A stretch of DNA of 58,312 nt, from IMG/VR virus record IMGVR_UViG_3300042475_000814, positions 1-58,312 of that record. One strand, written 5' to 3'. Shown piece by piece: positions 1-58,312 of this stretch (within the stretch, counting starts at the first letter, position 1; each line of letters begins with the position of its first letter). The DNA comes from a virus. The notes under the pieces were generated by a model that was given only the letters and a program-made list of their open reading frames with translations, was not told the origin of the DNA and made no database searches. The position numbers were made by a program, and so were the translations under genes.

Positions 1-124
1 TGCAACTATCTGCACAACCCATTAACGATTCAATATGTTCATTTTCTTTGCAAGCCCAATGGTAAACATCTGAAAGTAAATCCTGTGCTTGTTCTAACTT
101 TTCCATCAATTCACTATGCGTCAT
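1..124 (-). CDS. Small hypothetical protein, runs off the left edge
   Basis: An open frame starts at an ATG at 124 that overlaps the stop of the preceding gene as ATGA and stays open for 41 codons to the edge. It begins MTHSELMEKLEQ and is helical and charged, with three cysteines near the visible end. If the window is a circle, the frame continues for 18 codons from the right end and stops at 58257, giving 59 residues, a size shared by several neighbours. Function unknown. Confidence 0.6.
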   Translation of the reverse strand, partial: MTHSELMEKLEQAQDLLSDVYHWACKENEHIESLMGCADSC

Positions 125-444
125 ACTTCCTCCTCAACAACTTCATCCCAGCACCAACTACACCCGCCAATGGAATAGTATTTCTGTCCATTAATTTCTT
201 CTGCGCCATAATGTTCGTTGTAATCTTCACTCTTTGTAAATTCAATATCGTTGTAAATAAAAGAATCAGTCTCTTCGGAATATCGTAAATTACTTGGCAT
301 CTGCGCCACGATTTCTAAAGCCACTTCCTTGGTAAAGTAGGGGACTGCCCATCCATTCCAAGTGTGGCCATAAGTTAATCCCGCAAACCAAATTTCTGGT
401 TTAAACCCGTCAGTCGTAAAATAAGTTTTTCTAGGTTCATTCAT
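121..444 (-). CDS. Hypothetical protein, 107 aa
   Basis: The start at 444 (MNEPRKTYF) is preferred to an in-frame ATG eight codons upstream because it overlaps the previous gene by only 8 bases and has a GGGAG upstream. The protein is rich in aromatic residues (WFAGLTYGHTWNGWAVPYF) and ends in an acidic tail. I recognise no domain. It lies in the leftward operon of small genes, whose members are probably early proteins that modify the host; that role is inferred only from the operon type. Confidence 0.7.
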   Translation of the reverse strand: MNEPRKTYFTTDGFKPEIWFAGLTYGHTWNGWAVPYFTKEVALEIVAQMPSNLRYSEETDSFIYNDIEFTKSEDYNEHYGAEEINGQKYYSIGGCSWCWDEVVEEEV

Positions 445-718
445 CTTTAATCTCCCTTGCGTGTTCACTCCAATCGTTTCTGTCCCATACCCGCCCGTTG
501 TAACTCATAAATCCAAACTCTTTACCATCTTTGAATACCCGTGCAGTTCCCCAGTTGCCAGCACCCAAATTGTTGTCCTCCCGCCAAGCAAAGACCACAT
601 CCCGCAAATCGGTTAGTGTCGGTGCGGATAAAGTCTTGGGCTTAACTCCGTAAGGCGGTGCGCTTGGGTTCTGCCCGTGGTCGGGATTACCCATAATCCT
701 TGGTTTAACTTGAAACAT
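437..718 (-). CDS. Hypothetical protein, 93 aa
   Basis: The start at 718 (MFQVKPRIMG) has a strong ribosome site, AGGAGGAAG, just upstream; longer in-frame starts would overlap the neighbour much more. The C-terminal half, NLGAGNWGTARVF followed by SYNGRVWDRN, looks like a compact beta fold. No known family was recognised. It overlaps the next gene by 8 bases, so the two are translationally coupled. Confidence 0.65.
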   Translation of the reverse strand: MFQVKPRIMGNPDHGQNPSAPPYGVKPKTLSAPTLTDLRDVVFAWREDNNLGAGNWGTARVFKDGKEFGFMSYNGRVWDRNDWSEHAREIKDE

Positions 719-863
719 CTTCTTCCTCCTCATCGTTGAAATAACCCTCTCTAGGTTCGGCATAAAATGTAACAATTAGGTTACCCCTGTCATCCCATGA
801 CATAGCCCAATCTTTATGGCCAAACTCATCTTTGCAATACATATCTAATAAATCACTATTCAT
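705..863 (-). CDS. Small hypothetical protein, 52 aa
   Basis: This frame starts at an ATG at 863 (MNSDLLDMYCKDEF) and stops at 705, overlapping the next start by 14 bases. It fills the otherwise empty space between its neighbours and has the same layout: an aromatic core and an acidic tail (NDEEEEDVSS). AGGGGATT precedes the start. Function unknown; short length makes it somewhat uncertain. Confidence 0.6.
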   Translation of the reverse strand: MNSDLLDMYCKDEFGHKDWAMSWDDRGNLIVTFYAEPREGYFNDEEEEDVSS

Positions 864-872
864 ATAATCCCC

Positions 873-1130
873 TTAAAGAACAGATAAATACTTTTTTAAC
901 ACTTCAAAATCTTCCTGTGGTATTTCTTTAAAGCCAGCATCGGATATCAATGTCCCATAACACCAATACCCATCATGGCTTTTATCCCAATCATCATCAT
1001 CACAACTTCTCCATTCCTGTGCGGTTTTATTGGCATACGCATTAGGATTCCTTGCAACAGAAAACAAATACTTTGTGTGATACTCAAACTCCCCATTCGT
1101 TTCTTTAATTTCTCCTATGTAATATTTCAT
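873..1130 (-). CDS. Hypothetical protein, 85 aa
   Basis: The start at 1130 overlaps the stop of the YubB-like gene as ATGA, which fixes it. The protein is mixed alpha/beta with an acidic run (SCDDDDWDKS) and many aromatic residues. No domain recognised. It is a member of the tightly packed leftward operon. Confidence 0.7.
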   Translation of the reverse strand: MKYYIGEIKETNGEFEYHTKYLFSVARNPNAYANKTAQEWRSCDDDDWDKSHDGYWCYGTLISDAGFKEIPQEDFEVLKKYLSVL

Positions 1131-1819
1131 ACTAACTCCTCTAACTCAGCCCGTAATTCTTCTATTTCAGCCTTATACTTTGCACAAGTCTCCGCACAAC
1201 TCTCGCCCTCGATTTTCTCGATTAGTTCGTCAATACTCTCTTGTAGATGTTCTATATCCCATTCCACCATACTGCTAGAGATATTAAATATTTGGTCAAT
1301 TTCATCGGGGATGTTTTCAGTAACCCATTTAGAATTACCGGTAATTTGGTAACTTTCGTCATAATCATCAGACCAAGCACCACAAAAACTCATACCACTT
1401 TCATAGTAATAAGCCCGCACATTAAATCCGAGATAAACTAACTTTTCAAAGAATTGAATAGGCGGACTCCATGCGCTTAAAAATGATAAGGATATAGAAT
1501 TGGCAGACTCTTTATATACATTACCATCCCCACCACCGCCCGACCTTCCTACATCCCACTTAGTTCCCCAATTAGACACTTGCCAATCATACCAATCCTT
1601 AGAGCCAAACCATTTACGATTAAGGGTTTGTTTTAACTCTAATAACTCCTGTTCATATGTTCCCGTGCCACAAAATCCCGATACTGTTTCGTGTAATTCT
1701 TTAGGGCATGGATGGAATTCGTTCATCAATTCGCCACGCATAAACGCCTGTTCTGCTCGTTCAATCATGGACGCATCATTGTGTTGTAAATATACTGTGT
1801 TATCGCACCAATTAGGCAT
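1127..1819 (-). CDS. YubB/DUF1281-like ferredoxin-fold protein
   Basis: The N-terminus MPNWCDNTVYL is the hallmark of a family of plasmid and phage proteins with a ferredoxin-like fold (YubB, DUF1281, phage Api92-like). Further family signatures are NWGTKWDV around residue 82 and SAWSPPIQFFEKL around 113. After the fold comes a helical coiled-coil tail (residues about 175-230, EEL/AEL repeats) that shorter members lack. The molecular role is not known; such genes sit in accessory regions of mobile elements. At 230 residues it is by far the largest gene of this operon. Family assignment is confident, function is not. Confidence 0.85.
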   Translation of the reverse strand: MPNWCDNTVYLQHNDASMIERAEQAFMRGELMNEFHPCPKELHETVSGFCGTGTYEQELLELKQTLNRKWFGSKDWYDWQVSNWGTKWDVGRSGGGGDGNVYKESANSISLSFLSAWSPPIQFFEKLVYLGFNVRAYYYESGMSFCGAWSDDYDESYQITGNSKWVTENIPDEIDQIFNISSSMVEWDIEHLQESIDELIEKIEGESCAETCAKYKAEIEELRAELEELV

Positions 1820-2021
1820 TTTGCAACTCCTTTATTTCGTTAAAAGTTATAGACAGTTCCATTTTGTAATTACCTTTTTCCCAAATCTCTAGCCATTTTT
1901 TTTCGGAAAGAACATCTAAAATCTTGCCTTGTAAAACACCCCATAATTCGTCATAGGAATTGGGATATTTAGCGTCAAGCACATCAACCATCTCCATTTG
2001 GTTTAGTGTAAATTTAGGCAT
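1812..2021 (-). CDS. Small hypothetical protein, 69 aa
   Basis: MPKFTLNQMEMVDVLDAKYP begins at 2021 inside the end of the upstream gene (overlap of 8 bases) and ends inside the YubB-like gene start. The protein appears mostly helical with a conserved-looking W in WGVLQGK and WLEIWEKG. No family recognised. Confidence 0.65.
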   Translation of the reverse strand: MPKFTLNQMEMVDVLDAKYPNSYDELWGVLQGKILDVLSEKKWLEIWEKGNYKMELSITFNEIKELQNA

Positions 2022-2193
2022 TTGTAATCTCCTCTATTTCAGTTATTTGAAAATCATGTCCGTCTGTTACATCCCCATAATCAAAATCAATTTCTCCGTC
2101 ATAAATCATTTCTCTAACTTGTTCGGGAGAATCAGCCTCTACTTCTTTCATGTAATAAATTACTTCACTTGCAAAAGCATAATATTTAGGCAT
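2014..2193 (-). CDS. Small hypothetical protein, 59 aa, of the VEADSPEQ type
   Basis: This short frame runs from an ATG at 2193 to a TAA at 2014, overlapping both neighbours by 8 bases. Its pattern (a beta strand ending VEADSPEQVREMI, an acidic middle, then FQITEIEE) matches the gene at 2410-2598 (VEAHTEQDAIKRG ... FQTIEG). Such small alpha/beta proteins occur in many phages without a known role. The two copies are probably paralogues. Confidence 0.65.
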   Translation of the reverse strand: MPKYYAFASEVIYYMKEVEADSPEQVREMIYDGEIDFDYGDVTDGHDFQITEIEEITNA

Positions 2194-2413
2194 TTTCTAA
2201 ACCCTCCGTATTTAAATCAAAAAGTGGCAATTCATCTAAAAATTCGTCATATGCTTGGTCGTATTCAATATCAATTAAATCGGAAAAAACTGATTCAAAA
2301 TTGTTTTCAATAAACCCGTCCTCAGTAGTCCATTTAATTCTTACATCACGCCCTTTGTGATTGACAATACAATCAACATACATATCTATGTAATTAAATC
2401 GTGTAAGTTTCAT
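2186..2413 (-). CDS. Hypothetical protein, 75 aa
   Basis: The start at 2413 (MKLTRFNYIDMY) makes an ATGA overlap with the stop of the gene before it and is preferred to a start 17 codons upstream. The C-terminal half is strongly acidic (FSDLIDIEYDQAYDEFLDELPLF). Acidic small proteins of phages are sometimes DNA mimics, but nothing here proves this. No family recognised. Confidence 0.65.
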   Translation of the reverse strand: MKLTRFNYIDMYVDCIVNHKGRDVRIKWTTEDGFIENNFESVFSDLIDIEYDQAYDEFLDELPLFDLNTEGLENA

Positions 2414-2598
2414 AAATTCCCCTCTATGGTTTGAAAACAATGCGACACTTCCCCGTCTACCCAACTATCATTTGATTCCCCGCCCTGTTCGTGGATACTC
2501 ATACCCCGCTTGATAGCATCTTGCTCGGTATGAGCCTCAACTTCGTAAACATGAGTCCACTCTTGCTGGCTGGAAACATATACTTGGTATGTCTTCAT
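2410..2598 (-). CDS. Small hypothetical protein, 62 aa, paralogue of 2014-2193
   Basis: MKTYQVYVSSQQEWTHVYEVEA begins directly after the stop of the upstream gene. The strand-helix-strand layout with VEAHTEQDAIKRG is shared with the gene at 2014-2193. This is a widespread small phage protein type without known function. Confidence 0.65.
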   Translation of the reverse strand: MKTYQVYVSSQQEWTHVYEVEAHTEQDAIKRGMSIHEQGGESNDSWVDGEVSHCFQTIEGNL

Positions 2599-2853
2599 TT
2601 AAACCCCCCATTGTTGTAAATTTCTAACCCAAGAATCATAGTTAGAATGTTCTTCAATAAAATTAATCTTCTTACCTTGTTTCTCCATCTCGTTTAAGAA
2701 AATAGGTAAATCGCAGTCCTCTTCTAAATAAGCCTTGTTGCCTTTGACATACGAATACCGGCTAATCTGATTGGCTATCTGTAATTCGTTTATTAAGTCT
2801 ATTGATACTTCACCCCAGCCATGAGCCGGATCGCATATAAATCTCAAGTCCAT
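2599..2853 (-). CDS. Conserved small phage protein, 84 aa
   Basis: The sequence DPAHGWGEVSIDLINELQI, then SRYSYVKGNKAYLEEDCD, follows a pattern I recognise from many unrelated phages and plasmids, where it is always annotated as hypothetical. The YLEEDCD segment is the most conserved part. Possible roles are unknown. It has a good ribosome site (AGGGGG) upstream of 2853. Confidence 0.75.
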   Translation of the reverse strand: MDLRFICDPAHGWGEVSIDLINELQIANQISRYSYVKGNKAYLEEDCDLPIFLNEMEKQGKKINFIEEHSNYDSWVRNLQQWGV

Positions 2854-2864
2854 AAAACCCCCTA

Positions 2865-3041
2865 TTAAAAATTGTTTAAATAATTTTGTTGTTCTGTTTC
2901 AGTTTTAAACCACGCAACATCATACGGAAAATCATCATCGTCATAACTGTAAACACCATAAATAAATCCGTTGTTATCATCCCCGTAAAAGTCCTCTAAC
3001 TCCTCATCAAACCAATTTACTTTTCTATGATTTGTTACCAT
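2865..3041 (-). CDS. Small acidic hypothetical protein, 58 aa
   Basis: An ATG at 3041 preceded by AAGGGGGG opens a 58-residue frame (MVTNHRKVNWFDEEL). It is rich in D and aromatic residues (YSYDDDDFPYDVAWF). A well-formed promoter at 3081-3109 lies about 40 bases upstream, so it is the first gene of a sub-operon. Confidence 0.65.
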   Translation of the reverse strand: MVTNHRKVNWFDEELEDFYGDDNNGFIYGVYSYDDDDFPYDVAWFKTETEQQNYLNNF

Positions 3042-3080
3042 ATACCCCCCTTAACATGAATTAAAAAATACTCTACACCC

Positions 3081-3109
3081 ATGATATTTACTAATTTCAT
3101 AAATGTAAA
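3081..3109 (-). promoter_or_regulatory. Sigma70-type promoter inside the leftward operon
   Basis: Read on the minus strand, TTTACA (3104-3109), a 17-base spacer and TATCAT (3081-3086) match five of six positions of each consensus element. It sits in the only real gap of this part of the operon, just before the gene at 3041, and would give a second transcript for the genes left of it. Confidence 0.65.
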
Positions 3110-3117
3110 GTGTTTTT

Positions 3118-3207
3118 TTAACTATTTGCAAAAATAACAACAAAACTATAATAGCCCATCACCACGCCCGCTATCGTGGCCACAATCCAATCCCATGTCC
3201 CGTTCAT
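3118..3207 (-). CDS. Tiny single-span membrane protein, 29 aa
   Basis: MNGTWDWIVATIAGVVMGYY starts at 3207 with an ATGA overlap on the preceding stop. Nearly the whole peptide is one hydrophobic segment (IVATIAGVVMGYYSFVVIF). Such micro-membrane proteins in phage early regions may act on the host membrane, but the role is unknown. The ATGA coupling is the best evidence that it is translated. Confidence 0.5.
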   Translation of the reverse strand: MNGTWDWIVATIAGVVMGYYSFVVIFANS

Positions 3208-3404
3208 GCTTTCACCTCATAAAAATCCTCTTCTTTGCCGTTCATGGTTTTTTTGTCTGAATGGGTTAGTCCAATGTAGTAATCATTAAATTTTGAATGG
3301 ATTAAGTATTGCCCTATGCTATCTTTTATAACCTCGTAATTATCGTTATGCCAATACACTTTCCCGCCTTGTTTAATTGTTTCTTTAATTTCATCTAATG
3401 TCAT
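3204..3404 (-). CDS. Conserved small phage protein, 66 aa
   Basis: MTLDEIKETIKQGGKVYWHNDNYEVIKDSIGQYLI, IGLTHSD and NGKEEDFYEV form a pattern I have seen in small hypothetical proteins of several proteobacterial phages. It is predicted as helix then beta sheet. Function unknown. It is coupled by ATGA overlaps on both sides. Confidence 0.7.
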   Translation of the reverse strand: MTLDEIKETIKQGGKVYWHNDNYEVIKDSIGQYLIHSKFNDYYIGLTHSDKKTMNGKEEDFYEVKA

Positions 3405-3544
3405 GGCTTGTCCTTTTTAAGTTCGTCAATTTGTTTCTGTAATCGTTCAATGGCTAACCTACACCTGTCTTGCTGGCGTTTATCCTTGGAATTGTTTAAT
3501 ACATGGGTTTGCCAATAGATATCGTTTTCTAGCGTTTTAATCAT
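3401..3544 (-). CDS. Small coiled-coil protein, 47 aa
   Basis: The frame begins at 3544 as ATGA with the stop of the preceding gene and ends at 3401 as ATGA with the next start. The protein (MIKTLENDIYWQTHVLNNS, then RLAIERLQKQIDELKKDKP) is charged and helical, a short coiled coil. No function known. Confidence 0.6.
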   Translation of the reverse strand: MIKTLENDIYWQTHVLNNSKDKRQQDRCRLAIERLQKQIDELKKDKP

Positions 3545-3744
3545 GTTAAGGCCTCTATCTCGTGGAATTGTGTTATCCCGTCTGATAAGTCTAGCCTGTC
3601 CCCCTTTTCAAGTTTTAAAATGTAATGCCGGTTTTCTGCCGTATAGCCGTTATCATCATTAAAAAAGTGAAATTCTTGCACTTCAAAATGGTCAAATTCT
3701 AGGTATTTGCCAGCGTGTCCCCATTTGCATAAATATTTAGTCAT
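3541..3744 (-). CDS. Hypothetical protein, 67 aa
   Basis: MTKYLCKWGHAGKYLEFDHFE starts at 3744, overlapping the upstream gene by 8 bases. The chain looks all-beta with regular aromatic residues (FHFFNDDNGY, RHYILKLEKGDRLDL). No family recognised. Confidence 0.65.
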   Translation of the reverse strand: MTKYLCKWGHAGKYLEFDHFEVQEFHFFNDDNGYTAENRHYILKLEKGDRLDLSDGITQFHEIEALT

Positions 3745-3970
3745 AATTTTCCTCTAAAGTATCAAAATAATCATGCTCAACAATTCCGTGGTCTAAGCAT
3801 AAATCCACGAATTTATCCGCTAGTTCTTTATTTGAAATAATAGCGTCAATTAATAACTGCTCAAATTGGCATCTATCCTCAAACTCTATATCTTGCCCAG
3901 CCCAATCAAAATTATCTGTTAATCGTGCTATGCAAGCGTAAACCCAATTATCTAATTCAATATTTTGCAT
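3737..3970 (-). CDS. Hypothetical protein, 77 aa
   Basis: An acidic, helical protein (MQNIELDNWVYACIARLTD ... HDYFDTLEENYD) whose start lies inside the end of the preceding gene (19-base overlap). No domain recognised. Confidence 0.65.
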   Translation of the reverse strand: MQNIELDNWVYACIARLTDNFDWAGQDIEFEDRCQFEQLLIDAIISNKELADKFVDLCLDHGIVEHDYFDTLEENYD

Positions 3971-4239
3971 TTTAATAACCCTTTTAAAAGTTCGTTAAGT
4001 TCTCTGCGTCTATCGTCCCATAGACTGCACCAATAAATAAAATCCCCGTCAATCTGCGCTTGCTCTGCGGTTAGTGGCTCGGTTTGTTCGTATTCGTCCC
4101 GTTCAATTTCTTGATGGTCATTAAACACGGGTAAGTAGATATCTAATAGCCTTTTAATACGCCTATCATTCTTCCAAAGTCTGCGATTAAACTCACAATC
4201 TGCAAGCCCGTGCGTTTCCATTTCCTGTAATAAACTCAT
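3952..4239 (-). CDS. Hypothetical protein, 95 aa
   Basis: MSLLQEMETHGLADCEFNRRLWKNDRRIKRLL is basic and helical at the N-terminus and acidic in the middle (ERDEYEQTEPLT). A good AGGGAG site precedes the start at 4239. No domain recognised. Confidence 0.65.
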   Translation of the reverse strand: MSLLQEMETHGLADCEFNRRLWKNDRRIKRLLDIYLPVFNDHQEIERDEYEQTEPLTAEQAQIDGDFIYWCSLWDDRRRELNELLKGLLKCKILN

Positions 4240-4241
4240 AA

Positions 4242-4421
4242 TTAAAACTCCCTTTCTTCGTCAATTTCTTCCGTCTCGGTATCGAAGTCTAAAATATAAA
4301 GCCCGTTATCTTCAGCCCAATTAATAAATTTACAATAGGCGTCTTCGGGACTAACTGCCCTAAATTTTTCATGTCCCGTTTGTGTTTCCGCCTTGTAATA
4401 AAAAGTATAAATTTCTCTCAT
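4242..4421 (-). CDS. Small hypothetical protein, 59 aa
   Basis: The frame MREIYTFYYKAETQTGHEKFRAVSPEDAY starts at 4421, just after the stop of the upstream gene, and ends two bases before the next start. A beta strand followed by the SPEDAYCKFINWAE helix resembles the small alpha/beta proteins at 2014 and 2410. The acidic tail (DFDTETEEIDEE) is notable. Function unknown. Confidence 0.6.
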   Translation of the reverse strand: MREIYTFYYKAETQTGHEKFRAVSPEDAYCKFINWAEDNGLYILDFDTETEEIDEEREF

Positions 4422-4422
4422 G

Positions 4423-4626
4423 TCATGCCCTGTTTATATAAAGTTTTAAAGATATTTCTTGCATTTGGTGGCGTAAATTTGGATAGCCTTTACTAAACCA
4501 TAGGACTAACAAGCGTTCCGTATCGTTTAATAATGGGCTTTTAATAACCCGTTTTAATGCTCTATCGTTCCAATAATTGCCTGTTGCTATGTTCGATAAG
4601 TGCTGGCTCAGTCTGATATATTTCAT
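4423..4626 (-). CDS. Hypothetical basic protein, 67 aa
   Basis: MKYIRLSQHLSNIATGNYWNDRALKRVIKS is helical and basic. The ribosome site AAAGGGA lies directly behind a GC-rich hairpin (4642-4661). No family recognised. Confidence 0.6.
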   Translation of the reverse strand: MKYIRLSQHLSNIATGNYWNDRALKRVIKSPLLNDTERLLVLWFSKGYPNLRHQMQEISLKLYINRA

Positions 4627-4641
4627 TATGTCCCTTTCTTT

Positions 4642-4661
4642 GCCCGCTTTTTAGGGCGGGC
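4642..4661 (-). other. GC-rich hairpin ahead of the gene at 4626
   Basis: GCCCGC (4642-4647) and GCGGGC (4656-4661) form a perfect 6-bp stem with an 8-base loop, in the short gap between two genes. On the minus strand it is followed by an A-rich stretch, not a T run, so it is not a normal terminator. It could be an mRNA processing or stability element. Confidence 0.5.
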
Positions 4662-4668
4662 GGTTGGT

Positions 4669-4842
4669 TTAATAGTCTTGCAAGTAATCTTCAAGTGAAG
4701 TGATAAGCCCGTCAAAATCCTCATTTTGGCCTAAAAATTCGGCTAACATAAATACAGTCCCTTTATCTGTGCCAAAATCATCCGCTAGATTTTCTAAATA
4801 TTCCGTGCGGTTCTTAAAGCCGTTTTCTACATAAACATTCAT
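4669..4842 (-). CDS. Conserved small phage protein, 57 aa
   Basis: MNVYVENGFKNRTEYLENLA, then GTVFMLAEFLGQNEDFDGLI, matches a small protein found in very many phages of different hosts, where the LGxNEDFDGL segment is conserved. Role unknown. The frame runs from an ATG at 4842, preceded by AGGGGATT, to a TAA at 4669. Confidence 0.7.
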   Translation of the reverse strand: MNVYVENGFKNRTEYLENLADDFGTDKGTVFMLAEFLGQNEDFDGLITSLEDYLQDY

Positions 4843-4861
4843 ATAATCCCCTCAAGTGTAA

Positions 4862-4898
4862 GATGCAAAATAGCATCACATAACCCGCTAATGGCGGG
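4862..4898 (-). other. Tandem hairpins in an operon gap
   Basis: Two perfect stems lie side by side: GATGC/GCATC (4862-4877) and CCCGC/GCGGG (4884-4898). The second uses the same core as the hairpin at 4642. Neither has a T run on the minus strand. They may stabilise or punctuate the polycistronic mRNA. Confidence 0.5.
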
Positions 4899-4912
4899 CT
4901 ATATGCTGATAT

Positions 4913-5245
4913 TTATACTTCCTCGTGATTAGTTTCCCAATTAGTTATATATTCATCGGCATACCACTCAGCGACAAACCATACAACGGCATTTTTAAAT
5001 TGTGTAGCACTATCAAGGTTTTTTATAATATAATCCGGCATCTCGCCCGTCATATCCTTGTATTCGCTTAATATGTCGTGTAACTCATCTGCGAACGCAT
5101 CATATATAGCGTTTGTTTCGTTGTAATAAATAAGCCCGCTAATTCCGTTTTGGCATCCTGAGTGATTAATATTCAAATAATCATCATGTTCGTAAGTCTC
5201 AATCATCCATTGTTTAAAAGTATTAAATTTTGCGTAATCGTTCAT
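4913..5245 (-). CDS. Hypothetical phage protein with NGISGLIYYNET motif, 110 aa
   Basis: The segment QNGISGLIYYNETNAIYDAFADELHD resembles a helical protein family seen in phages and plasmids that begins similarly with a GxxGxxYYxET pattern. The rest is helical and ends acidic (ETNHEEV). Function unknown. Its start at 5245 lies 2 bases from the stop of the ArdC-like gene. Confidence 0.7.
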   Translation of the reverse strand: MNDYAKFNTFKQWMIETYEHDDYLNINHSGCQNGISGLIYYNETNAIYDAFADELHDILSEYKDMTGEMPDYIIKNLDSATQFKNAVVWFVAEWYADEYITNWETNHEEV

Positions 5246-5247
5246 TT

Positions 5248-5547
5248 TTAAGTCCTTGCTGGTTGGGTTTGTGAAATATGGAAAACTGCAACATTTTTAG
5301 GGCGTTTGTATTCTGTCCCGTCTTTTGCTTTCATGTTTAGCCATGTTAATATTTTTACGCCCGTCTCATAGCGTTTTACTCTGCGCCCTTTGGCGTTCCA
5401 AGCCTGTAAAGTCAATACATTTACCCTAGGGTGTATTTCCTCGGCTGGTAATCCCTTGGACTGAAAGCCGGCCATTATGCGCCCGTAGTTCATCATGGAA
5501 GTATTACCGGTTGCCCGTTCTAGGGCTATTTGTGCGTAATCTATCAT
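5248..5547 (-). CDS. ArdC N-terminal-like ssDNA-binding protein
   Basis: The segment VNVLTLQAWNAKGRRVKRYETGVKILTW, then RPKNVAVFHISQTQ, follows the pattern of the ArdC N-terminal domain (RVKKGEKGxKI ... VFDVSQT), which binds single-stranded DNA and in plasmid antirestriction and primase-like proteins is fused to a metalloprotease. Here it stands alone at 99 residues, without the peptidase part. By family knowledge it could protect incoming single strands or counter host defence; by sequence alone only the fold is supported. Confidence 0.7.
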   Translation of the reverse strand: MIDYAQIALERATGNTSMMNYGRIMAGFQSKGLPAEEIHPRVNVLTLQAWNAKGRRVKRYETGVKILTWLNMKAKDGTEYKRPKNVAVFHISQTQPART

Positions 5548-5792
5548 GCTTTCACCTGTAAATTAAATTGTAAACAGTTAGCCCATAAATTCGTTATATC
5601 ATCCCGATTAAAATCGGGTTCATCATGTGGGGGGTAATCCATTAATTCTAAATTACTATTCCCGTATTCCCGTTTTAAGTGGGCTAAAAAGTGGTTTAAT
5701 TCTTTTTCTTCGTTATCCTCTAAGCCCGTATAATCTCCGTTTATGAGTGCGCTGGCGTAGTGGCTGGCTATATTAAAAATGTAAGTATTCAT
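5544..5792 (-). CDS. Conserved phage protein with ALINGDYTGL motif, 82 aa
   Basis: ASALINGDYTGLEDNEEKELNHF, followed by a conserved-looking DRDDIT-type segment (FNRDDITNLWANCLQF), is a recurring small phage protein of unknown function (DUF6926-like; the family number is from memory). It is coupled to the ArdC-like gene by ATGA. Confidence 0.65.
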   Translation of the reverse strand: MNTYIFNIASHYASALINGDYTGLEDNEEKELNHFLAHLKREYGNSNLELMDYPPHDEPDFNRDDITNLWANCLQFNLQVKA

Positions 5793-5801
5793 TATTTCCC
5801 C

Positions 5802-5996
5802 TTATAAAATATCTGCATAAACTTCGGATTTAAACTCATTTATTCTCAATAAAATATCATTCACATTGACCAAATTATCATTGTGAAATTTTCTAGATTG
5901 CATATATCCTTGTAATTCAGTCATAAATCTAGCGTAATCAATTAAACGCATACGCAATTCTTCGTTCTCTAGTTCTAATGATTTAATATAGTTCAT
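5802..5996 (-). CDS. Small coiled-coil protein, 64 aa
   Basis: MNYIKSLELENEELRMRLID shows clear heptad spacing of L and I residues, so the N-terminal half is probably a coiled coil. Coupled by ATGA to the preceding gene. No family recognised. Confidence 0.65.
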   Translation of the reverse strand: MNYIKSLELENEELRMRLIDYARFMTELQGYMQSRKFHNDNLVNVNDILLRINEFKSEVYADIL

Positions 5997-6172
5997 AATA
6001 TTTCCCCTAAATCAAAATAAGAATAATTCCCGTCATCTTCTTTTAATCGCACGGGGTTTTTTGCCTCATTGATTAAATTATTCAATTCCTCAAACATACT
6101 GCCGTCGCCGTTCTCACTTCCTAGATACCAACTATTTGCTGGTATATCTTTGTAATTTGTGTAAGTTTGCAT
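5993..6172 (-). CDS. Small hypothetical protein, 59 aa
   Basis: Open from an ATG at 6172 (MQTYTNYKDIPANSWYLGS) behind GGGGGAAATT, ending at 5993 as ATGA with the next start. A further member of the group of proteins of about 59 residues in this operon. Function unknown. Confidence 0.6.
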   Translation of the reverse strand: MQTYTNYKDIPANSWYLGSENGDGSMFEELNNLINEAKNPVRLKEDDGNYSYFDLGEIL

Positions 6173-6182
6173 AATTTCCCCC

Positions 6183-6329
6183 TTAGTGTCCGCAAGCGGT
6201 TAAAAATTTATCAATATCAAAATTAGGGTTAAAATCCACAAACTTCATGGCTAACTCTAAGCATAGGGATTTTTCAGCCCTATTAAATTTCAATGTTCCT
6301 GCTATCGTTTCAAAATGTTTTCTGCTCAT
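6183..6329 (-). CDS. Conserved small phage protein, 48 aa (NPxFDxxxFLxACG)
   Basis: MSRKHFETIAGTLKFNRAEK, then NPNFDIDKFLTACGH, matches a very common small phage protein whose C-terminus NPRFDRxRFLxACG is strongly conserved across unrelated phages. Its role is unknown. Start at 6329 is preceded by AAGGGGA. Confidence 0.75.
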   Translation of the reverse strand: MSRKHFETIAGTLKFNRAEKSLCLELAMKFVDFNPNFDIDKFLTACGH

Positions 6330-6338
6330 GCTATCCCC

Positions 6339-6524
6339 TTAAATTTTAAAAGTTGGTTGTATTACTTCGAATGTAAAACCCATATTCTTGGCGGTGGCTA
6401 GTGTGCTAGTTGTAAGCGTTTTAGTCCCAGCAAGTTGGGCTAAATACTTGGCGGTATTATTTACGGGGTATATTGCCTTATTCCCGTAAACTTCCCGTAT
6501 TTCAATTTCTGCTATTGTGTTCAT
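6339..6524 (-). CDS. Conserved small phage protein, 61 aa
   Basis: REVYGNKAIYPVNNTAKYLAQLAGTKTLT is a pattern recurring in small hypothetical proteins of many phages (REVYGxxxIYPVNxTA, LxGTKTLT). Predicted short beta strand then helices. Function unknown. Confidence 0.75.
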   Translation of the reverse strand: MNTIAEIEIREVYGNKAIYPVNNTAKYLAQLAGTKTLTTSTLATAKNMGFTFEVIQPTFKI

Positions 6525-6534
6525 ATAATCCTTA

Positions 6535-6636
6535 TTAGTTGTAAAGTGCTATCCAATTACTATAAGCATTGATAATTGATAAAATCAATGGTGAGACTAC
6601 TAAAAGCGTGATAATAAAAATGTGGTAGGGTTTCAT
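6535..6636 (-). CDS. Tiny single-span membrane protein, 33 aa
   Basis: The frame MKPYHIFIITLLVVSPLILS ends NWIALYN and carries one long hydrophobic segment with a basic N-terminus. It fills the gap between two conserved small genes. Role unknown; short length limits confidence. Confidence 0.5.
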   Translation of the reverse strand: MKPYHIFIITLLVVSPLILSIINAYSNWIALYN

Positions 6637-6643
6637 AAAATCC

Positions 6644-6829
6644 TTAATAAGTTCGTGCGGTTGGAAATAATGGCGAGTGTCCCCAAATAACGATATCTAA
6701 AGCGATATACTGCTCAACGGGTATTTTGTGCTGGTTTTCAGCCATAGAACTCAAAGTCTGTCGAACTGTGGGGATATTGTTCTCTGTTTTATAAGTTAAA
6801 ACAATTTTTTTTGCTTGCTCTAAATTCAT
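6644..6829 (-). CDS. First gene of the leftward operon, hypothetical, 61 aa
   Basis: MNLEQAKKIVLTYKTENNIPTVRQTLSSMA is helical and contains an HTH-like stretch, but no confident family. Its start at 6829 is the most promoter-proximal of the operon; a TTGACA element on the minus strand lies at 6921-6926. Confidence 0.6.
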   Translation of the reverse strand: MNLEQAKKIVLTYKTENNIPTVRQTLSSMAENQHKIPVEQYIALDIVIWGHSPLFPTARTY

Positions 6830-6898
6830 GGTTAAACCCTCTATATATATGGTTAAGATAACTACAATGTATTACTAAACTACTAATTCATGTGTTAG

Positions 6899-6926
6899 AT
6901 ATTATCATATACAACGGGCTTGTCAA
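6899..6926 (-). promoter_or_regulatory. Leftward operon promoter
   Basis: On the minus strand a perfect TTGACA (6921-6926) is followed after 16 bases by TAATAT (6899-6904). It would give a leader of about 65 bases before the first gene at 6829. It is part of the divergent control region 6830-7060. Confidence 0.6.
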
Positions 6927-6980
6927 TACTTTTGTTTACTATTTTTGTAAATAATATACTATCGGTTTCCCTAATGGGTT

Positions 6981-7030
6981 TGTATACAGTAAAGCCGGCA
7001 TTGTAAACAGTCCGGATATCGTGCTAGAAT
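6981..7030 (+). promoter_or_regulatory. Rightward late-operon promoter with 21-bp-spaced repeat
   Basis: TTGTAA (7001-7006), an 18-base spacer and TAGAAT (7025-7030) with an extended -10 TG make a promoter about 35 bases before the terminase small-subunit gene. The direct repeats TGTATACAGT (6981-6990) and TGTAAACAGT (7002-7011) are spaced by 21 bases, two DNA turns, and the second covers the -35 element. This is the geometry of an operator or activator site. Confidence 0.55.
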
Positions 7031-7060
7031 ATTCTTACTTTATACCCTACTAATAGAACC

Positions 7061-7987
7061 ATGATAGACAAAAAGCCCGCCAATAAAATCAAGTTGAATA
7101 GAACACAAATAAGGGAAGGACTAAAGCAAATCCCTATAGAGTCCATCATTATGGGTGAGGGTAAGAAAAGAACACTCACAACAAAACAGAAAGGATTTAT
7201 TAAAGATGTCGCACTAGGTAAAACTAAAGCACAGGCATACAGGGATAACTATAACTCTAAGACTACTAAGAAACTACAAGGGGATGCTGGTTATAAGTTA
7301 TCCGCTAAACCCGTAATAAATGCTGAGATAGAGGCGTTTAAGTTGGCGCTAGAGGCACAAGCACATTATGAGGGTAGCAACCTTAAGGCGTTAATACTCC
7401 ATCAACTAACAATTCACGCCCTTAGTCCTGAGACACCGCCTGCTACTCGTGTGCGTGCGCTGGAATTGCTGGGTAAAAGTTACGATGTCGGACTGTTTGT
7501 AGAACGGAAGGAAATAACTACAATTAATAGTTCGATGGATGCAAAGAATAAACTCATGAAACAATTAAAAGATGCGCTCAGCAGGAACGCCATTACAATA
7601 GATTACAACATGACGGGTGAAAGTTTACTAGATGAAATCAAGGGAACGCCCACGGCTAACCAATCCGCAGAACCGCAGACGCACCGCACCCCCGCAAGCC
7701 AAAATGACCGCCATGACACGCCATCGGATACGCATAGTATTCCACACGCTAAATCACCACAAAATGACGCACAACCCATTGATTCCATTGAGGAAAAACC
7801 CCAAGTGGTAACGTTACCACATGACATAAACAACATTAAAGTTGATGCGCAAGTCATTGATTCTGAAGAAGAAAAAAAAGAAGAGGGGGAGGGGGTATTA
7901 AATGTTTGGGAGGAGTCTGAAGAGTCTATACAGGAAGACCCCCCCGTCAATGTTTGGAAAGAAAAGGGGGTGGGGGGTGGAAAATGA
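7061..7987 (+). CDS. terS: Terminase small subunit
   Basis: The N-terminal half has the pattern of phage terminase small subunits: LTTKQKGFIKDVALGKTKAQAYRDNYN, then helices with SAKPVINAEIEAF, an HTH-type DNA-binding region (residues about 40-95). It would recognise viral DNA and load the large subunit. Position directly upstream of TerL agrees. The C-terminal third (residues about 195-308) is low-complexity, rich in P, T, Q and E, and carries the perfect palindrome at 7805-7820. At 308 residues it is long for the family because of this tail. The start at 7061 has only a weak ribosome site. Confidence 0.8.
   Translation: MIDKKPANKIKLNRTQIREGLKQIPIESIIMGEGKKRTLTTKQKGFIKDVALGKTKAQAYRDNYNSKTTKKLQGDAGYKLSAKPVINAEIEAFKLALEAQAHYEGSNLKALILHQLTIHALSPETPPATRVRALELLGKSYDVGLFVERKEITTINSSMDAKNKLMKQLKDALSRNAITIDYNMTGESLLDEIKGTPTANQSAEPQTHRTPASQNDRHDTPSDTHSIPHAKSPQNDAQPIDSIEEKPQVVTLPHDINNIKVDAQVIDSEEEKKEEGEGVLNVWEESEESIQEDPPVNVWKEKGVGGGK
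7803..7822. repeat. 20-bp palindrome, copy 1 (16 bp perfect)
   Basis: The site reads AAGTGGTAACGTTACCACAT; the inner 16 bases (7805-7820) are perfectly palindromic and it differs at one position from copies at 40690 and 54788. It lies in the disordered tail of the terminase small subunit. A binding site for a dimeric DNA-binding protein, for instance the ParB-like protein, is the simplest reading. Confidence 0.75.
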
Positions 7988-8129
7988 AGAATTTAAGAGA
8001 AAGATGCGTTCTGTAGACGTAGACAAGGCTATAGAGTTGATGTTAGAGTTCCAACGCCGCTGGGAATTAGCGGGCGTGATCGCACGAGGATGGATAGCGA
8101 GTGCGCAGTCGAAGACGAGACAGAAATGA
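7977..8129 (+). CDS. Small helical protein, 50 aa, GTG start
   Basis: The frame MRSVDVDKAIELMLEFQRRWELAGVIARG is open and ends as ATGA with the next gene. A GTG at 7977 behind a long G run would overlap the TerS stop by 11 bases; an ATG at 8004 is an alternative start. The protein is helical and unrecognised. Its placement between TerS and the LexA-like gene suggests a packaging-cluster accessory. Confidence 0.5.
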   Translation: MENEEFKRKMRSVDVDKAIELMLEFQRRWELAGVIARGWIASAQSKTRQK

Positions 8130-8347
8130 CACCACGACAGAAAGAAATCTATATGATTATTGATGAGTTCTGGAAGTCTTATGGATACGGCCCGTCAGTA
8201 GACGAAGTAATGTATATGGCAAATGTCAACGGTAGGGGCAACATCCATCGAATTATGAAGCGCCTTTGTGAGTTAGGTCATTGTAAGCGGATGCCAGATA
8301 AAGCACGGACTGTACGACCTTTAGGGATAGTGATGCGTAATTTATGA
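8126..8347 (+). CDS. LexA N-terminal-like winged-helix protein
   Basis: MTPRQKEIYMIIDEFWKSYG, then GPSVDEVMYMANVNGRGNIHRIMKRLCELGHC, follows the LexA DNA-binding domain (TxRQxEIxxxI ... PTxxEIA ... SxxAxxxHLxxLxxKG). There is no peptidase domain, so this is a standalone 73-residue DNA-binding wing. The start at 8126 is chosen for its ATGA overlap; a start at 8090 would add 12 residues. It is coupled to TerL by ATGA. It may regulate late genes or help terminase recognise DNA. Confidence 0.75.
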   Translation: MTPRQKEIYMIIDEFWKSYGYGPSVDEVMYMANVNGRGNIHRIMKRLCELGHCKRMPDKARTVRPLGIVMRNL

Positions 8348-9831
8348 ATCTTGAACAGATATTAGAAAAGCTACCACCGGGCGAGAGGGAAGAGATATTC
8401 CGAGCAGCAGCTCAGTGGATAGCCAGTGAGGATATGGAACGGGCGCAGGAAAACTTTCTACCGTTTGTGAGAATGATGTGGCCGGGCTTTATAGACGGCA
8501 GACACCACAAGGTCATGGCCAAGAAGTTTGAGGAGATCGCCGCTGGAAAGACGAGACGGTTAATTATTAATCTTCCGCCTAGACATACGAAGTCGGAGTT
8601 TGCCAGTTACTTATTGCCGGCATGGTTTCTGGGAAAGTTCCCAAATAAGAAAATTATCCAATGTTCGAATACGGCAGAGCTTGCCGTAGGGTTTGGTAGG
8701 AAAGTAAGGAATTTAGTTGATGGAGATCATTATGGTAAGGTATTCCCAAATGTCAGTCTTAGACACGACAGTAAAGCTGCTGGTCGCTGGTCCACTAATT
8801 CTAATGGTGAGTATTTTGCTATTGGTGTGGGCGGGACTGTTACTGGTAAAGGAGCTGATTTGCTTATCATTGATGACCCACATTCCGAACAAGAAGCAGC
8901 GTTAGCCGCCGGCGACCCGTCTGTCTTTGATAAGGTCTATGAATGGTACACATCAGGTCCCAGACAGCGACTCCAGCCGGGCGGTAGTATCGTAATTGTG
9001 ATGACAAGGTGGTCTAAACGGGACTTAGTGGGAAAAATACAGCGAGCGAGTTTAGAAAGAGATGGGGATAACTGGGAGGTAATAGACTTTCCTGCAATCT
9101 TACCGAGTGATAAACCGTTATGGCCAGAATTTTGGAGTTATGAAGAGCTTGAGGCATTAAGAACTGAACTTCCTTTATCTAAATGGCAAGCACAGTACCA
9201 ACAAGATCCTACTTCTGAGGAAGGAGCGATCATAAAAAGAGAATGGTGGCAGATTTGGGAGCCAGAAAGACCGCCAAAATGTCAATTTATCATCCAAAGC
9301 TGGGATACTGCTTTTACCAAGACGGAGCGGAGCGACTATAGTGCGTGTACGACATGGGGAGTTTTCTATAAAGACGAAAACGAGGCCGACCCGCACGTTA
9401 TTCTTCTTGATGCGTTTAAAAGACGTATGGAATTTCCCGAATTAAAGGAAAAAGCAATGGAACATTACCGAGAATGGGAGCCGGATGCGTTTGTGGTAGA
9501 GGCAAAAGCGTCAGGTGCGCCATTAATCTATGAACTTAGGGCGATGGGGATACCTGTCCAAGAGTTTACACCGACAAGAGGTAATGATAAGATAGTGCGA
9601 ATTAATAGTGTATCGGATTTATTCTCATCTGGTAAAGTCTGGGCGCCTCCAACAAGATGGGCGGAGGAAGTAATCGAGGAAATGGCGGCATTTCCCAATT
9701 CAGACCACGATGACTTAGTAGACAGTAGTACACAGGCGTTGATTAGATTTAGAAAAGGTGGATTCTTAAGACTTCCCTCTGATGAAGAGGATGAAGTAAG
9801 ATCCTTTAGACGTAAAGCGGCATATTACTAA
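8344..9831 (+). CDS. terL: Terminase large subunit
   Basis: The ATPase domain has a Walker A-like NLPPRHTKSEF (around residue 76-86), coupling and adenine motifs, and Walker B LLIIDDPH (173-180). The C-terminal nuclease domain shows SWDTAF (around 323), VVEAKASGAPLI and DHDDLVDSS (around 461), with the acidic residues expected for an RNase H-like nuclease. It is of the Terminase_6/TIGR01630 type with usual length (495 aa). It packages DNA into the prohead through the portal encoded next. Confidence 0.95.
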   Translation: MNLEQILEKLPPGEREEIFRAAAQWIASEDMERAQENFLPFVRMMWPGFIDGRHHKVMAKKFEEIAAGKTRRLIINLPPRHTKSEFASYLLPAWFLGKFPNKKIIQCSNTAELAVGFGRKVRNLVDGDHYGKVFPNVSLRHDSKAAGRWSTNSNGEYFAIGVGGTVTGKGADLLIIDDPHSEQEAALAAGDPSVFDKVYEWYTSGPRQRLQPGGSIVIVMTRWSKRDLVGKIQRASLERDGDNWEVIDFPAILPSDKPLWPEFWSYEELEALRTELPLSKWQAQYQQDPTSEEGAIIKREWWQIWEPERPPKCQFIIQSWDTAFTKTERSDYSACTTWGVFYKDENEADPHVILLDAFKRRMEFPELKEKAMEHYREWEPDAFVVEAKASGAPLIYELRAMGIPVQEFTPTRGNDKIVRINSVSDLFSSGKVWAPPTRWAEEVIEEMAAFPNSDHDDLVDSSTQALIRFRKGGFLRLPSDEEDEVRSFRRKAAYY

Positions 9832-9839
9832 GGCATATC

Positions 9840-12257
9840 ATGATTGAAAAAAGTTTATACGCAGCTCCTCTTGGGATAGAAGAAGAAATAATGCCCGATA
9901 TAGAGATAGAGATAGAAGATCCCGTAGGTTTAGAATCTTTAGAGATTGAGATTGATGTTGAAGACAGCTTTGATGATAATCTAGCCGAGGAAATAAGTGA
10001 GAAAGAATTAGTCCAAATAGCTGGCGACTTATTAGCCGACTACCAAGACGATATTGATGCTAGGAAGGACTGGATCCAGACCTACGTTGACGGGCTTGAG
10101 CTATTAGGTATGAAGATTGAAGAGAGAACAGACCCGTGGGAAGGTGCTTGTGGAGTCTATCATCCCCTTTTATCCGAGGCTTTAGTTAAGTTCCAAGCTG
10201 AAACTATTATGGAAACGTTTCCAGCAGCCGGACCAGTCAAGACCATGATTATCGGGAAAGAGACTCCCGAAAAGAAGGACGCTGCCATACGAGTTCAAGA
10301 GGATATGAACTACCAATTGACAGATGTAATGACAGAATACCGCCCTGAACATGAGCGAATGATTTGGGGACTAGGACTTTCTGGTAATGCATTTAAGAAA
10401 GTCTACTTTGATCCGTCTCTGAATCGGCAAGTGTCGATGTTTATTCCCGCGGAAGATATAGTCGTACCTTACGGGGCTTCTAGTCTAGAACAGTCTCCAC
10501 GAATAACCCACATTATGCGGAAAACCGAGAACGAGGTAAAGCGTTTACAGTTTGCCGGATTTTATCGGGACGTAGATTTGGGAGAGGCCAGCTCTTCATT
10601 AGACGAAGTAGAGAAGAAGATCGCAGAAAAGATGGGCTTTCGAGCTACCACAGATGACCGCTATAAACTTCTTGAAATGCACGTTTATCTCGACTTAGTA
10701 GGATATGAAGACGAAGAAGATGGCGAACCAACAGGCATAGCCTTACCATATGTAGTAACTATAGATAAGGATTCCGAAACTATTCTATCTATACGGCGTA
10801 ACTGGAGGCCAGAAGATGATACACATCAGAAGAGAAATCATTTTGTTCACTATGGTTATGTGCCGGGCTTTGGTTTCTACTGTTTTGGTCTTATCCATCT
10901 TGTTGGTGCTTTTGCCAAGTCTAGTACTTCCCTTATACGGCAACTGGTGGATGCAGGAACCTTATCTAACTTACCGGGCGGATTTAAAACCCGTGGATTG
11001 CGAATCAAAGGTGATGATACCCCGATAGCTCCGGGAGAATGGCGGGATGCGGATGTTCCAAGCGGTGCGCTCAAAGACAACTTAATGAGTCTACCGTATA
11101 AAGAACCAAGTCAGGTCTTATATAGTCTATTGGGAACTATTGTAGAAGAAGGCCGTAGATTTGCCTCGGCAGCGGATATGAAGATATCTGATATGTCAGC
11201 CAATTCCCCTGTTGGAACAACTTTAGCTATCTTAGAACGTACCCTTAAAGTAATGAGTGCGGTACAGTCTCGTATTCACTACTCGATGAAGCAGGAACTT
11301 AAGCTCCTCAAAGAGATAATCCGTGATTACACCCCTGAAGAATACGATTACGAACCTGAAGAAGGAAGTCCACGGGCTAAACAGTCAGATTATGACTTAG
11401 TTAACGTTATTCCAGTTAGCGATCCAAATGCTGCAACGATGGCACAGAAGATTGTGCAGTATCAGGCCGTTCTTCAGTTAGCACAGGGCGCACCACATAT
11501 TTACAATCTACCGCAATTACATAGGCAGATGTTAGATGTGCTGGGTATTCGAAATGCCCAAAAGTTAATCCCGATGCAAGAGGATAGAAAACCCAAAGAT
11601 CCTATTACTGAGAATATGGATGTACTTAATAGTAAGCCACTTAAGGCTTTCATCTATCAAGACCACGAAGCGCACATTACTGCCCATACAAACTTCCTAA
11701 AAGATCCGCTAACTGCAAAGGTTATTGGTCAGAACCCACAAGCACAGGTAATGACGGCAGGTTTACAGGCACATATAGCGGAACACTTTGGATTTAAGTA
11801 TCGCCAGTTAATAGAACAGCAGTTAGGCGCACCGTTACCGTATCTCAAAGAAGACGAAGATACAATTCCGGAAGAGTACGAAGTCCAGATTTCTAGACTG
11901 ATTGCTCAAGCCTCTATACAGTTACTCCAATTAAATCAATCACAGGCGGCGCAAGAACAAGCCCAACAGCAAGCCCAAGATCCAATTATTCAGATGCAAC
12001 AACAGGAACTTCAGATCAAGATGCAAGACGTTCAGCGCAAAGCCCAGAAAGATCAAGTGGATGCACAGCTTAAAGGTGAGCAGATACAGGTTGAGAGAGA
12101 ACGAATACAGTCTCAAGTCGATATAGAAGGGCAAAAAGCGGGTATTAAGATGTCTTACGACAAAGACAAATTAGACCGTGATAGTGAGATGCAAGCTACG
12201 CAAATGGGTATTGATATAGCAGCCGCTAGAGAACGCAACGCAGGGAATAGACAATGA
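9840..12257 (+). CDS. Portal protein (P22-like type)
   Basis: At 805 residues and directly after TerL, this has the features of large portal proteins: an acidic N-terminus, the RKDWIQTYVDGLELLGMK and DPWEGACGVYHPLLSEALVKFQ segments, a central stem/wing region, and a long Q-rich helical C-terminus (residues about 680-780, repeated QAQQQAQ-like heptads) resembling the barrel of P22 portal. It forms the ring through which DNA enters and leaves and on which the neck proteins assemble. The next start overlaps its stop as ATGA. Confidence 0.9.
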   Translation: MIEKSLYAAPLGIEEEIMPDIEIEIEDPVGLESLEIEIDVEDSFDDNLAEEISEKELVQIAGDLLADYQDDIDARKDWIQTYVDGLELLGMKIEERTDPWEGACGVYHPLLSEALVKFQAETIMETFPAAGPVKTMIIGKETPEKKDAAIRVQEDMNYQLTDVMTEYRPEHERMIWGLGLSGNAFKKVYFDPSLNRQVSMFIPAEDIVVPYGASSLEQSPRITHIMRKTENEVKRLQFAGFYRDVDLGEASSSLDEVEKKIAEKMGFRATTDDRYKLLEMHVYLDLVGYEDEEDGEPTGIALPYVVTIDKDSETILSIRRNWRPEDDTHQKRNHFVHYGYVPGFGFYCFGLIHLVGAFAKSSTSLIRQLVDAGTLSNLPGGFKTRGLRIKGDDTPIAPGEWRDADVPSGALKDNLMSLPYKEPSQVLYSLLGTIVEEGRRFASAADMKISDMSANSPVGTTLAILERTLKVMSAVQSRIHYSMKQELKLLKEIIRDYTPEEYDYEPEEGSPRAKQSDYDLVNVIPVSDPNAATMAQKIVQYQAVLQLAQGAPHIYNLPQLHRQMLDVLGIRNAQKLIPMQEDRKPKDPITENMDVLNSKPLKAFIYQDHEAHITAHTNFLKDPLTAKVIGQNPQAQVMTAGLQAHIAEHFGFKYRQLIEQQLGAPLPYLKEDEDTIPEEYEVQISRLIAQASIQLLQLNQSQAAQEQAQQQAQDPIIQMQQQELQIKMQDVQRKAQKDQVDAQLKGEQIQVERERIQSQVDIEGQKAGIKMSYDKDKLDRDSEMQATQMGIDIAAARERNAGNRQ

Positions 12258-12445
12258 CAGAGTTAGACATAATTGTTCAACAACTAGACGAAAAAGTTAA
12301 ACAATTAAACGAAGCAGTAGTAAACGGTAATTTTGAGAAGTTTGAAGATTACAAAAAAACGTGTGGTGAGATTCGGGGTCTGCTCACTGCTCGTGGTTAC
12401 GCATTAGACCTGAAGGATCGAATAGAAAAGGCAAACGATGAATGA
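12254..12445 (+). CDS. Small coiled-coil protein between portal and co-chaperonin
   Basis: MTELDIIVQQLDEKVKQLNEAV has heptad-spaced hydrophobic residues and an all-helical profile (63 aa). Small helical proteins in this position are common in related phages; the function is unknown. It is coupled on both sides by short overlaps. Confidence 0.75.
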   Translation: MTELDIIVQQLDEKVKQLNEAVVNGNFEKFEDYKKTCGEIRGLLTARGYALDLKDRIEKANDE

Positions 12446-12833
12446 CCTAGCACAGGCAGTAGATTTATCTCTAGTTCTTAATAAAAGAAGCGAAGAGAAA
12501 GCAACACAGCTCCCAAAACCGTCAGGATATCGCATACTCTGCGCTATTCCAGAAGCGGAAAAAGAGCATGACGGAGGCATCCTCAAATCAGACGAAACAA
12601 TGCGAAATGAAGAAACGCTTACGACAGTGCTATTTGTAATAGATTTAGGACCCGATTGTTATGTGGATAAAGTAAAGTTTCCAACTGGGCCGTGGTGTAA
12701 GAAGGGTGATTTTATCCTTGTACGCCCCCACGCAGGTACAAGACTAGTCATACATAATAAAGAGTTCCGTATTATCAATGACGATACAGTAGAAGGTGTA
12801 GTTTCCGACCCCCGTGGTATTAGACGAAAATAA
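12438..12833 (+). CDS. GroES-like co-chaperonin (Cpn10 fold)
   Basis: The core GYRILCAIPEAEKEHDGGILK, a charged loop, FVIDLGPDCY, KKGDFILVRPHAGTRL and EFRIINDDTVEGVV follows the GroES order of strands; the GGIL part corresponds to the GroEL-binding mobile loop (GGIVL). The N-terminal 25 residues are an extension. At 131 residues it is slightly longer than GroES (97). Phage co-chaperonins such as T4 gp31 replace GroES so that host GroEL can fold the capsid protein; placement between portal and scaffold/capsid fits that role. Identity as GroES-like is from motif order, not from a search. Confidence 0.75.
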   Translation: MNDLAQAVDLSLVLNKRSEEKATQLPKPSGYRILCAIPEAEKEHDGGILKSDETMRNEETLTTVLFVIDLGPDCYVDKVKFPTGPWCKKGDFILVRPHAGTRLVIHNKEFRIINDDTVEGVVSDPRGIRRK

Positions 12834-12843
12834 GGAGTTTACG

Positions 12844-13773
12844 ATGGCAGAAAATAAATTAGGCTTTGAAGAATTTAAGTATCCCGATGAAGTAGAAGAC
12901 AAGATAGAAGTTGAGGTGGAGAGTGACGTTCCTAAACAGGATCGTGGCAAAACGCCTTCTGAACCTGAGTTTGTCGAAAGCATGGATAAAGACGAACTGG
13001 ATGAATATTCTGAGTCTGCTAAACAAAAGATAGCTGGATTTAGGAAGATTTATCACGATGAACGCCGTGCCAAAGAAGAAGCTGACCGTGAAAGACAGGA
13101 AGCCGTAGCTATTGCTAAACAGTTATTTGAGGAGAATAAAGCCCTAAAAGGCAGAGTTACCAACAGTGAAAATTATGCTGTTGACTCTTACAAAACCGCC
13201 GCCCAGCGTGAAATGGAGATGGCAAAGCGGGAATATAAGGAGGCTTATGACTCCGGAGATGGCGATAGGTTAGTCGAAGCACAGGAAAAAATGACTACCG
13301 CCCGCATTAAATTAGATAGGGCAGATAATGTTGCGCAAAATATGCAACAAAAAAATGCTTTACAAGAAGAAAGAAATGAAGTAAAAATACAACAACAGCC
13401 GGAAAGACCACCCCGTGATCAGAAAGCTTCCTCATGGCAAGACCGAAACTCTTGGTTTGGGCAAGATGATGAAATGACAAGTCTAGCTTTAGGGCTACAC
13501 GAAAAGCTTGTCAAAGAAAACGGAATGGCTTATGCTACGACTGACGAGTATTACAAGCGTATTGACGAAACAATGCGCAAAAGATTTCCTGAAAACTTTG
13601 AAGAAGCTGAAGACGAGAAGCCTCGACAAAAACTTAGTAACGTAGTTGCACCAGCAAACCGAAGCACATCCTCGAAAAAGGTAAAGCTTAATACTTCACA
13701 GCTATCGATAGCTAAAAGGTTAGGTCTAACGCCAGAGCAATACGCCCGTGAACTAGTAAAAATGGAGTCTTAA
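12844..13773 (+). CDS. Capsid scaffolding protein
   Basis: The ATG at 12844 has an AAGGAG site and is chosen over one ten codons upstream. The protein (309 aa) is very charged and helical, with a coiled-coil centre (RRAKEEADRERQEAVAIAKQ) and a basic C-terminal end (SSKKVKLNTSQLSIAKRLGL), which is the layout of P22-type scaffolds that bind coat protein through a basic C-terminal helix. It lies between portal and capsid. It would leave the head before or during packaging. Confidence 0.75.
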   Translation: MAENKLGFEEFKYPDEVEDKIEVEVESDVPKQDRGKTPSEPEFVESMDKDELDEYSESAKQKIAGFRKIYHDERRAKEEADRERQEAVAIAKQLFEENKALKGRVTNSENYAVDSYKTAAQREMEMAKREYKEAYDSGDGDRLVEAQEKMTTARIKLDRADNVAQNMQQKNALQEERNEVKIQQQPERPPRDQKASSWQDRNSWFGQDDEMTSLALGLHEKLVKENGMAYATTDEYYKRIDETMRKRFPENFEEAEDEKPRQKLSNVVAPANRSTSSKKVKLNTSQLSIAKRLGLTPEQYARELVKMES

Positions 13774-13774
13774 T

Positions 13775-14218
13775 ATGACAACGAAACCAAGAGAAATAGA
13801 AACCCGTGAGTTTACGGAACGTGTAAAAGTTTGGAAACAAGCAGAGCTTTTACCAGAGCCGGACAAGCAAGCAGGTTATAAGTACCGATGGATACGAGTA
13901 GCAACGCTGAATCAAGCCGACCCAAGAAATCTTTCATCGAAATTGAGAGAAGGATGGGAGCCTGTAGGCATTGAAGAACAGCCACAGATGCAAATGTTGA
14001 TAGATCCCAATAGTCGATACAAAGAGAATATTGAGATCAGTGGATTATTACTCTGCAAAACGCCAGAAGATTTAGTTGATCAACGGAACAGTTTCTTCCG
14101 TAATCAAGCAGAAAATCAGATGGAGGCCGTAGATAATAGTCTTATGCGCCAAAGTGATCCACGGATGCCACTCTTTAAAGAGAGTAAGTCTACGACCACA
14201 TTTGGTAAAGGTAATTAA
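13775..14218 (+). CDS. Conserved head-region protein, 147 aa
   Basis: YRWIRVATLNQADPRNLSSK, REGWEPVG, LLLCKTPEDLVDQRNSFFRN and the final SKSTTTFGKG form a conserved pattern seen in head gene clusters of marine and freshwater phages. The function is not known. The start is 2 bases after the scaffold stop. Confidence 0.7.
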   Translation: MTTKPREIETREFTERVKVWKQAELLPEPDKQAGYKYRWIRVATLNQADPRNLSSKLREGWEPVGIEEQPQMQMLIDPNSRYKENIEISGLLLCKTPEDLVDQRNSFFRNQAENQMEAVDNSLMRQSDPRMPLFKESKSTTTFGKGN

Positions 14219-14237
14219 TTTAACTTAGGAGTTTAAT

Positions 14238-14846
14238 ATGGCTTATCCAACTGTAAGCGCTCCGTATGGACTAAAACCAGTCAATTTAATTGGCGGTCAA
14301 GTCTTTGCAGGGGCAACTCGTCAGATGGAAATTGCAAGTGGCTATGCTACGAACATTTTCTATGGCGATTTAGTAAAACGTATTTCCGATGGAACGATTG
14401 AGAAAGATACTGGCACAACTACAGCTACACCTTGCGGTGTATTTTTAGGTGTTAGTTTTACTAACTCATCTACTGGGCAAGTACAGCAACAACAGTTCTA
14501 CCCAGCAAGTCAGGCAATCAAATCTGGAACGAAGATTTTTGCAGTCGTTGCGGATGATCCTGATACATTGTTCCAAGTCGTTTCTTGTTCTTCAACCACA
14601 ACTGTGGCTGGAATGGGTATTTCTGCTATTTGTAATAACATTGCTCTAATTCAAAACTCTGGTTCTACCACTACTGGTAATTCCGCTGTAGCGATTGATG
14701 AAGGAACGCAAGCTACTACTAATACTCTACCTATCCGCATTATTGATGTGGTAAGAGATACAGCAACTGGCACTGACACATTTGTTGAGTTTATCGTTAA
14801 GATAAATGCAACTATGCATCAGTATAACAACTCAACCGGCATCTAA
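14238..14846 (+). CDS. Putative head decoration/structural protein
   Basis: MAYPTVSAPYGLKPVNLIGGQ, IASGYATNIFYGDLV and repeated short strands are typical of small beta-rich proteins encoded just before the major capsid protein in aquatic phages and annotated as structural or decoration proteins. A TTAGGAG site precedes the ATG. The exact place in the virion is unknown. Confidence 0.7.
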   Translation: MAYPTVSAPYGLKPVNLIGGQVFAGATRQMEIASGYATNIFYGDLVKRISDGTIEKDTGTTTATPCGVFLGVSFTNSSTGQVQQQQFYPASQAIKSGTKIFAVVADDPDTLFQVVSCSSTTTVAGMGISAICNNIALIQNSGSTTTGNSAVAIDEGTQATTNTLPIRIIDVVRDTATGTDTFVEFIVKINATMHQYNNSTGI

Positions 14847-14858
14847 GGGAGCAACTAA

Positions 14859-15770
14859 ATGGCTATTTCAAGAGCGCAGCTACTTAAAGAGTTGCTTCCC
14901 GGACTAAACGCTTTGTTTGGTTTGGAGTATGCAACGTATGGTGAACAACACAAAGAAATCTATGCATCAGAGACTTCTGAGCGTTCGTTCGAAGAAGAAA
15001 CAAAACTGTCTGGCTTTAATGCTGCACCGGTCAAAAACGAAGGTTCTGCCATCGCTTATGACAATGCACAAGAAGCTTTCACAGCTCGTTATAACCACGA
15101 AACTATTGCCCTTGGCTTTAGCTTGACTGAAGAAGCAATCGAAGATAACCTCTACGATAGCCTATCATCACGCTATACCAAAGCATTAGCTCGTGCAATG
15201 GCTTACACTAAGCAAACTAAAGCAGCTTCCGTCTTAAACAACGGTTTCTCTGCTGGCGTTTATGCTGGTGGTGATGGCGTGGCTTTATTTAGTACGTCAC
15301 ATCCATTGGTCTCTGGTGGCACAAACAGCAATACTCAATCTACCCCTGCTGACTTGAATGAGACTTCTTTAGAAGCCGCTGTCATTCAAATTGCTGCTTG
15401 GACTGATGAGCGTGGTTTGTTAATCGCTGCTAAACCTCGTAAGTTAATCGTTCCACCTGCACTACAGTTCGTGGCTACCCGTCTATTAGAGACACAGCTC
15501 CGTACTGCAACAGCAGACAACGATATCAACGCTATTGTAAACAACGGTTCAATCCCAGAAGGTTATACAGTAAATAACTATCTGACTGATACCAATGCTT
15601 ACTTCATCTGCACCGATGTACCAAATGGTATGAAGCACTTTGTTCGTACACCTTTGAGTAACTCGATGGACGGTGACTTCGATACAGGTAACGTCCGTTA
15701 CAAGTCTCGTGAGCGTTATTCTTTTGGGTTCTCTGACCCACTAGGAATGTTCGGTTCGCCCGGAGCGTAA
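14859..15770 (+). CDS. Major capsid protein (HK97 fold)
   Basis: The sequence has the profile of Mu gpT/HK97-type capsid proteins: N-terminal helix (RAQLLKELLPGLNALFG), E-loop region with FTARYNHETIALGFSLTEEAIEDN, P-domain helix, and RKLIVPPALQFVATRLLETQ followed by the A-domain and the usual C-terminal RYSFGFSDPLGMFGS. 303 residues is a normal size. It is followed immediately by a strong terminator. It is the coat subunit of the head. Confidence 0.9.
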   Translation: MAISRAQLLKELLPGLNALFGLEYATYGEQHKEIYASETSERSFEEETKLSGFNAAPVKNEGSAIAYDNAQEAFTARYNHETIALGFSLTEEAIEDNLYDSLSSRYTKALARAMAYTKQTKAASVLNNGFSAGVYAGGDGVALFSTSHPLVSGGTNSNTQSTPADLNETSLEAAVIQIAAWTDERGLLIAAKPRKLIVPPALQFVATRLLETQLRTATADNDINAIVNNGSIPEGYTVNNYLTDTNAYFICTDVPNGMKHFVRTPLSNSMDGDFDTGNVRYKSRERYSFGFSDPLGMFGSPGA

Positions 15771-15774
15771 AAAG

Positions 15775-15799
15775 AAGGGGAGATAAAACTCCCCTTTTT
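15775..15799 (+). terminator. Rho-independent terminator after the capsid gene
   Basis: AAGGGGAG (15775-15782) and CTCCCCTT (15789-15796) form a perfect 8-bp stem with loop ATAAAA, followed by T residues. It lies 5 bases after the capsid stop and would make a high level of capsid mRNA end here, or partly read through. Confidence 0.85.
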
Positions 15800-15906
15800 A
15801 ATTTATTTGTAGTATGATTATTTATCTGGGTAATACCAGCTTATTAAACTGCCCCAGCAGACGGTATACCGATTAATAGGCTTAACTTGTATATAGGAGA
15901 ATTAAT
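15800..15906 (+). promoter_or_regulatory. Leader region between terminator and next structural gene
   Basis: This gene-free stretch contains a small hairpin (CTGG/CCAG around 15823-15836) and a perfect 10-base palindrome CGGTATACCG (15862-15871), then TATAGGAG as the ribosome site for the next gene. No convincing -35/-10 pair was found. A promoter for downstream genes is plausible after a terminator but not shown. Confidence 0.4.
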
Positions 15907-16446
15907 ATGGCACGTACCACATTCCAAGGTCCAGTTCGTTCATTGGGCGGCATTTATCAACAAGGTCCAGCTACTATTGTTGAAATTACAACCAGCACTA
16001 CATTAAGTCCAGAAGCTCATGGTGGACGTATTATTTCCGTAGGTGGTTCTTTAGCAGCTGCCTTAACTTTAACCTTACCAACCATTAACGCATCTGCAAA
16101 TCCAACCACTTCTGGTCCCGGTCAAGACCCCAGCACGCTGAACAACGAAGGCGTGATGTATACCATTTGGGTTCCAACCACAATCTCTACTTCTTCCTTG
16201 AAGATTGGTACTGACGGCACAGATAAATATGTAGGTTCTGTATTGTCGATTGACACAGACACTTCTGGTGCTGCTGTAGGCTTTGTATCAGGCGCAACTG
16301 ATGACTTTATTAACTTTAACGGTACAACTACTGGCGGTGTTGCAGGTACATTTGTACAGATCTATGCAATTGCTGCATTAAAGTATATGGTTACAGGCAC
16401 AGTGTTAGGTTCTGGTACTGTTGCAACTCCGTTTGCTACTTCTTAA
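15907..16446 (+). CDS. Putative virion decoration protein, 179 aa
   Basis: MARTTFQGPVRSLGGIYQQG begins a beta-rich protein full of T, S and G, without cysteine, a composition typical of head-surface or fibre proteins. It follows the capsid gene. TATAGGAG precedes the start. No specific family assigned. Confidence 0.65.
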   Translation: MARTTFQGPVRSLGGIYQQGPATIVEITTSTTLSPEAHGGRIISVGGSLAAALTLTLPTINASANPTTSGPGQDPSTLNNEGVMYTIWVPTTISTSSLKIGTDGTDKYVGSVLSIDTDTSGAAVGFVSGATDDFINFNGTTTGGVAGTFVQIYAIAALKYMVTGTVLGSGTVATPFATS

Positions 16447-16485
16447 TTAATCTAGGGGATAACCCTTAACTTTTGGAGATTAATT

Positions 16486-16998
16486 ATGGGTATGCAATAT
16501 GATGTAAAACAAGGACACTTAAACGAAAGTGGTTTCTTTGTTCTTGGACGCAACCGTGTCAAAGGTATTTCTTTCTTTGGTGGCGGTGGAACTTTAGTGT
16601 TATTTGACACAACTTCTGCTCCTGTATCTTCTAGTGTTACTTATGCACAAAGTGGTACAACCGTAACCGTAAGTAAAACATCTCATGGTCTAGTTACAGG
16701 TGATGTGGTTGGCATCCACTTTGACTCAAATACAGGCGTATCCGCAACGGACGGCAATTATTCTATTACTAGAGTGGATGCAAATTCGTTTACTTTGACT
16801 GACATTAACTCACGCACAATCACAAGCACTGCGGCTTTATATGTTAGCGGAGTTAATCGTTGGTTGCTAACCTATGAAACACACTCAACAGATGAGTTCC
16901 AAAACGCTCCGCTTATTCCCGGTGAGGGCGTGTTAGTAGCTAATGGGATTTATGCGTATATGAGTGCCATAGATTCAGCGCAGATTTATTATGGCTAA
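16486..16998 (+). CDS. Virion protein with FCCH-like beta domain, 170 aa
   Basis: The segment VTVSKTSHGLVTGDVVGIHF, YSITRVDANSFTLT has the HGLxTGDxV ... NSFTL pattern of the small beta domain seen in many phage structural proteins (similar to the E1 FCCH-like fold). A related segment occurs in the tail protein at 29516. It is likely exposed on the head or neck. The stop overlaps the next start. Confidence 0.65.
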   Translation: MGMQYDVKQGHLNESGFFVLGRNRVKGISFFGGGGTLVLFDTTSAPVSSSVTYAQSGTTVTVSKTSHGLVTGDVVGIHFDSNTGVSATDGNYSITRVDANSFTLTDINSRTITSTAALYVSGVNRWLLTYETHSTDEFQNAPLIPGEGVLVANGIYAYMSAIDSAQIYYG

Positions 16999-17248
16999 GA
17001 AAAAAGGTCCGTCCCTCGCTATTGGTAGGGGTGAGAAGTTACCTGTATCTAAAGGGGCGGGTCTTACTGCAAAAGGCAGAGCTAAGTACAATGCGGCTAC
17101 GGGGTCTAATCTAAAAGCTCCGCAACCACAAGGCGGTGCAAGAAAGAAATCGTTCTGCGCTAGGATGTCAGGGATGCCCGGACCAATGAAAGACGAGAAC
17201 GGCAAACCAACTAGGAAGGCTGCGAGTCTAAAAAGATGGAAATGCTAA
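16991..17248 (+). CDS. Small basic DUF6321-like protein, 85 aa
   Basis: LPVSKGAGLTAKGRAKYNAATG, KSFCARMSGMPGPMKD and KAASLKRWKC are the hallmarks of a small basic family found in phages and some viruses of aquatic microbes (DUF6321; number recalled). The conserved cysteines and basic charge suggest nucleic-acid binding inside the virion; this is inference. Confidence 0.75.
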   Translation: MAKKKGPSLAIGRGEKLPVSKGAGLTAKGRAKYNAATGSNLKAPQPQGGARKKSFCARMSGMPGPMKDENGKPTRKAASLKRWKC

Positions 17249-17478
17249 ACATGATGGAGTTATGGACAAGCGGACTGACTATACTAATAGCAGTCATAGC
17301 CTATATGATGAATGAAAAGTTTACAGAGTTAGCCCGTATTGGTATATTGTTAAATAAAACCAGAGAAGAGGTAGCCCGTGATAACGTCACTAAAGCAGAA
17401 GTTGACCGCATTGTTGAACACATTGACGCAAGGTTTAACAAGCTTGAAAACAAAATTGATCAGCTTATTTCGAGGTAA
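17236..17478 (+). CDS. Membrane-anchored coiled-coil protein, 80 aa
   Basis: After a start near 17236 (alternatives 17242 and 17251) comes one membrane span (SGLTILIAVIAYMM) and a C-terminal coiled coil (VDRIVEHIDARFNKLENKIDQL). This resembles small anchors found with structural or lysis genes. Function not assigned. Confidence 0.65.
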   Translation: MEMLNMMELWTSGLTILIAVIAYMMNEKFTELARIGILLNKTREEVARDNVTKAEVDRIVEHIDARFNKLENKIDQLISR

Positions 17479-17483
17479 GCAAA

Positions 17484-17897
17484 ATGGCTAAAGTAAAAGA
17501 CCCAATATTCGCCTTCTTAGAAGCTGAAGAAGATGCTGCTTATGCTAAAAGTCCGTTAGGAAAAGCAAAAGGAACTGGATTAGCAGCACTTAGTAAGTTT
17601 GCTGATAGAGCAAGAGCGAACGAAATAACAGAAGCAAAAAAGCCATCTATTAATTACAGAACAAACATTCCTAAAGTTGGCGAAACAAAACTTGAAATTG
17701 AAAAAAGAAGTATTAACTTAAACCCAGACTATGCAGCAGATGACGAATTAAGACAAATTAATTCAAGAATGCAATCCGCTGAAATGCGTAAAGGTGGTAA
17801 GGTTAAGAAAATGGCTAGTGGTGGCAAAGTTTCTAGCGCATCTAAAAGAGCTGACGGTTGCGCAGTTAAAGGTAAAACAAAAGGACGGATAATATAA
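17484..17897 (+). CDS. Basic protein with C-terminal GG/SSASKRADGCA tag, 137 aa
   Basis: A charged, helical, unrecognised body is followed by KKMASGGK and the tag VSSASKRADGCAVKGKT. The same tag ends the genes at 17897, 18598 and 19386. Codons differ between copies, so the tag is conserved as protein. Good GAGGTAAG ribosome site. Genes of this kind lie in head clusters of aquatic phages; a capsid-targeting or DNA-condensing role is inference. Confidence 0.65.
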   Translation: MAKVKDPIFAFLEAEEDAAYAKSPLGKAKGTGLAALSKFADRARANEITEAKKPSINYRTNIPKVGETKLEIEKRSINLNPDYAADDELRQINSRMQSAEMRKGGKVKKMASGGKVSSASKRADGCAVKGKTKGRII

Positions 17898-18193
17898 TGA
17901 CTGAAATGGAAGAAATGGAAAATGCATTAAAATCTGGAAAAGGTACAGATAAAGGAATGCTTCTCAAACCATATAAAAATTATGATTTTAAAATAGATGG
18001 CAAAGAAGGAAAAAGTGTACCGTTAAGAAAACTAACTCCAAGTGATGCAAAAATTAAAACAGGAATAGAAGAATTTGATGATATTCCAGTACGCAAAATA
18101 AAATATCTAAAAAAAGGTGGATCAGTATCTAGTGCGTCTAAACGTGCAGACGGATGTGCAGTTAAAGGTAAAACTAGAGGTAGGATGGTGTAA
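17897..18193 (+). CDS. Basic protein with C-terminal tag, 98 aa
   Basis: The ATG overlaps the previous stop as TAATG. An acidic-then-basic body (LLKPYKNYDFKIDGKEGKSV) precedes KKGGS and the tag VSSASKRADGCAVKGKT. The body is unrelated to that of 17484 as far as I can see, so only the tag is shared. Function unknown. Confidence 0.65.
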   Translation: MTEMEEMENALKSGKGTDKGMLLKPYKNYDFKIDGKEGKSVPLRKLTPSDAKIKTGIEEFDDIPVRKIKYLKKGGSVSSASKRADGCAVKGKTRGRMV

Positions 18194-18597
18194 TGCCAAG
18201 TAGCAGTAAAAAGCAACACAAGTTTATGGAAGCAATTGCTCATAATAAAGCTTTTGCTAAGAAGGTGGGTGTTCCACAGTCTGTGGGACGTGAATTTTCA
18301 AACGCCGATAAAGGCAAAACTTTTAAAAAAGGTGGTGATACTATGGCTTCAAAAATGTCTCCTAAGATGGATCCAAGAATGATGGCTGCAATGATGGCAT
18401 CTCGTAAAAAACCTATGATGCAACCCGGCATGGCACAGCCCGGCACACCAGCTATGATGAAAAAAGGTGGCACAGCTAAAAAAATGGCTAAAGGTGGTGG
18501 CGTTGAAGTCAAGGGTAAGACAAAAGGTACTATGGTAAAAATGAACATGGGTGGTATGCCTATGAAGAAAATGACTAAAGGCGGAAGGGCTTGCTAA
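18193..18597 (+). CDS. Met-rich basic protein with GG motifs, 134 aa
   Basis: The N-terminus SKKQHKFMEAIAHNKAFAKK, GVPQSVGREFSNADKGK is a conserved small phage module of unknown function. The rest is rich in M, K and G (MMAAMMASRKKPMMQPGM) with five GG motifs and a degenerate tag VEVKGKTKGTMV. Likely virion-internal; the charge would suit DNA or protein contacts. Start overlaps the previous stop as TAATG. Confidence 0.65.
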   Translation: MPSSSKKQHKFMEAIAHNKAFAKKVGVPQSVGREFSNADKGKTFKKGGDTMASKMSPKMDPRMMAAMMASRKKPMMQPGMAQPGTPAMMKKGGTAKKMAKGGGVEVKGKTKGTMVKMNMGGMPMKKMTKGGRAC

Positions 18598-19383
18598 ATG
18601 AAACCTGTTAATGCTAAAGAAAACCCCGGACTTGCTAAGTTACCTACGGCCGTTCGTAACAAGATGGGCTATATGAAAAAGGGTGGATTAACAAAACCTA
18701 ACGGTTCTAAACGCATGAAAAAGTTTGATAATGGCGGATACACTGGCGATGATGAGATAGTTAAATACCGTATGGGCCAATTAAAAGATCCCGGAATTGA
18801 TCTATTTAAATTAGTAAGAGGCGAAGATCAAGTAGCTAAACCTGTCCAACTTGATAAAAAACCTGCTGAAATTAAAACAGAAACTAAAACTGTAACAACG
18901 CCAATAATAGAAGCTGGTGTTGAAGAAGAAACAAGTGTTAGAAGCAAACCTACAGCTCCACCTAAAAAACAAACTTTTGGCGAAGCGTTTAAAAGTGCAA
19001 GAGCTGGCGGTGGCAAGACATTTACTTTTAATGGAAAGTCTTACACTACAGAATTAGCCAAACCAAAAGCAAAAGAACCTGCATATAATGCAGCAGCGGC
19101 AGAAGAGTCATATGCCTCAAGTATGGAGAAATCAAATCCTGATTATCGTGCGGTAATGAAGAGACTAAACAGTCCTGAGTTTAAATTAGCAAAAAAATCT
19201 GGCGCAATACAAGGTACTCCTTTTGAAGATTTTGAAAGAGAAGACCGTATTATTAAAAATCAAAGAAGTTTAATGGGTAAGAAAAAAGGCGGCACAATTA
19301 AAAAGATGGCTAGCGGAGGGAGTGTTTCTAGTGCATCTAAAAGAGCCGACGGATGCGCAGTTCGTGGAAAGACAAGAGCCTAA
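18598..19383 (+). CDS. Basic protein with C-terminal tag, 261 aa
   Basis: It begins MKPVNAKENPGLAKLPTAVRNKMG, directly after the preceding stop, carries GYMKKGGL, DNGGYTGDDE and a long low-complexity linker (TETKTVTTP, TAPPKKQ), and ends KKMASGGS and the tag VSSASKRADGCAVRGKT. It is the longest member of the tag group. No enzyme motif seen. Confidence 0.65.
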   Translation: MKPVNAKENPGLAKLPTAVRNKMGYMKKGGLTKPNGSKRMKKFDNGGYTGDDEIVKYRMGQLKDPGIDLFKLVRGEDQVAKPVQLDKKPAEIKTETKTVTTPIIEAGVEEETSVRSKPTAPPKKQTFGEAFKSARAGGGKTFTFNGKSYTTELAKPKAKEPAYNAAAAEESYASSMEKSNPDYRAVMKRLNSPEFKLAKKSGAIQGTPFEDFEREDRIIKNQRSLMGKKKGGTIKKMASGGSVSSASKRADGCAVRGKTRA

Positions 19384-19385
19384 TT

Positions 19386-19667
19386 ATGTCAATAATGAAA
19401 ATGTTAAAAGATACTAGTGACAAAGTAAGTGAAGTTACTGACAAGTATAAATTAGCAAATCCTATAGAAGTAATTAACGAAGAGCTTGGCGGAGAAACCC
19501 GTGAAGAGTCTAAAGCCCGTAGAACAAAAGCAAAAGAACCCGTTAAAGAAATTGTTATAGAGAAAGAAACAATCATAAAACCTAGCAAATATAAAGCGGG
19601 TGGAAACGTTTCCAGCGCCTCTAAACGTGCTGACGGCTGTGCTATTCGTGGAAAGACCCGTGCATGA
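19386..19667 (+). CDS. Basic protein with C-terminal tag, 93 aa
   Basis: The start at 19386 (MSIMKMLKDTSDKVSE) is preferred because it follows the previous stop by 2 bases. Body helical and charged; ends YKAGGN and the tag VSSASKRADGCAIRGKT. Coupled to the next gene by ATGA. Confidence 0.65.
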   Translation: MSIMKMLKDTSDKVSEVTDKYKLANPIEVINEELGGETREESKARRTKAKEPVKEIVIEKETIIKPSKYKAGGNVSSASKRADGCAIRGKTRA

Positions 19668-20017
19668 GATCCTCTAGAGGAATGGGAGATATAAACCCAT
19701 CTAAAATGCCCGGTGCTAAAAAGAAATCTCGTAGAGATGATACGGACTTTATGCAATTTGTTGAAGGTGGTTTAGCTAAACAAGCTGCTACGGCAATTGC
19801 TATGAAAGAAAAGGGTATCAAACCTAAGAAAATGGCAGCAGGTGGACAGTCTAAAGTAAACGAAGCTGGTAACTACACAAAACCAAGTTTGCGTAAACGT
19901 ATATTTAATAGCATCAAAGCCTCCGCAGTACAGGGAACTGGTGCAGGGCAGTGGTCAGCTAGAAAAGCACAGTTGATGGCTAAACGGTATAAAGCAGCAG
20001 GTGGCGGGTACAAGTAA
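19664..20017 (+). CDS. Small basic virion-type protein, 117 aa
   Basis: The C-terminal half NYTKPSLRKRIFNSIKASA, GAGQWSARKAQLMAKRYKAA, GGGYK is a conserved small basic module of aquatic phages and large viruses (DUF5872-like, from memory). The N-terminal half has KMAAGGQ, a GG motif like the tag family. Predicted to bind DNA by charge only. Confidence 0.65.
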   Translation: MRSSRGMGDINPSKMPGAKKKSRRDDTDFMQFVEGGLAKQAATAIAMKEKGIKPKKMAAGGQSKVNEAGNYTKPSLRKRIFNSIKASAVQGTGAGQWSARKAQLMAKRYKAAGGGYK

Positions 20018-20262
20018 TGGCGCTGGCTAAATCACAGCAGTCTTTAAAAGCTTGGGGTGATCAGAAGTGGACAACCAAGTCAGGTAAGAAGTCATCTGTA
20101 ACAGGCGAGCGGTATTTACCAAAGAAGGCAATTGAAGCATTAAGCCCACAGGAGTATGCAGCAACGACTAAAGCAAAACGAGCAGGTAAGGCAAAAGGAC
20201 AACAGTTTGTTCCGCAGCCTAAAGGGATTAAGTCTAAGGTTAAACCTTATAGGAAGATATAA
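20017..20262 (+). CDS. Small basic protein, 81 aa
   Basis: SQQSLKAWGDQKWTTKSGKK, GERYLPKKAIEALSPQEYAA and TTKAKRAGKAKGQQF match a small, very basic family often encoded next to the preceding type (DUF5872-like). Overlaps the previous stop as TAATG. Possibly packaged with DNA; not shown. Confidence 0.7.
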   Translation: MALAKSQQSLKAWGDQKWTTKSGKKSSVTGERYLPKKAIEALSPQEYAATTKAKRAGKAKGQQFVPQPKGIKSKVKPYRKI

Positions 20263-21191
20263 TGGCATTAACATCGGGAACTACCACATCAAACTTAGAT
20301 CTAAATAATCTAATTGAGGAAGCCTTTGAGCGTTGTGGTACTGAATTGCGTACAGGCTATGATATGCGCACAGCTCGCCGGTCACTTAATTTATTAACAA
20401 TTGAGTGGGCAAACCGAGGTTTAAATCTTTGGACGGTAGAACAAGGTCAGATCCTACTAACCACAGGACAAGCTATTTACCCAATTCCGATTGATACAAT
20501 AGACCTTTTAGACCATCAAATCCGCCAAAATAATAGTACTCCGTCTACCCAAATAGACATATCAATTAGTCGTATATCTGAGCCAACCTACGCTACGATT
20601 CCTAATAAACTGACTACTGGTAGACCAATTCAAGTATGGATTAACCGTCAAACAGGCTTAGATTACACCGCAACTGCAACTTTAGATGGCACAATTAATG
20701 CTACAACAACATCAATCACGGTTTCTAGTGCATATAGCTTACCTAGTGCTGGATTTATTAAGATTGATTCCGAGACAATTAGTTATGTAAATATTGTAGG
20801 AAACGTATTAACTAACTGTGCAAGAGGGCAGAATAACACAACCGCCGCATCCCACACAACGGCAGCGCCAATTACCGTACAGAACTTACCATGTATTAAT
20901 ATCTGGCCAACTCCGGATGCGGGTGGTGGACCATACACATTTATCTACTGGCGTTTGCGCAGAATCCAAGACGGTGGAACGAATGGTGAGATTATTCAAG
21001 ATATACCGTTTAGATTACTACCGTGTTTAGTATCTGGACTAGCGTTTTATATGGCACAAAAACTTCCAGATGGACAGGCACGGCTTGGGTTTTTAAAACA
21101 AGAGTACGAAGAACAGTGGTTATTAGCCTCAACAGAAGACCGAGAAAAAGCACCTTCTCGATTTGTTCCTAGGAATACATTCTATGCCTAA
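20262..21191 (+). CDS. Neck / head-tail adaptor protein (P22 gp4-like position)
   Basis: NLIEEAFERCGTELRTGYDMRTARRSLNLL and EWANRGLNLWTVEQG are typical of a tail accessory factor that binds the portal ring. An inserted beta module (around residues 140-205, TSITVSSAYSLPSAG ... TNCARGQNNTTA) separates N- and C-terminal helical parts. The C-terminus (CLVSGLAFYMAQKLPDGQ) resembles other neck proteins. Probably the first tail component to attach after packaging. Confidence 0.75.
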   Translation: MALTSGTTTSNLDLNNLIEEAFERCGTELRTGYDMRTARRSLNLLTIEWANRGLNLWTVEQGQILLTTGQAIYPIPIDTIDLLDHQIRQNNSTPSTQIDISISRISEPTYATIPNKLTTGRPIQVWINRQTGLDYTATATLDGTINATTTSITVSSAYSLPSAGFIKIDSETISYVNIVGNVLTNCARGQNNTTAASHTTAAPITVQNLPCINIWPTPDAGGGPYTFIYWRLRRIQDGGTNGEIIQDIPFRLLPCLVSGLAFYMAQKLPDGQARLGFLKQEYEEQWLLASTEDREKAPSRFVPRNTFYA

Positions 21192-21567
21192 TGCATTTGC
21201 ATCCGGAAAAAATGCGATTGCGGAGTGTGATCGTTGTGGACAGCGTTACAAACTGAAAGAGTTAAAGAAGCTAACAATAAAACAGACACAAAAGAATATT
21301 AAAGTATGTCCTGAGTGTTGGGAACCGGATCAACCGCAGTTAAGTTTAGGAATGTACCCAGTAGATGATCCACAGGCTTTAAGGAATCCTAGACCAGATG
21401 TAAGTTATAAAAATTCTGGCACAGATAACTTGGGATATGTGTCAGGAGGTAGTAGAATATTTCAATGGGGATGGAATCCCGTTGGAGGGTCTAGTAATGA
21501 TGGGCTAACACCAAACAATTTAGCAGCCCAAAGTGGTTTAGGAACCGTAACAGTAACCATAACTTAG
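21184..21567 (+). CDS. Zinc-ribbon virion-associated protein, 127 aa
   Basis: The start at 21184 (MPNAFASGKNAIAECDRCG) overlaps the previous gene by 8 bases. The pattern CDRCG ... CPEC around residues 15-43 is a four-cysteine zinc ribbon. The C-terminal half is G/S/N-rich and beta-like. It is common beside neck genes in these phages. Function unknown. Confidence 0.7.
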   Translation: MPNAFASGKNAIAECDRCGQRYKLKELKKLTIKQTQKNIKVCPECWEPDQPQLSLGMYPVDDPQALRNPRPDVSYKNSGTDNLGYVSGGSRIFQWGWNPVGGSSNDGLTPNNLAAQSGLGTVTVTIT

Positions 21568-21575
21568 GAGTAATT

Positions 21576-21761
21576 ATGAAACATGAAGACGTAAAAAAAG
21601 ATAAGCCAATGATGGAAAAGGTAGCAAAGAAAGCCGTCAAGGGACATGAGAAGCGTATGCACGGCATGAAAGCTGGTGGTGTTACTACCCTTGATATGAA
21701 GAAATACGGTAGAAACATGGCTCGTGTAATGAATCAGAAATCTGGCTCAAGGGGTCGATAA
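21576..21761 (+). CDS. Small basic protein, 61 aa
   Basis: Lysine-rich helical start (KHEDVKKDKPMMEKVAKKAV) followed by MKAGGVTTLDMKKYGRNMAR. The AGGVT segment recalls the GG motif of the tag proteins. TTAGGAG precedes the start. Role unknown, probably virion-internal. Confidence 0.65.
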   Translation: MKHEDVKKDKPMMEKVAKKAVKGHEKRMHGMKAGGVTTLDMKKYGRNMARVMNQKSGSRGR

Positions 21762-21952
21762 TGGCAAAGTTCTCTAAGAAAGTTATGGGTAAAGAGATTG
21801 GCGATGCTACAGTCTATGCTGAACCACATACGATGGACGGTAAGCCAATACAACCAAAAAACCAAATGGCTGGTGTAAAGACCACAGGAATAGAAACCCG
21901 TGGGAATGGCGCTGCTACTAAAGGTCGTATAGCTAGAGGCCCGATGGCGTGA
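21761..21952 (+). CDS. Small basic protein with degenerate tag, 63 aa
   Basis: Begins MAKFSKKVMGKEIGDATVYA and ends KTTGIETRGNGAATKGRIA, a likely degenerate version of the RADGCAxKGKT tag (RGNGAATKGR). Overlaps both neighbours (TAATG and GTGA). Role unknown. Confidence 0.65.
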   Translation: MAKFSKKVMGKEIGDATVYAEPHTMDGKPIQPKNQMAGVKTTGIETRGNGAATKGRIARGPMA

Positions 21953-22608
21953 ACTACACAGAATTAACTGCTGCAATTAAAGGCTATGCTGAGAATACCT
22001 TTCCAGATACGGTAGGGGCTTTTACTTCTGCAAACCAGATTGCTACTTTCGTAAAGATGGCAGAACAGCGCATCTACAATATGGTGCAGTTACCAGCAAT
22101 TAGAAAGAACGTAACAGGTAATTTAACAAGTGGAAATAAGTATTTAACTACGCCTACAGACTGGTTATCTACCTTTAGTTTAGCTATAATTAACGCAAGT
22201 AACGAGTACTTATATCTACTGAATAAGGATGTAAACTTTATTCGAGAGTCGTATCCGGATACAGATTCACCGTTTTATGGAGTGCCAAAGTACTATGCAG
22301 TTTTTGATGATAATACTTTTATTCTAGGACCTACTCCGGATGCAAATTATTCCGCAGAGTTACATTACTTTTATTATCCAAATTCCATAGTTACGGCATC
22401 AACATCATGGTTAGGTGATAACTTTGATTCAGTATTATTGTATGGCTCATTATTAGAGGCGGCCTCCTTTATGAAGTCAGAGGCAGAAGTGATTAATTTT
22501 TACAAAGCTCGCTATGACGAAGCGATGGAAGAACTCAAACAATTAGGCGATGGCAAGAACCGTCAAGATGCTTATCGTAGTGGACAAGTAAGGTATCCCG
22601 TAAGATGA
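21949..22608 (+). CDS. Head-tail connector / adaptor protein, 219 aa, GTG start
   Basis: The GTG at 21949 overlaps the preceding stop as GTGA. MNYTELTAAIKGYAENTFPD, FVKMAEQRIYNMVQLPAIRK, then strands and LYGSLLEAASFMKSEAEVINFYKARYDEAMEELK form the usual pattern of a phage adaptor/tail completion protein: N-terminal helices, beta middle, C-terminal long helix. Works in the neck with the product of 20262. Confidence 0.7.
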   Translation: MNYTELTAAIKGYAENTFPDTVGAFTSANQIATFVKMAEQRIYNMVQLPAIRKNVTGNLTSGNKYLTTPTDWLSTFSLAIINASNEYLYLLNKDVNFIRESYPDTDSPFYGVPKYYAVFDDNTFILGPTPDANYSAELHYFYYPNSIVTASTSWLGDNFDSVLLYGSLLEAASFMKSEAEVINFYKARYDEAMEELKQLGDGKNRQDAYRSGQVRYPVR

Positions 22609-22883
22609 ACGCACAGAACAAAAGTGAGATAGGACTAATTCAAGTAGCAACAGTAGACTATCGTGGGTTTACACCAGAGGAGTTGGCAGATCGAGCATTA
22701 GATAAAATTATCCAGATTGGCGATCAGTCACATCCCGTCATTCGAGATCAGGCAGTAGCGTTTCGTGAACATATTCGTGGGATATTAGTTTTTTACATGA
22801 ATGAAGCAGTTAAATTTGACCGTGTAACTATTGCACAAAAGCTTAAAGATTCAGGTCATGCAGAACTAATTAATCTTTTATAG
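22605..22883 (+). CDS. Conserved small phage protein, 92 aa
   Basis: VDYRGFTPEELADRALDKII, DQSHPVIRDQAVAFREHIR and AQKLKDSGHAELINLL form a conserved helical protein seen in structural clusters of aquatic phages. Coupled by ATGA. Function unknown. Confidence 0.7.
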   Translation: MNAQNKSEIGLIQVATVDYRGFTPEELADRALDKIIQIGDQSHPVIRDQAVAFREHIRGILVFYMNEAVKFDRVTIAQKLKDSGHAELINLL

Positions 22884-22892
22884 GAGTTTATT

Positions 22893-23330
22893 ATGGCATT
22901 TACAGGCAATTTTATGTGTACTAGCTTTAAAGTAGAGTTAATGCAAGCAGTGCATAACTTTACAACTGGTACAGGAAATACGTTTAAGTTAGCTTTGTAC
23001 GACAACTCAGCGTCCTTTACAGCAGCGACCACAGCGTATACGGTTACAAACGAAGTAGCTAACTCTGGTACTTATTCAGCGGGTGGTGGGACATTGACAA
23101 ACGTAACACCAACTTCTACAGGTACTACGGCGTTTACAGACTTTGCGGACTTATCGTTTACCACGGCTACGATTACGGCTTTTGGGGCTTTGATATATAA
23201 CGACACGGCAGCCGGTGATCCAACAGTATGCGTACTAGACTTTGGTGGTGCTAAGACATCTACTGCGGGAACATTTACAATTGTATTTCCTGCGGCAGAT
23301 TCAACTAACGCCATCATTCGAATAGCGTAA
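22893..23330 (+). CDS. Putative virion protein, beta-rich, 145 aa
   Basis: MAFTGNFMCTSFKVELMQAV, FKLALYDNSASFTAATTAYT and VLDFGGAKTSTAGTFTIVFP resemble small tail or fibre proteins of marine and freshwater phages. No cysteine motif, no enzyme signature. AGGAG precedes the start. Confidence 0.65.
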   Translation: MAFTGNFMCTSFKVELMQAVHNFTTGTGNTFKLALYDNSASFTAATTAYTVTNEVANSGTYSAGGGTLTNVTPTSTGTTAFTDFADLSFTTATITAFGALIYNDTAAGDPTVCVLDFGGAKTSTAGTFTIVFPAADSTNAIIRIA

Positions 23331-23332
23331 AT

Positions 23333-24031
23333 GTGGCTGATGTATCAATTGCCCTAGGAGGTTATGGAAGCCAAGGATGGGGTGAGGCATCTTGGGGTAA
23401 TGGAAATGTATCATTTGTAGCAACAGGATCAGTAGGTTCTGTAACTATAAATGCAGATGCAAATGTAAGTTTAACTGGTGTATCTGGAACAGCAAGTGTA
23501 GGAGCAGTAACTGTTACAGCAAATGCTAATGTTTCAGTAACAGGAGTAAGTTCTACTGGAAGTGTAGGATCTGTAAGTGTTACAGGAACCGCCGCAGTTA
23601 GCGTAACAGGAGTATCTGGTACAGGCGCAGTTGGGTTAGTTACTGTTACTTGTGATGTAAACGTAAATATTACTGGAGTATCAGGGACTGCAAGTGTAGG
23701 TAGTGTAAGTATTCAAACGGACGTTAGTTTTAATGTAACGGGCGTAAACGGAACTGGACAAGTTGGTACTGTAACAGTAGTTATACAGATAAATGTTAAT
23801 GTAACAGGTGTAAGTGCAACAGGTAATGTAGGAACGGTAACCGTAGTTCCGTCTGTTGAAGTATATGTAGTAGGTGTATCAGCAACAGGAGAGATAGAGC
23901 CGGTATTGGTTTGGGGCATTATAGATACGAATCAAGTGCCAAATTGGGGGGCGATAAATGATGGACAAACACCTACTTGGACTGATATTATTGATACACA
24001 AACTCCGGTATGGAATGATATAGCGGCATAA
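23333..24031 (+). CDS. Repeat protein with 22-residue VTGVSGTxSVGxVTV units
   Basis: A GTG at 23333 is the best start in this frame, 2 bases after the preceding stop. From about residue 30 to 180 the chain consists of roughly seven repeats of 22 residues around VTGVSGTGSVG, then ends PNWGAINDGQTPTWTDI. The periodic V/T/G pattern predicts a beta-roll or solenoid stalk. Probably a fibre or stalk component near the tail fibre gene that follows. Confidence 0.7.
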   Translation: MADVSIALGGYGSQGWGEASWGNGNVSFVATGSVGSVTINADANVSLTGVSGTASVGAVTVTANANVSVTGVSSTGSVGSVSVTGTAAVSVTGVSGTGAVGLVTVTCDVNVNITGVSGTASVGSVSIQTDVSFNVTGVNGTGQVGTVTVVIQINVNVTGVSATGNVGTVTVVPSVEVYVVGVSATGEIEPVLVWGIIDTNQVPNWGAINDGQTPTWTDIIDTQTPVWNDIAA

Positions 24032-24041
24032 AGGAAAACAA

Positions 24042-27000
24042 ATGGCATCCACATATTCAGCACTAAAGATAGAGTTAATCGGCACGGGAGATCAGACCGG
24101 TACATGGGGAACTACAACCAATGTAAACTTGGGCGATTCTGCTCTAGGTGAGGCAATAACAGGTTCAGCGGACGTAGCCTTCTCAAGTGCGGATGTAACC
24201 ATAACCTTAACAGATACAAATGCTACACAGTCAGCCCGTAACTTACGCCTTAACCTAACAGGTACATCTGGCGGTGCAAGGAACTTAATCCTTGGTTCTG
24301 GATGCCAAATTGAGAAACTCTACCTAGTTAATAACGGTCTAGCGGATGCGGTAACGGTTAAGAACACAACAGGAACAGGAATTGCCGTAGCTGCTGGTAA
24401 GACCATGTTTGTCTATAACAACGGTACAAACGTAGTAGACGCTATAACGCATCTGACTTCTCTTACTACGGGTGTTTTATCCGCTAGTGGTGCTACGACC
24501 TTTACCGCAGGGACGGCTTCTACTTCTACGACTACAGGAACTACTGTAATTACAGGTGGTTTAGGAGTAAGTGGCAGAATTAACGCAGCTAATTTTGATG
24601 GTATTGTTGGTGCTAATACGGCAGCAGCAGGCTCATTTACTACGATAAACGCATCAACATCAATCACCAACGCAGGACTAACAAGTGGTCGAGTAACATA
24701 CGCAGGTGCTAGTGGTCTACTAACAGACTCAGCCAACCTTTTATACTCTGGTACTGACTTAACTGTTTATGGTGTAAGAGTAGGTCGTGGTGCTGGTGCT
24801 AGTGCTACAAATACTGCTGTTGGTGCTAGTGCTTTAAACGCTAACACAACTGGCATAGATAATACAGCCTTAGGCGATAGTGCATTGTTGTTAAATTCAA
24901 CAGGAAATCAAAACACAGCAATTGGTCGTGTTGCATTGGCTAATACTACTGCAAGTTTTAATACTGGATTAGGTTTTTATGCTCTTGCATTAAATACTTC
25001 TGGTGCATCTAATACTGCTGTTGGAGTATCTGCACTTCAAGCAAACACCACCGCTTCAAACAACACAGCAGTAGGATACCAAGCAGGATTAAGTACTACA
25101 ACAGGAAGCGGTGTTAATGCTTTTGGTGCTGCTGCTTTAGGCGCAAATACAACTGGATTTAATAATTGTGCTTTTGGGTCATCTGCTTTAGGTGCAAACA
25201 CAACTGCTGGCGACAATTCTGCTTTTGGTGATGCATCCCTTTTGTCAAATACTACTGGCGCTCAAAACACTGCCATTGGTCGTTCTGCTCTTAGGTTTAA
25301 CACCACTGCATCTCACAACACGGCTGTTGGTTATCAGGCAGGTTATAGTACTACAACAGGTAATGGTATAACAGCAGTTGGCTCTAGTGTTTTGTATGCA
25401 AATACAACAGGAACACTAAACGTAGCAGTAGGTGGTTATGCCCCCGGACTTCAATTTGGAGCGTTGCAAAGTAACACCACTGGAAGTCAAAACAACGCTG
25501 TTGGTGTTGGTGCTTTAACAGCAAATACTACTGCTAGTTCAAATAACGCATTTGGATATAACGCCCTTGCAGCAAATACTACTGGGGCAGCAAATTCCGC
25601 ATTTGGTCATAGCGCACTATCATCAAACACCACAGCCTCTAACAACACAGCAGTTGGTTATCAAGCAGGGTTTAGTAATACTACTGGCTTAGTTACGGCT
25701 TTTGGTGTACAAGCAGGATACTCCAACACCACAGGGGTATATAACACTTTTATTGGTGGTCAGGATTCAACATCATTTGGCTCTGGTGGAAGCACAACCA
25801 CAGGCGGTTCTAATACGGCTGTTGGTGCAGGTTCATTAGCAAAAAACACCACCGCATCTAGTAACACAGCAGTTGGCTATCAATCAGCATATTCAAATAC
25901 CACAGGCACAGAAAACGTAGCGGTTGGCGATAATGCATTTCGCACTAATACAACTGGCTCGTATAACACGTCTGTTGGTAAAAATGCAATGTACGGCAAT
26001 ACAACAGGAGTTCGTAATACGGGTGTTGGGCAAAGTGCGCTTACTTCCAACACTACTGGTAGTTACAGTGTTGCTGTTGGTATGTATTCTCTTTATTCAA
26101 GTACTACCGCCTCATACAATATAGCCATAGGTTATGAATCTTTGTATTCAACTGGAACAGGTGCTAACAATACAAGCGTAGGCACATCGGCTATGTATTC
26201 CAATACTACTGGAGGTAATAATGTAGCGGTAGGGTTTAATGCTCTTCTTTCAAACACCTCCGCCTCTGCTAACGTAGCAGTAGGGTATCAAGCTGGATAT
26301 TCAAATACAACAGGTACGCAATCAGTTTTTTCAGGTTATTTTTCTGGGTATACAAATACTACAGGTAGTTATAACACCGCTTATGGTGCGTATTCTTTAT
26401 ATTCAAATACAACTGGTACACAGAATGTTGCAGTTGGTCATGGCGCACTTGATACAAATACAACAGGTAATTACAATATATCAGTAGGCGTTAATGCCCT
26501 TGGCTCAAGCACCACAGGTTCAAATAATACTGCAATAGGGGAGGCAGCGTTATATGCAAACACCACCGGCTCTAACCACACAACAGTAGGCTATCAGGCT
26601 GGGTATGCCATTACTACTGGCGCAAACAATACTTGTATTGGTACTTCTGCTGGCTACGGTACTCCAGTAGGGGGAACAGATTTAACAACTGGAAACTCCA
26701 ACATTTATGTTGGTGGATTTGCTTACCCGTCAGGAGGAAATAACTCATCAGAAATTGTTATCGGATATAACTCTGCTAGTAAAGGTACTGGCACAGGATT
26801 TATTAACCCTGCTGGTGGTGGCGTATATCAAGGTAATAACTCATCAACTTGGTCACAAACTTCTGACGCAAGACTTAAAAAGAACATTGTAGATAACAAC
26901 ACAGGTTTAGATAAGATTACTGCAATCCAAGTGCGTAACTTTGAGTACCGTTTACCTGAAGAAGTTACAGAATTACCAGCACATTCTGTTATTAAAAAAG

Positions 27001-27182
27001 AAGGTGTTCAACTTGGTGTTATTGCACAAGAACTTCAACAGGTACTACCTGAGTGTGTTAAGACTGAAAGCACAGGCGTAATGACTGTAGACGCAGATAA
27101 CTTAACTTGGTACATGATTAACGCAATAAAAGAGTTAAAAGCAGAAGTAGATTCACTTAAACAACAACTTGCATCTAGATAG
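24042..27182 (+). CDS. Tail fibre/spike with C-terminal S74 self-cleaving chaperone
   Basis: The N-terminus (IELIGTGDQTGTWGTTTNVN) is a known virion-attachment start in phage fibres. From about residue 250 to 880 lie some three dozen repeats of 17 residues of the type NTAVGxxALxxNTT, expected to form a trimeric beta-helix shaft. The last 105 residues are a peptidase S74 intramolecular chaperone: SDARLKKNI carries the Ser and Lys (spacing of 5) of the catalytic dyad, followed by LGVIAQELQ and MINAIKELKAEVDSLKQQL. Cleavage before this Ser would release the chaperone after trimerisation. Host recognition is the likely role. Confidence 0.85.
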   Translation: MASTYSALKIELIGTGDQTGTWGTTTNVNLGDSALGEAITGSADVAFSSADVTITLTDTNATQSARNLRLNLTGTSGGARNLILGSGCQIEKLYLVNNGLADAVTVKNTTGTGIAVAAGKTMFVYNNGTNVVDAITHLTSLTTGVLSASGATTFTAGTASTSTTTGTTVITGGLGVSGRINAANFDGIVGANTAAAGSFTTINASTSITNAGLTSGRVTYAGASGLLTDSANLLYSGTDLTVYGVRVGRGAGASATNTAVGASALNANTTGIDNTALGDSALLLNSTGNQNTAIGRVALANTTASFNTGLGFYALALNTSGASNTAVGVSALQANTTASNNTAVGYQAGLSTTTGSGVNAFGAAALGANTTGFNNCAFGSSALGANTTAGDNSAFGDASLLSNTTGAQNTAIGRSALRFNTTASHNTAVGYQAGYSTTTGNGITAVGSSVLYANTTGTLNVAVGGYAPGLQFGALQSNTTGSQNNAVGVGALTANTTASSNNAFGYNALAANTTGAANSAFGHSALSSNTTASNNTAVGYQAGFSNTTGLVTAFGVQAGYSNTTGVYNTFIGGQDSTSFGSGGSTTTGGSNTAVGAGSLAKNTTASSNTAVGYQSAYSNTTGTENVAVGDNAFRTNTTGSYNTSVGKNAMYGNTTGVRNTGVGQSALTSNTTGSYSVAVGMYSLYSSTTASYNIAIGYESLYSTGTGANNTSVGTSAMYSNTTGGNNVAVGFNALLSNTSASANVAVGYQAGYSNTTGTQSVFSGYFSGYTNTTGSYNTAYGAYSLYSNTTGTQNVAVGHGALDTNTTGNYNISVGVNALGSSTTGSNNTAIGEAALYANTTGSNHTTVGYQAGYAITTGANNTCIGTSAGYGTPVGGTDLTTGNSNIYVGGFAYPSGGNNSSEIVIGYNSASKGTGTGFINPAGGGVYQGNNSSTWSQTSDARLKKNIVDNNTGLDKITAIQVRNFEYRLPEEVTELPAHSVIKKEGVQLGVIAQELQQVLPECVKTESTGVMTVDADNLTWYMINAIKELKAEVDSLKQQLASR

Positions 27183-27192
27183 GAGAATTAAA

Positions 27193-27510
27193 ATGGCAAC
27201 AGTATTTACAACAAAAATCACGGCAATGTACACAGTGCAACAGCCTGACCCAAACTATGTGATTAACGCACTATGGGAAGTAACAGGAGTAGACGGCACT
27301 TATACTGCATCTATCCAAGGCAACACACAGTTTGACTCTACAGACCAGACTACATTTGTGCCTTACGCAAATCTAACTGAGGCGTTAGTTATTAGTTGGA
27401 TTCCTGAGAACCAAATAGACAGCGCACAGTCTTGTGTACAAGGGCAAATTGACAGCCTAATTACACCACCTGTTAGCCCGGCAAATACACCGCTACCTTG
27501 GAGCGCATAG
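27193..27510 (+). CDS. Fibre-associated conserved protein, 105 aa
   Basis: The ATG at 27193 has AGGAG upstream. MATVFTTKITAMYTVQQPDP, VINALWEVTGVDGTYTASIQG, then an SWIPENQI segment, is a recurring small protein directly after tail fibres in aquatic phages. Perhaps a fibre chaperone or tip protein; unproven. Confidence 0.65.
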   Translation: MATVFTTKITAMYTVQQPDPNYVINALWEVTGVDGTYTASIQGNTQFDSTDQTTFVPYANLTEALVISWIPENQIDSAQSCVQGQIDSLITPPVSPANTPLPWSA

Positions 27511-27544
27511 ATTTTTAAACCGTAGTACAACCTAGGAGAATAGC

Positions 27545-27769
27545 ATGAGCGAAAACACTAAAAAGCCCGCCATAACTATTGATGAAGTAGAGTATTTGAT
27601 AGACGATATGACCAACGAGCAGCAAATGATGGTTAATCACATTGATGATTTAAGTCGGAAAATGGCATCATCGCAGTTTAATCTTGACCAACTCAATGTG
27701 GGCAAACAAGCATTTGTTAATATGTTAAAGCAATCTTTAGTGGCGGCACCTGAAGAGACAGTGCAGTAA
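27545..27769 (+). CDS. Small coiled-coil protein (DUF6447-like), 74 aa
   Basis: ITIDEVEYLIDDMTNEQQMM and LDQLNVGKQAFVNMLKQSL match the pattern TIDGKEYxxxDLSxEA ... coiled coil of a family common just before lysis genes in aquatic phages. Function unknown. Confidence 0.6.
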   Translation: MSENTKKPAITIDEVEYLIDDMTNEQQMMVNHIDDLSRKMASSQFNLDQLNVGKQAFVNMLKQSLVAAPEETVQ

Positions 27770-27773
27770 AGGC

Positions 27774-27796
27774 GGGGGGCAACCCCCTTAAAGGGG
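27774..27796 (+). promoter_or_regulatory. Possible RNA switch over the lysis cassette ribosome site
   Basis: A G6 run (27774-27779) can pair with C5 (27783-27787); the same C run can instead pair with GGGG (27793-27796), which is the ribosome site of the gene at 27801 (GGGGAG, then ATG). The two hairpins exclude each other, so one exposes and the other hides the site. Confidence 0.45.
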
Positions 27797-27800
27797 AGCA

Positions 27801-27947
27801 ATGGAAACAGTAGATATACTAGCAAAGATTTGGCCCCTGCTTGTGGGGTTTGTAACGCTTGTTATTGTGCTTGCCAAAATGGATAATAAAGTGTCAGTCC
27901 TTGAAGAAAAAGTGAAGACTTTGTTTGAACTTTGGAATAAGAAATGA
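27801..27947 (+). CDS. Small membrane-anchored coiled-coil lysis-region protein, 48 aa
   Basis: METVDILAKIWPLLVGFVTL begins with one membrane span (PLLVGFVTLVIVLA) and ends in a coiled coil (NKVSVLEEKVKTLFELWNKK). Such haemolysin XhlA-like small proteins accompany holins. Starts after GGGGAG and overlaps the next gene as ATGA. Confidence 0.65.
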   Translation: METVDILAKIWPLLVGFVTLVIVLAKMDNKVSVLEEKVKTLFELWNKK

Positions 27948-28300
27948 TGCCAGAAGGATTCCTGATTGATAAACTAGCACCAGCCCTTGGTGGTTTATTT
28001 GGTGGTTTGTCACTTGCCATGTTTTGGACTCCTGAGAAGTTACAGGAAAAAGGTAAGGTTGCATCGGTCTTTATTGCTGGAGGTATTAGTGCAATGGCTG
28101 GCTTTGCGTTTACAGGATTAGCTGCTGAAAAACTAGGTATTGGTACTGATAAATTAGACGTGTTAATTGGATTAGCATGGGTGTTAGGTTTGTGCAGTAT
28201 TGCTGTGATTAATTGGATATCCAACTATATGAGTAAGCGTGAGCATATGGATATTGGTGAAGTTGCAGACGAGATTAAACAAAGAAGAGCAAAGAAATGA
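27944..28300 (+). CDS. Holin-like membrane protein, 118 aa
   Basis: Three hydrophobic segments (about residues 13-30, 40-62, 72-92) and a charged C-terminus (KREHMDIGEVADEIKQRRAKK). Size, topology and position just ahead of the endolysin fit a holin that permeabilises the inner membrane. Which of the three membrane proteins here is the true holin cannot be told from sequence. Confidence 0.6.
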   Translation: MMPEGFLIDKLAPALGGLFGGLSLAMFWTPEKLQEKGKVASVFIAGGISAMAGFAFTGLAAEKLGIGTDKLDVLIGLAWVLGLCSIAVINWISNYMSKREHMDIGEVADEIKQRRAKK

Positions 28301-28593
28301 CATTAACTCATTGGCTCATGTCTATTCTAGTAATTGAACTGATTGCAGTTTTTATAGTAGCGTTTTTGGCTTTTGCTGGCTTTTTTACGGATATGCGGAT
28401 GTTAAGCAAGATTGGCATATTTGTAATGACAATGGGATTGATGGTGCAAGTTATGCGTTCATTACACTTCTTTGAGTTTGGTACGTACCCTGTAGATACG
28501 TTGTTTCCGCTATGGATAACTAAGGATATTGGCGCATCTATTATCATATTTGACTTAGCACTACTTCATTTTAGAAAGGCTAAAGAATGTTAG
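28297..28593 (+). CDS. Membrane protein of the lysis cassette, 98 aa
   Basis: Three probable membrane spans (LMSILVIELIAVFIVAFLAF, KIGIFVMTMGLMVQVM, IGASIIIFDLALLHF). Coupled by ATGA to the holin-like gene. Could be an antiholin or second holin. No family recognised. Confidence 0.65.
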   Translation: MTLTHWLMSILVIELIAVFIVAFLAFAGFFTDMRMLSKIGIFVMTMGLMVQVMRSLHFFEFGTYPVDTLFPLWITKDIGASIIIFDLALLHFRKAKEC

Positions 28594-28988
28594 GACTTGA
28601 TGCAATATTAAACATCGGTGGTAAGTTAATTGATAAGCTCATTCCAGATCCGGAAGCCAAGGCTAAGGCACAGTTAGAATTAGCAACACTAGCCCAGAAC
28701 GGTGAACTCGCTCAGTTACAAGCAGATGTAAGCGAACAACAAGAGCTCACCAAGCGGCAACAAGCCGACATGATGTCGGACTCTTGGCTATCTAAAAACA
28801 TTCGCCCTATGACTCTTATATTTATTTTATTAACCTATACAGTATTTGGCATGATGAGTGCTTGGGATATTGAAGTAAATAACAACTATGTAGAGCTGCT
28901 TGGTCAGTGGGGGATGCTCATTATGAGCTTCTATTTCGGAGGCAGAACCCTGGAAAAAGTGATGGAGATGAAGAAAAATGCTAAGTAA
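28587..28988 (+). CDS. GTA-type 3-TM holin
   Basis: IGGKLIDKLIPDPEAKAKAQLELATLAQ is the signature N-terminus of the holin_3TM family of gene-transfer agents and many phages; two membrane spans follow (RPMTLIFILLTYTVFGMM and WGMLIMSFYFGGRTLEKVM). Probably the principal holin or its partner. Overlaps the endolysin start by 11 bases. Confidence 0.75.
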   Translation: MLGLDAILNIGGKLIDKLIPDPEAKAKAQLELATLAQNGELAQLQADVSEQQELTKRQQADMMSDSWLSKNIRPMTLIFILLTYTVFGMMSAWDIEVNNNYVELLGQWGMLIMSFYFGGRTLEKVMEMKKNAK

Positions 28989-29514
28989 TTGGGATAAGTC
29001 ATTTGATATGGTTGTAGCCCATGAAGGTGGATTTACTAATGACCAACGTGATAAGGGTAATCATTTACCTGATGGCCGTGAAGGTTCTACCATGTGGGGC
29101 TGTACTCAAGCTGTTTGGGAAAAGTACATTGGACACGAAGTAACTCAAGACGATATGAAAGCGCTAAAGAAAGAAGATGTTAAACCGGTATATAAAAGAG
29201 ATTATTGGGATGCAGTCAGGGGTGATGATCTACCTGCTGGCGTGGACTACGCTGTTTTTGATTTTGCTATTAATGCTGGACCAGCCGCTGCTCGTCGCAT
29301 GATTCAAAAGTCATTAAGAGTAACTCCAGATGGTGTGTTTGGACCTGCAACATTAAAGGCGATCCAAGAATCAAATGGACTAGACTTGCTTAAAAAGTTT
29401 AGCAATAATAAAGAAGAGTTTTACAAGTCATTAAATAACTTCCCAGTTTACGGCAAAGGCTGGCTCAAGCGGGTAGCCGATGTGCAAACATCTGCCTCGA
29501 CCATGATAGGTTAA
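28978..29514 (+). CDS. Endolysin, GH108 muramidase
   Basis: [17 protein letters not shown] contains the catalytic Glu (residue 16) in the EGGFTND motif of glycoside hydrolase family 108, followed by the [14 protein letters not shown] region. The C-terminal half ([36 protein letters not shown]) is a PG_binding_3-type peptidoglycan-binding domain. 178 residues is usual. No signal peptide, so release depends on the holin genes before it. Confidence 0.9.
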
Positions 29515-29515
29515 G

Positions 29516-31561
29516 ATGCCATTACAGAAAATCCAGTTTAAGCCCGGAGTTAATCGAGATCAGACAAACTACTCAAACGAGGGTGGATGGTTTGAGTGCG
29601 ATAAGATACGGTTTCGTTCTGGATATCCACAAAAAGTGGGTGGTTGGTTAAGGTATTCACTGCTTATTATTCCGGGTATTGTACGACAAGCATTTAACTG
29701 GATAACCACAAGTAACGAGAATTTCTTAGGTATTGGGTCAAGTAGAAAGCTATATATCGAAGCTGGTCAGCAGTTATATGATATGACTCCAATTCGACAG
29801 ACATTTATCTCACCAGCAACTGATAATTGTTTTACGACTACAAACGGATCTAAAACGGTAATTGTGGCTATTTCCGCACATGGTGGCATAAGTGGTGACT
29901 ATGTAACCTTTTCAGGTGCTTCAGCAGTAGGTGGTATATCGGCAACAGTACTTAATGCCGAATATATTATGACTTATGTAAATACTAATTCATTTACGAT
30001 CACCGCAACAGCAGCGGCTACTTCTACAGCCACAGGTGGGGGAACGGGAATTACGGCTGCATTTCAAATTAATATTGGTCAAGATAATGGCTCACAGGGT
30101 TATGGTTGGGGTGCAAGTGCATGGTCAGCAGGAGCTTGGGGATCAGGAGCAGCATCGCCAGTATTTATTGCTCAAAGAGATTGGTTTATAGGTAACTTTG
30201 ATGATGATATGGTGGCTAATGTACGGAACGGCGCTATTTACTATTGGCAATATTCATCTGGATTAACAACTCGTGCATCGTTATTATCATCAACTACAAT
30301 AAGCTCAGTACCCGCCGCAGATGTTCCGACTCAGGCAATGCAAACTTTAGTATCACAAAATAGTAAACATTTAGTTTGTTTTGGGGCAACGCCGTATGGT
30401 GGAGGATCGTTTGATCCTTTATTAATTCGTTGGGCAAGCCAAGATGAGCCGAATATATGGACACCATTAACGACCAATACGGCGGGATTTATTCGAGTAT
30501 CTCGTGGTTCTAGGATTATTTGTGCCATTGCAACACGACAAGAAATCCTTGTGTATACGGAAGGAACGCTAAACTCATTCCAATTCTTAGGTACAACAGA
30601 CGTATTTGGACTAACTGAGTTATCGGATAATATATCTATTATTAGCCCAAGATCCGTGGTAGCTGTGAATAATACAGCCTACTGGATGGGGCATGATAAG
30701 TTTTATGCATATGGCGGTAGAGTAGAGACTCTGCCTTGCTCATTAAGAAACCACGTTTTTGAGAACTTTAATTATGATCAAGCTGATCAAGTAGTCTCAG
30801 GAACAAACGAAGGCTGGAATGAAGTGTGGTGGTTTTATCCAACAGCAACTAGCCAGATTAATAATGCCTATGTTATCTACAACCATTTAGAAAAAATTTG
30901 GTATTACGGATCAATCCAAAGAACAGCATGGTCAGATTCATCACTAAGGGATTACCCTCAAGCGTTTACTGCAACCTACATTACGGCGTCCATTACTGGA
31001 ACAACCATGACGGTTACGGCAATTAATTCTGGAATGTTAAAAGTAGGTAGCGTTATAACAGGTGGTGCTGTCTTAACTGGAACATTAATAACTGCATTAG
31101 GAACTGGAACTGGTGGGGTAGGGACTTATACAGTAAACATTTCACAGACAATTCTATCGAGTGATCTGACCGCAGACGCTATTATGTACAACCATGAGCA
31201 AGGAACAAATGATAATGTATCTGCCATGACTGCATATATTGCCTCATCTGACTTTGATTTAATTGACGGAGATCAGTTTATATTGACTAAGCGGATTATT
31301 CCAGACGTAAGTTTTACTGGTTCTACGGCTACGCTGCCTGAAGTGACAATGACAATTAAGCCACGCAACTTCCCCGGATCGGCATATACTAATACCGAAT
31401 CGGCTGCTGTAATTCAGACGGCAGTAGACATATATACAGAACAAGTCTTTTTAAGAACCCGTGCAAGACAGATGGCGGTAGAGATTTCATCGAGTACAGT
31501 AGACGTTCAATGGCAACTAGGTAGTCCAAGATTAGATGGTAGACCGGATGGGCGTAGATAA
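29516..31561 (+). CDS. Tail hub/nozzle-type structural protein, 681 aa
   Basis: [45 protein letters not shown] is a strongly conserved start of a large tail protein in aquatic podoviruses, by position comparable to P22 gp10. The chain is beta-propeller-like and holds two inserted small beta domains: near residue 105 ([25 protein letters not shown]) and near 485. It would form part of the tail tube or nozzle. The P22 gp10 comparison is inference. Confidence 0.7.
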
Positions 31562-31857
31562 TGGGGATGCAAACCTTCCGATCTCCAGCTTTACCATTAG
31601 CGCCAACAGATTACGACCAAAGCCAATTTAATCAGTTAATATCCGTTTTAAGGTTATATTTTACGCAGTTAGACTCAAATACTCCTTTACAGTTGGATGG
31701 AATACGGCTTTTAAATTTGCCGACATCGGGTTACAATCTTAGGGAAGGAACAGTCTTTCGGGATGGAGAATACTTAAAGATAGTTCTACCTAATTTTGCA
31801 TACTTAGGCGGCGTATCGGCAACAGTTAATTTAGGAACAGTGACGGTGACAGTATGA
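31561..31857 (+). CDS. Small tail-cluster protein, 98 aa
   Basis: PTDYDQSQFNQLISVLRLYF is a helix conserved in small tail-cluster proteins; the rest is beta-rich and ends in VSATVNLGTVTVTV, recalling the repeats of the gene at 23333. Overlaps the previous stop as TAATG. Function unknown. Confidence 0.65.
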   Translation: MGMQTFRSPALPLAPTDYDQSQFNQLISVLRLYFTQLDSNTPLQLDGIRLLNLPTSGYNLREGTVFRDGEYLKIVLPNFAYLGGVSATVNLGTVTVTV

Positions 31858-32237
31858 AACCTACAGAAATTATTAATGCGGAATATCAAAAACTTGGTAA
31901 AGATCCAAGTAAATTCTTGCGTGGCTTAAATGTTGCAATCAATAAAAAATTAGCAATCATTTTACAAGAAGGTAATTCTGTTTTAGTTCTTCTGACTATA
32001 GGTGAAGGTTTAGTTGAGTTACATTTATTTACAACAGATGCTCCATTAAAAGTTGCTAGAGCATTATCAAGATTTGTGGACAAAATTCGTGATTCAGATT
32101 TAAAAGCTGTGTATGGACCAAAAGAAAATGTGCCAAACAGTAATAAACTTCAACAAACATTAACTATGTTAAAAACCCTAGGCGTAGATGTGCAGCCAAG
32201 CGATAATCCAAAATATGAATGGATGGCAAAAGTATGA
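31854..32237 (+). CDS. Virion-cluster GNAT-like protein, 127 aa
   Basis: LVELHLFTTDAPLKVARALS, VDKIRDSDLKAVYG and KTLGVDVQPSDNPKYEWMAKV resemble small GNAT-fold proteins encoded before ejection proteins in podoviruses. An acetyl-CoA binding loop (RxxGxG/A) is not evident, so catalysis is doubtful. Coupled by ATGA on both sides. Confidence 0.6.
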   Translation: MKPTEIINAEYQKLGKDPSKFLRGLNVAINKKLAIILQEGNSVLVLLTIGEGLVELHLFTTDAPLKVARALSRFVDKIRDSDLKAVYGPKENVPNSNKLQQTLTMLKTLGVDVQPSDNPKYEWMAKV

Positions 32238-35200
32238 GATATAACCACGAATCGTATCTTCCGATAGGGGCTTTTCAACCAATCTTTGGGCGCATGACTT
32301 TGCACGGTGGCGGCGGTGGTGGAATACTAGACGTAGTATCTGATGTTATAGGAACGGGCGGTGGCGATACAGGCATACTTAATATTGTTGATGAAGTAGC
32401 TCAAGCTGGTTCAGACGTATTTGCAGGAGCAGACGATCTTGTTTTTCAACCTATTACAGCACCAATTAGCCAAGTAACTTCAGCATTAGATGAGGCAGTA
32501 GTTCAACCTATAACTGCACCTATTAGTGATGTTGGTGTAGCAATTGATGACGCTGTAGCGGATGTAATTCCCGGTGGATGGGGAACTTTAGCACAGATAG
32601 CAGCAGCAGTTGCTACAGCAGGACAAAGTACATTAGCTCAGGCAGCGGCAGCAGCGGCAGCAGCTGGAGGATCAAAGTTTGCAAAAGATAAGGACTTAAA
32701 ATCTGCTTTAGAAGCAGCAGCAATATCTGGTGCAACTACTGGTGTAACACAGGGAGTTGGAAAAGAATTTGGATTGGGTGATTTAGGCAAAGCTGGACTT
32801 TCTGCTGGATTAAGTGGTGGTGTTGATTATGCTAAAACTGGAGATATAAATAGTGCATTAAGAGCTGGCGCACAAGCTGGTGCAATGTCTTATGGAGGAG
32901 CCAAGTTAGGCGAAGTTGTTAATCCATACTTTAATGAATTAAAGGGAGACTTTGGAAAATATTTACAGGAAAAAGGTCTTAATCTTTCTGAATCCGCTAT
33001 TCCATCAACAGTAAATCTTGATCCAGACTTAGGTATGCCCGGAGAAATATCTGGCCCACCAAACTTTTATCCAGATGCAGCACCGGCATTGCCGGGTGAA
33101 TTGCAAATGACGGATAGCGGAGAAGTTATAAATAGAAATCCAGATATTCAAAATGCAGAGTTTACGCCTAAAAAAATAGAACTAACTCCAGATTTAAGGC
33201 TTAGAGAAGATATACTTAATCAGGCTAATCTTGATGCTGCATATACACCCGATAGTCAATACATTAATCAAGATGCACAGGGATACGACAAAGTAAAATT
33301 CCGAGATGATCCCTATAGATATCTTGCCTCAAGAGGAATTGAAGGTAAAGATTATGTAATTAATAAAGCTACAGGAGCAGTAGACTATTTAAGTAATACA
33401 AACCCGTTAGACTATCCCGGTGATTTATATGATTCAGCTAAAGATTACTATAACCAATCAAGTCCCGGAAAGTTAGCTTTAACTGCCGCTGGATTATATG
33501 GCCTATCTAATTTAGGTGGCGGAGCTGAACAGCCTAAATCTCAAGCACAGATAGATGCGGAAGAAGAGGCAAATAGAGTTTACACTTACGGCACTTCAAC
33601 ATCTTCAGGATCTAACTATATACCTAAAAATAGAATAAACGCTGGTAATGTTTATAGTCCATCGGCGGGATATCGTTCTTTAAATCGTTATGCAGATGGT
33701 GGAGAAGTACAACATTACGGCATAGGCGGAAGAATATCAGATGCATTTACTCGTGTCGCACAACCGTTTGAGAAGGCAGTATTGCGTCCAATAGGCGAAG
33801 CTGTTCCTTTTGTTAAAGATTTAGCTCCTTACGCTGGTATAGCAGCGGGAGCAATGTTTGGTAATCCCGCTATGGCGGCAGGTATAGGTGGAATTGCATC
33901 AGGTTTTGGTAAGCCCGGTGGATTTGATATGAAACGTGCTTTGATGGGCGGTATTGCTGCTTATGGTATGTCTAATCTTGTAGGTGGATTAGAAGCCGCA
34001 GGAACTGATCCTTCAGTATTGCAAACTATGGATGCTCCTAATATATCTGGTAGTGCAGACTATCTCAAAGAAATAGGCTTAGACAATTCAACCTCTGGGT
34101 TAGGAATAACAACAAGTACTGGACCTGCCGTAAGTGCTAATCCAACATTTAGAAGACCTGAAGCAGTCCAAAAAGGTATAGGCAACTTATTACAAAATAG
34201 TAATACCCCCGAATATAAAAATGCCATGTCTACATTTACTAAAAATGCTGGTATATATAATGCTGGTGTTCCACTAATTATGGGAACAACAGGCATGATG
34301 GGCGTAGATGAAGGTAATGAACTCAAAAAAGAATATGACCGTTCTTTAATGGCACAACAAGCAGAAGAAGCTAATTTTAATGCTAGAGTTTTAGCAGGTA
34401 AAAAACGTGCGCAACAAGCCGTAAGTGAAAACCCTTATAGATTTGCTATGGGTGGAGCTATAGATGACGAGTACGGTGGCGATGATATGAATAACGTAAA
34501 TGGAAATATGCAAAACGGTTTCATGGGATATGCCGATGGCGGACCAGTAACAAATCAAGAAGATATAGATTATATGATTCAGATAGAAAATAATAGGCGT
34601 GAAGTAGATCCTATGTCTGATGAAAGATATGCGGGCTTATTAAAACAAAACCAAGATTACTTATCTACAATATACGGTAATATTTATAACCAACCAACTC
34701 CTCAACCTGTTGCGCCTCCGCCTGTGGTAACACCGTCTGTTGAACCAACACCATTAACTGGAGCTATAGCACCACCCCCACCCCCTCCTCCTCCTACTGT
34801 TGCACCGCTTGATATTGAAACAGTAAGAGCTAATGCAAATAGAGCATTAGATATGTCAGAGGAAGTACAAAACAATATAAGGGATTCTTCAAGAGCTGTT
34901 GAAAGAGCGCAAGAGTTAATAGGCACCGCATCTGCAACACCTCCTCCTCCAGTATATCAATCACCAAATGCTACACCTGCGGGGCAGTATATGGTTAGAA
35001 ATCCGTATGGTCCAGAGCCATTAAATGCATCCAATATTTATCAATATCAAAAGAAACGCCGTGGATATGCCGAAGGTGGAGTTCCTAGATTCTTATCTGG
35101 CGGTGGAGATGGTATGTCAGACTCTATTAAGGCAAGTATAGAAGGAACACAAGAGGCTAGATTAGCTGATGGAGAATTTGTAATACCAGCAGATGTAGTT

Positions 35201-35335
35201 TCACATTTAGGCAATGGTTCATCAAAGGCTGGCGCAAAACAACTTTATGCGATGATGGATCGAGTTCGTAAAGCAAGAACGGGTAACCGTAAGCAGGGGC
35301 GTGAAATTAAACCAACCAAACTCATGCCCATATAA
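32234..35335 (+). CDS. Large virion (ejection) protein with AxGG motifs, 1033 aa
   Basis: The start at 32234 forms ATGA with the previous stop. The N-terminal third has Ala-rich helices (AAAAAAAAGGSKF) and repeated APIS units; then come hydrophobic Gly/Ala segments, a proline run (PPPPPPPP near residue 855), and several motifs of the type YADGGEV, YADGGPV, YAEGGVP. It ends with EARLADGEFVIPADVVSHLGNGSS, a segment conserved in internal virion proteins of aquatic phages. Expected to be packed in the head and injected. Confidence 0.7.
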   Translation: MRYNHESYLPIGAFQPIFGRMTLHGGGGGGILDVVSDVIGTGGGDTGILNIVDEVAQAGSDVFAGADDLVFQPITAPISQVTSALDEAVVQPITAPISDVGVAIDDAVADVIPGGWGTLAQIAAAVATAGQSTLAQAAAAAAAAGGSKFAKDKDLKSALEAAAISGATTGVTQGVGKEFGLGDLGKAGLSAGLSGGVDYAKTGDINSALRAGAQAGAMSYGGAKLGEVVNPYFNELKGDFGKYLQEKGLNLSESAIPSTVNLDPDLGMPGEISGPPNFYPDAAPALPGELQMTDSGEVINRNPDIQNAEFTPKKIELTPDLRLREDILNQANLDAAYTPDSQYINQDAQGYDKVKFRDDPYRYLASRGIEGKDYVINKATGAVDYLSNTNPLDYPGDLYDSAKDYYNQSSPGKLALTAAGLYGLSNLGGGAEQPKSQAQIDAEEEANRVYTYGTSTSSGSNYIPKNRINAGNVYSPSAGYRSLNRYADGGEVQHYGIGGRISDAFTRVAQPFEKAVLRPIGEAVPFVKDLAPYAGIAAGAMFGNPAMAAGIGGIASGFGKPGGFDMKRALMGGIAAYGMSNLVGGLEAAGTDPSVLQTMDAPNISGSADYLKEIGLDNSTSGLGITTSTGPAVSANPTFRRPEAVQKGIGNLLQNSNTPEYKNAMSTFTKNAGIYNAGVPLIMGTTGMMGVDEGNELKKEYDRSLMAQQAEEANFNARVLAGKKRAQQAVSENPYRFAMGGAIDDEYGGDDMNNVNGNMQNGFMGYADGGPVTNQEDIDYMIQIENNRREVDPMSDERYAGLLKQNQDYLSTIYGNIYNQPTPQPVAPPPVVTPSVEPTPLTGAIAPPPPPPPPTVAPLDIETVRANANRALDMSEEVQNNIRDSSRAVERAQELIGTASATPPPPVYQSPNATPAGQYMVRNPYGPEPLNASNIYQYQKKRRGYAEGGVPRFLSGGGDGMSDSIKASIEGTQEARLADGEFVIPADVVSHLGNGSSKAGAKQLYAMMDRVRKARTGNRKQGREIKPTKLMPI

Positions 35336-35345
35336 AGGATAAATT

Positions 35346-36773
35346 ATGGCAACAAATACTACCGTAAGTACCGCACAAACCACTACACCGGCTATATTAG
35401 AACCGTACTTTACGGGTGTTGGCCAAACGGGAGATGGTGTTGCTGGTGGATTACTACCCGCAGCGCAAAAATTATTTTCCCAATCATATCAACAAAGATA
35501 TGGAGATGTTCTAGATCAATCTGGATTAGCGGGCGCAGGGAGAATAGCTGGATTATCCCCTAACGAAGTAGCTGCTGGACAACAAATATCTGATTTGAGA
35601 CAGCCTACGCAGTTTCGTCAAGGACAATCTGCTTATCAAACAGGATTAGGTTCTTTAGATGCGGCTAAAGCAGGGTATCAAGGTGGTTCAAATGTAAGTG
35701 CGCCAAACTTAACACAGTTTCAAATGGCTGGACCGCAAACTGTTAATGCCCCACAAGGACTGTCATCATTTGATATAGCCGGAGCTGGTAACGTAAACGC
35801 TCAAAATTTAAATCAGTATCAAATGGCTGGTCCACAACAGTATCTTGGACAAAATGTATCTCAGTATATGTCTCCGTACCAGCAGAATGTTGTTGATGTA
35901 CAAAAAGCTGAGGCTATGCGGGATGCACAAAAACAACTTGTTGGTGCTAATTTAGGATCTTCTAGACAAGGTACTTACGGTGGTGCAAGAAACGCATTAA
36001 TGCAATCTGAGGCACAAAGAAATCTTCAGACGCAGATGGGGAACATACAGGCTACAGGCTCACAAAATGCTTTCCAAAATGCACAGAATCAATTTAATGC
36101 TCAGAATCAATTACAACAATCTGCTAATGCGCAAAACTTGCAAGCTCAATTAGGTGTTCAGCAATTAGGCTCAGGACAGAATTTACAAGCTCAGTTAGCC
36201 AATCAACAAGCTCAACAACAGGCTCAGTTAGCTAATCAACAGGCTAGACTTGGGGTTCAGCAGTTTGGCGCTGGTCAGAATATGCAAGCTATGTTGGCTA
36301 ATCAAGCTGCTCAACAGGCTACAGGGCAGACTAATCTGCAAGCACAGTTGGGTATACAGCAACTTGGTGCTGGGCAGTCTCTAGAAGCGCAACGGGCTAA
36401 TCAAGCTGCTCAGTTGCAAAGAGCTGCTGGTTTAGGGCAGTTAGGTCAGACATATGGTGCAATGGGTCAAGGTCTAGGACAGCAAGGCGCATTACAACAA
36501 CAGGCCGATATTGCAAGAGCTGCGGCTTTAGGTGCTTATGGTGGATCAGAACGAGGCGTTGCTCAACAACAGTTAGATGCACAGTATCAAGACGTAATGC
36601 GTGGAGCAGGGTTTGCAGAACAGCAGTTAGGATCTATGTCCAATATCTTACGAGGCGTTCCACTTGGAGATACTTATGGTACACAGACAACAACAGCAGC
36701 TCCACCTAGTTTTGCAAGCCAACTAGCCGGTATTGGGCTTGGCGGTTTATCTTTAGCAAATATGATTAAATAA
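35346..36773 (+). CDS. Gln-rich internal virion protein, 475 aa
   Basis: Residues about 200-380 form Q/A/N-rich repeats around NLQAQLGVQQLGAGQ, likely a long helical or amyloid-like stalk. The N-terminus (LLPAAQKLFSQSYQQRYGD) and the C-terminus (FASQLAGIGLGGLSLANMI, hydrophobic) frame it. This fits an ejection protein that extends the short tail. No catalytic motif. Confidence 0.65.
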   Translation: MATNTTVSTAQTTTPAILEPYFTGVGQTGDGVAGGLLPAAQKLFSQSYQQRYGDVLDQSGLAGAGRIAGLSPNEVAAGQQISDLRQPTQFRQGQSAYQTGLGSLDAAKAGYQGGSNVSAPNLTQFQMAGPQTVNAPQGLSSFDIAGAGNVNAQNLNQYQMAGPQQYLGQNVSQYMSPYQQNVVDVQKAEAMRDAQKQLVGANLGSSRQGTYGGARNALMQSEAQRNLQTQMGNIQATGSQNAFQNAQNQFNAQNQLQQSANAQNLQAQLGVQQLGSGQNLQAQLANQQAQQQAQLANQQARLGVQQFGAGQNMQAMLANQAAQQATGQTNLQAQLGIQQLGAGQSLEAQRANQAAQLQRAAGLGQLGQTYGAMGQGLGQQGALQQQADIARAAALGAYGGSERGVAQQQLDAQYQDVMRGAGFAEQQLGSMSNILRGVPLGDTYGTQTTTAAPPSFASQLAGIGLGGLSLANMIK

Positions 36774-36785
36774 GTGAGATAAATA

Positions 36786-38954
36786 ATGAGTATATTAAGC
36801 GCAATTAAACAGCAAAGCGGGTCTATTGAAGACTTGGCTAGACTACCTCAGGCCATGATTATGCAGATGGCGCAAAGGAAGCAAATACTGCCGGAAATAG
36901 TTCCTGCGATATTAGCTAAAAAAGCTGAGATGATTGACTTAAATCTCAAGTCAAAAGCAATGCAGACACAGCCACAAACACAATCTGTTATGGAACAGAT
37001 TATGGCGCAAAACGCACAAGCAGATAATCCACAAGCAATGGGTAGGATGCCTCCTGCAATGCAAGTTCCTATGCAACCGCCCATACAGCAACCTCAACAA
37101 CCACCACAAGGAGCTGCTGATGTAGGTATAGCGTCTAATCCAGTACCGCCTATGCAAATGGCCGGCGGTGGAATTATTGCGTTTGCTGAAGGTGATTTAA
37201 TTGAAGATGAAGATAATGAACAAGACGAGTATGACGATTATGTAAGCGCCATGCAGGTTCAGGATTACAGTGTGCCATTAACTCCAGCAGGAGAAGCGGA
37301 TACGTCAAGCATGCCTACGCAATCCACTAAAACATCTCAAATGCCGGCTGGTGGTATTAAGCAACTTATCTCCTCAAAAGCAGAAAAATATAAATTACCA
37401 GCAGATTTAGTACAAAGAATTGCATATTCAGAAAGCGGTGGAAGACCTGACGCTGCAAACCCATTAAGTTCTGCTAAAGGTTTATTCCAGTTTACTAATG
37501 CCACATGGAAGGGTATGGGCGGTAAAGAAGGAGAGCAGTTAGATCCTGAGAAGAACGCTGAGTTAGGTACTTTATTTACTCGCCAAAATGCTGAAGGATT
37601 AAAGAAAGCCTTTGGTAGAGATCCAACATACGGTGAAGTTTATGCTGCCAATCACTTTGGGCTACAGGGCGCTAAAGAGTTATTAAGTCTTGATCCTAAA
37701 ACACCTATGGAAAAAGCAGTATCTAGTACAGTATTAAAACAAAACCCATACTTACGAGGCCGTACAGTAGGTGATGTTATGTCTCAGTTAAGTAAGAAGA
37801 CCGGACAAGGCATAGTAGAATTAGCTGAAGGTGGAGCAATTCGTTTCCAAAAGGGCGGAGCTTCTACAATGGAAGATATAGATTTGGATACGTCAGAAAC
37901 AAAATCAACAAACTTTTCAAATTTTATTAATAATCTTGTTAGGCAGGGTAAGACAATTGAAGATGTTTATGGAAAAACTCCGCCTAAAAATACGGTTAAA
38001 CCATTAGAAATAAAAGAAACTGCGGATGAGCAGATAGCTAGAGAAGCTAATCTTGATGCTGGTTTTACGCCTAAACCACCTCCTGCAAAACCGTCTGGGT
38101 CTAAAAAGCCAATTGTTCCGCCAATCTTCCAAAGTACAGATGCGCAAATGACGGCTGACCAAGGAATAAACTTGCCTCCTATTCCAACAAAAGAAGAAAC
38201 AAAACCTTCTGATGGAGCAAGTAAAAAAGATACGTCAGACTTTGCAAAGTACTTTGAAAGACTTATGCGTCAAGAAGAGGATATAGTCAAGCAGGAAAAG
38301 AATGATCAGAACATGGCATTGTTAGCTGCGGCACTTAAAATGTATGGTGGTACGTCTAAGTACGCTAATGAGAATATTGGTGCGGGCGGGTTGGCCGGAC
38401 TACAAATGATGAGCGATACTCAGAAAACAAGAGCTGCACAACGAGCTGCACTTGATAAGTCTTTTGGTACAGGTTTAAGGTATCAAGCTTTAGGTGAGAA
38501 TACAAAAGCTCAACTAGCACAAAGTGCGGCCTATAATCTTGCTAGAATTGATGCGGAATTAAGAAACCAAAACCTAACAAAAGAATATAGGGATGAGTTG
38601 TTAGTTCAAAGAAAAATAGAAAATGATCGACTTGATCTAAGCAGGACTGATACACTAGAAGAAAGAAGATTAAAAAATTTAAACGATGATGCTTTAAAGA
38701 GGGAGCAGGCTTTAGATAGGTATACAAAAATGTTATTAAATCCTATTGATGCAAAATACAAAAACAATCCTCTTTATTCTATGGGTAACAAAGAATTTTT
38801 AGCGCAATATGAAGCTGAAAAAGCCGCAGTGCTTTCTAGCCCAGAGTATATAAAACGATATAATAAAACGTATCCGGACGACCCATATACGCAACCAACA
38901 GTCTCCAGTACAAATATTTTAAAGTTTGATTCCAAAGGCAACCCGGTAAAATAA
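36786..38954 (+). CDS. Internal virion protein with lytic transglycosylase domain
   Basis: Residues about 190-320 form an SLT domain: LPADLVQRIAYSESGGRPDA carries the catalytic Glu near residue 216, followed by AKGLFQFTNATWKGMGG and the YGEVYAANHFG segment. Ahead are a Q/P-rich region and the motif MAGGGIIAFAEGD; behind are ELAEGGAIRFQKGG and a long coiled-coil helical half. It would cut peptidoglycan during DNA entry, as T7 gp16 does. Confidence 0.8.
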   Translation: MSILSAIKQQSGSIEDLARLPQAMIMQMAQRKQILPEIVPAILAKKAEMIDLNLKSKAMQTQPQTQSVMEQIMAQNAQADNPQAMGRMPPAMQVPMQPPIQQPQQPPQGAADVGIASNPVPPMQMAGGGIIAFAEGDLIEDEDNEQDEYDDYVSAMQVQDYSVPLTPAGEADTSSMPTQSTKTSQMPAGGIKQLISSKAEKYKLPADLVQRIAYSESGGRPDAANPLSSAKGLFQFTNATWKGMGGKEGEQLDPEKNAELGTLFTRQNAEGLKKAFGRDPTYGEVYAANHFGLQGAKELLSLDPKTPMEKAVSSTVLKQNPYLRGRTVGDVMSQLSKKTGQGIVELAEGGAIRFQKGGASTMEDIDLDTSETKSTNFSNFINNLVRQGKTIEDVYGKTPPKNTVKPLEIKETADEQIAREANLDAGFTPKPPPAKPSGSKKPIVPPIFQSTDAQMTADQGINLPPIPTKEETKPSDGASKKDTSDFAKYFERLMRQEEDIVKQEKNDQNMALLAAALKMYGGTSKYANENIGAGGLAGLQMMSDTQKTRAAQRAALDKSFGTGLRYQALGENTKAQLAQSAAYNLARIDAELRNQNLTKEYRDELLVQRKIENDRLDLSRTDTLEERRLKNLNDDALKREQALDRYTKMLLNPIDAKYKNNPLYSMGNKEFLAQYEAEKAAVLSSPEYIKRYNKTYPDDPYTQPTVSSTNILKFDSKGNPVK

Positions 38955-38956
38955 AT

Positions 38957-41900
38957 ATGCCAATAGCAGAACTATTTGATGGAACAAGGCTAGAGTTTCC
39001 TGAAGATACAGATCCGTCTGTTATTGAGAAAACAGTTAAAAGATTAACTTTAGAACGCCAGCCAAAAAGAAAAGAAAGCTTACTTACTGATGTACAACGT
39101 GGTGCTGAGTCATTTGGATCTAGCGTTAGAGCTGGTATTAGCGGTATATTTGATCCTAATAAGGCGGCAGAAGAAGGCATTACACGGCAAGAAGATATCC
39201 AGCAAAGGCTAGGCGGAGATCAGTCTCGATTAAGTAAAGTTGAGGAGGCGTATAACAAAAAGGGATTACTATCTGCTGCCGGTACAGCACTAGGTGAAAT
39301 TCCGGGCGCAATAGCGGAACAGGTTCCAACACTTGCTACGGCGTTTGGTGGTGCTAGAGTAGGCGCTATGGCTGGTTCGCCTTTAGGTCCGTATGGTGCA
39401 ATTGGTGGCGGTATCGTTGGTACATTCCTACCATTCTTCTTTAGCGAATACGGTGGAAACATACAGCAACAAGCCCAGCTACAAAAAGAAAAGGGTGAGA
39501 AAGTAGACGTAAATGCAGGAAGGGCGGCAGGATTTGCTGTTCCTATGGCCGGTCTAGAAGTAGCAGAAAACTTTATTCCTTTTGGTAAAACTATAGTTGG
39601 CGGTATTTTTGGTAAAGAAGTCTCAGACTTACTAAAGAAGGGCGCTACAAAAGAAGCCGAGCAATTAGCAAAAGAAAAGCTGGCTAAAGAAACATTCCTT
39701 CCTAGTTTACAAAGTAGAGACTTTGGAACAATTGTAAAAGGCACAACAAGAACTGCATTAACAGAAATGCCAGTTGAGATAACTCAGCAAATGTTGGGCA
39801 GAGTACAGTCTGAACAAGACTTGTTTAGCCCAGAAGCTTTGCGTAATTATGGAGAAACGGCGTTTGATGTGGCTCTACTTGGACCTTTAGGTATCTATGG
39901 TAGGTCTGTTAATAAGTCTAAAGCACGAAGCGATATTCTTGAAGCACAAAGAGTTGCCGCCGAGAAGGGCGAATCTCAAGAAGTCCTATTATTAACTTAC
40001 GATCCTAATGTTGAAGGAACAGTTATTAATATTCCTATTCGGGTTAATCCAAATGGGTCTACTGCGTTTCCAAAACAAGAGAATCAATTTAGAGAAAATC
40101 CTGTAGATGAGTTTACAAATGCCGGATTAAAACAAGCATATCCATATCCAAGAACAAAAGAAGTAGAAGGATCTAGATATGCAAATCTTCCACCATCTAC
40201 CCCAACTAGACAGCAAGCAATTGTTCCACCAGTTTTTTACGGGACAGAGGCCGGTCAAGTTGGTCAGTCTGTAGATGATGTTAATCAAGCTCAGATATTT
40301 GAGCAGATTGCTCTTCAGAGACAAGAACAGTTATTGAGGACTGTCACTCCTGATACTTTAAAGGTATTGGGTATTGGTCCGTCCGCTCAAATATATAAGA
40401 ATCCTGCGGTTGTTGGTGCAGATTTAGGCGATCCTAATAAAGCTGCTGTAGTGCGTACAGAGTTATTAAATTTAAGAAATAAAAATAAAAACCCACAAAC
40501 ACAACAGAAAATAGACAAATTCTTAGAGCTTCCGTTCTTTCAAGTATTGCCACCAATTGAAATTACTAAAACACCAGCCGTACAGCCACAAAAGACGCTT
40601 GAATTACAGTCGCCACCCGTAATACAGCCCACGCCTGAAATAAAACCAACACCTATAATACAACCTGAAAAAGTTAAGGAAGAAGCCCCAAGTGGTAACG
40701 TTACCACTTTGCCAATTACCCCAATAGAATCAATAAGTTCCAGCGATAAAAAGCCTAATTTAGAGCCTATTTTAGACGAAATACAGGGCAAAAATGACCC
40801 TACTAAGGTGGATAAATTTGATACTCCATCAATAATTGAAGGGTTACAAACATTTGAAGTACCGGTTGCAGACCTATCGTTATCTAAGGATGTTCCACAA
40901 TTTAAATCGGGCGCATCTAAAGAAGGAGTTGTTGAAGCTCTAGGTGGTAAGTTTGATAGAACGGGCGTAGCACCTATTCAAGTATGGGAAAGATTGGGTG
41001 GCAACCTAGAAATTATCTCAGGAAGACACCGATTTGATTTAGCCAAGCGTAGTGGTGAGCAGACTATACCAGCACAGATTCATAGAGAGGCTGACGGGTT
41101 TAATGTTGAACAGGCAGCGTCATTAGATGCATTACTTAATATCCGTGAAGGACAAGGAAAGGTAAAAGATTATGTACAATTCTTCCAAAGACCGGGCTAC
41201 ACCAGAGAAGAAGCAGAGTCTAGCGGAGTTCTGGCAAGAGCGACAGGCAAAAGGGCGTTCTCCATCGCAACTAACGGAGTCAGTGACCTCGTTGCCTCGC
41301 ATCGTGCCGATCTCATCAGCGATGAAGCGGCCACTCAAATAGCGGAAACCGCACCACAAGATGCTGCATTGCAAAATCTAGGTATAAAGGCGGTGATGGA
41401 TGGTAAGTCTATTACTAACTCCATTAACCTAATGCAAGCAGTTAAGTCTATGACTGGTGATCGTGAATCCACAGGGGACTTGTTTGGGTTTGATGATTCT
41501 GCTATGCGTGAAGCGGAGCAAATGGCAGAGTATGCATCTAAGGTACAGCGTGATTTAGGGCAAAGATTAAGTGCAATAACTGGCGCAGCAAAGAGGCCGG
41601 AGATAGCACGGGCTGAAGGCATTGACGTTAAGGATGAGGCGGCAGTACAAAAACGCATAGAGGAGCTAAGACAAGCAAAGGCTAAATGGGATAGATGGTC
41701 TAGTTACTCTGAGTTAATTGCTGAGATTAGAGAAAACCTAAAGCTTGGTGTTAATAAACCTATTGAGCAAATTGCCCCTAAAGAAGAAGTTAAAACACAG
41801 GCTGAAATTAATCAAGAACGTCAAGCTGCTAAAAGAAAAAAAGCTCCTAAAAAAGATTTTGATTTAAAAGTTACAACTCCAGAAAGTTTAGAACAGGCCG

Positions 41901-44900
41901 AGAAAGAGAAGAAAGCCCAGCAAGATAAAGAAGATAAAGCCAAGAAAGAAGTAGAAGATAAAGAAAAGAAAGATGCTGAGAAGAAAGAAGTTACCGCCCG
42001 TAGTGAAGGCGCAGCTAAAGACTTTGAACTTGGACAGGATGCTGAAGATAATCTTTCCGGTCAAAAGGGTTTGGATTTTGCCAAAGGTTTTATGGGTGAA
42101 ATAGTTGAACCGTCTGATAAAAAGTATTCAGATGGTAGGATTGCTTATAAAAATGGTGACTATGGATTGCTAGAAACAATTCACCCAAAAGGTAAAGTTA
42201 TCTATAAGCCAATGTATAAAGGCACTCTACCAATGTTGCAGATAGAGGTAGATAACGATAACGGTTGGATAAAGAAATTTATTCCTCCTGATATGGCTAA
42301 AGACTTATTGGCTGCAACAAAGTTCTTAAAACAACAAGCAAAAGATAAACACGAAAAAACTCCATTTATAAAGTACAAAAATGGAATAGCTGTATCTTCT
42401 GATGTTTCAAAAGATTTGGCGGGAGTTATTGCCGGCTGGAAAGATATGCTTGGCTTAACGGGTAATATTTACGTCACTACATTTAATGATGTTAAGAAAA
42501 ACTATAACAATTTTACCGGTTCAGATATTGCCGCTAGAAGAGTTATGGCAAATGTAAGCAAAAACGACAAGGGTGTTGCTTATGAAGTTGGGAATGGAAA
42601 TTTTGTTGTAGCGTTTAGAGAGCTTCCATCAAAGAACGCAACATTCGAAATCATAGCGCACGAGCTTGGTCACGTTCACGAAAAACAAGTGTACGCAAAC
42701 GCCCCGCAAGCTGTAAAAAATGCGTTACAAGCAGAACATAATAAGTTTCTAATGGGTTTAAAAGGTAAGACAGGTAGAAATTTAATTGATGCTTTACGAG
42801 CTAGGAAGATGGGTAAGACCACTGCTGGCGGAGAGAATATTCAATTTGAAAATGTTGAAAGATACTGGAAGTCTTTTGCTGAATGGTATGCAGATCAAAC
42901 AGCTAAGTGGGCAACTACACAAGAAAAGCCTTTAACTGTTGTAGAAAGATTTTTTAGCCGGCTTGGTGCTGCACTGCGTCAATTTTATCAAAAACTGCGC
43001 AATCAAAAGTACTTACCTACTGAGACATTTAAAACTTACATGGATAGCGTTACTAAAGAAGTTGGTAACTCTAACTTTAATCCGGAAACGATAGAGCCGA
43101 TAAGCACAAAATCACAGCAGAGTTTATTTGCAAAAGAAGAAATAAAAGAAAAAACAAAAGGTGTTGCTGGATATACTCCAGAACGAATAGACTCTATATT
43201 TAATTATTATTCCGTTTCTGGTCGGCCTACAACAGCTAAAGCATATATTGCATATATAAATCCTATGGATTTTGTTAATGCAACAACTACAAAGGATATG
43301 CGAAAGATATTAGACAAGGAAGTTACAAAATTAGATCCCCAAAAACTTGCTGAAGAATATCAAGAAATATATTTAGATATTGATTTAATTAATGGCAAGG
43401 CAGTTATAAAACAACATGAAGGCCGGCACAGAATGTTAGCTCTTGCAAATGCTGGAATTGAGCAAGTTCCTGTTGTTATTAATACAAGAGATTGGAATCC
43501 AAAAGCAGAAGTTATAGATTCTTTAGACATTAAAGGTCAAAAATTTAGTTCAATCAGCGCATATGATAAAGATGGAAAACCTTATCCTGAAAGTGGAGAA
43601 ACTTTAAATGTTAAAAATTTAATTCCCATAAGTGGAGAATATAAACAATATGCAAAGGAGGCTTTTTCTGAAAATGATTCAACTTTGCAATTTGCATTAG
43701 ATTCTATGGATGGTGTAGATCTACAATACGCTGATAAATTAAGAACTAGATTTGGACCAACTAAAAAATCTACGATTAAAGAAAAGTTTGCAGAGTTAAA
43801 ACCTAATTTCTTTGACCGGTTAATTACTGGCTTATTTGACGAGTTTTATGCTATTAAAAAGTATAGCCAAGATGCTTACATGAAGGCGGTATTGTCTAAG
43901 TCTGTCGATGGCGGGCTTGATGGACTTCTAATGCAAGGACAGGTATACATAAAAGACGGTGCGCTAGATATAAGACAGGGAACAAAAGGTTTACTTGAAA
44001 TAATGAAGCCGTTAGGCACAGACGTAGAACGATATCAAGTATGGAAAGCCCTAAACCGTGACGCAGAAGTAGCTAAGAAATATAACGCTTGGAAGGCGTT
44101 AGCCCCTAAAGATCGTGGTAAAGAGCCGGCAAGTCCATCATTTCCAGCGGCCGAAGTTGCAAGGCGTAATGAGTTACTTAAAGGTGATATTGATGGTAAG
44201 CCACGAGGTGGATTATATAGAACAGCCTTAAATGAAGAGAACGCATTAAACCGTTCTGTCCTAGACGTAGCAAAACAACAAGGCGTTATAGACCAAGAAG
44301 CCTACAATCGGTTTGCTAATGACATATATTACATTCCATTTTATAAAGAAATGGAAGATGGAAATATTGTGTCCGTACAGGATTCGTCAAAACTAACTGG
44401 TCAGTACTTCTCAAAAGCTTTGAAAGGTGGAGAGAAGGAACGGATGGGTGATTTGATGGAGAACGTGTTGCGTAACTGGTCGCATATTCTTTCTGCCTCG
44501 ATGAAAAATGCGGCTGCTAATTCTACCTTATTGGCTGCGGAAAATTTACAAGCTGCTGTACAAGTCAAGAGTACTTACGAAGGTAAGAATGTTATTACTA
44601 CTATGATGAATGGTAAGAAGGCATACTTTGCCGTAAACGATCCTGACTTAGTAGAGTCTATTTCATTAATTAGTTTTCTTGGTCCAAAGTCTCCGTTCTT
44701 AGATATAGCAAAAGGATTTACCAACGCCCTCCGGTTTGGTGTTACATTATCACCCGGCTATAAAATTAGAAACTTGTTCCGTGATACGATTGCATCCGCA
44801 GGTATAAGCCCTGTAGGTCTTAACGTCTTAGATAACGTACAACGTGGACTTAAGCTCAGTGATCGTGGCAATCCAACCTTTATTTCCGCTTTAGCTGGTG

Positions 44901-46321
44901 GTGGCGTGTTTGAGTTAGGCGCTGCGCATGAAGGTGATCAGGCAGCCTTGATTAAAAGATTGATAAATAAAGGTACAAAAAAAGATACCATACTTACTGA
45001 TCCGTCTCAAATAAAGAATATCCTTGTTGATATGTACGAGCGTTATAACGAGTTTGGCAACAGGTTTGAAAACGCCAACCGTCTAGCCTTGTATCAGAAG
45101 ATGATTGATGAAGGTAAGACTCATTTAGAGGCATCATTTGCCGCGAGGGATCTATTAAACTTTACTGGCCAAGGATCTTTCCGTGCGGTTAAGCTTGTCT
45201 CTCAATTAGTGCCATTCTTTAATACTCGGTTACAAGGTCTATATAAGCTCGGTAGAGATGGGGTTACACCTACCTATCGTGTTCTATGTAATATGTCCAC
45301 AGGCAAGCCTATAGAAGAATCAGACAGGCTTAAAGCGCAAAGGTTCTCAATAGTATCTAGTGCGGTCATGCTGGCATCTATGGGCTTATACATGGCCTAT
45401 GAGGATGACGAAGACTTTAAGAAACGTGAAGATTGGGATCGTGATAATTTCTGGTGGTTTAAGGTTGGTGACACAGCATATCGTCTACCAAAACCGTTTG
45501 AAATAGGTGCGTTAGGTACGATAGCAGAGCGGTCATTAGAGCAAATCCGTGATGAAGATGTAGAGGGTAAAGTCTTTTACAATAGGATGAAAGCTATTAT
45601 TGTAGATACATTATCTTTAAATCCAACTCCTCAAGTTGTTAAGCCGTTGATTGATATTTACGCTAACAAAGATAGCTTTACAGGTGCGCCTATAGAGACT
45701 TCCGGTATGGAAAGACTTTCTAAACAGGAACGGTTTAGTAATAACACAAGTGAATTAGCCAAGGCGTTAGGCGGCATTTCTAGCGGAGCGTCTAAGATAT
45801 TAACCATGAATCCTGAAGCACAGGGCATTTCTCCTGTACAGATGGATTACGCAATCAAGACATACTTTGGCTGGTTAGGTTCTACTGTAGCGTCTGTATC
45901 TGACAAAGCGGTACAACCGTTTAGTGAGATAGAAAAACCCGGCAAGCCAGCGTTAGATCAGTATGCTCTTGGGTTTGCTAAAGAGTTACCAGAAGCGCAG
46001 TCTAAGTATGTAACTAACTTCTATGAGAATAGTAACCGGATCAACCAAGCATTTGCAGATATGAAGCGTTATGCAGAGCAGGGTGAGATGGAAAAGGTTG
46101 CTGAAATAATGGCAGAAAAGGGTAATTTAATTGCGCTAGAGAAGATATACAATCAAACAACAGATCAATTAGCGTCTTATAGAAGATATATAAATATGAT
46201 AACCAATAATAAAGAAATGTCAAAAGAGGATAAAGAGAATGAGATTATTCGCATGAAAGTCTTGATCTCACAGGCGGCAGAAAATGCCGAGAAAATAAGG
46301 AAGTCAATTAACCGACAATAG
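38957..46321 (+). CDS. Giant polyvalent ejection protein with ParB-like and metalloprotease domains
   Basis: At 2454 residues this is the largest gene. The start MPIAELFDGTRLEFPEDTDP is typical for polyvalent virion proteins. An N-terminal region with Ala/Gly-rich membrane-like helices (around 115-160) is followed by a proline-rich linker, a ddrB-type ParB/Srx domain (about 634-720, ISGRHRFDLAKRSGEQTIPA), a Lys/Glu-rich linker, a zinc metalloprotease-like HELGH (about 1235), a second ParB-like element (about 1408-1508, IKQHEGRHRMLALA), and an LPD38-like C-terminal half (LRFGVTLSPGYKIRNLFRDT). It is probably packaged and injected to act on host DNA or proteins. Domain names are from motif memory. 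Confidence 0.8.
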   Translation: MPIAELFDGTRLEFPEDTDPSVIEKTVKRLTLERQPKRKESLLTDVQRGAESFGSSVRAGISGIFDPNKAAEEGITRQEDIQQRLGGDQSRLSKVEEAYNKKGLLSAAGTALGEIPGAIAEQVPTLATAFGGARVGAMAGSPLGPYGAIGGGIVGTFLPFFFSEYGGNIQQQAQLQKEKGEKVDVNAGRAAGFAVPMAGLEVAENFIPFGKTIVGGIFGKEVSDLLKKGATKEAEQLAKEKLAKETFLPSLQSRDFGTIVKGTTRTALTEMPVEITQQMLGRVQSEQDLFSPEALRNYGETAFDVALLGPLGIYGRSVNKSKARSDILEAQRVAAEKGESQEVLLLTYDPNVEGTVINIPIRVNPNGSTAFPKQENQFRENPVDEFTNAGLKQAYPYPRTKEVEGSRYANLPPSTPTRQQAIVPPVFYGTEAGQVGQSVDDVNQAQIFEQIALQRQEQLLRTVTPDTLKVLGIGPSAQIYKNPAVVGADLGDPNKAAVVRTELLNLRNKNKNPQTQQKIDKFLELPFFQVLPPIEITKTPAVQPQKTLELQSPPVIQPTPEIKPTPIIQPEKVKEEAPSGNVTTLPITPIESISSSDKKPNLEPILDEIQGKNDPTKVDKFDTPSIIEGLQTFEVPVADLSLSKDVPQFKSGASKEGVVEALGGKFDRTGVAPIQVWERLGGNLEIISGRHRFDLAKRSGEQTIPAQIHREADGFNVEQAASLDALLNIREGQGKVKDYVQFFQRPGYTREEAESSGVLARATGKRAFSIATNGVSDLVASHRADLISDEAATQIAETAPQDAALQNLGIKAVMDGKSITNSINLMQAVKSMTGDRESTGDLFGFDDSAMREAEQMAEYASKVQRDLGQRLSAITGAAKRPEIARAEGIDVKDEAAVQKRIEELRQAKAKWDRWSSYSELIAEIRENLKLGVNKPIEQIAPKEEVKTQAEINQERQAAKRKKAPKKDFDLKVTTPESLEQAEKEKKAQQDKEDKAKKEVEDKEKKDAEKKEVTARSEGAAKDFELGQDAEDNLSGQKGLDFAKGFMGEIVEPSDKKYSDGRIAYKNGDYGLLETIHPKGKVIYKPMYKGTLPMLQIEVDNDNGWIKKFIPPDMAKDLLAATKFLKQQAKDKHEKTPFIKYKNGIAVSSDVSKDLAGVIAGWKDMLGLTGNIYVTTFNDVKKNYNNFTGSDIAARRVMANVSKNDKGVAYEVGNGNFVVAFRELPSKNATFEIIAHELGHVHEKQVYANAPQAVKNALQAEHNKFLMGLKGKTGRNLIDALRARKMGKTTAGGENIQFENVERYWKSFAEWYADQTAKWATTQEKPLTVVERFFSRLGAALRQFYQKLRNQKYLPTETFKTYMDSVTKEVGNSNFNPETIEPISTKSQQSLFAKEEIKEKTKGVAGYTPERIDSIFNYYSVSGRPTTAKAYIAYINPMDFVNATTTKDMRKILDKEVTKLDPQKLAEEYQEIYLDIDLINGKAVIKQHEGRHRMLALANAGIEQVPVVINTRDWNPKAEVIDSLDIKGQKFSSISAYDKDGKPYPESGETLNVKNLIPISGEYKQYAKEAFSENDSTLQFALDSMDGVDLQYADKLRTRFGPTKKSTIKEKFAELKPNFFDRLITGLFDEFYAIKKYSQDAYMKAVLSKSVDGGLDGLLMQGQVYIKDGALDIRQGTKGLLEIMKPLGTDVERYQVWKALNRDAEVAKKYNAWKALAPKDRGKEPASPSFPAAEVARRNELLKGDIDGKPRGGLYRTALNEENALNRSVLDVAKQQGVIDQEAYNRFANDIYYIPFYKEMEDGNIVSVQDSSKLTGQYFSKALKGGEKERMGDLMENVLRNWSHILSASMKNAAANSTLLAAENLQAAVQVKSTYEGKNVITTMMNGKKAYFAVNDPDLVESISLISFLGPKSPFLDIAKGFTNALRFGVTLSPGYKIRNLFRDTIASAGISPVGLNVLDNVQRGLKLSDRGNPTFISALAGGGVFELGAAHEGDQAALIKRLINKGTKKDTILTDPSQIKNILVDMYERYNEFGNRFENANRLALYQKMIDEGKTHLEASFAARDLLNFTGQGSFRAVKLVSQLVPFFNTRLQGLYKLGRDGVTPTYRVLCNMSTGKPIEESDRLKAQRFSIVSSAVMLASMGLYMAYEDDEDFKKREDWDRDNFWWFKVGDTAYRLPKPFEIGALGTIAERSLEQIRDEDVEGKVFYNRMKAIIVDTLSLNPTPQVVKPLIDIYANKDSFTGAPIETSGMERLSKQERFSNNTSELAKALGGISSGASKILTMNPEAQGISPVQMDYAIKTYFGWLGSTVASVSDKAVQPFSEIEKPGKPALDQYALGFAKELPEAQSKYVTNFYENSNRINQAFADMKRYAEQGEMEKVAEIMAEKGNLIALEKIYNQTTDQLASYRRYINMITNNKEMSKEDKENEIIRMKVLISQAAENAEKIRKSINRQ
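40690..40709. repeat. 20-bp palindrome, copy 2 (perfect)
   Basis: AAGTGGTAACGTTACCACTT is perfectly self-complementary over 20 bases and identical to copy 3. It lies in the proline-rich linker just before the first ParB-like domain of the giant protein, in a different reading frame (SGNVTT) from copies 1 and 3 (VVTLP), so DNA, not protein, is conserved. Confidence 0.8.
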
Positions 46322-46591
46322 ATCGTTCTCAAACAGCCAACCTATAGTCTTCCGGTGGGATTCGTCCCACATTTCTACACGCTCTTGTTTAGACATTTTT
46401 GTACCCTGATCAAGCTCCATGTGGCAACCGTAGCATAGCGCTGCAATGCGATAATCGTGCGCTTTGATACCACGCCCTTTCCCGTCACGGAGCTGGTTAC
46501 TGTGCGCCGCTACTACTGTCCCATCCTGAGTCCCGCAGTATTGGCAAGGGGACTTCCTGACTATCTCTAATAACTTCTTGTTTCTGTACAT
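46304..46591 (-). CDS. HNH-like zinc protein (DUF1364 type), 95 aa
   Basis: CQYCGTQDGTVVAAHSN, then HDYRIAALCYGCHMELDQG has the CxxC, H, CxxCH arrangement of small HNH-like phage proteins of the DUF1364 kind, which occur in recombination/late-control regions. It may nick or bind DNA. Its 3' end overlaps the end of the giant gene by 18 bases, tail to tail. It is the last gene of the leftward recombination operon. Confidence 0.75.
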   Translation of the reverse strand: MYRNKKLLEIVRKSPCQYCGTQDGTVVAAHSNQLRDGKGRGIKAHDYRIAALCYGCHMELDQGTKMSKQERVEMWDESHRKTIGWLFENDLLSVN

Positions 46592-46644
46592 ATATAGCCC
46601 CGTCTAGTTCGGTTAAGACATACCCCATCGAGGCGTATTCTTTT

Positions 46645-46827
46645 TCAACATCTGCCATCTTCATCTTCATAAACAATCCGTTTAGCAGTTTCGTACAGTT
46701 TCATTACTAATCTAGCATTAATAGATATAGGAGTTCCATGCTCGTCAATAAACTTAACATACTCATCATGGTCTACAATACCTGTGCCGTCTTCAATATA
46801 CACGCCATCATCTAAAACAATCATCAT
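46645..46827 (-). CDS. Small acidic hypothetical protein, 60 aa
   Basis: MMIVLDDGVYIEDGTGIVDH is acidic and beta-like at the start, helical after (NARLVMKLYETAKRI). AAGGAG stands six bases before the ATG. The structured leader at 46846-46951 lies immediately upstream, so its expression may be controlled by RNA structure. Confidence 0.6.
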   Translation of the reverse strand: MMIVLDDGVYIEDGTGIVDHDEYVKFIDEHGTPISINARLVMKLYETAKRIVYEDEDGRC

Positions 46828-46845
46828 TTCTCCTTTAGGTTAGGT

Positions 46846-46951
46846 GGCCGGATATGTAGATTACCTGCCGGCCTCAAGCTTGTGAGGTGTAAGTGATGCC
46901 AATTTTCACGGGGGTACACCACTTACTGTGCTAATGGCGCTTCGTATCTAC
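46846..46951 (-). ncRNA. Structured RNA leader with pseudoknot
   Basis: In a 159-base gap between minus-strand genes lie perfect complementary pairs: GGCCGG/CCGGCC (46846-46851 with 46868-46873), GTAGAT/ATCTAC (46856-46861 with 46946-46951), CTCA/TGAG (46873-46876 with 46883-46886, sharing a base) and GTAAGTG/CACTTAC (46889-46895 with 46920-46926). GTAGAT sits in the loop of the first helix, so the fold is a pseudoknot. GGTGTA/TACACC (46886-46891 with 46915-46920) is a competing helix. It ends close to the ribosome site of the gene at 46827: a riboswitch-like leader or a small RNA. No known class recognised. Confidence 0.6.
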
Positions 46952-46986
46952 AAGACTAATCGCTGAACACTAAAAATATCAACCCC

Positions 46987-47307
46987 CTAATTCTTCCTAC
47001 TTTTAAGTAAAATTTTAATCAATTCTGGTATATCTTCTTTTAATTTAATAAAACTTTTTACCCTTAAATAACTAGAAGATAGGCATTGCCCGTTTGGTAA
47101 ATACATAGATCCAGTAATAACGTCCATAAATCGGAATCCAGTAGTAAATACAAATGGACAAAAGTGCCTATTTCCTATTGGTGTTTCACCTACATAAACA
47201 TTTTTATTTTTAAGCCAGTTTTTCATTACAGCTTTATCTGGACTGTTTAATGGGAAACATTTGTTTGCTGGGGCAAACGTATTCGATTCAGTGCAATAGT
47301 CAGTCAT
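46987..47307 (-). CDS. Hypothetical protein, 106 aa
   Basis: MTDYCTESNTFAPANKCFPL contains four cysteines spread over the chain and a beta-rich centre (NRHFCPFVFTTGFRFMDVIT). A basic helical tail follows (IPELIKILLKSRKN). No family recognised. Overlaps the preceding gene by 8 bases. Confidence 0.65.
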   Translation of the reverse strand: MTDYCTESNTFAPANKCFPLNSPDKAVMKNWLKNKNVYVGETPIGNRHFCPFVFTTGFRFMDVITGSMYLPNGQCLSSSYLRVKSFIKLKEDIPELIKILLKSRKN

Positions 47308-47443
47308 TAAGTGCTTTCTCTAGTTGTTCAATTTGATACTTTAAGTCTTTAATTAGATATTGAAATTCATAAATCATTTTATCTTTAGTTAAACACTCGG
47401 CCTGTAGTTCGGCTATTGTTTTGTAGTACTCAAGTTCTGTCAT
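47300..47443 (-). CDS. Small coiled-coil protein, 47 aa
   Basis: Start at 47443 (MTELEYYKTIAELQAEC) overlaps the upstream gene by 14 bases and is preferred to an ATG 17 codons earlier. LKYQIEQLEKALND shows heptads. Unknown function. Confidence 0.6.
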   Translation of the reverse strand: MTELEYYKTIAELQAECLTKDKMIYEFQYLIKDLKYQIEQLEKALND

Positions 47444-47672
47444 ATACCATCGCCCAGTGTTCGATAGCAACCTTAATCTTTTGAGCGGAAACAAGTATAG
47501 CTGTTGTACGCAAATCGTAAGCCATTACTTGTGCTAATGCAATTACATCCGCAGCCGAATATTTTATATCCTCCTTTTCTAACAAAGCCCTAGCAAAGAA
47601 AAAATAATCCTCTGCTGTAGTTTTTGATTGTGAATATAACGTTTCCCAGCCGGCTTCTATATTTTCACTCAT
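47430..47672 (-). CDS. Hypothetical helical protein, 80 aa
   Basis: An all-helical protein (YSAADVIALAQVMAYDLRTT, KIKVAIEHWAMVYDRT). No family recognised. AAGAGAG precedes the start. Confidence 0.65.
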   Translation of the reverse strand: MSENIEAGWETLYSQSKTTAEDYFFFARALLEKEDIKYSAADVIALAQVMAYDLRTTAILVSAQKIKVAIEHWAMVYDRT

Positions 47673-47696
47673 TTAGTTCTCTCTTTCTTTAAGGTT

Positions 47697-47909
47697 TTAC
47701 TTCGAATTAAGTGCTTTTGATGCTACAGAAATTACAAGGTTTAAATGTTCAATCTCTTCTTCATCCTTTTGTCGTTGTTTCTTAATGGCTAAATTCCAAG
47801 CTCTTTGCCAAGCCGACCAAGCAACCTGTGCGCTTGTGTTAGCGTAAGACCTACCTTCGTGAGCTAGTGAAATCTTGCCATGCGCCCATTCTTCAAAATC
47901 TTTTTTCAT
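47697..47909 (-). CDS. Small helical phage protein (WxAW type), 70 aa
   Basis: MKKDFEEWAHGKISLAHEGR, then VAWSAWQRAWNLAIKKQRQKDEEE resembles a frequent small phage protein whose WSAWQxAW segment is conserved; its function is unknown. The C-terminal half is a helix. Confidence 0.65.
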   Translation of the reverse strand: MKKDFEEWAHGKISLAHEGRSYANTSAQVAWSAWQRAWNLAIKKQRQKDEEEIEHLNLVISVASKALNSK

Positions 47910-48085
47910 TTACCCCTCTTTTCTATTAGTTTGCCACCGTTGTGATATCCAAGAAATTTAATTTTGTTTCTTTTAATGTCATAGACAAGTTTTATGTTTG
48001 GTGAGCCAGCGCACTCAAAGTCAGTTAAAAATTTTTTACTTATTGGTTCATACCAAAAATATAAAGTTTCTTGATACTTGTTCAT
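47906..48085 (-). CDS. Hypothetical protein, 59 aa
   Basis: The start at 48085 (MNKYQETLYFWYEPISKKF) forms ATGA with the previous stop and has GGGGGAG upstream, so it is chosen over one 12 codons earlier. Beta-rich and basic. No family recognised. Confidence 0.6.
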   Translation of the reverse strand: MNKYQETLYFWYEPISKKFLTDFECAGSPNIKLVYDIKRNKIKFLGYHNGGKLIEKRGK

Positions 48086-48375
48086 TTCTCCCCCGCTCTT
48101 TCTAATATTTCCCTGATACATTGCAAATGCAACCAGTCACAATGCTTTGCATCAAAGTATTTGCCATACACTTGTTTTATCTCATCATCGGACATTTCAC
48201 GCTGTTGCTTAACCATTGCGCAAATTAATTTCCACTCCTCAAGCGTAGGCAAGATGTCAGGGTTCATGGTTAACTCACGCATTGGATGGGTATAAAGTGG
48301 AATATGGTAAATCTCGTCTTTAACTACACTGAAAAGTAATTCGTTCGATGCCATCCACGCTACTGGCTTAGTCAT
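48082..48375 (-). CDS. Conserved phage protein (PVAW...PLYTHP), 97 aa
   Basis: MTKPVAWMASNELLFSVVKD and IPLYTHPMREL follow the widespread PVAWxxxxxxxxxxxxPLYTHP pattern of small phage proteins of unknown function. A helical C-terminal half (LEEWKLICAMVKQQREMSDD) follows. Confidence 0.7.
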   Translation of the reverse strand: MTKPVAWMASNELLFSVVKDEIYHIPLYTHPMRELTMNPDILPTLEEWKLICAMVKQQREMSDDEIKQVYGKYFDAKHCDWLHLQCIREILERAGEK

Positions 48376-48584
48376 TTCTCTCTCGCTTTCATCATAATGT
48401 CAGCCAGCTTGTAGGATGTTTTAAAGGTTTCTAACGCATCAAACCCTCGACCTTCTACAATTAACTTTAATTGATTGGTAGCAAATTGGATGGCAAAGTA
48501 ATCTCTTAAATCCATACCGCTACTCTCTTTAACACCAACTATATCGTTTCTGTAAATCGGTTCAGTACTTGGAAATGCTTTCAT
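48372..48584 (-). CDS. Phage protein of the GMDLRDYFA type, 70 aa
   Basis: The SSGMDLRDYFAIQFATN segment and the ending YKLADIMMKAREK are the two conserved parts of a very common phage protein. A second, shorter member lies at 49801 (MNENDLRDCFAMFAMMG ... ADTMIVARR). Function unknown. Confidence 0.7.
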   Translation of the reverse strand: MKAFPSTEPIYRNDIVGVKESSGMDLRDYFAIQFATNQLKLIVEGRGFDALETFKTSYKLADIMMKAREK

Positions 48585-49018
48585 TTTTCAATTGCCTCCT
48601 TTAAAACTGCTTTTGCAAAAGCTATTGGATCTTTACGAAACTCATCCGTTCTGTTTGCATACGCTAAGTCAAATACTAAATCAAGAATTTTTATGTCTTG
48701 CTCTTCAACCAATTTACGCAACGCTTCTATTTCAATCTTTTGTTGACTGATAATGTAATCCTTGATGTGTTTGTCTACCTCTAAATTGCTTGGAGTTACC
48801 TCTAAACTTTTTGGATCTGTCTTTAAATATAGGCCGTGTTTGGCAAGTTTTTCTTTTATGTGATTGTGCGTACCTTTTGCTAAGTTAAGTATTCTTAACA
48901 AATCTTTTTCGTACAATATTAAATCTTCTATGGTTTTTATATCTGAACCATGTTTCAAACAATTCATAGCTCTAACATTTAAACCTAAAGCACTGATTGG
49001 TAATTTAATATCTATCAC
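48581..49018 (-). CDS. RNA polymerase alpha-CTD-like protein
   Basis: Residues about 5-65 (ISALGLNVRAMNCLKHGSDI, KTIEDLILYEKDLLRILNLA, KEKLAKHGLYLK) follow the RpoA C-terminal domain pattern: L...VRAxNCLK, T..DL, the NLGxxS turn and a KL...GL end. In RpoA this helix-hairpin-helix domain binds DNA UP elements and activators. Here it is fused to a coiled coil and a helical tail (145 aa). A phage factor mimicking alpha-CTD to redirect host RNA polymerase is an inference worth testing. Confidence 0.7.
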   Translation of the reverse strand: MIDIKLPISALGLNVRAMNCLKHGSDIKTIEDLILYEKDLLRILNLAKGTHNHIKEKLAKHGLYLKTDPKSLEVTPSNLEVDKHIKDYIISQQKIEIEALRKLVEEQDIKILDLVFDLAYANRTDEFRKDPIAFAKAVLKEAIEK

Positions 49019-49197
49019 AGCTCCCTCGCTTTCTTTTCAAAAAACCATTTCCATTTTCTTTGTTTTGCAATCGTAACAAGATACTTTTTAACAAATTCTT
49101 CAAGTTTTATTCCTAGTCTTTTTGCTATATCAAATTCAACTTGAGTTATTTTTATAGGATATATTTTGTTTTCCCCACGCACCTTTCTAATAATCAT
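49015..49197 (-). CDS. Small basic hypothetical protein, 60 aa
   Basis: MIIRKVRGENKIYPIKITQVEFDIAKRLGI is basic and could be a small DNA-binding fold (a short strand, then helices with RLGIKLEEF). No firm family. ATGA overlaps on both sides. Confidence 0.6.
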   Translation of the reverse strand: MIIRKVRGENKIYPIKITQVEFDIAKRLGIKLEEFVKKYLVTIAKQRKWKWFFEKKAREL

Positions 49198-49391
49198 CTA
49201 TCGCTCCTCATTGTTTGTTTAGCCTCTTCACACAACTTTGCGTAATCTTTGGGTACATCAGGATGCCAACCACCTAGTAATAGTTCGCAGTTTAATTTGT
49301 AGACTTCTTCTCTACGACTTACTTCGGTTAGATAGATAATGAGTCCACAAAATAAAATCCACATTACTACAACAACTTGTATCGATTTCAT
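49194..49391 (-). CDS. Small membrane protein, 65 aa
   Basis: The start at 49391 (MKSIQVVVVMWILFCGLIIY) forms ATGA with the preceding stop. The N-terminal span could be a signal anchor; the remaining part has two cysteines (NCELLLGGWHPD, AKLCEEAK) and would face the periplasm. Function unknown. Confidence 0.65.
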   Translation of the reverse strand: MKSIQVVVVMWILFCGLIIYLTEVSRREEVYKLNCELLLGGWHPDVPKDYAKLCEEAKQTMRSDR

Positions 49392-49804
49392 TTCACCACC
49401 TTCCACATGTTGTTTCTGTTTAAACTTTGCTCCATTTCACCTGATAACCGTTTTTGTTTTAAATGTAATTGGTTTGTTCTTAATTTACTAACAGCCTCAA
49501 CGCCATATTTCTTTGCTTTTTTATTTATTATGCAATCTAATTTAGTCTCTTCTAACCAGTCAAGTAACTCAACCTGTTTGTTTTTAGGTGTAATCCACAA
49601 CCTCTCACTTAAAGGTGTTAAATGTTGTGCTACCCATACTCTTGTACCTTGTTTAATTAATTTAGTTGATCTTAAAAGGCCTGTTTCTTGCGGATAAACA
49701 CCAAACTCATACATACATGCCATACCCAGCAAGTAAGAATTGCCAAACTCATTCCACGATCTAATAATCATGGCATCCCAAAACCGTTGATTAATCTCTC
49801 TCAT
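49388..49804 (-). CDS. Hypothetical protein, 138 aa
   Basis: A basic protein with helical N-terminus (MREINQRFWDAMIIRSWNEF) and a Lys/Gln-rich C-terminus (LRTNQLHLKQKRLSG). No domain recognised. Coupled by ATGA to its neighbours. Confidence 0.65.
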   Translation of the reverse strand: MREINQRFWDAMIIRSWNEFGNSYLLGMACMYEFGVYPQETGLLRSTKLIKQGTRVWVAQHLTPLSERLWITPKNKQVELLDWLEETKLDCIINKKAKKYGVEAVSKLRTNQLHLKQKRLSGEMEQSLNRNNMWKVVK

Positions 49805-49983
49805 TCTTTAACCCTCCGTTTTTTAATTGCGGTTATACCTGCCTCCTCTTGTGGCCTACGGGCTACTATCATGGTATCTGCTACTAAATAAGCCTCTTCC
49901 GCTAAATCACCATAATTTTTATTAATTATTAAACCCATCATGGCAAACATTGCAAAGCAATCCCTTAAGTCGTTTTCGTTCAT
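49801..49983 (-). CDS. Phage protein, short member of the LRDYFA family, 60 aa
   Basis: MNENDLRDCFAMFAMMGLII and YLVADTMIVARRPQEE match the two conserved parts of the gene at 48372 (LRDYFA, LADIMMKAR). Hence a probable paralogue. Function unknown. Confidence 0.65.
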   Translation of the reverse strand: MNENDLRDCFAMFAMMGLIINKNYGDLAEEAYLVADTMIVARRPQEEAGITAIKKRRVKE

Positions 49984-50270
49984 TAGTCCACCTTCTCTAA
50001 CATTTCTAACTGCTCAGTGACCGTGTTGTCTATGTATCTACCTTTGATGGCTATTATGTCTAGATACTGTATCTTGCCAACAGTCTTAACTGCATCACGG
50101 ATAGCTTGGTTATAGCCAGCCCTGTAAGGTTTACTACCATCAAGTATCATGCAGATAGCATCACGAATTAAGCCGGAAGCTTTGCGTTCTTTGGCCAACT
50201 CGCTTATCCTGTCGTGATACTCTTTCGGCAGATAAACACTGTACGGGATTAAATTCTTTACTTTTTCCAT
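49983..50270 (-). CDS. Ribbon-helix-helix-like protein, 95 aa
   Basis: IPYSVYLPKEYHDRISELAKER, then a second helix (ASGLIRDAICMILDG) is the beta-helix-helix layout of RHH DNA-binding proteins, with a C-terminal helical extension. It may regulate the divergent promoters at 53.1 kb. Called from pattern, not from a search. Confidence 0.6.
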   Translation of the reverse strand: MEKVKNLIPYSVYLPKEYHDRISELAKERKASGLIRDAICMILDGSKPYRAGYNQAIRDAVKTVGKIQYLDIIAIKGRYIDNTVTEQLEMLEKVD

Positions 50271-50674
50271 GCTTCAAATCCTTCTCTAAATTTTATAAAT
50301 GCGTTTCGGGCATCTTCATTAGTCTTTAACTCCGCCCGTGAACCTACCTCAAAGTAATACTTAAACCACTCTACGCACTCTCCTTCTGTGGTTATGATCT
50401 CGTTACAACTTATCTCCACATAACCCCAAAACTCTCTATCCCTACACAACATCCCAGCCTGTGCTACTGCTGGATGATGTTTCTTAAACTCCTCTCGGTT
50501 TATAGGTCTTTCGTCATCGCCTATCCTCACCATAACAACCATGTATCGTGCGCCCACAAAATCCCGCATCAAGTCGTCAGGTAAATCGTCAGGATGAACC
50601 GCAACCGTCAGTATGTAACCATCTTTCGATTGCTTTAAACCCGTCTTAACTCCTTCAAACTGGATTGTTTCCAA
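50258..50674 (-). CDS. Conserved phage recombination-region protein, 138 aa
   Basis: LKQSKDGYILTVAVHPDDLPDDL and GARYMVVMVRIGDDE are conserved in hypothetical proteins next to single-strand annealing proteins in several phages. No catalytic motif. It probably assists the ERF/Cas4-like module. Confidence 0.65.
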   Translation of the reverse strand: METIQFEGVKTGLKQSKDGYILTVAVHPDDLPDDLMRDFVGARYMVVMVRIGDDERPINREEFKKHHPAVAQAGMLCRDREFWGYVEISCNEIITTEGECVEWFKYYFEVGSRAELKTNEDARNAFIKFREGFEAWKK

Positions 50675-50909
50675 TCTTGTCCTCCAAGTATTCTATGATT
50701 CCTTTTAACTTATGACCTCGGATAACCGACATATTTAACTCAGACTTTAGCTTAACGATTTCTTTCTTACAGTCCTCATCAAGCTTGTCATATTTTTCTC
50801 GCCATTCTAAACACCACTTGCGGTGTTGTTCGCTCTCGTCAATTTCTTTTTCAAGGGCTTTCTGTAAATTCTTGGCCAGCTTTTGCCAATCTATTTTCCT
50901 ATTCGTCAT
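50655..50909 (-). CDS. Coiled-coil protein, 84 aa
   Basis: Almost the whole chain is charged helix (LAKNLQKALEKEIDESEQHR, CKKEIVKLKSELNMS). Overlaps both neighbours (20 and 11 bases). Function unknown. Confidence 0.65.
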   Translation of the reverse strand: MTNRKIDWQKLAKNLQKALEKEIDESEQHRKWCLEWREKYDKLDEDCKKEIVKLKSELNMSVIRGHKLKGIIEYLEDKIGNNPV

Positions 50910-51153
50910 AAGGTAATCTCTCCTCTTTAGGTGCTTCTTTCTGATATGTGTTTACTTTCAAAGATAAGAACGTGCCATTGCGGGAATCTCTCTCCCACGC
51001 ATCAATCTTAATCGTCACCAGCCCTCGTGAATTGTCTAATAACGCTCTAAGGTAGTCTCTGTCTAAGTCTAGTTGTCCGTAACGATCAGGGGCTTTAGGA
51101 TGTTTCTTTTCTTTTGTTGTCCACAGAACGCCTGTGTTTGGGTAATCACTCAT
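50899..51153 (-). CDS. Conserved protein (YPNTGVLW), 84 aa
   Basis: MSDYPNTGVLWTTKEKKHPK, APDRYGQLDLDRDYLRAL and TFLSLKVNTYQK resemble a small beta protein (DUF736-like NTGVL start) often encoded beside ERF/RecT genes. A single-strand binding role is possible by fold style and context only. Start fixed by ATGA. Confidence 0.65.
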   Translation of the reverse strand: MSDYPNTGVLWTTKEKKHPKAPDRYGQLDLDRDYLRALLDNSRGLVTIKIDAWERDSRNGTFLSLKVNTYQKEAPKEERLPYDE

Positions 51154-51839
51154 GCTAATTCCTTTTTCTTAGATTTAAATGCTGATAATAATTCTGCGTA
51201 TACTTCGTTGTGTTCTTCTTTCAGCTTGTCGTAGATAATTCTATTCACCTTAAATATCTCGTCTACATCTGCGGGCGTGTTTGTAATGGCAAGTAATGTA
51301 GAAGTGGCTAACTTAACCGCATCCTGAAATAAATCATTCGTGGATACAGTAATCTGCCAAGATCCTTCTTTACCGCTAATAGTTTCCTTAACTTCCTTAA
51401 CAGGGGGCTTTACCGGTTTCTCATTAGTAATCTCTTTGCCTGTCTCTTTACCAGTTACCGCATCTAGAGAATCATGCTCACAGATTTCAAACGCCATAGT
51501 CCATAAATACCGCCTTAAGTAAGTCTGCACCGCACCTAGGTTCTGCACTTCATGGCATCCCTTTAACTGCGCCGAGGACATGGGCGATGTAAAGGTAGTA
51601 AACGAGGTTGCAACATTCGGTTCTACTGCATCTATATCGTGAAAGGTTAAATACGCCGTATCCGGTGTAAACGATACAATCCCACATAAACCCACTTTAA
51701 GACATATCTCCTGAATTTCCGGCAGGAAGTCTGCTAACTCAAAATACTCATAGCCAGCAAATTTATTCTTACCTGACTTTGACAACTTAGTTCTTTGGAG
51801 CTGTATGCGAGCCTCCTGTAACTTTCTATATATACTCAT
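51150..51839 (-). CDS. erf: ERF-family single-strand annealing protein
   Basis: The start at 51839 (MSIYRKLQEARIQLQR) makes an ATGA overlap; one 14 codons earlier would not. KSGKNKFAGYEYFELADFLPEIQEI, LTFHDID and QTYLRRYLWTMAFEI are hallmarks of ERF proteins (phage P22 Erf), which form rings and anneal single strands for recombination or genome circularisation. The C-terminal third is a linker and helical tail. Works with the Cas4/RecB-like nuclease at 52221. Confidence 0.85.
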   Translation of the reverse strand: MSIYRKLQEARIQLQRTKLSKSGKNKFAGYEYFELADFLPEIQEICLKVGLCGIVSFTPDTAYLTFHDIDAVEPNVATSFTTFTSPMSSAQLKGCHEVQNLGAVQTYLRRYLWTMAFEICEHDSLDAVTGKETGKEITNEKPVKPPVKEVKETISGKEGSWQITVSTNDLFQDAVKLATSTLLAITNTPADVDEIFKVNRIIYDKLKEEHNEVYAELLSAFKSKKKELA

Positions 51840-52060
51840 TTTTTTATCCAAAATACTGCAACAATTAATAAGAAAATCCAACCTATTGCAAGCACATTTT
51901 TTATCATCACAAGGTTGTCTTGTTTCTGCGCCCGACCACTAAAGATTAAAGCCCTTTGTAGTCTTAGCATATCCATGTCATCTATCATCTGTGGTTTAGG
52001 GGATTCGTTGTATCTCGAACCAATCTTAATGCCGGTGCTGGTTGTGTATGGTGTGTTCAT
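51836..52060 (-). CDS. Tail-anchored membrane protein, 74 aa
   Basis: A soluble part (MIDDMDMLRLQRALIFSGR) is followed by one C-terminal span (IGWIFLLIVAVFWIKK). Coupled by ATGA on both sides. Function unknown. Confidence 0.65.
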   Translation of the reverse strand: MNTPYTTSTGIKIGSRYNESPKPQMIDDMDMLRLQRALIFSGRAQKQDNLVMIKNVLAIGWIFLLIVAVFWIKK

Positions 52061-52224
52061 CCTAAACTCCCTAAGTATCTGTCAGCAAACTCTTCTGCAT
52101 AGGCCATTAAATGTGGAGTGTAATCTCCAAAAATCTCTACGTTTTCCGTCCATTCCTTATAGTGATATGAATTTCCAGCCAATGCCACCATAAAGTCGTA
52201 TACCATTTCTTGTCTAGTTTTCAT
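52057..52224 (-). CDS. Small hypothetical protein, 55 aa
   Basis: The frame MKTRQEMVYDFMVALAGNSY ... YAEEFADRYLGSLG starts as ATGA with the nuclease stop and ends as ATGA with the next start. Resembles small helical phage proteins. Unknown function. Confidence 0.6.
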   Translation of the reverse strand: MKTRQEMVYDFMVALAGNSYHYKEWTENVEIFGDYTPHLMAYAEEFADRYLGSLG

Positions 52225-53096
52225 ACTTTCTCCTTTAAATAATCTTGATACTGTTTACAAAACTTATTAACTGGACAAAACGTGTCGCACCTTGTCCGCT
52301 CTCCCGCCCGTACTTCTACTTCATACCCTTTACCGAGTTCATCCATCTTTGCTTGTGCCTCCACTTCATCCGTGAAGACGTTTGTTGCTCGTTTATTCCC
52401 AATTTTCTTAACCGCATAAGAAGTCTGTTTTTCCCACATTTCGACAGATGTGCAGAGAACATAATCTTCCCCAGTCTCGGTGGCCAAATACGCATTGGAA
52501 TGTAGTCCAATCCTTTCTTTAATAAAACTCTCACGGGCTTCGTATGTCCACAGTGGTACATCAATAACCTTGACGGGGGCTTCAGGATAACCCTCCTTGT
52601 TTTGCGCATCCCTTCTACTCCAATCTCTGATTATGGCTATAATCTCAATCTTCTTTACAGGTGTCTTCTTTACACTTTCCACTAGCCAAGCGTAAATATT
52701 TAACTGTTGTTCCCATTCAATCTTTTCATTCATTACCGCCCATGCACCGGTAGTCTTGTAGTCAGAGACAATAATTCCATCCTCTTCGACTCGCTGCAAA
52801 TCAATTGCGCCCGAAATATTCCAGCCATCTACCTCTGCGTGTAGCCTTTGCTCAATGATATGGTTATCATCCTTGCCAAGTTCTAATATAGAGTGGATAG
52901 CCGTGCCGAATATAGCCCATATCCTGTCCGTTACATCCTCCTCTAGATTCTCCCAATGAGTTTTCCTCAGTTGAGCAATCTGTGGTGGCATCAGTAATTC
53001 AGTAGCAGATAAGTGTGCCTTACCCTTTGAATAAGTCGGTCTTTCCAAAACATTGACGAATGTCTGTGGCAAGTTAAACTTGTTAGTTAGTTTCAT
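52221..53096 (-). CDS. Cas4/RecB-like PD-(D/E)XK exonuclease
   Basis: The start at 53096 (MKLTNKFNLPQTF) has GGAGG upstream and is preferred to one 14 codons earlier. GTAIHSILE (His near 68), Glu near 82, GAIDL (Asp near 99) and SDYKT (Asp 112, Lys 114) form the RecB-type nuclease core. Near the C-terminus CDTFCPVNKFC suggests an iron-sulfur cluster as in Cas4/AddB. First gene of the leftward operon. It would resect ends for the ERF annealing protein. Confidence 0.85.
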   Translation of the reverse strand: MKLTNKFNLPQTFVNVLERPTYSKGKAHLSATELLMPPQIAQLRKTHWENLEEDVTDRIWAIFGTAIHSILELGKDDNHIIEQRLHAEVDGWNISGAIDLQRVEEDGIIVSDYKTTGAWAVMNEKIEWEQQLNIYAWLVESVKKTPVKKIEIIAIIRDWSRRDAQNKEGYPEAPVKVIDVPLWTYEARESFIKERIGLHSNAYLATETGEDYVLCTSVEMWEKQTSYAVKKIGNKRATNVFTDEVEAQAKMDELGKGYEVEVRAGERTRCDTFCPVNKFCKQYQDYLKEKV

Positions 53097-53128
53097 TAAT
53101 CCTCCATGTTGTACTACAATCCAACTAC

Positions 53129-53157
53129 AGAATAGCAAATCTATTTTTAAATGTCAA
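53129..53157 (-). promoter_or_regulatory. Strong promoter of the leftward recombination operon
   Basis: On the minus strand TTGACA (53152-53157), 17-base spacer and TATTCT (53129-53134) with an extended -10 TG. The inverted repeat TTGTACTACAA (53109-53119) and a second TTGTAC (53163-53168) flank it and may be operators. It drives the nuclease gene at 53096. Confidence 0.75.
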
Positions 53158-53200
53158 CAGGTTGTACCCATATATTTTCATGTGTTGCAAAGGAACAAAA

Positions 53201-53518
53201 ATGGCCGGTGTTTCCCCTACCCAGCGCAGTCTAAAGATTATGCGAGAGCGTGGTTATCATTGTGAGATAGTAGAAAAATGGAATAGTTTTGTAAAAATAC
53301 GACAAGACCTCTTCGGATTCATTGATGTTCTATGCCTTGGCCAGAACGAGATTATTGGTGTTCAGACCACGACTAGCGCACATATGGCCGAGCGGATTCA
53401 TAAAATTAAAGATCACGCAAACTATCAGGCGGTAGTAGATTCGGGCATCAAGATACTTGTGCATGGCTGGGTAAAACGCACGAATGGAAGGTGGGAATGT
53501 CGTGAAGAATTGATATAA
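53201..53518 (+). CDS. Small PD-(D/E)XK-like nuclease, 105 aa
   Basis: The start at 53201 (MAGVSPTQRSLKIMRERGY) has AAAGGAA upstream. IRQDLFGFIDVLCLGQNEII, GVQTTTSAHMAERIHKI matches a small phage nuclease family in which D-I-D and the xVQxT segment replace the usual ExK. Probably acts on branched or single-stranded DNA, or in packaging. Followed by a terminator at 53541. Confidence 0.7.
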   Translation: MAGVSPTQRSLKIMRERGYHCEIVEKWNSFVKIRQDLFGFIDVLCLGQNEIIGVQTTTSAHMAERIHKIKDHANYQAVVDSGIKILVHGWVKRTNGRWECREELI

Positions 53519-53540
53519 TTGATTGGTGAGAAGTGATTTA

Positions 53541-53568
53541 GGGGGCTGAAATATGTCCCCTTTTTTTT
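53541..53568 (+). terminator. Rho-independent terminator after the small nuclease
   Basis: GGGGGC (53541-53546) pairs with GTCCCC (53555-53560, one G.U), followed by eight T residues. It separates the small nuclease gene from the non-coding region. Confidence 0.85.
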
Positions 53569-53620
53569 GTCTATAGACGCTAAATGAGACAATATGATAC
53601 TATATGTCAACAGTTCTATC

Positions 53621-53725
53621 TGTTAGCACTCCTCCGTGCGAACCCTAATGCCCTAGACTAATCCACTAGGGCATTTTCTCTGTTAGCCTAACACTTCCTT
53701 ACAGCAAGCTAACACTTCATTAACA
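53621..53725 (+). promoter_or_regulatory. Cluster of TGTTAG/CTAACA boxes
   Basis: TGTTAG at 53621-53626 and 53681-53686, CTAACA at 53688-53693 and 53709-53714, and TTAACA at 53720-53725. TGTTAGCCTAACA (53681-53693) is a perfect inverted repeat and CTAACACTTC is directly repeated at 21-base spacing (53688 and 53709). This looks like an operator array just upstream of the promoter at 53747. Confidence 0.5.
53647..53679 (+). terminator. Second terminator-like hairpin
   Basis: AATGCCCTA (53647-53655) and TAGGGCATT (53667-53675) form a perfect 9-bp stem with an 11-base loop, followed by a short T-rich stretch. With the terminator at 53541 it insulates the RNA region. Confidence 0.65.
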
Positions 53726-53746
53726 CTAGCAATCTTTTAAAAGTTA

Positions 53747-53755
53747 TGTTATAGT
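53747..53755 (+). promoter_or_regulatory. Extended -10 promoter of the structured RNA
   Basis: TGTTATAGT is an extended -10 element whose expected start (about 53761-53763) coincides with the first helix strand of the RNA. A weak TTAACA lies at 53720-53725, too far for a normal -35, so an activator or the boxes upstream may help. Confidence 0.45.
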
Positions 53756-53760
53756 TTAAC

Positions 53761-54197
53761 TATTGCGACCTGAGAACCGCTAAGAGTCCCTTGATAGGTA
53801 TATTGATAGGGCGTTTTACTAAGTTACTGATAGTGCTTACCTAAACGTCCTAGTTCTCAGCAATATATCTTTTAAGGGATTTTTTTATTGGTCGTAATCG
53901 CAGAACGGCGATACAGATGGTTATTCCCAGCTACCTTACATGGGAACTTGCTAATGACCGAGCAAGTAAATGAAACAGGTTGCGCTTGTAGTGTATACAC
54001 GGGGCGGCGCAGTGGAACTTAAATGGGTATCCACACGAACAGAACATGATAAAGGTGATGCGAAGCTAGTTTGGCCGACTAGAGTTGACAGGCGTTCTGG
54101 AAGATAAACATTACCTCAGGGAGCAGTGGGAGCAATCCGGCTGAAGGTGGTTAAAGACTATGTTGAGTTACAAGGCATATCACCATCTCGCCCCGTG
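53761..54197 (+). ncRNA. Large structured non-coding RNA (candidate, about 440 nt)
   Basis: No credible gene fits this GC-richer stretch, yet it has many exact pairings in order. 5' domain: TATTG/CAATA, CTGAGAAC/GTTCTCAG (53770-53777 with 53853-53860), GGGCGTTT/AAACGTCC inside it. Middle: GTAATCGC/GCGATAC (53894/53908), TTCCCA/TGGGAA (53924/53941), ACTTGCT/AGCAAGT (53946/53961). 3' domain closed by CACGGGGCG/CGCCCCGTG (53998-54006 with 54189-54197), containing GTGGA/TCCAC (54012/54030), CAGAAC/GTTCTG (54040/54094), CTAGT/ACTAG (54066/54078) and ACCTCAG/CTGAAGGT (54113/54141). TGCGC/GCGCA (53981/54007) crosses the closing helix as a pseudoknot. It resembles large ornate phage RNAs (GOLLD, ROOL) in style only. 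The 3' end is not marked by a T run. Confidence 0.7.
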
Positions 54198-54220
54198 GTT
54201 AACACCGTTTATCTACAGAG

Positions 54221-54264
54221 ATGACAAAGTATAGATTCATGTGCTATAATAAGTGTGGTATAAT
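54221..54264 (+). promoter_or_regulatory. Promoter(s) of the ParB-like/helicase/primase operon
   Basis: ATGACA (54221-54226), 18-base spacer and a perfect TATAAT (54245-54250) with extended -10 TG. A second TGGTATAAT (TATAAT at 54259-54264) follows 14 bases later. The ribosome site CGGAGAG and ATG of the ParB-like gene lie 34 bases beyond. Confidence 0.75.
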
Positions 54265-54297
54265 AACAGTGGATTCTGTTTAACGGAGAGAGAGAAT

Positions 54298-55083
54298 ATG
54301 AAGATAGAAGATATAGTAATTGACGCTAAGACGCAGATGCGTGAAATCAGCGAAGACGTAGTAACTGACTACACTGAGAAGCTATTAGATGGAGTTAAAT
54401 TCCCGCCCGTGGAAGTGTTTACAGACGGGAAAATCACTTGGTTAGTGGACGGGTTTCAAAGACTGTTAGCGCACCAACGGGCAAAGTTAGCACACATTGA
54501 AGCAGTCACTCATAAAGGAACGCTACGAGACGCTCAGTTTTATGCGTTAGGAGTAAATGATAAGCACGGCAAGCCTAGAACGATTAAGGATAAAACAAAT
54601 GCGGTATTAACCGCCTTAGAAGATATGGAATGGGGGCTATTAAGCAATAGAGAAATAGCCAAGGCGTGTAATGTATCCCATGTATTTGTGGCAAAAGTTA
54701 AGAAATCCTTAGAAAAACCATCAAAAAAGAAGCCAAAAAAGGCACAAAAAAAGCCCGCAACGCTCGTAGTTAAAGGCTCTGAGTCTGAAGTGGTAACGTT
54801 ACCACTTGAGTATGATCCTAGGGAAGATCAGATTACTGAACTGTCTACAACCAATCGGCAATTATCAGAAGAGAATACTAAGTTAAAGGATAAAGACTTA
54901 GTTGTTAACGAAGATAAGGCGGTGGTGCTGGACGAAATTACCGGTTTGCGTAATCAGATTAAAGGGCTGGAGGCAGAGTTAAAGGCGGTTAAAAACTCCC
55001 GTGATCAGTTCCAAAATAAGAATCTAGAGTTAATAAAACAGGTAAAATATTTAGAGAATAAGATTAAGAAGTCCGGATTGTAA
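54298..55083 (+). CDS. ParB-like DNA-binding protein
   Basis: The start at 54298 (MKIEDIVIDAKTQMREISED) has CGGAGAG upstream. Residues 1-85 are a ParB/Srx domain (VTDYTEKLLDGVKFPPVEVF, LVDGFQRLLAHQRA); residues about 120-145 an HTH (LLSNREIAKACNVSHVFVAK), as in ParB. A Lys/Ala/Pro linker follows, then a C-terminal coiled coil (EITGLRNQIKGLEAELKAVK). No ParA is present. A palindromic site lies within the gene. It may act as a partition-like, replication or regulatory factor; such proteins are common in phages. 262 aa. Confidence 0.8.
   Translation: MKIEDIVIDAKTQMREISEDVVTDYTEKLLDGVKFPPVEVFTDGKITWLVDGFQRLLAHQRAKLAHIEAVTHKGTLRDAQFYALGVNDKHGKPRTIKDKTNAVLTALEDMEWGLLSNREIAKACNVSHVFVAKVKKSLEKPSKKKPKKAQKKPATLVVKGSESEVVTLPLEYDPREDQITELSTTNRQLSEENTKLKDKDLVVNEDKAVVLDEITGLRNQIKGLEAELKAVKNSRDQFQNKNLELIKQVKYLENKIKKSGL
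54788..54807. repeat. 20-bp palindrome, copy 3 (perfect)
   Basis: AAGTGGTAACGTTACCACTT, identical to the copy at 40690. It lies in the linker of the ParB-like gene between HTH and coiled coil. ParB-type proteins often bind palindromic sites of this size, and parS sites commonly lie within or next to the gene. Confidence 0.8.
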
Positions 55084-55123
55084 TACCGAAGTTGGGCGGT
55101 TTCCCATCAGGAACGGAGAGAGT

Positions 55124-56602
55124 ATGTTGCAGTTGCGAGAGCATCAGTTGGAAGTTGTTGAGAAGTTAATAGAGGGATTTAAAGAACACCGTTGTCAAAT
55201 ACTATATGCTCCTACCGGATTCGGTAAGACAGAAGTGGCGATGGCTATGATGTTAGAAGTATCTAAGCAGTTTAAAAAGACCGCTATGATACTTGATAGG
55301 GTTGTTCTCGTTGAGCAAACCAGTCTACGCCTAGGTAAGTATCAAATCCCGCACGGGGTTATGCAAGCAAATCATTGGCGTAAACAACCACATGAACGGA
55401 TACAAGTCTGTTCTGCCCAAACCTTAGAAAAGCGCAAGATTATTCCTGAAATGGAATTATTAATCGTGGATGAATGTCATGTCCGGCGCAAAGGAACGCT
55501 AGAGTTAATAAAGAATAACCCCAACCTAAAAGTTATAGGGCTTACTGCTACGCCTTTTACCGATGGGCTAGGGGATACATATACCAATGTGGTCGGTGCG
55601 TCCCCTACTTCTGAGTTAATACAAAAGGGCTGGCTAACTCCTTTGAAAGTCTATATTGCAAAAGAAATAGACATGACGGGCGCAAAGAAGAACTCGTTCG
55701 GTGAGTGGGCGGAAAGCGAAACCACAAGCCGAGGCATGAAGATTACAGGGGATATTATTACCGAGTGGGTTAAATTGACCTACGCAATATATGGTGGCCC
55801 CGCTAAGACTATAGTGTTCTGTTCGGGGGTTAAGCACGGCAAAGACTTAGAGGCCAAGTTTAATGAGGCGGGGTATAACTTTAAGTCTATATCTTATCGA
55901 GAGGATGACGAATACAAACGGATAACTATTGAAGACTTTGCCCGCCCTGATACAGACATTGTTGGTCTTATTGCCACAGACATTCTAACCCGTGGGTTTG
56001 ATGTAAGTGATGTAATGATAGGTGTATCTGCCCGCCCTTTTAGTAAGTCGTTCTCTAGCCATGTTCAGCAGATGGGTAGGGTTATGCGCCCGCATGAGGG
56101 TAAGGATTGGGCATATTGGCTAGATCATTCCGGTAATTATTTAAGATTCCGTAAAGAGTGGGATGAGTTATATGATGAAGGGGTTAAGGAGTTAAAAGAC
56201 GGAGCAGAGTCTACCAAAAAAGAGCCAACAGAAAAGGAAAAGAAACAATCCATATGCCCTGCTTGTAAAGGATTATGGACTTCAAGCACAGATATTTGTA
56301 ACGAATGTGGACATGTCCGTCAGTCTAAAGTAATGTTTGAATCCGTGGCTGGAGAGTTAGTCGAGTTGGACGGGGTTAGTAGACAGGCAGATACAAATGC
56401 ATCACAGTTTTACGCAGAGGTGCTTTACTATGCAAGACTACAAGGATACAAGGATGGTTGGGCAGCATACAAATATAAAGAGAAGTTCGGCATCTTCCCG
56501 TCCAGATATCTAAGTAGCATTGCGCCACAACCACCTAGTAATAAAACATTAGGTTGGATTAAATCACGCAACATAGCATATGCAAAGGCTAGACAACAAT
56601 GA
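55124..56602 (+). CDS. SF2 DNA helicase with C-terminal zinc ribbon
   Basis: Walker A APTGFGKTE (29-37), DECH (116-119), GLTATPF (139-145) and a motif VI QMGRVMRP (around 318) define an SF2 DEAD/H-box helicase of the RecG/UvsW-like phage group. Residues about 374-393 carry CPACKG ... CNECGH, a four-cysteine zinc ribbon. The final 100 residues are helical. It would unwind DNA for replication with the primase-like protein that overlaps its stop. GGAGAGAG precedes the ATG. Confidence 0.9.
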   Translation: MLQLREHQLEVVEKLIEGFKEHRCQILYAPTGFGKTEVAMAMMLEVSKQFKKTAMILDRVVLVEQTSLRLGKYQIPHGVMQANHWRKQPHERIQVCSAQTLEKRKIIPEMELLIVDECHVRRKGTLELIKNNPNLKVIGLTATPFTDGLGDTYTNVVGASPTSELIQKGWLTPLKVYIAKEIDMTGAKKNSFGEWAESETTSRGMKITGDIITEWVKLTYAIYGGPAKTIVFCSGVKHGKDLEAKFNEAGYNFKSISYREDDEYKRITIEDFARPDTDIVGLIATDILTRGFDVSDVMIGVSARPFSKSFSSHVQQMGRVMRPHEGKDWAYWLDHSGNYLRFRKEWDELYDEGVKELKDGAESTKKEPTEKEKKQSICPACKGLWTSSTDICNECGHVRQSKVMFESVAGELVELDGVSRQADTNASQFYAEVLYYARLQGYKDGWAAYKYKEKFGIFPSRYLSSIAPQPPSNKTLGWIKSRNIAYAKARQQ

Positions 56603-57369
56603 CATTCGAATCGTTTGCAAAAAAGCACGGGCTTATTATTGAAGATGTTGTAATGGATAAGTGGATGCGTGTCCCAACTCAGGACAAGCCAAACAAACGT
56701 AATGGTGCATACATATGGGATGGTAGGAATGGTGCGATCATTAACTTTGCCAAGCATGAGAATCACATAATCTATAAAGATGATGTGACTAGGTATGACC
56801 CGTTTATCCAAGAGAAGATAAGAAAATCAGAAAAAGATAAACTCGATAAACAACTCAAGGCCAAGAGGAAAGCGGTCTTTATTGTGACTAGTGCGGTGCA
56901 AGCAGAACATCCGTATTTAGAGAAAAAGGGTTTCAGTAAAGGGCTTGTATGGAATAGCCTTTTAGTCGTCCCGATGCGGATTGATGGAGACTTAGTGGGT
57001 TGCCAACTCATCACGCCTGACGGGGATAAGAAGTTTCTAACAGGGCAATTAACCAAGGGCGCATCTCTCACGATAGACAATAAGGGTAGGGATATACTCG
57101 TAGAGGGATTGGCAACGGGCTTGAGTGTCCGCCAAGTCCTCAAAGAACATAACAAGAGATATACAATTCACATTTGTTTTTCTGCATCTAATATGCTGGA
57201 GATAGCCAAGGGCAAGCATAACCCGCTAGTCATCGCAGACCATGATGAGATAGGAATAAAAACTGCCCAAAAAATCGGGCAGTATTGGCTAAGTGATACA
57301 GAGGGAGAAGACTTCAATGATGCGCACCAGCGTGGATACATAGGCAATATTATTGAACTGTTGGAGTGA
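56599..57369 (+). CDS. TOPRIM primase-like protein
   Basis: The ATG overlaps the helicase stop as ATGA. The N-terminal part (KWMRVPTQDKPNKRNGAYIW, DGRNGAIINF) resembles the DUF7146-like front of phage primase/helicase proteins. The C-terminal half is TOPRIM: ILVEGLATGLSVRQVL with the catalytic Glu, VIADHDEIGIKTAQKI with the DxD pair, then GEDFNDAHQRGY. There is no zinc finger, so it may depend on the helicase zinc ribbon. It would make primers for host polymerase. Confidence 0.85.
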   Translation: MTFESFAKKHGLIIEDVVMDKWMRVPTQDKPNKRNGAYIWDGRNGAIINFAKHENHIIYKDDVTRYDPFIQEKIRKSEKDKLDKQLKAKRKAVFIVTSAVQAEHPYLEKKGFSKGLVWNSLLVVPMRIDGDLVGCQLITPDGDKKFLTGQLTKGASLTIDNKGRDILVEGLATGLSVRQVLKEHNKRYTIHICFSASNMLEIAKGKHNPLVIADHDEIGIKTAQKIGQYWLSDTEGEDFNDAHQRGYIGNIIELLE

Positions 57370-57541
57370 GAGGCTGGCTTGCTATAGCACCTCCCTCCGA
57401 GTAATAAACATCTTCCATGAACAAGGCGGTTTGTATGATTCTATGTGCGAGTGCGTGTGCTTTACCATCTGCACCTAAAGACTCTGCCGTGATGCTAATG
57501 TTATCACCTTGATCTTGCAAGTAGATTATAGTTAATCCCAC
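57350..57541 (-). CDS. Small hypothetical protein, 63 aa
   Basis: MGLTIIYLQDQGDNISITAE, KAHALAHRIIQTALFMEDVY is an alpha/beta protein without known family. Its end overlaps the end of the primase-like gene by 20 bases, tail to tail. Last gene of the leftward operon that probably continues round the circle from position 1. Confidence 0.6.
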   Translation of the reverse strand: MGLTIIYLQDQGDNISITAESLGADGKAHALAHRIIQTALFMEDVYYSEGGAIASQPLTPTVQ

Positions 57542-57828
57542 AGAACTCCTTTCAGGTATTTCCTACCTTTTTCGGTAATTCTACACCTTTTCTCCCGTGT
57601 ATCTGAGGGCTTTTCTATGATGGTGATTAGGTTAGCATCCTTTAGTGATATTAGGGCTTTGTGGAGTGTTGCTTGCCCGCCTATGCCCATGTCCCTACCC
57701 TGTTTAATAATCTGCATAACAGTCGCGCGCCATTCCTCTACTTCGAGATAAACGATATCAAGTAGTATCTCCGCTTGCTGGCTTATCCCCATTTTCTTCC
57801 TGTGCGTAAAGTGTTTTATAGGATTCAT
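57532..57828 (-). CDS. MarR-like winged-helix protein, 98 aa
   Basis: After a short basic N-terminus, MGIGGQATLHKALISLKDANLI and the wing SDTREKRCRITEKGRKYL show the MarR DxR wing pattern. It is shorter than usual MarR proteins (about 140), lacking a full dimer domain. Likely a phage regulator. The start at 57828 is fixed by ATGA. Confidence 0.75.
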   Translation of the reverse strand: MNPIKHFTHRKKMGISQQAEILLDIVYLEVEEWRATVMQIIKQGRDMGIGGQATLHKALISLKDANLITIIEKPSDTREKRCRITEKGRKYLKGVLWD

Positions 57829-58124
57829 GCAATAACCCCGCTTGCACCTTCAATGTAGTTTTGTTTCTTAACATCGAAAAAACTAAATGTTTCCCATGTT
57901 TTTCCATCTTCAGACGGGTCGATTACCATTTCATAACTTCGTGTATTAATCCAAAAATTATGATGTTTGCGTTCTTTCTCTTCCGCACCTGATTTATCTA
58001 ACATATCGCTAATTGCGCCATCTGTTCCATCATTAATAATAATCCAATACTCTTGCTCAAGATTAAAGATTAATGTAATGGTTACACGATTGGTAAGCCT
58101 TACATGATGTATTGTTGCTTTCAT
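57825..58124 (-). CDS. Hypothetical protein, 99 aa
   Basis: Beta-rich protein (MKATIHHVRLTNRVTITLIF, YWIIINDGTDGAISDML), no family recognised. ATGA overlaps at both ends. Confidence 0.65.
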   Translation of the reverse strand: MKATIHHVRLTNRVTITLIFNLEQEYWIIINDGTDGAISDMLDKSGAEEKERKHHNFWINTRSYEMVIDPSEDGKTWETFSFFDVKKQNYIEGASGVIA

Positions 58125-58297
58125 ACTTCCTCCTTAATATCTAAATCATATTTTTCTTGTAACTGCTCATCGCTATAACTGTTAAATCCACCATCAGCAA
58201 AAAATTCTGTTACATCCTTAATATAGGGATGCCCATTATTTATAAACCATTCAAGTTCATATTTTGTAAGTGCGTAAATTAATTCTTGCCTGTTCAT
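58121..58297 (-). CDS. Small hypothetical protein, 58 aa
   Basis: MNRQELIYALTKYELEWFIN ... LQEKYDLDIKEEV from an ATG at 58297 behind AGGGGGGAAG, ending as ATGA with the next start. Same style as the small genes at the left edge, which supports joining the two ends. Confidence 0.65.
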   Translation of the reverse strand: MNRQELIYALTKYELEWFINNGHPYIKDVTEFFADGGFNSYSDEQLQEKYDLDIKEEV

Positions 58298-58312
58298 ACT
58301 TCCCCCCTAATT

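Follow-up and report, generated by a model that had tools for sequence, protein, structure and literature searches.

A conserved pseudoknotted RNA, probably of a new family, occupies a phage operon-leader slot shared with unrelated RNAs

GOLLD and ROOL, which occur in bacteria and phages, are large and ornate RNAs (PMC12286853). The Rfam family RF02932 (Betaproteobacteria-1), classed there as “Gene; sRNA,” is an orphan in function. The HK022 put RNA and Bacillus EAR are co-directional processive-antitermination RNAs that head phage or long operons, and leaders of the P4 immunity-region and lambda tR′ type combine a promoter-proximal terminator-like stem with an alternative long-range pairing. 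The locus described here lies in a linear IMG/VR virus record of 58,312 bases, which was analyzed whole (the window). An earlier note, made from the sequence alone, had claimed for positions 53761 to 54197 a large, highly structured noncoding RNA, either a member of the GOLLD or ROOL type or a new class.

The gene-free region runs from the end of an open reading frame (ORF) at 53518 to a gene start near 54299. The two terminators and the extended −10 promoter previously read upstream of the RNA were found, and TGnTAnnnT-like elements occupy the same relative position in homologues as this promoter, P1, does in the window. The interval 53761 to 54197 consists of two separable domains, a hairpin and U-tract domain (53761 to 53886, the 5′ module) and a conserved core (53893 to 54197). 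That the first of these is a conserved module in its own right could not be seen from the window sequence alone. Alignments revealed sequence similar to a further promoter-like site, P3, in L124, L127, and L101, which together with the window make up the window group for P3. We found no intrinsic terminator on the + strand from the RNA to the end of the operon in the window and none where the core ends, and ARAGORN called neither a tRNA nor a tmRNA for this RNA.

53540–53561, terminator-like hairpin and T-run, upstream of the RNA region
53650–53672, terminator-like hairpin GCCCTAG/CTAGGGC followed by TTTT, upstream of the RNA region, from sequence reading
53747–53755, + strand, P1, extended −10 promoter element TGTTATAGT, from the sequence and homologue alignments
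54221–54250, + strand, P3, promoter-like site ATGACA-18-TATAAT with TG before it, downstream of the RNA and upstream of the first gene
54299–57369, + strand, rightward downstream operon of three genes
First gene, operon from 54299, + strand, small protein, ParB-like by eye, no confident Pfam match
55124–56602, + strand, DEAD/ResIII helicase (Pfam)
56599–57369, + strand, Toprim-like protein, below the Pfam cutoff

A helicase query returned 80 loci, in two of which blastn detected the RNA: L002 (97%) and L054 (74% over 53899 to 54196, E = 2e-44). Pattern scans followed by profile searches added L085, L086, L087, L090, L093, L095, L124, L127, and L101, as well as a divergent trio (L092, L123, and L112) and the more distant L132, and core homologues are now known from about 15 further IMG/VR records in 9 sequence groups. 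The covariance model of the core, R1, scored 110 bits in L092, 107 in L123, 92 in L112, and 42 in L132; L125 is a weak relative (26 bits, E = 3e-7) and L126 a marginal one (E = 0.005), these two being alike only over the initial ~45 nt, where hairpins A and B lie. Membership of the R1 family was defined by a core with helices B, C, D, E, F, PK1, and PK2, all of which occur in the window, L002, L054, L085 to L087, L090, L093, L095, L101, L124, L127, and the divergent trio, and most of which occur in L132. Run against 50 phage records, R1 gave a single match in each of 12. Pattern matches such as L082, L083, L088, L089, L091, L094, L096, L098 to L100, L113, L114, L118, L122, L128 to L131, and L133 to L135 scored at chance level and were discarded; those inspected in full (L100, L128 to L131, and L133 to L135) look coding. 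Comparison of the window locus and of L054, L086, L092, L125, and L126 with cultured phages by blastn returned nothing meaningful, and an RNA pattern scan of 85k GTDB genomes gave zero matches; the helicase query hit one MAG contig in GTDB genomes. L072 (3400 to 3860) carries an attenuator-like module and a core resembling a very divergent R1 relative (11 bits), with GAACATTA.CTCAGG, a GGTGA/TCACC pairing, and terminal CCTATGG in common with the R1 family.

Ten helices, including three pseudoknots, are common to the core homologues; hairpin A (53896 to 53920) has two competing forms.

53893–54197, + strand, RNA core, conserved noncoding RNA of ~300 nt, from blastn, profile, and covariance-model comparisons
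53924–53946, + strand, hairpin B, conserved loop GCUACCUUACA, 4 pairs changed on both sides
53947–53966, + strand, hairpin C, conserved loop UAAUGACCGA, from permutation test and pair-change count
53957–53980, + strand, PK3, C-loop ACC (53957–53959) with GGU (53978–53980), suggested by RNAalifold, with an A-U to C-G change
53981–54011, + strand, hairpin K, UGCGC/GCGCA (53981–53985/54007–54011), nearly invariant
53999–54196, + strand, PK1 (X), 53999–54006 with 54189–54196, crosses K, covariation with 7 strand variants
54012–54034, + strand, hairpin D, from permutation test and pair-change count
54040–54099, + strand, helix E, 54040–54045/54094–54099, from permutation test and pair-change count
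54066–54070/54078–54082, + strand, inner hairpin F, within E, from permutation test and pair-change count
54054–54184, + strand, PK2 (Y), 54054–54059 with 54179–54184, crosses E, permutation P = 0.001
54124–54143, + strand, hairpin G, GNRA-like cap loop (GCAA), from RNAalifold and pair-change count

The pairings listed in the earlier note are present, including the perfect 9-bp helix 53998–54006/54189–54197 (CACGGGGCG/CGCCCCGTG) and the hairpin crossing it, TGCGC 53981–53985/GCGCA 54007–54011; the latter, K, lacks covariation support of its own because it is nearly invariant. A homologue collection and covariation check, of the kind that the note had proposed, yielded both-side changes, and the long helix covaries through seven sequence variants. 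We shuffled the 3′ strands of eight helices among up to nine sequence representatives, a test that leans toward the structure because the strands were picked by eye. For PK1, 71 of 72 cells were paired over 9 sequences, against 54.9 expected, and 0 of 20,000 permutations did as well, as was also the case for D and for E; the P values were 0.00015 for B, 0.0001 for C, and 0.001 for F. The strand variants of PK2 are GGTGAT/ATCACC, GGTGAA/TTCACC, and AGTGCC/GGCACA, and it is L101 and the divergent trio that support it, with zero both-side changes in the close group. In a MAFFT alignment of 11 close members, 21 of 55 pairs changed on both sides, compared with a shuffle mean of 9.9 (0 of 500 as high) and with only 3 to 4 when the core structure was slid by 1 to 3 columns; likewise, 95.9% of cells were paired versus 35 to 40% when slid. 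RNAalifold, which cannot draw pseudoknots, nevertheless recovered PK1 as well as B, D, E, F, and G, and it pointed to PK3. Several helices of the minimum-energy fold of the single sequence were rejected, among them one joining the 5′ domain to 53972–53980, whose pairing is not conserved, and GGTG/CACC within 54145–54185, the place of which PK2 takes in relatives.

As had been argued from the density of helices, the structure exceeds chance: the region folds with z = −4.9, and none of 100 dinucleotide shuffles did as well. Folding is biased to one strand (z = −4.6 on the + strand versus −0.9 on the reverse), and this bias and the G-U pairs indicate an RNA of the + strand. The core also contains long conserved unpaired stretches and loops. 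No reading frame is conserved across the homologues, stops occurring in nearly all frames; since the only open frames, those of L092 and L123, lie on different strands, there is no common ORF, in keeping with the earlier reading of no plausible gene. Inverted repeats could serve as protein sites, and a DNA repeat, an operator array, or a chance structure with no RNA function might be imagined; it is most improbable in view of the crossing helices with double-sided changes in several sequence groups, the G-U pairs, and the strand bias. That 53893 to 54197 encodes a real, conserved structured RNA is therefore well supported, and the claim of a large, highly structured noncoding RNA stands on covariation and the lack of a conserved frame.

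Rfam was searched at gathering and relaxed thresholds with the window together with some 30 related loci. A cmscan of the whole window gave 0 matches at the gathering threshold, including to GOLLD and ROOL, and at the locus neither of these nor any other Rfam 15 family matched at E ≤ 5; the covariance models of RNase P RNA, group I and II introns, HEARO, and other Rfam families were likewise unmatched. Of the two options that the earlier note had left, membership of GOLLD or ROOL thus fell, failing the covariance-model check at both thresholds, and a new class was retained. A literature search found no paper tied to the window RNA. Together, the covariation, the lack of a conserved frame, and the lack of an Rfam match support its assignment to a new family absent from Rfam.

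The 5′ module has an arrangement of its own.

53765–53780, + strand, hairpin H1 (GCG/CGC), loop CTGAGAAC at 53770–53777, complementary to 53853–53860
53783–53886, + strand, long stem S1, 53783–53805 with 53861–53882, and U-tract 53880–53886, terminator- or attenuator-like
53808–53816/53843–53851, + strand, hairpin H2, closed by S1
53853–53860, + strand, GTTCTCAG, complement of the H1 loop, just ahead of the S1 3′ strand

Modules of this type are ~125 nt long and run from an extended −10-like promoter through a small hairpin and an 18- to 25-bp stem to a U-tract, the small-hairpin loop being complementary to a segment roughly 80 to 130 nt downstream in the modules compared. The H1-type arrangement recurs with other sequences in L124, L127, L054, L085, L061, L009, L034, L019, and L072, and across phages the stem with its U-tract and the loop-to-distal pairing keep complementarity while sequences change. 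Loop and complement read CTGAGAAC/GTTCTCAG in the window and, elsewhere, GTAGAAA/TTTCTAC, GTCGAAA/TTTCGAC, TTTGGAC/GTCCAAA, TTTGGTC/GACCAAA, TTGGAAG/CTTCCAA, GTCGGAG/CTCCGAC, and GTTGCGA/TCGCAAC. A descriptor of the module gave 47 matches (some counted twice) versus 7 in shuffled sequence, and a loop complement was present in 41 of 100 S1-like long-stem U-tract hairpins versus 2 to 4 in three controls. The short linkers suggest, on geometric grounds, that the long stem and the loop-to-distal pairing would exclude each other. The two domains also occur apart: the core of L101 follows its own promoter-like site directly, without a 5′ module, and that of L123 comes immediately after an ORF.

Sister phages without the window-type core also have gene-free leaders. 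With membership set as a match of over 49.4 bits to the 120-position model, RF02932 was found in 10 of 13 sister leader loci and, when whole records were scanned, in 17 of 50; in sister phages with the same helicase, it occupies the same locus as the window RNA, the helicase-operon leader behind the same 5′ module, a genomic slot that is a feature from this analysis and lies outside the Rfam definition. The window core or a relative is present in 12 of the same 50 records, and both RNAs occur together only in that of L125, where RF02932 sits elsewhere, so that it is absent from the other 11 of the 12. It gave no match at the window locus (E ≤ 5) or in L092, L123, L112, or L132 (E ≤ 1), and R1 had no match among RF02932 loci; shared descent of the two RNAs was considered and set aside, as models in both directions gave no support. 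A 5′ module lies ahead of RF02932 in L004, L006, L009, L031, L044, and L061, and by blastn the L054 5′ domain matches RF02932-bearing leaders (L004/L006, 77%, 9e-24; L031/L044, 75%, 4e-16; also L061 and L009), which shows common descent of these 5′ domains.

A third RNA, typified by L034 (1280 to 1745), was detected by blastn (E ≤ 1e-3) in about 20 other loci and is also present in L019, L024, L027, L010, L014, L033, L012, L029, L022, and L046. It matched nothing in Rfam (L034, L019, L012, L029, and others), and an automatic fold of 11 sequences had both-side changes at 22 of 88 pairs, a count without control. The 5′ module precedes all three core types, window-type, RF02932, and third RNA, and a shared slot for exchangeable RNAs is well supported.

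L040 (3417 to 4350), L041 (2926 to 4000), and L062 (3440 to 3700) contain structured-looking gene-free leaders that are neither R1 nor RF02932, with an attenuator-like module in L040/L041. At RF02932 loci (e.g., L077, 3125 to 3241), conservation runs ~100 nt past the 120-nt Rfam model, and the RNA appears longer; loops 2 and 3 of its hairpins keep their complementarity as the sequence varies (GATCT/AGATC, GACTT/AAGTC, GTAAC/GTTAC). Acidovorax phage AP1 (OM049504.1, 11907 to 11979), a cultured phage of Paracidovorax oryzae, has an RF02932-like sequence between its primase gene and the next genes. Because AP1 has no evident 5′ module, the association of RF02932 with that module is common, not strict. 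AP1 offers a tractable experimental system for RF02932, and from this relative we would guess that the window phage has a betaproteobacterial host.

In the helicase phages, the core stands at the head of a rightward operon, on the coding strand and close upstream of an early gene. (Gene names in unannotated phages were assigned by eye except where Pfam supports them.) L132 has replication-protein-like and methyltransferase-like genes downstream and no helicase in the available stretch, and the related RNA of L126 stands before an ERF-like gene. L125 has two operons with one leader RNA each: RF02932 before an ERF-like recombination operon and the R1-related RNA, on the opposite strand, before a replication operon. 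The L124 helicase ORF, at 852 aa, is ~360 aa longer, with CGKCLGKGTPVLMFDGTIKTVEN at the Walker motif, and looks like an intein insertion.

These settings bear on two further explanations. The adjoining helicase and Toprim-like genes and the divergently oriented gene blocks nearby would suit a replication-origin transcript that forms an R-loop or primer, as ColE1 RNA II does; this is unlikely, however, as the L126 relative heads an ERF-like operon, L125 carries such leaders twice, cumulative GC skew reaches its minimum near 6 to 8 kb and shows only a local turn near 54 kb, and the pairings (G-U pairs, strand bias) suit a + strand RNA. Still less probable is a ligand-responsive riboswitch of the replication operon: the leader position and long conserved loops would fit, but because the downstream genes differ between phages and unrelated RNAs replace the core, one ligand for one pathway fits poorly.

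The coding-strand position, the varied genes, and the interchangeable unrelated RNAs suggest a generic role in cis, exerted on transcription or on the mRNA, and one RNA per operon, whatever the genes, favors it. Our main reading, to which we give a probability of roughly 0.45, is a two-module leader of an early replication operon whose core acts in cis on transcription or expression. RNA polymerase would start at P1, and the 5′ module would decide whether transcription ends at the U-tract or continues, a switch suggested by the apparent difficulty of forming the loop-to-distal pairing and the long stem together. On read-through, the core would fold on the nascent transcript and act in cis on transcription or expression of whichever early operon follows. 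Since P3 is placed after the RNA and ahead of the first gene in the window group, the operon may not depend on the leader, and because there is no + strand intrinsic terminator within the window operon, there is no obvious antitermination target; both points argue against a simple antiterminator. The settings of the L101 and L123 cores and of the RF02932-like sequence in AP1, described above, also count against this reading.

The main rival, nearly as likely, is an early noncoding RNA acting in trans: it would have its own promoter, may be processed, and would target a host machine (RNA polymerase, the ribosome, an RNase, or a defense complex), while the operon is promoted separately. P3 in the window group, the promoter-like site directly at the L101 core, the large pseudoknotted core with its long conserved unpaired stretches, and the Rfam type of RF02932 (Gene; sRNA) speak for it; the core, however, has no terminator at its 3′ end and is co-directional with and just upstream of an early gene, L125 has one RNA for each operon, and unrelated RNAs alternate at the slot. 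A broader version of the cis reading, a modular phage regulatory system, is put forward more tentatively: one conserved bistable attenuator would head early operons, and behind it any one of three or more unrelated, large pseudoknotted RNAs would do the same cis job. If true, the RNA slot would be a general one, and orphan Betaproteobacteria-1 would be explained as well.

The result is a well-supported family of large RNAs with three pseudoknots, and orphan RF02932 gains a genomic setting as one of several interchangeable RNAs behind an attenuator-like module in phage early operons. Unrelated RNAs in one slot are unusual, and their function can be tested by core swaps. RF02932 shares with the window RNA its locus, a homologous 5′ module in several sister phages, hairpins with loop-loop complementarity, and its orphan status; its hairpins and loops are different, with no detectable sequence or structure homology. 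GOLLD and ROOL, which are larger than the ~300-nt core, differ from the window RNA, which has no Rfam match and sits before early replication genes. The put and EAR RNAs resemble it as co-directional RNAs at operon heads and are candidates for something that works alike, but the window RNA is much larger, has a terminator-like module ahead, and has no terminators downstream in its operon. By its arrangement of a stem with an alternative pairing, the window leader may be likened to the attenuation leaders of the P4 and lambda tR′ type, from which it differs in the large folded RNA that follows the stem and in keeping this arrangement across unrelated cores.
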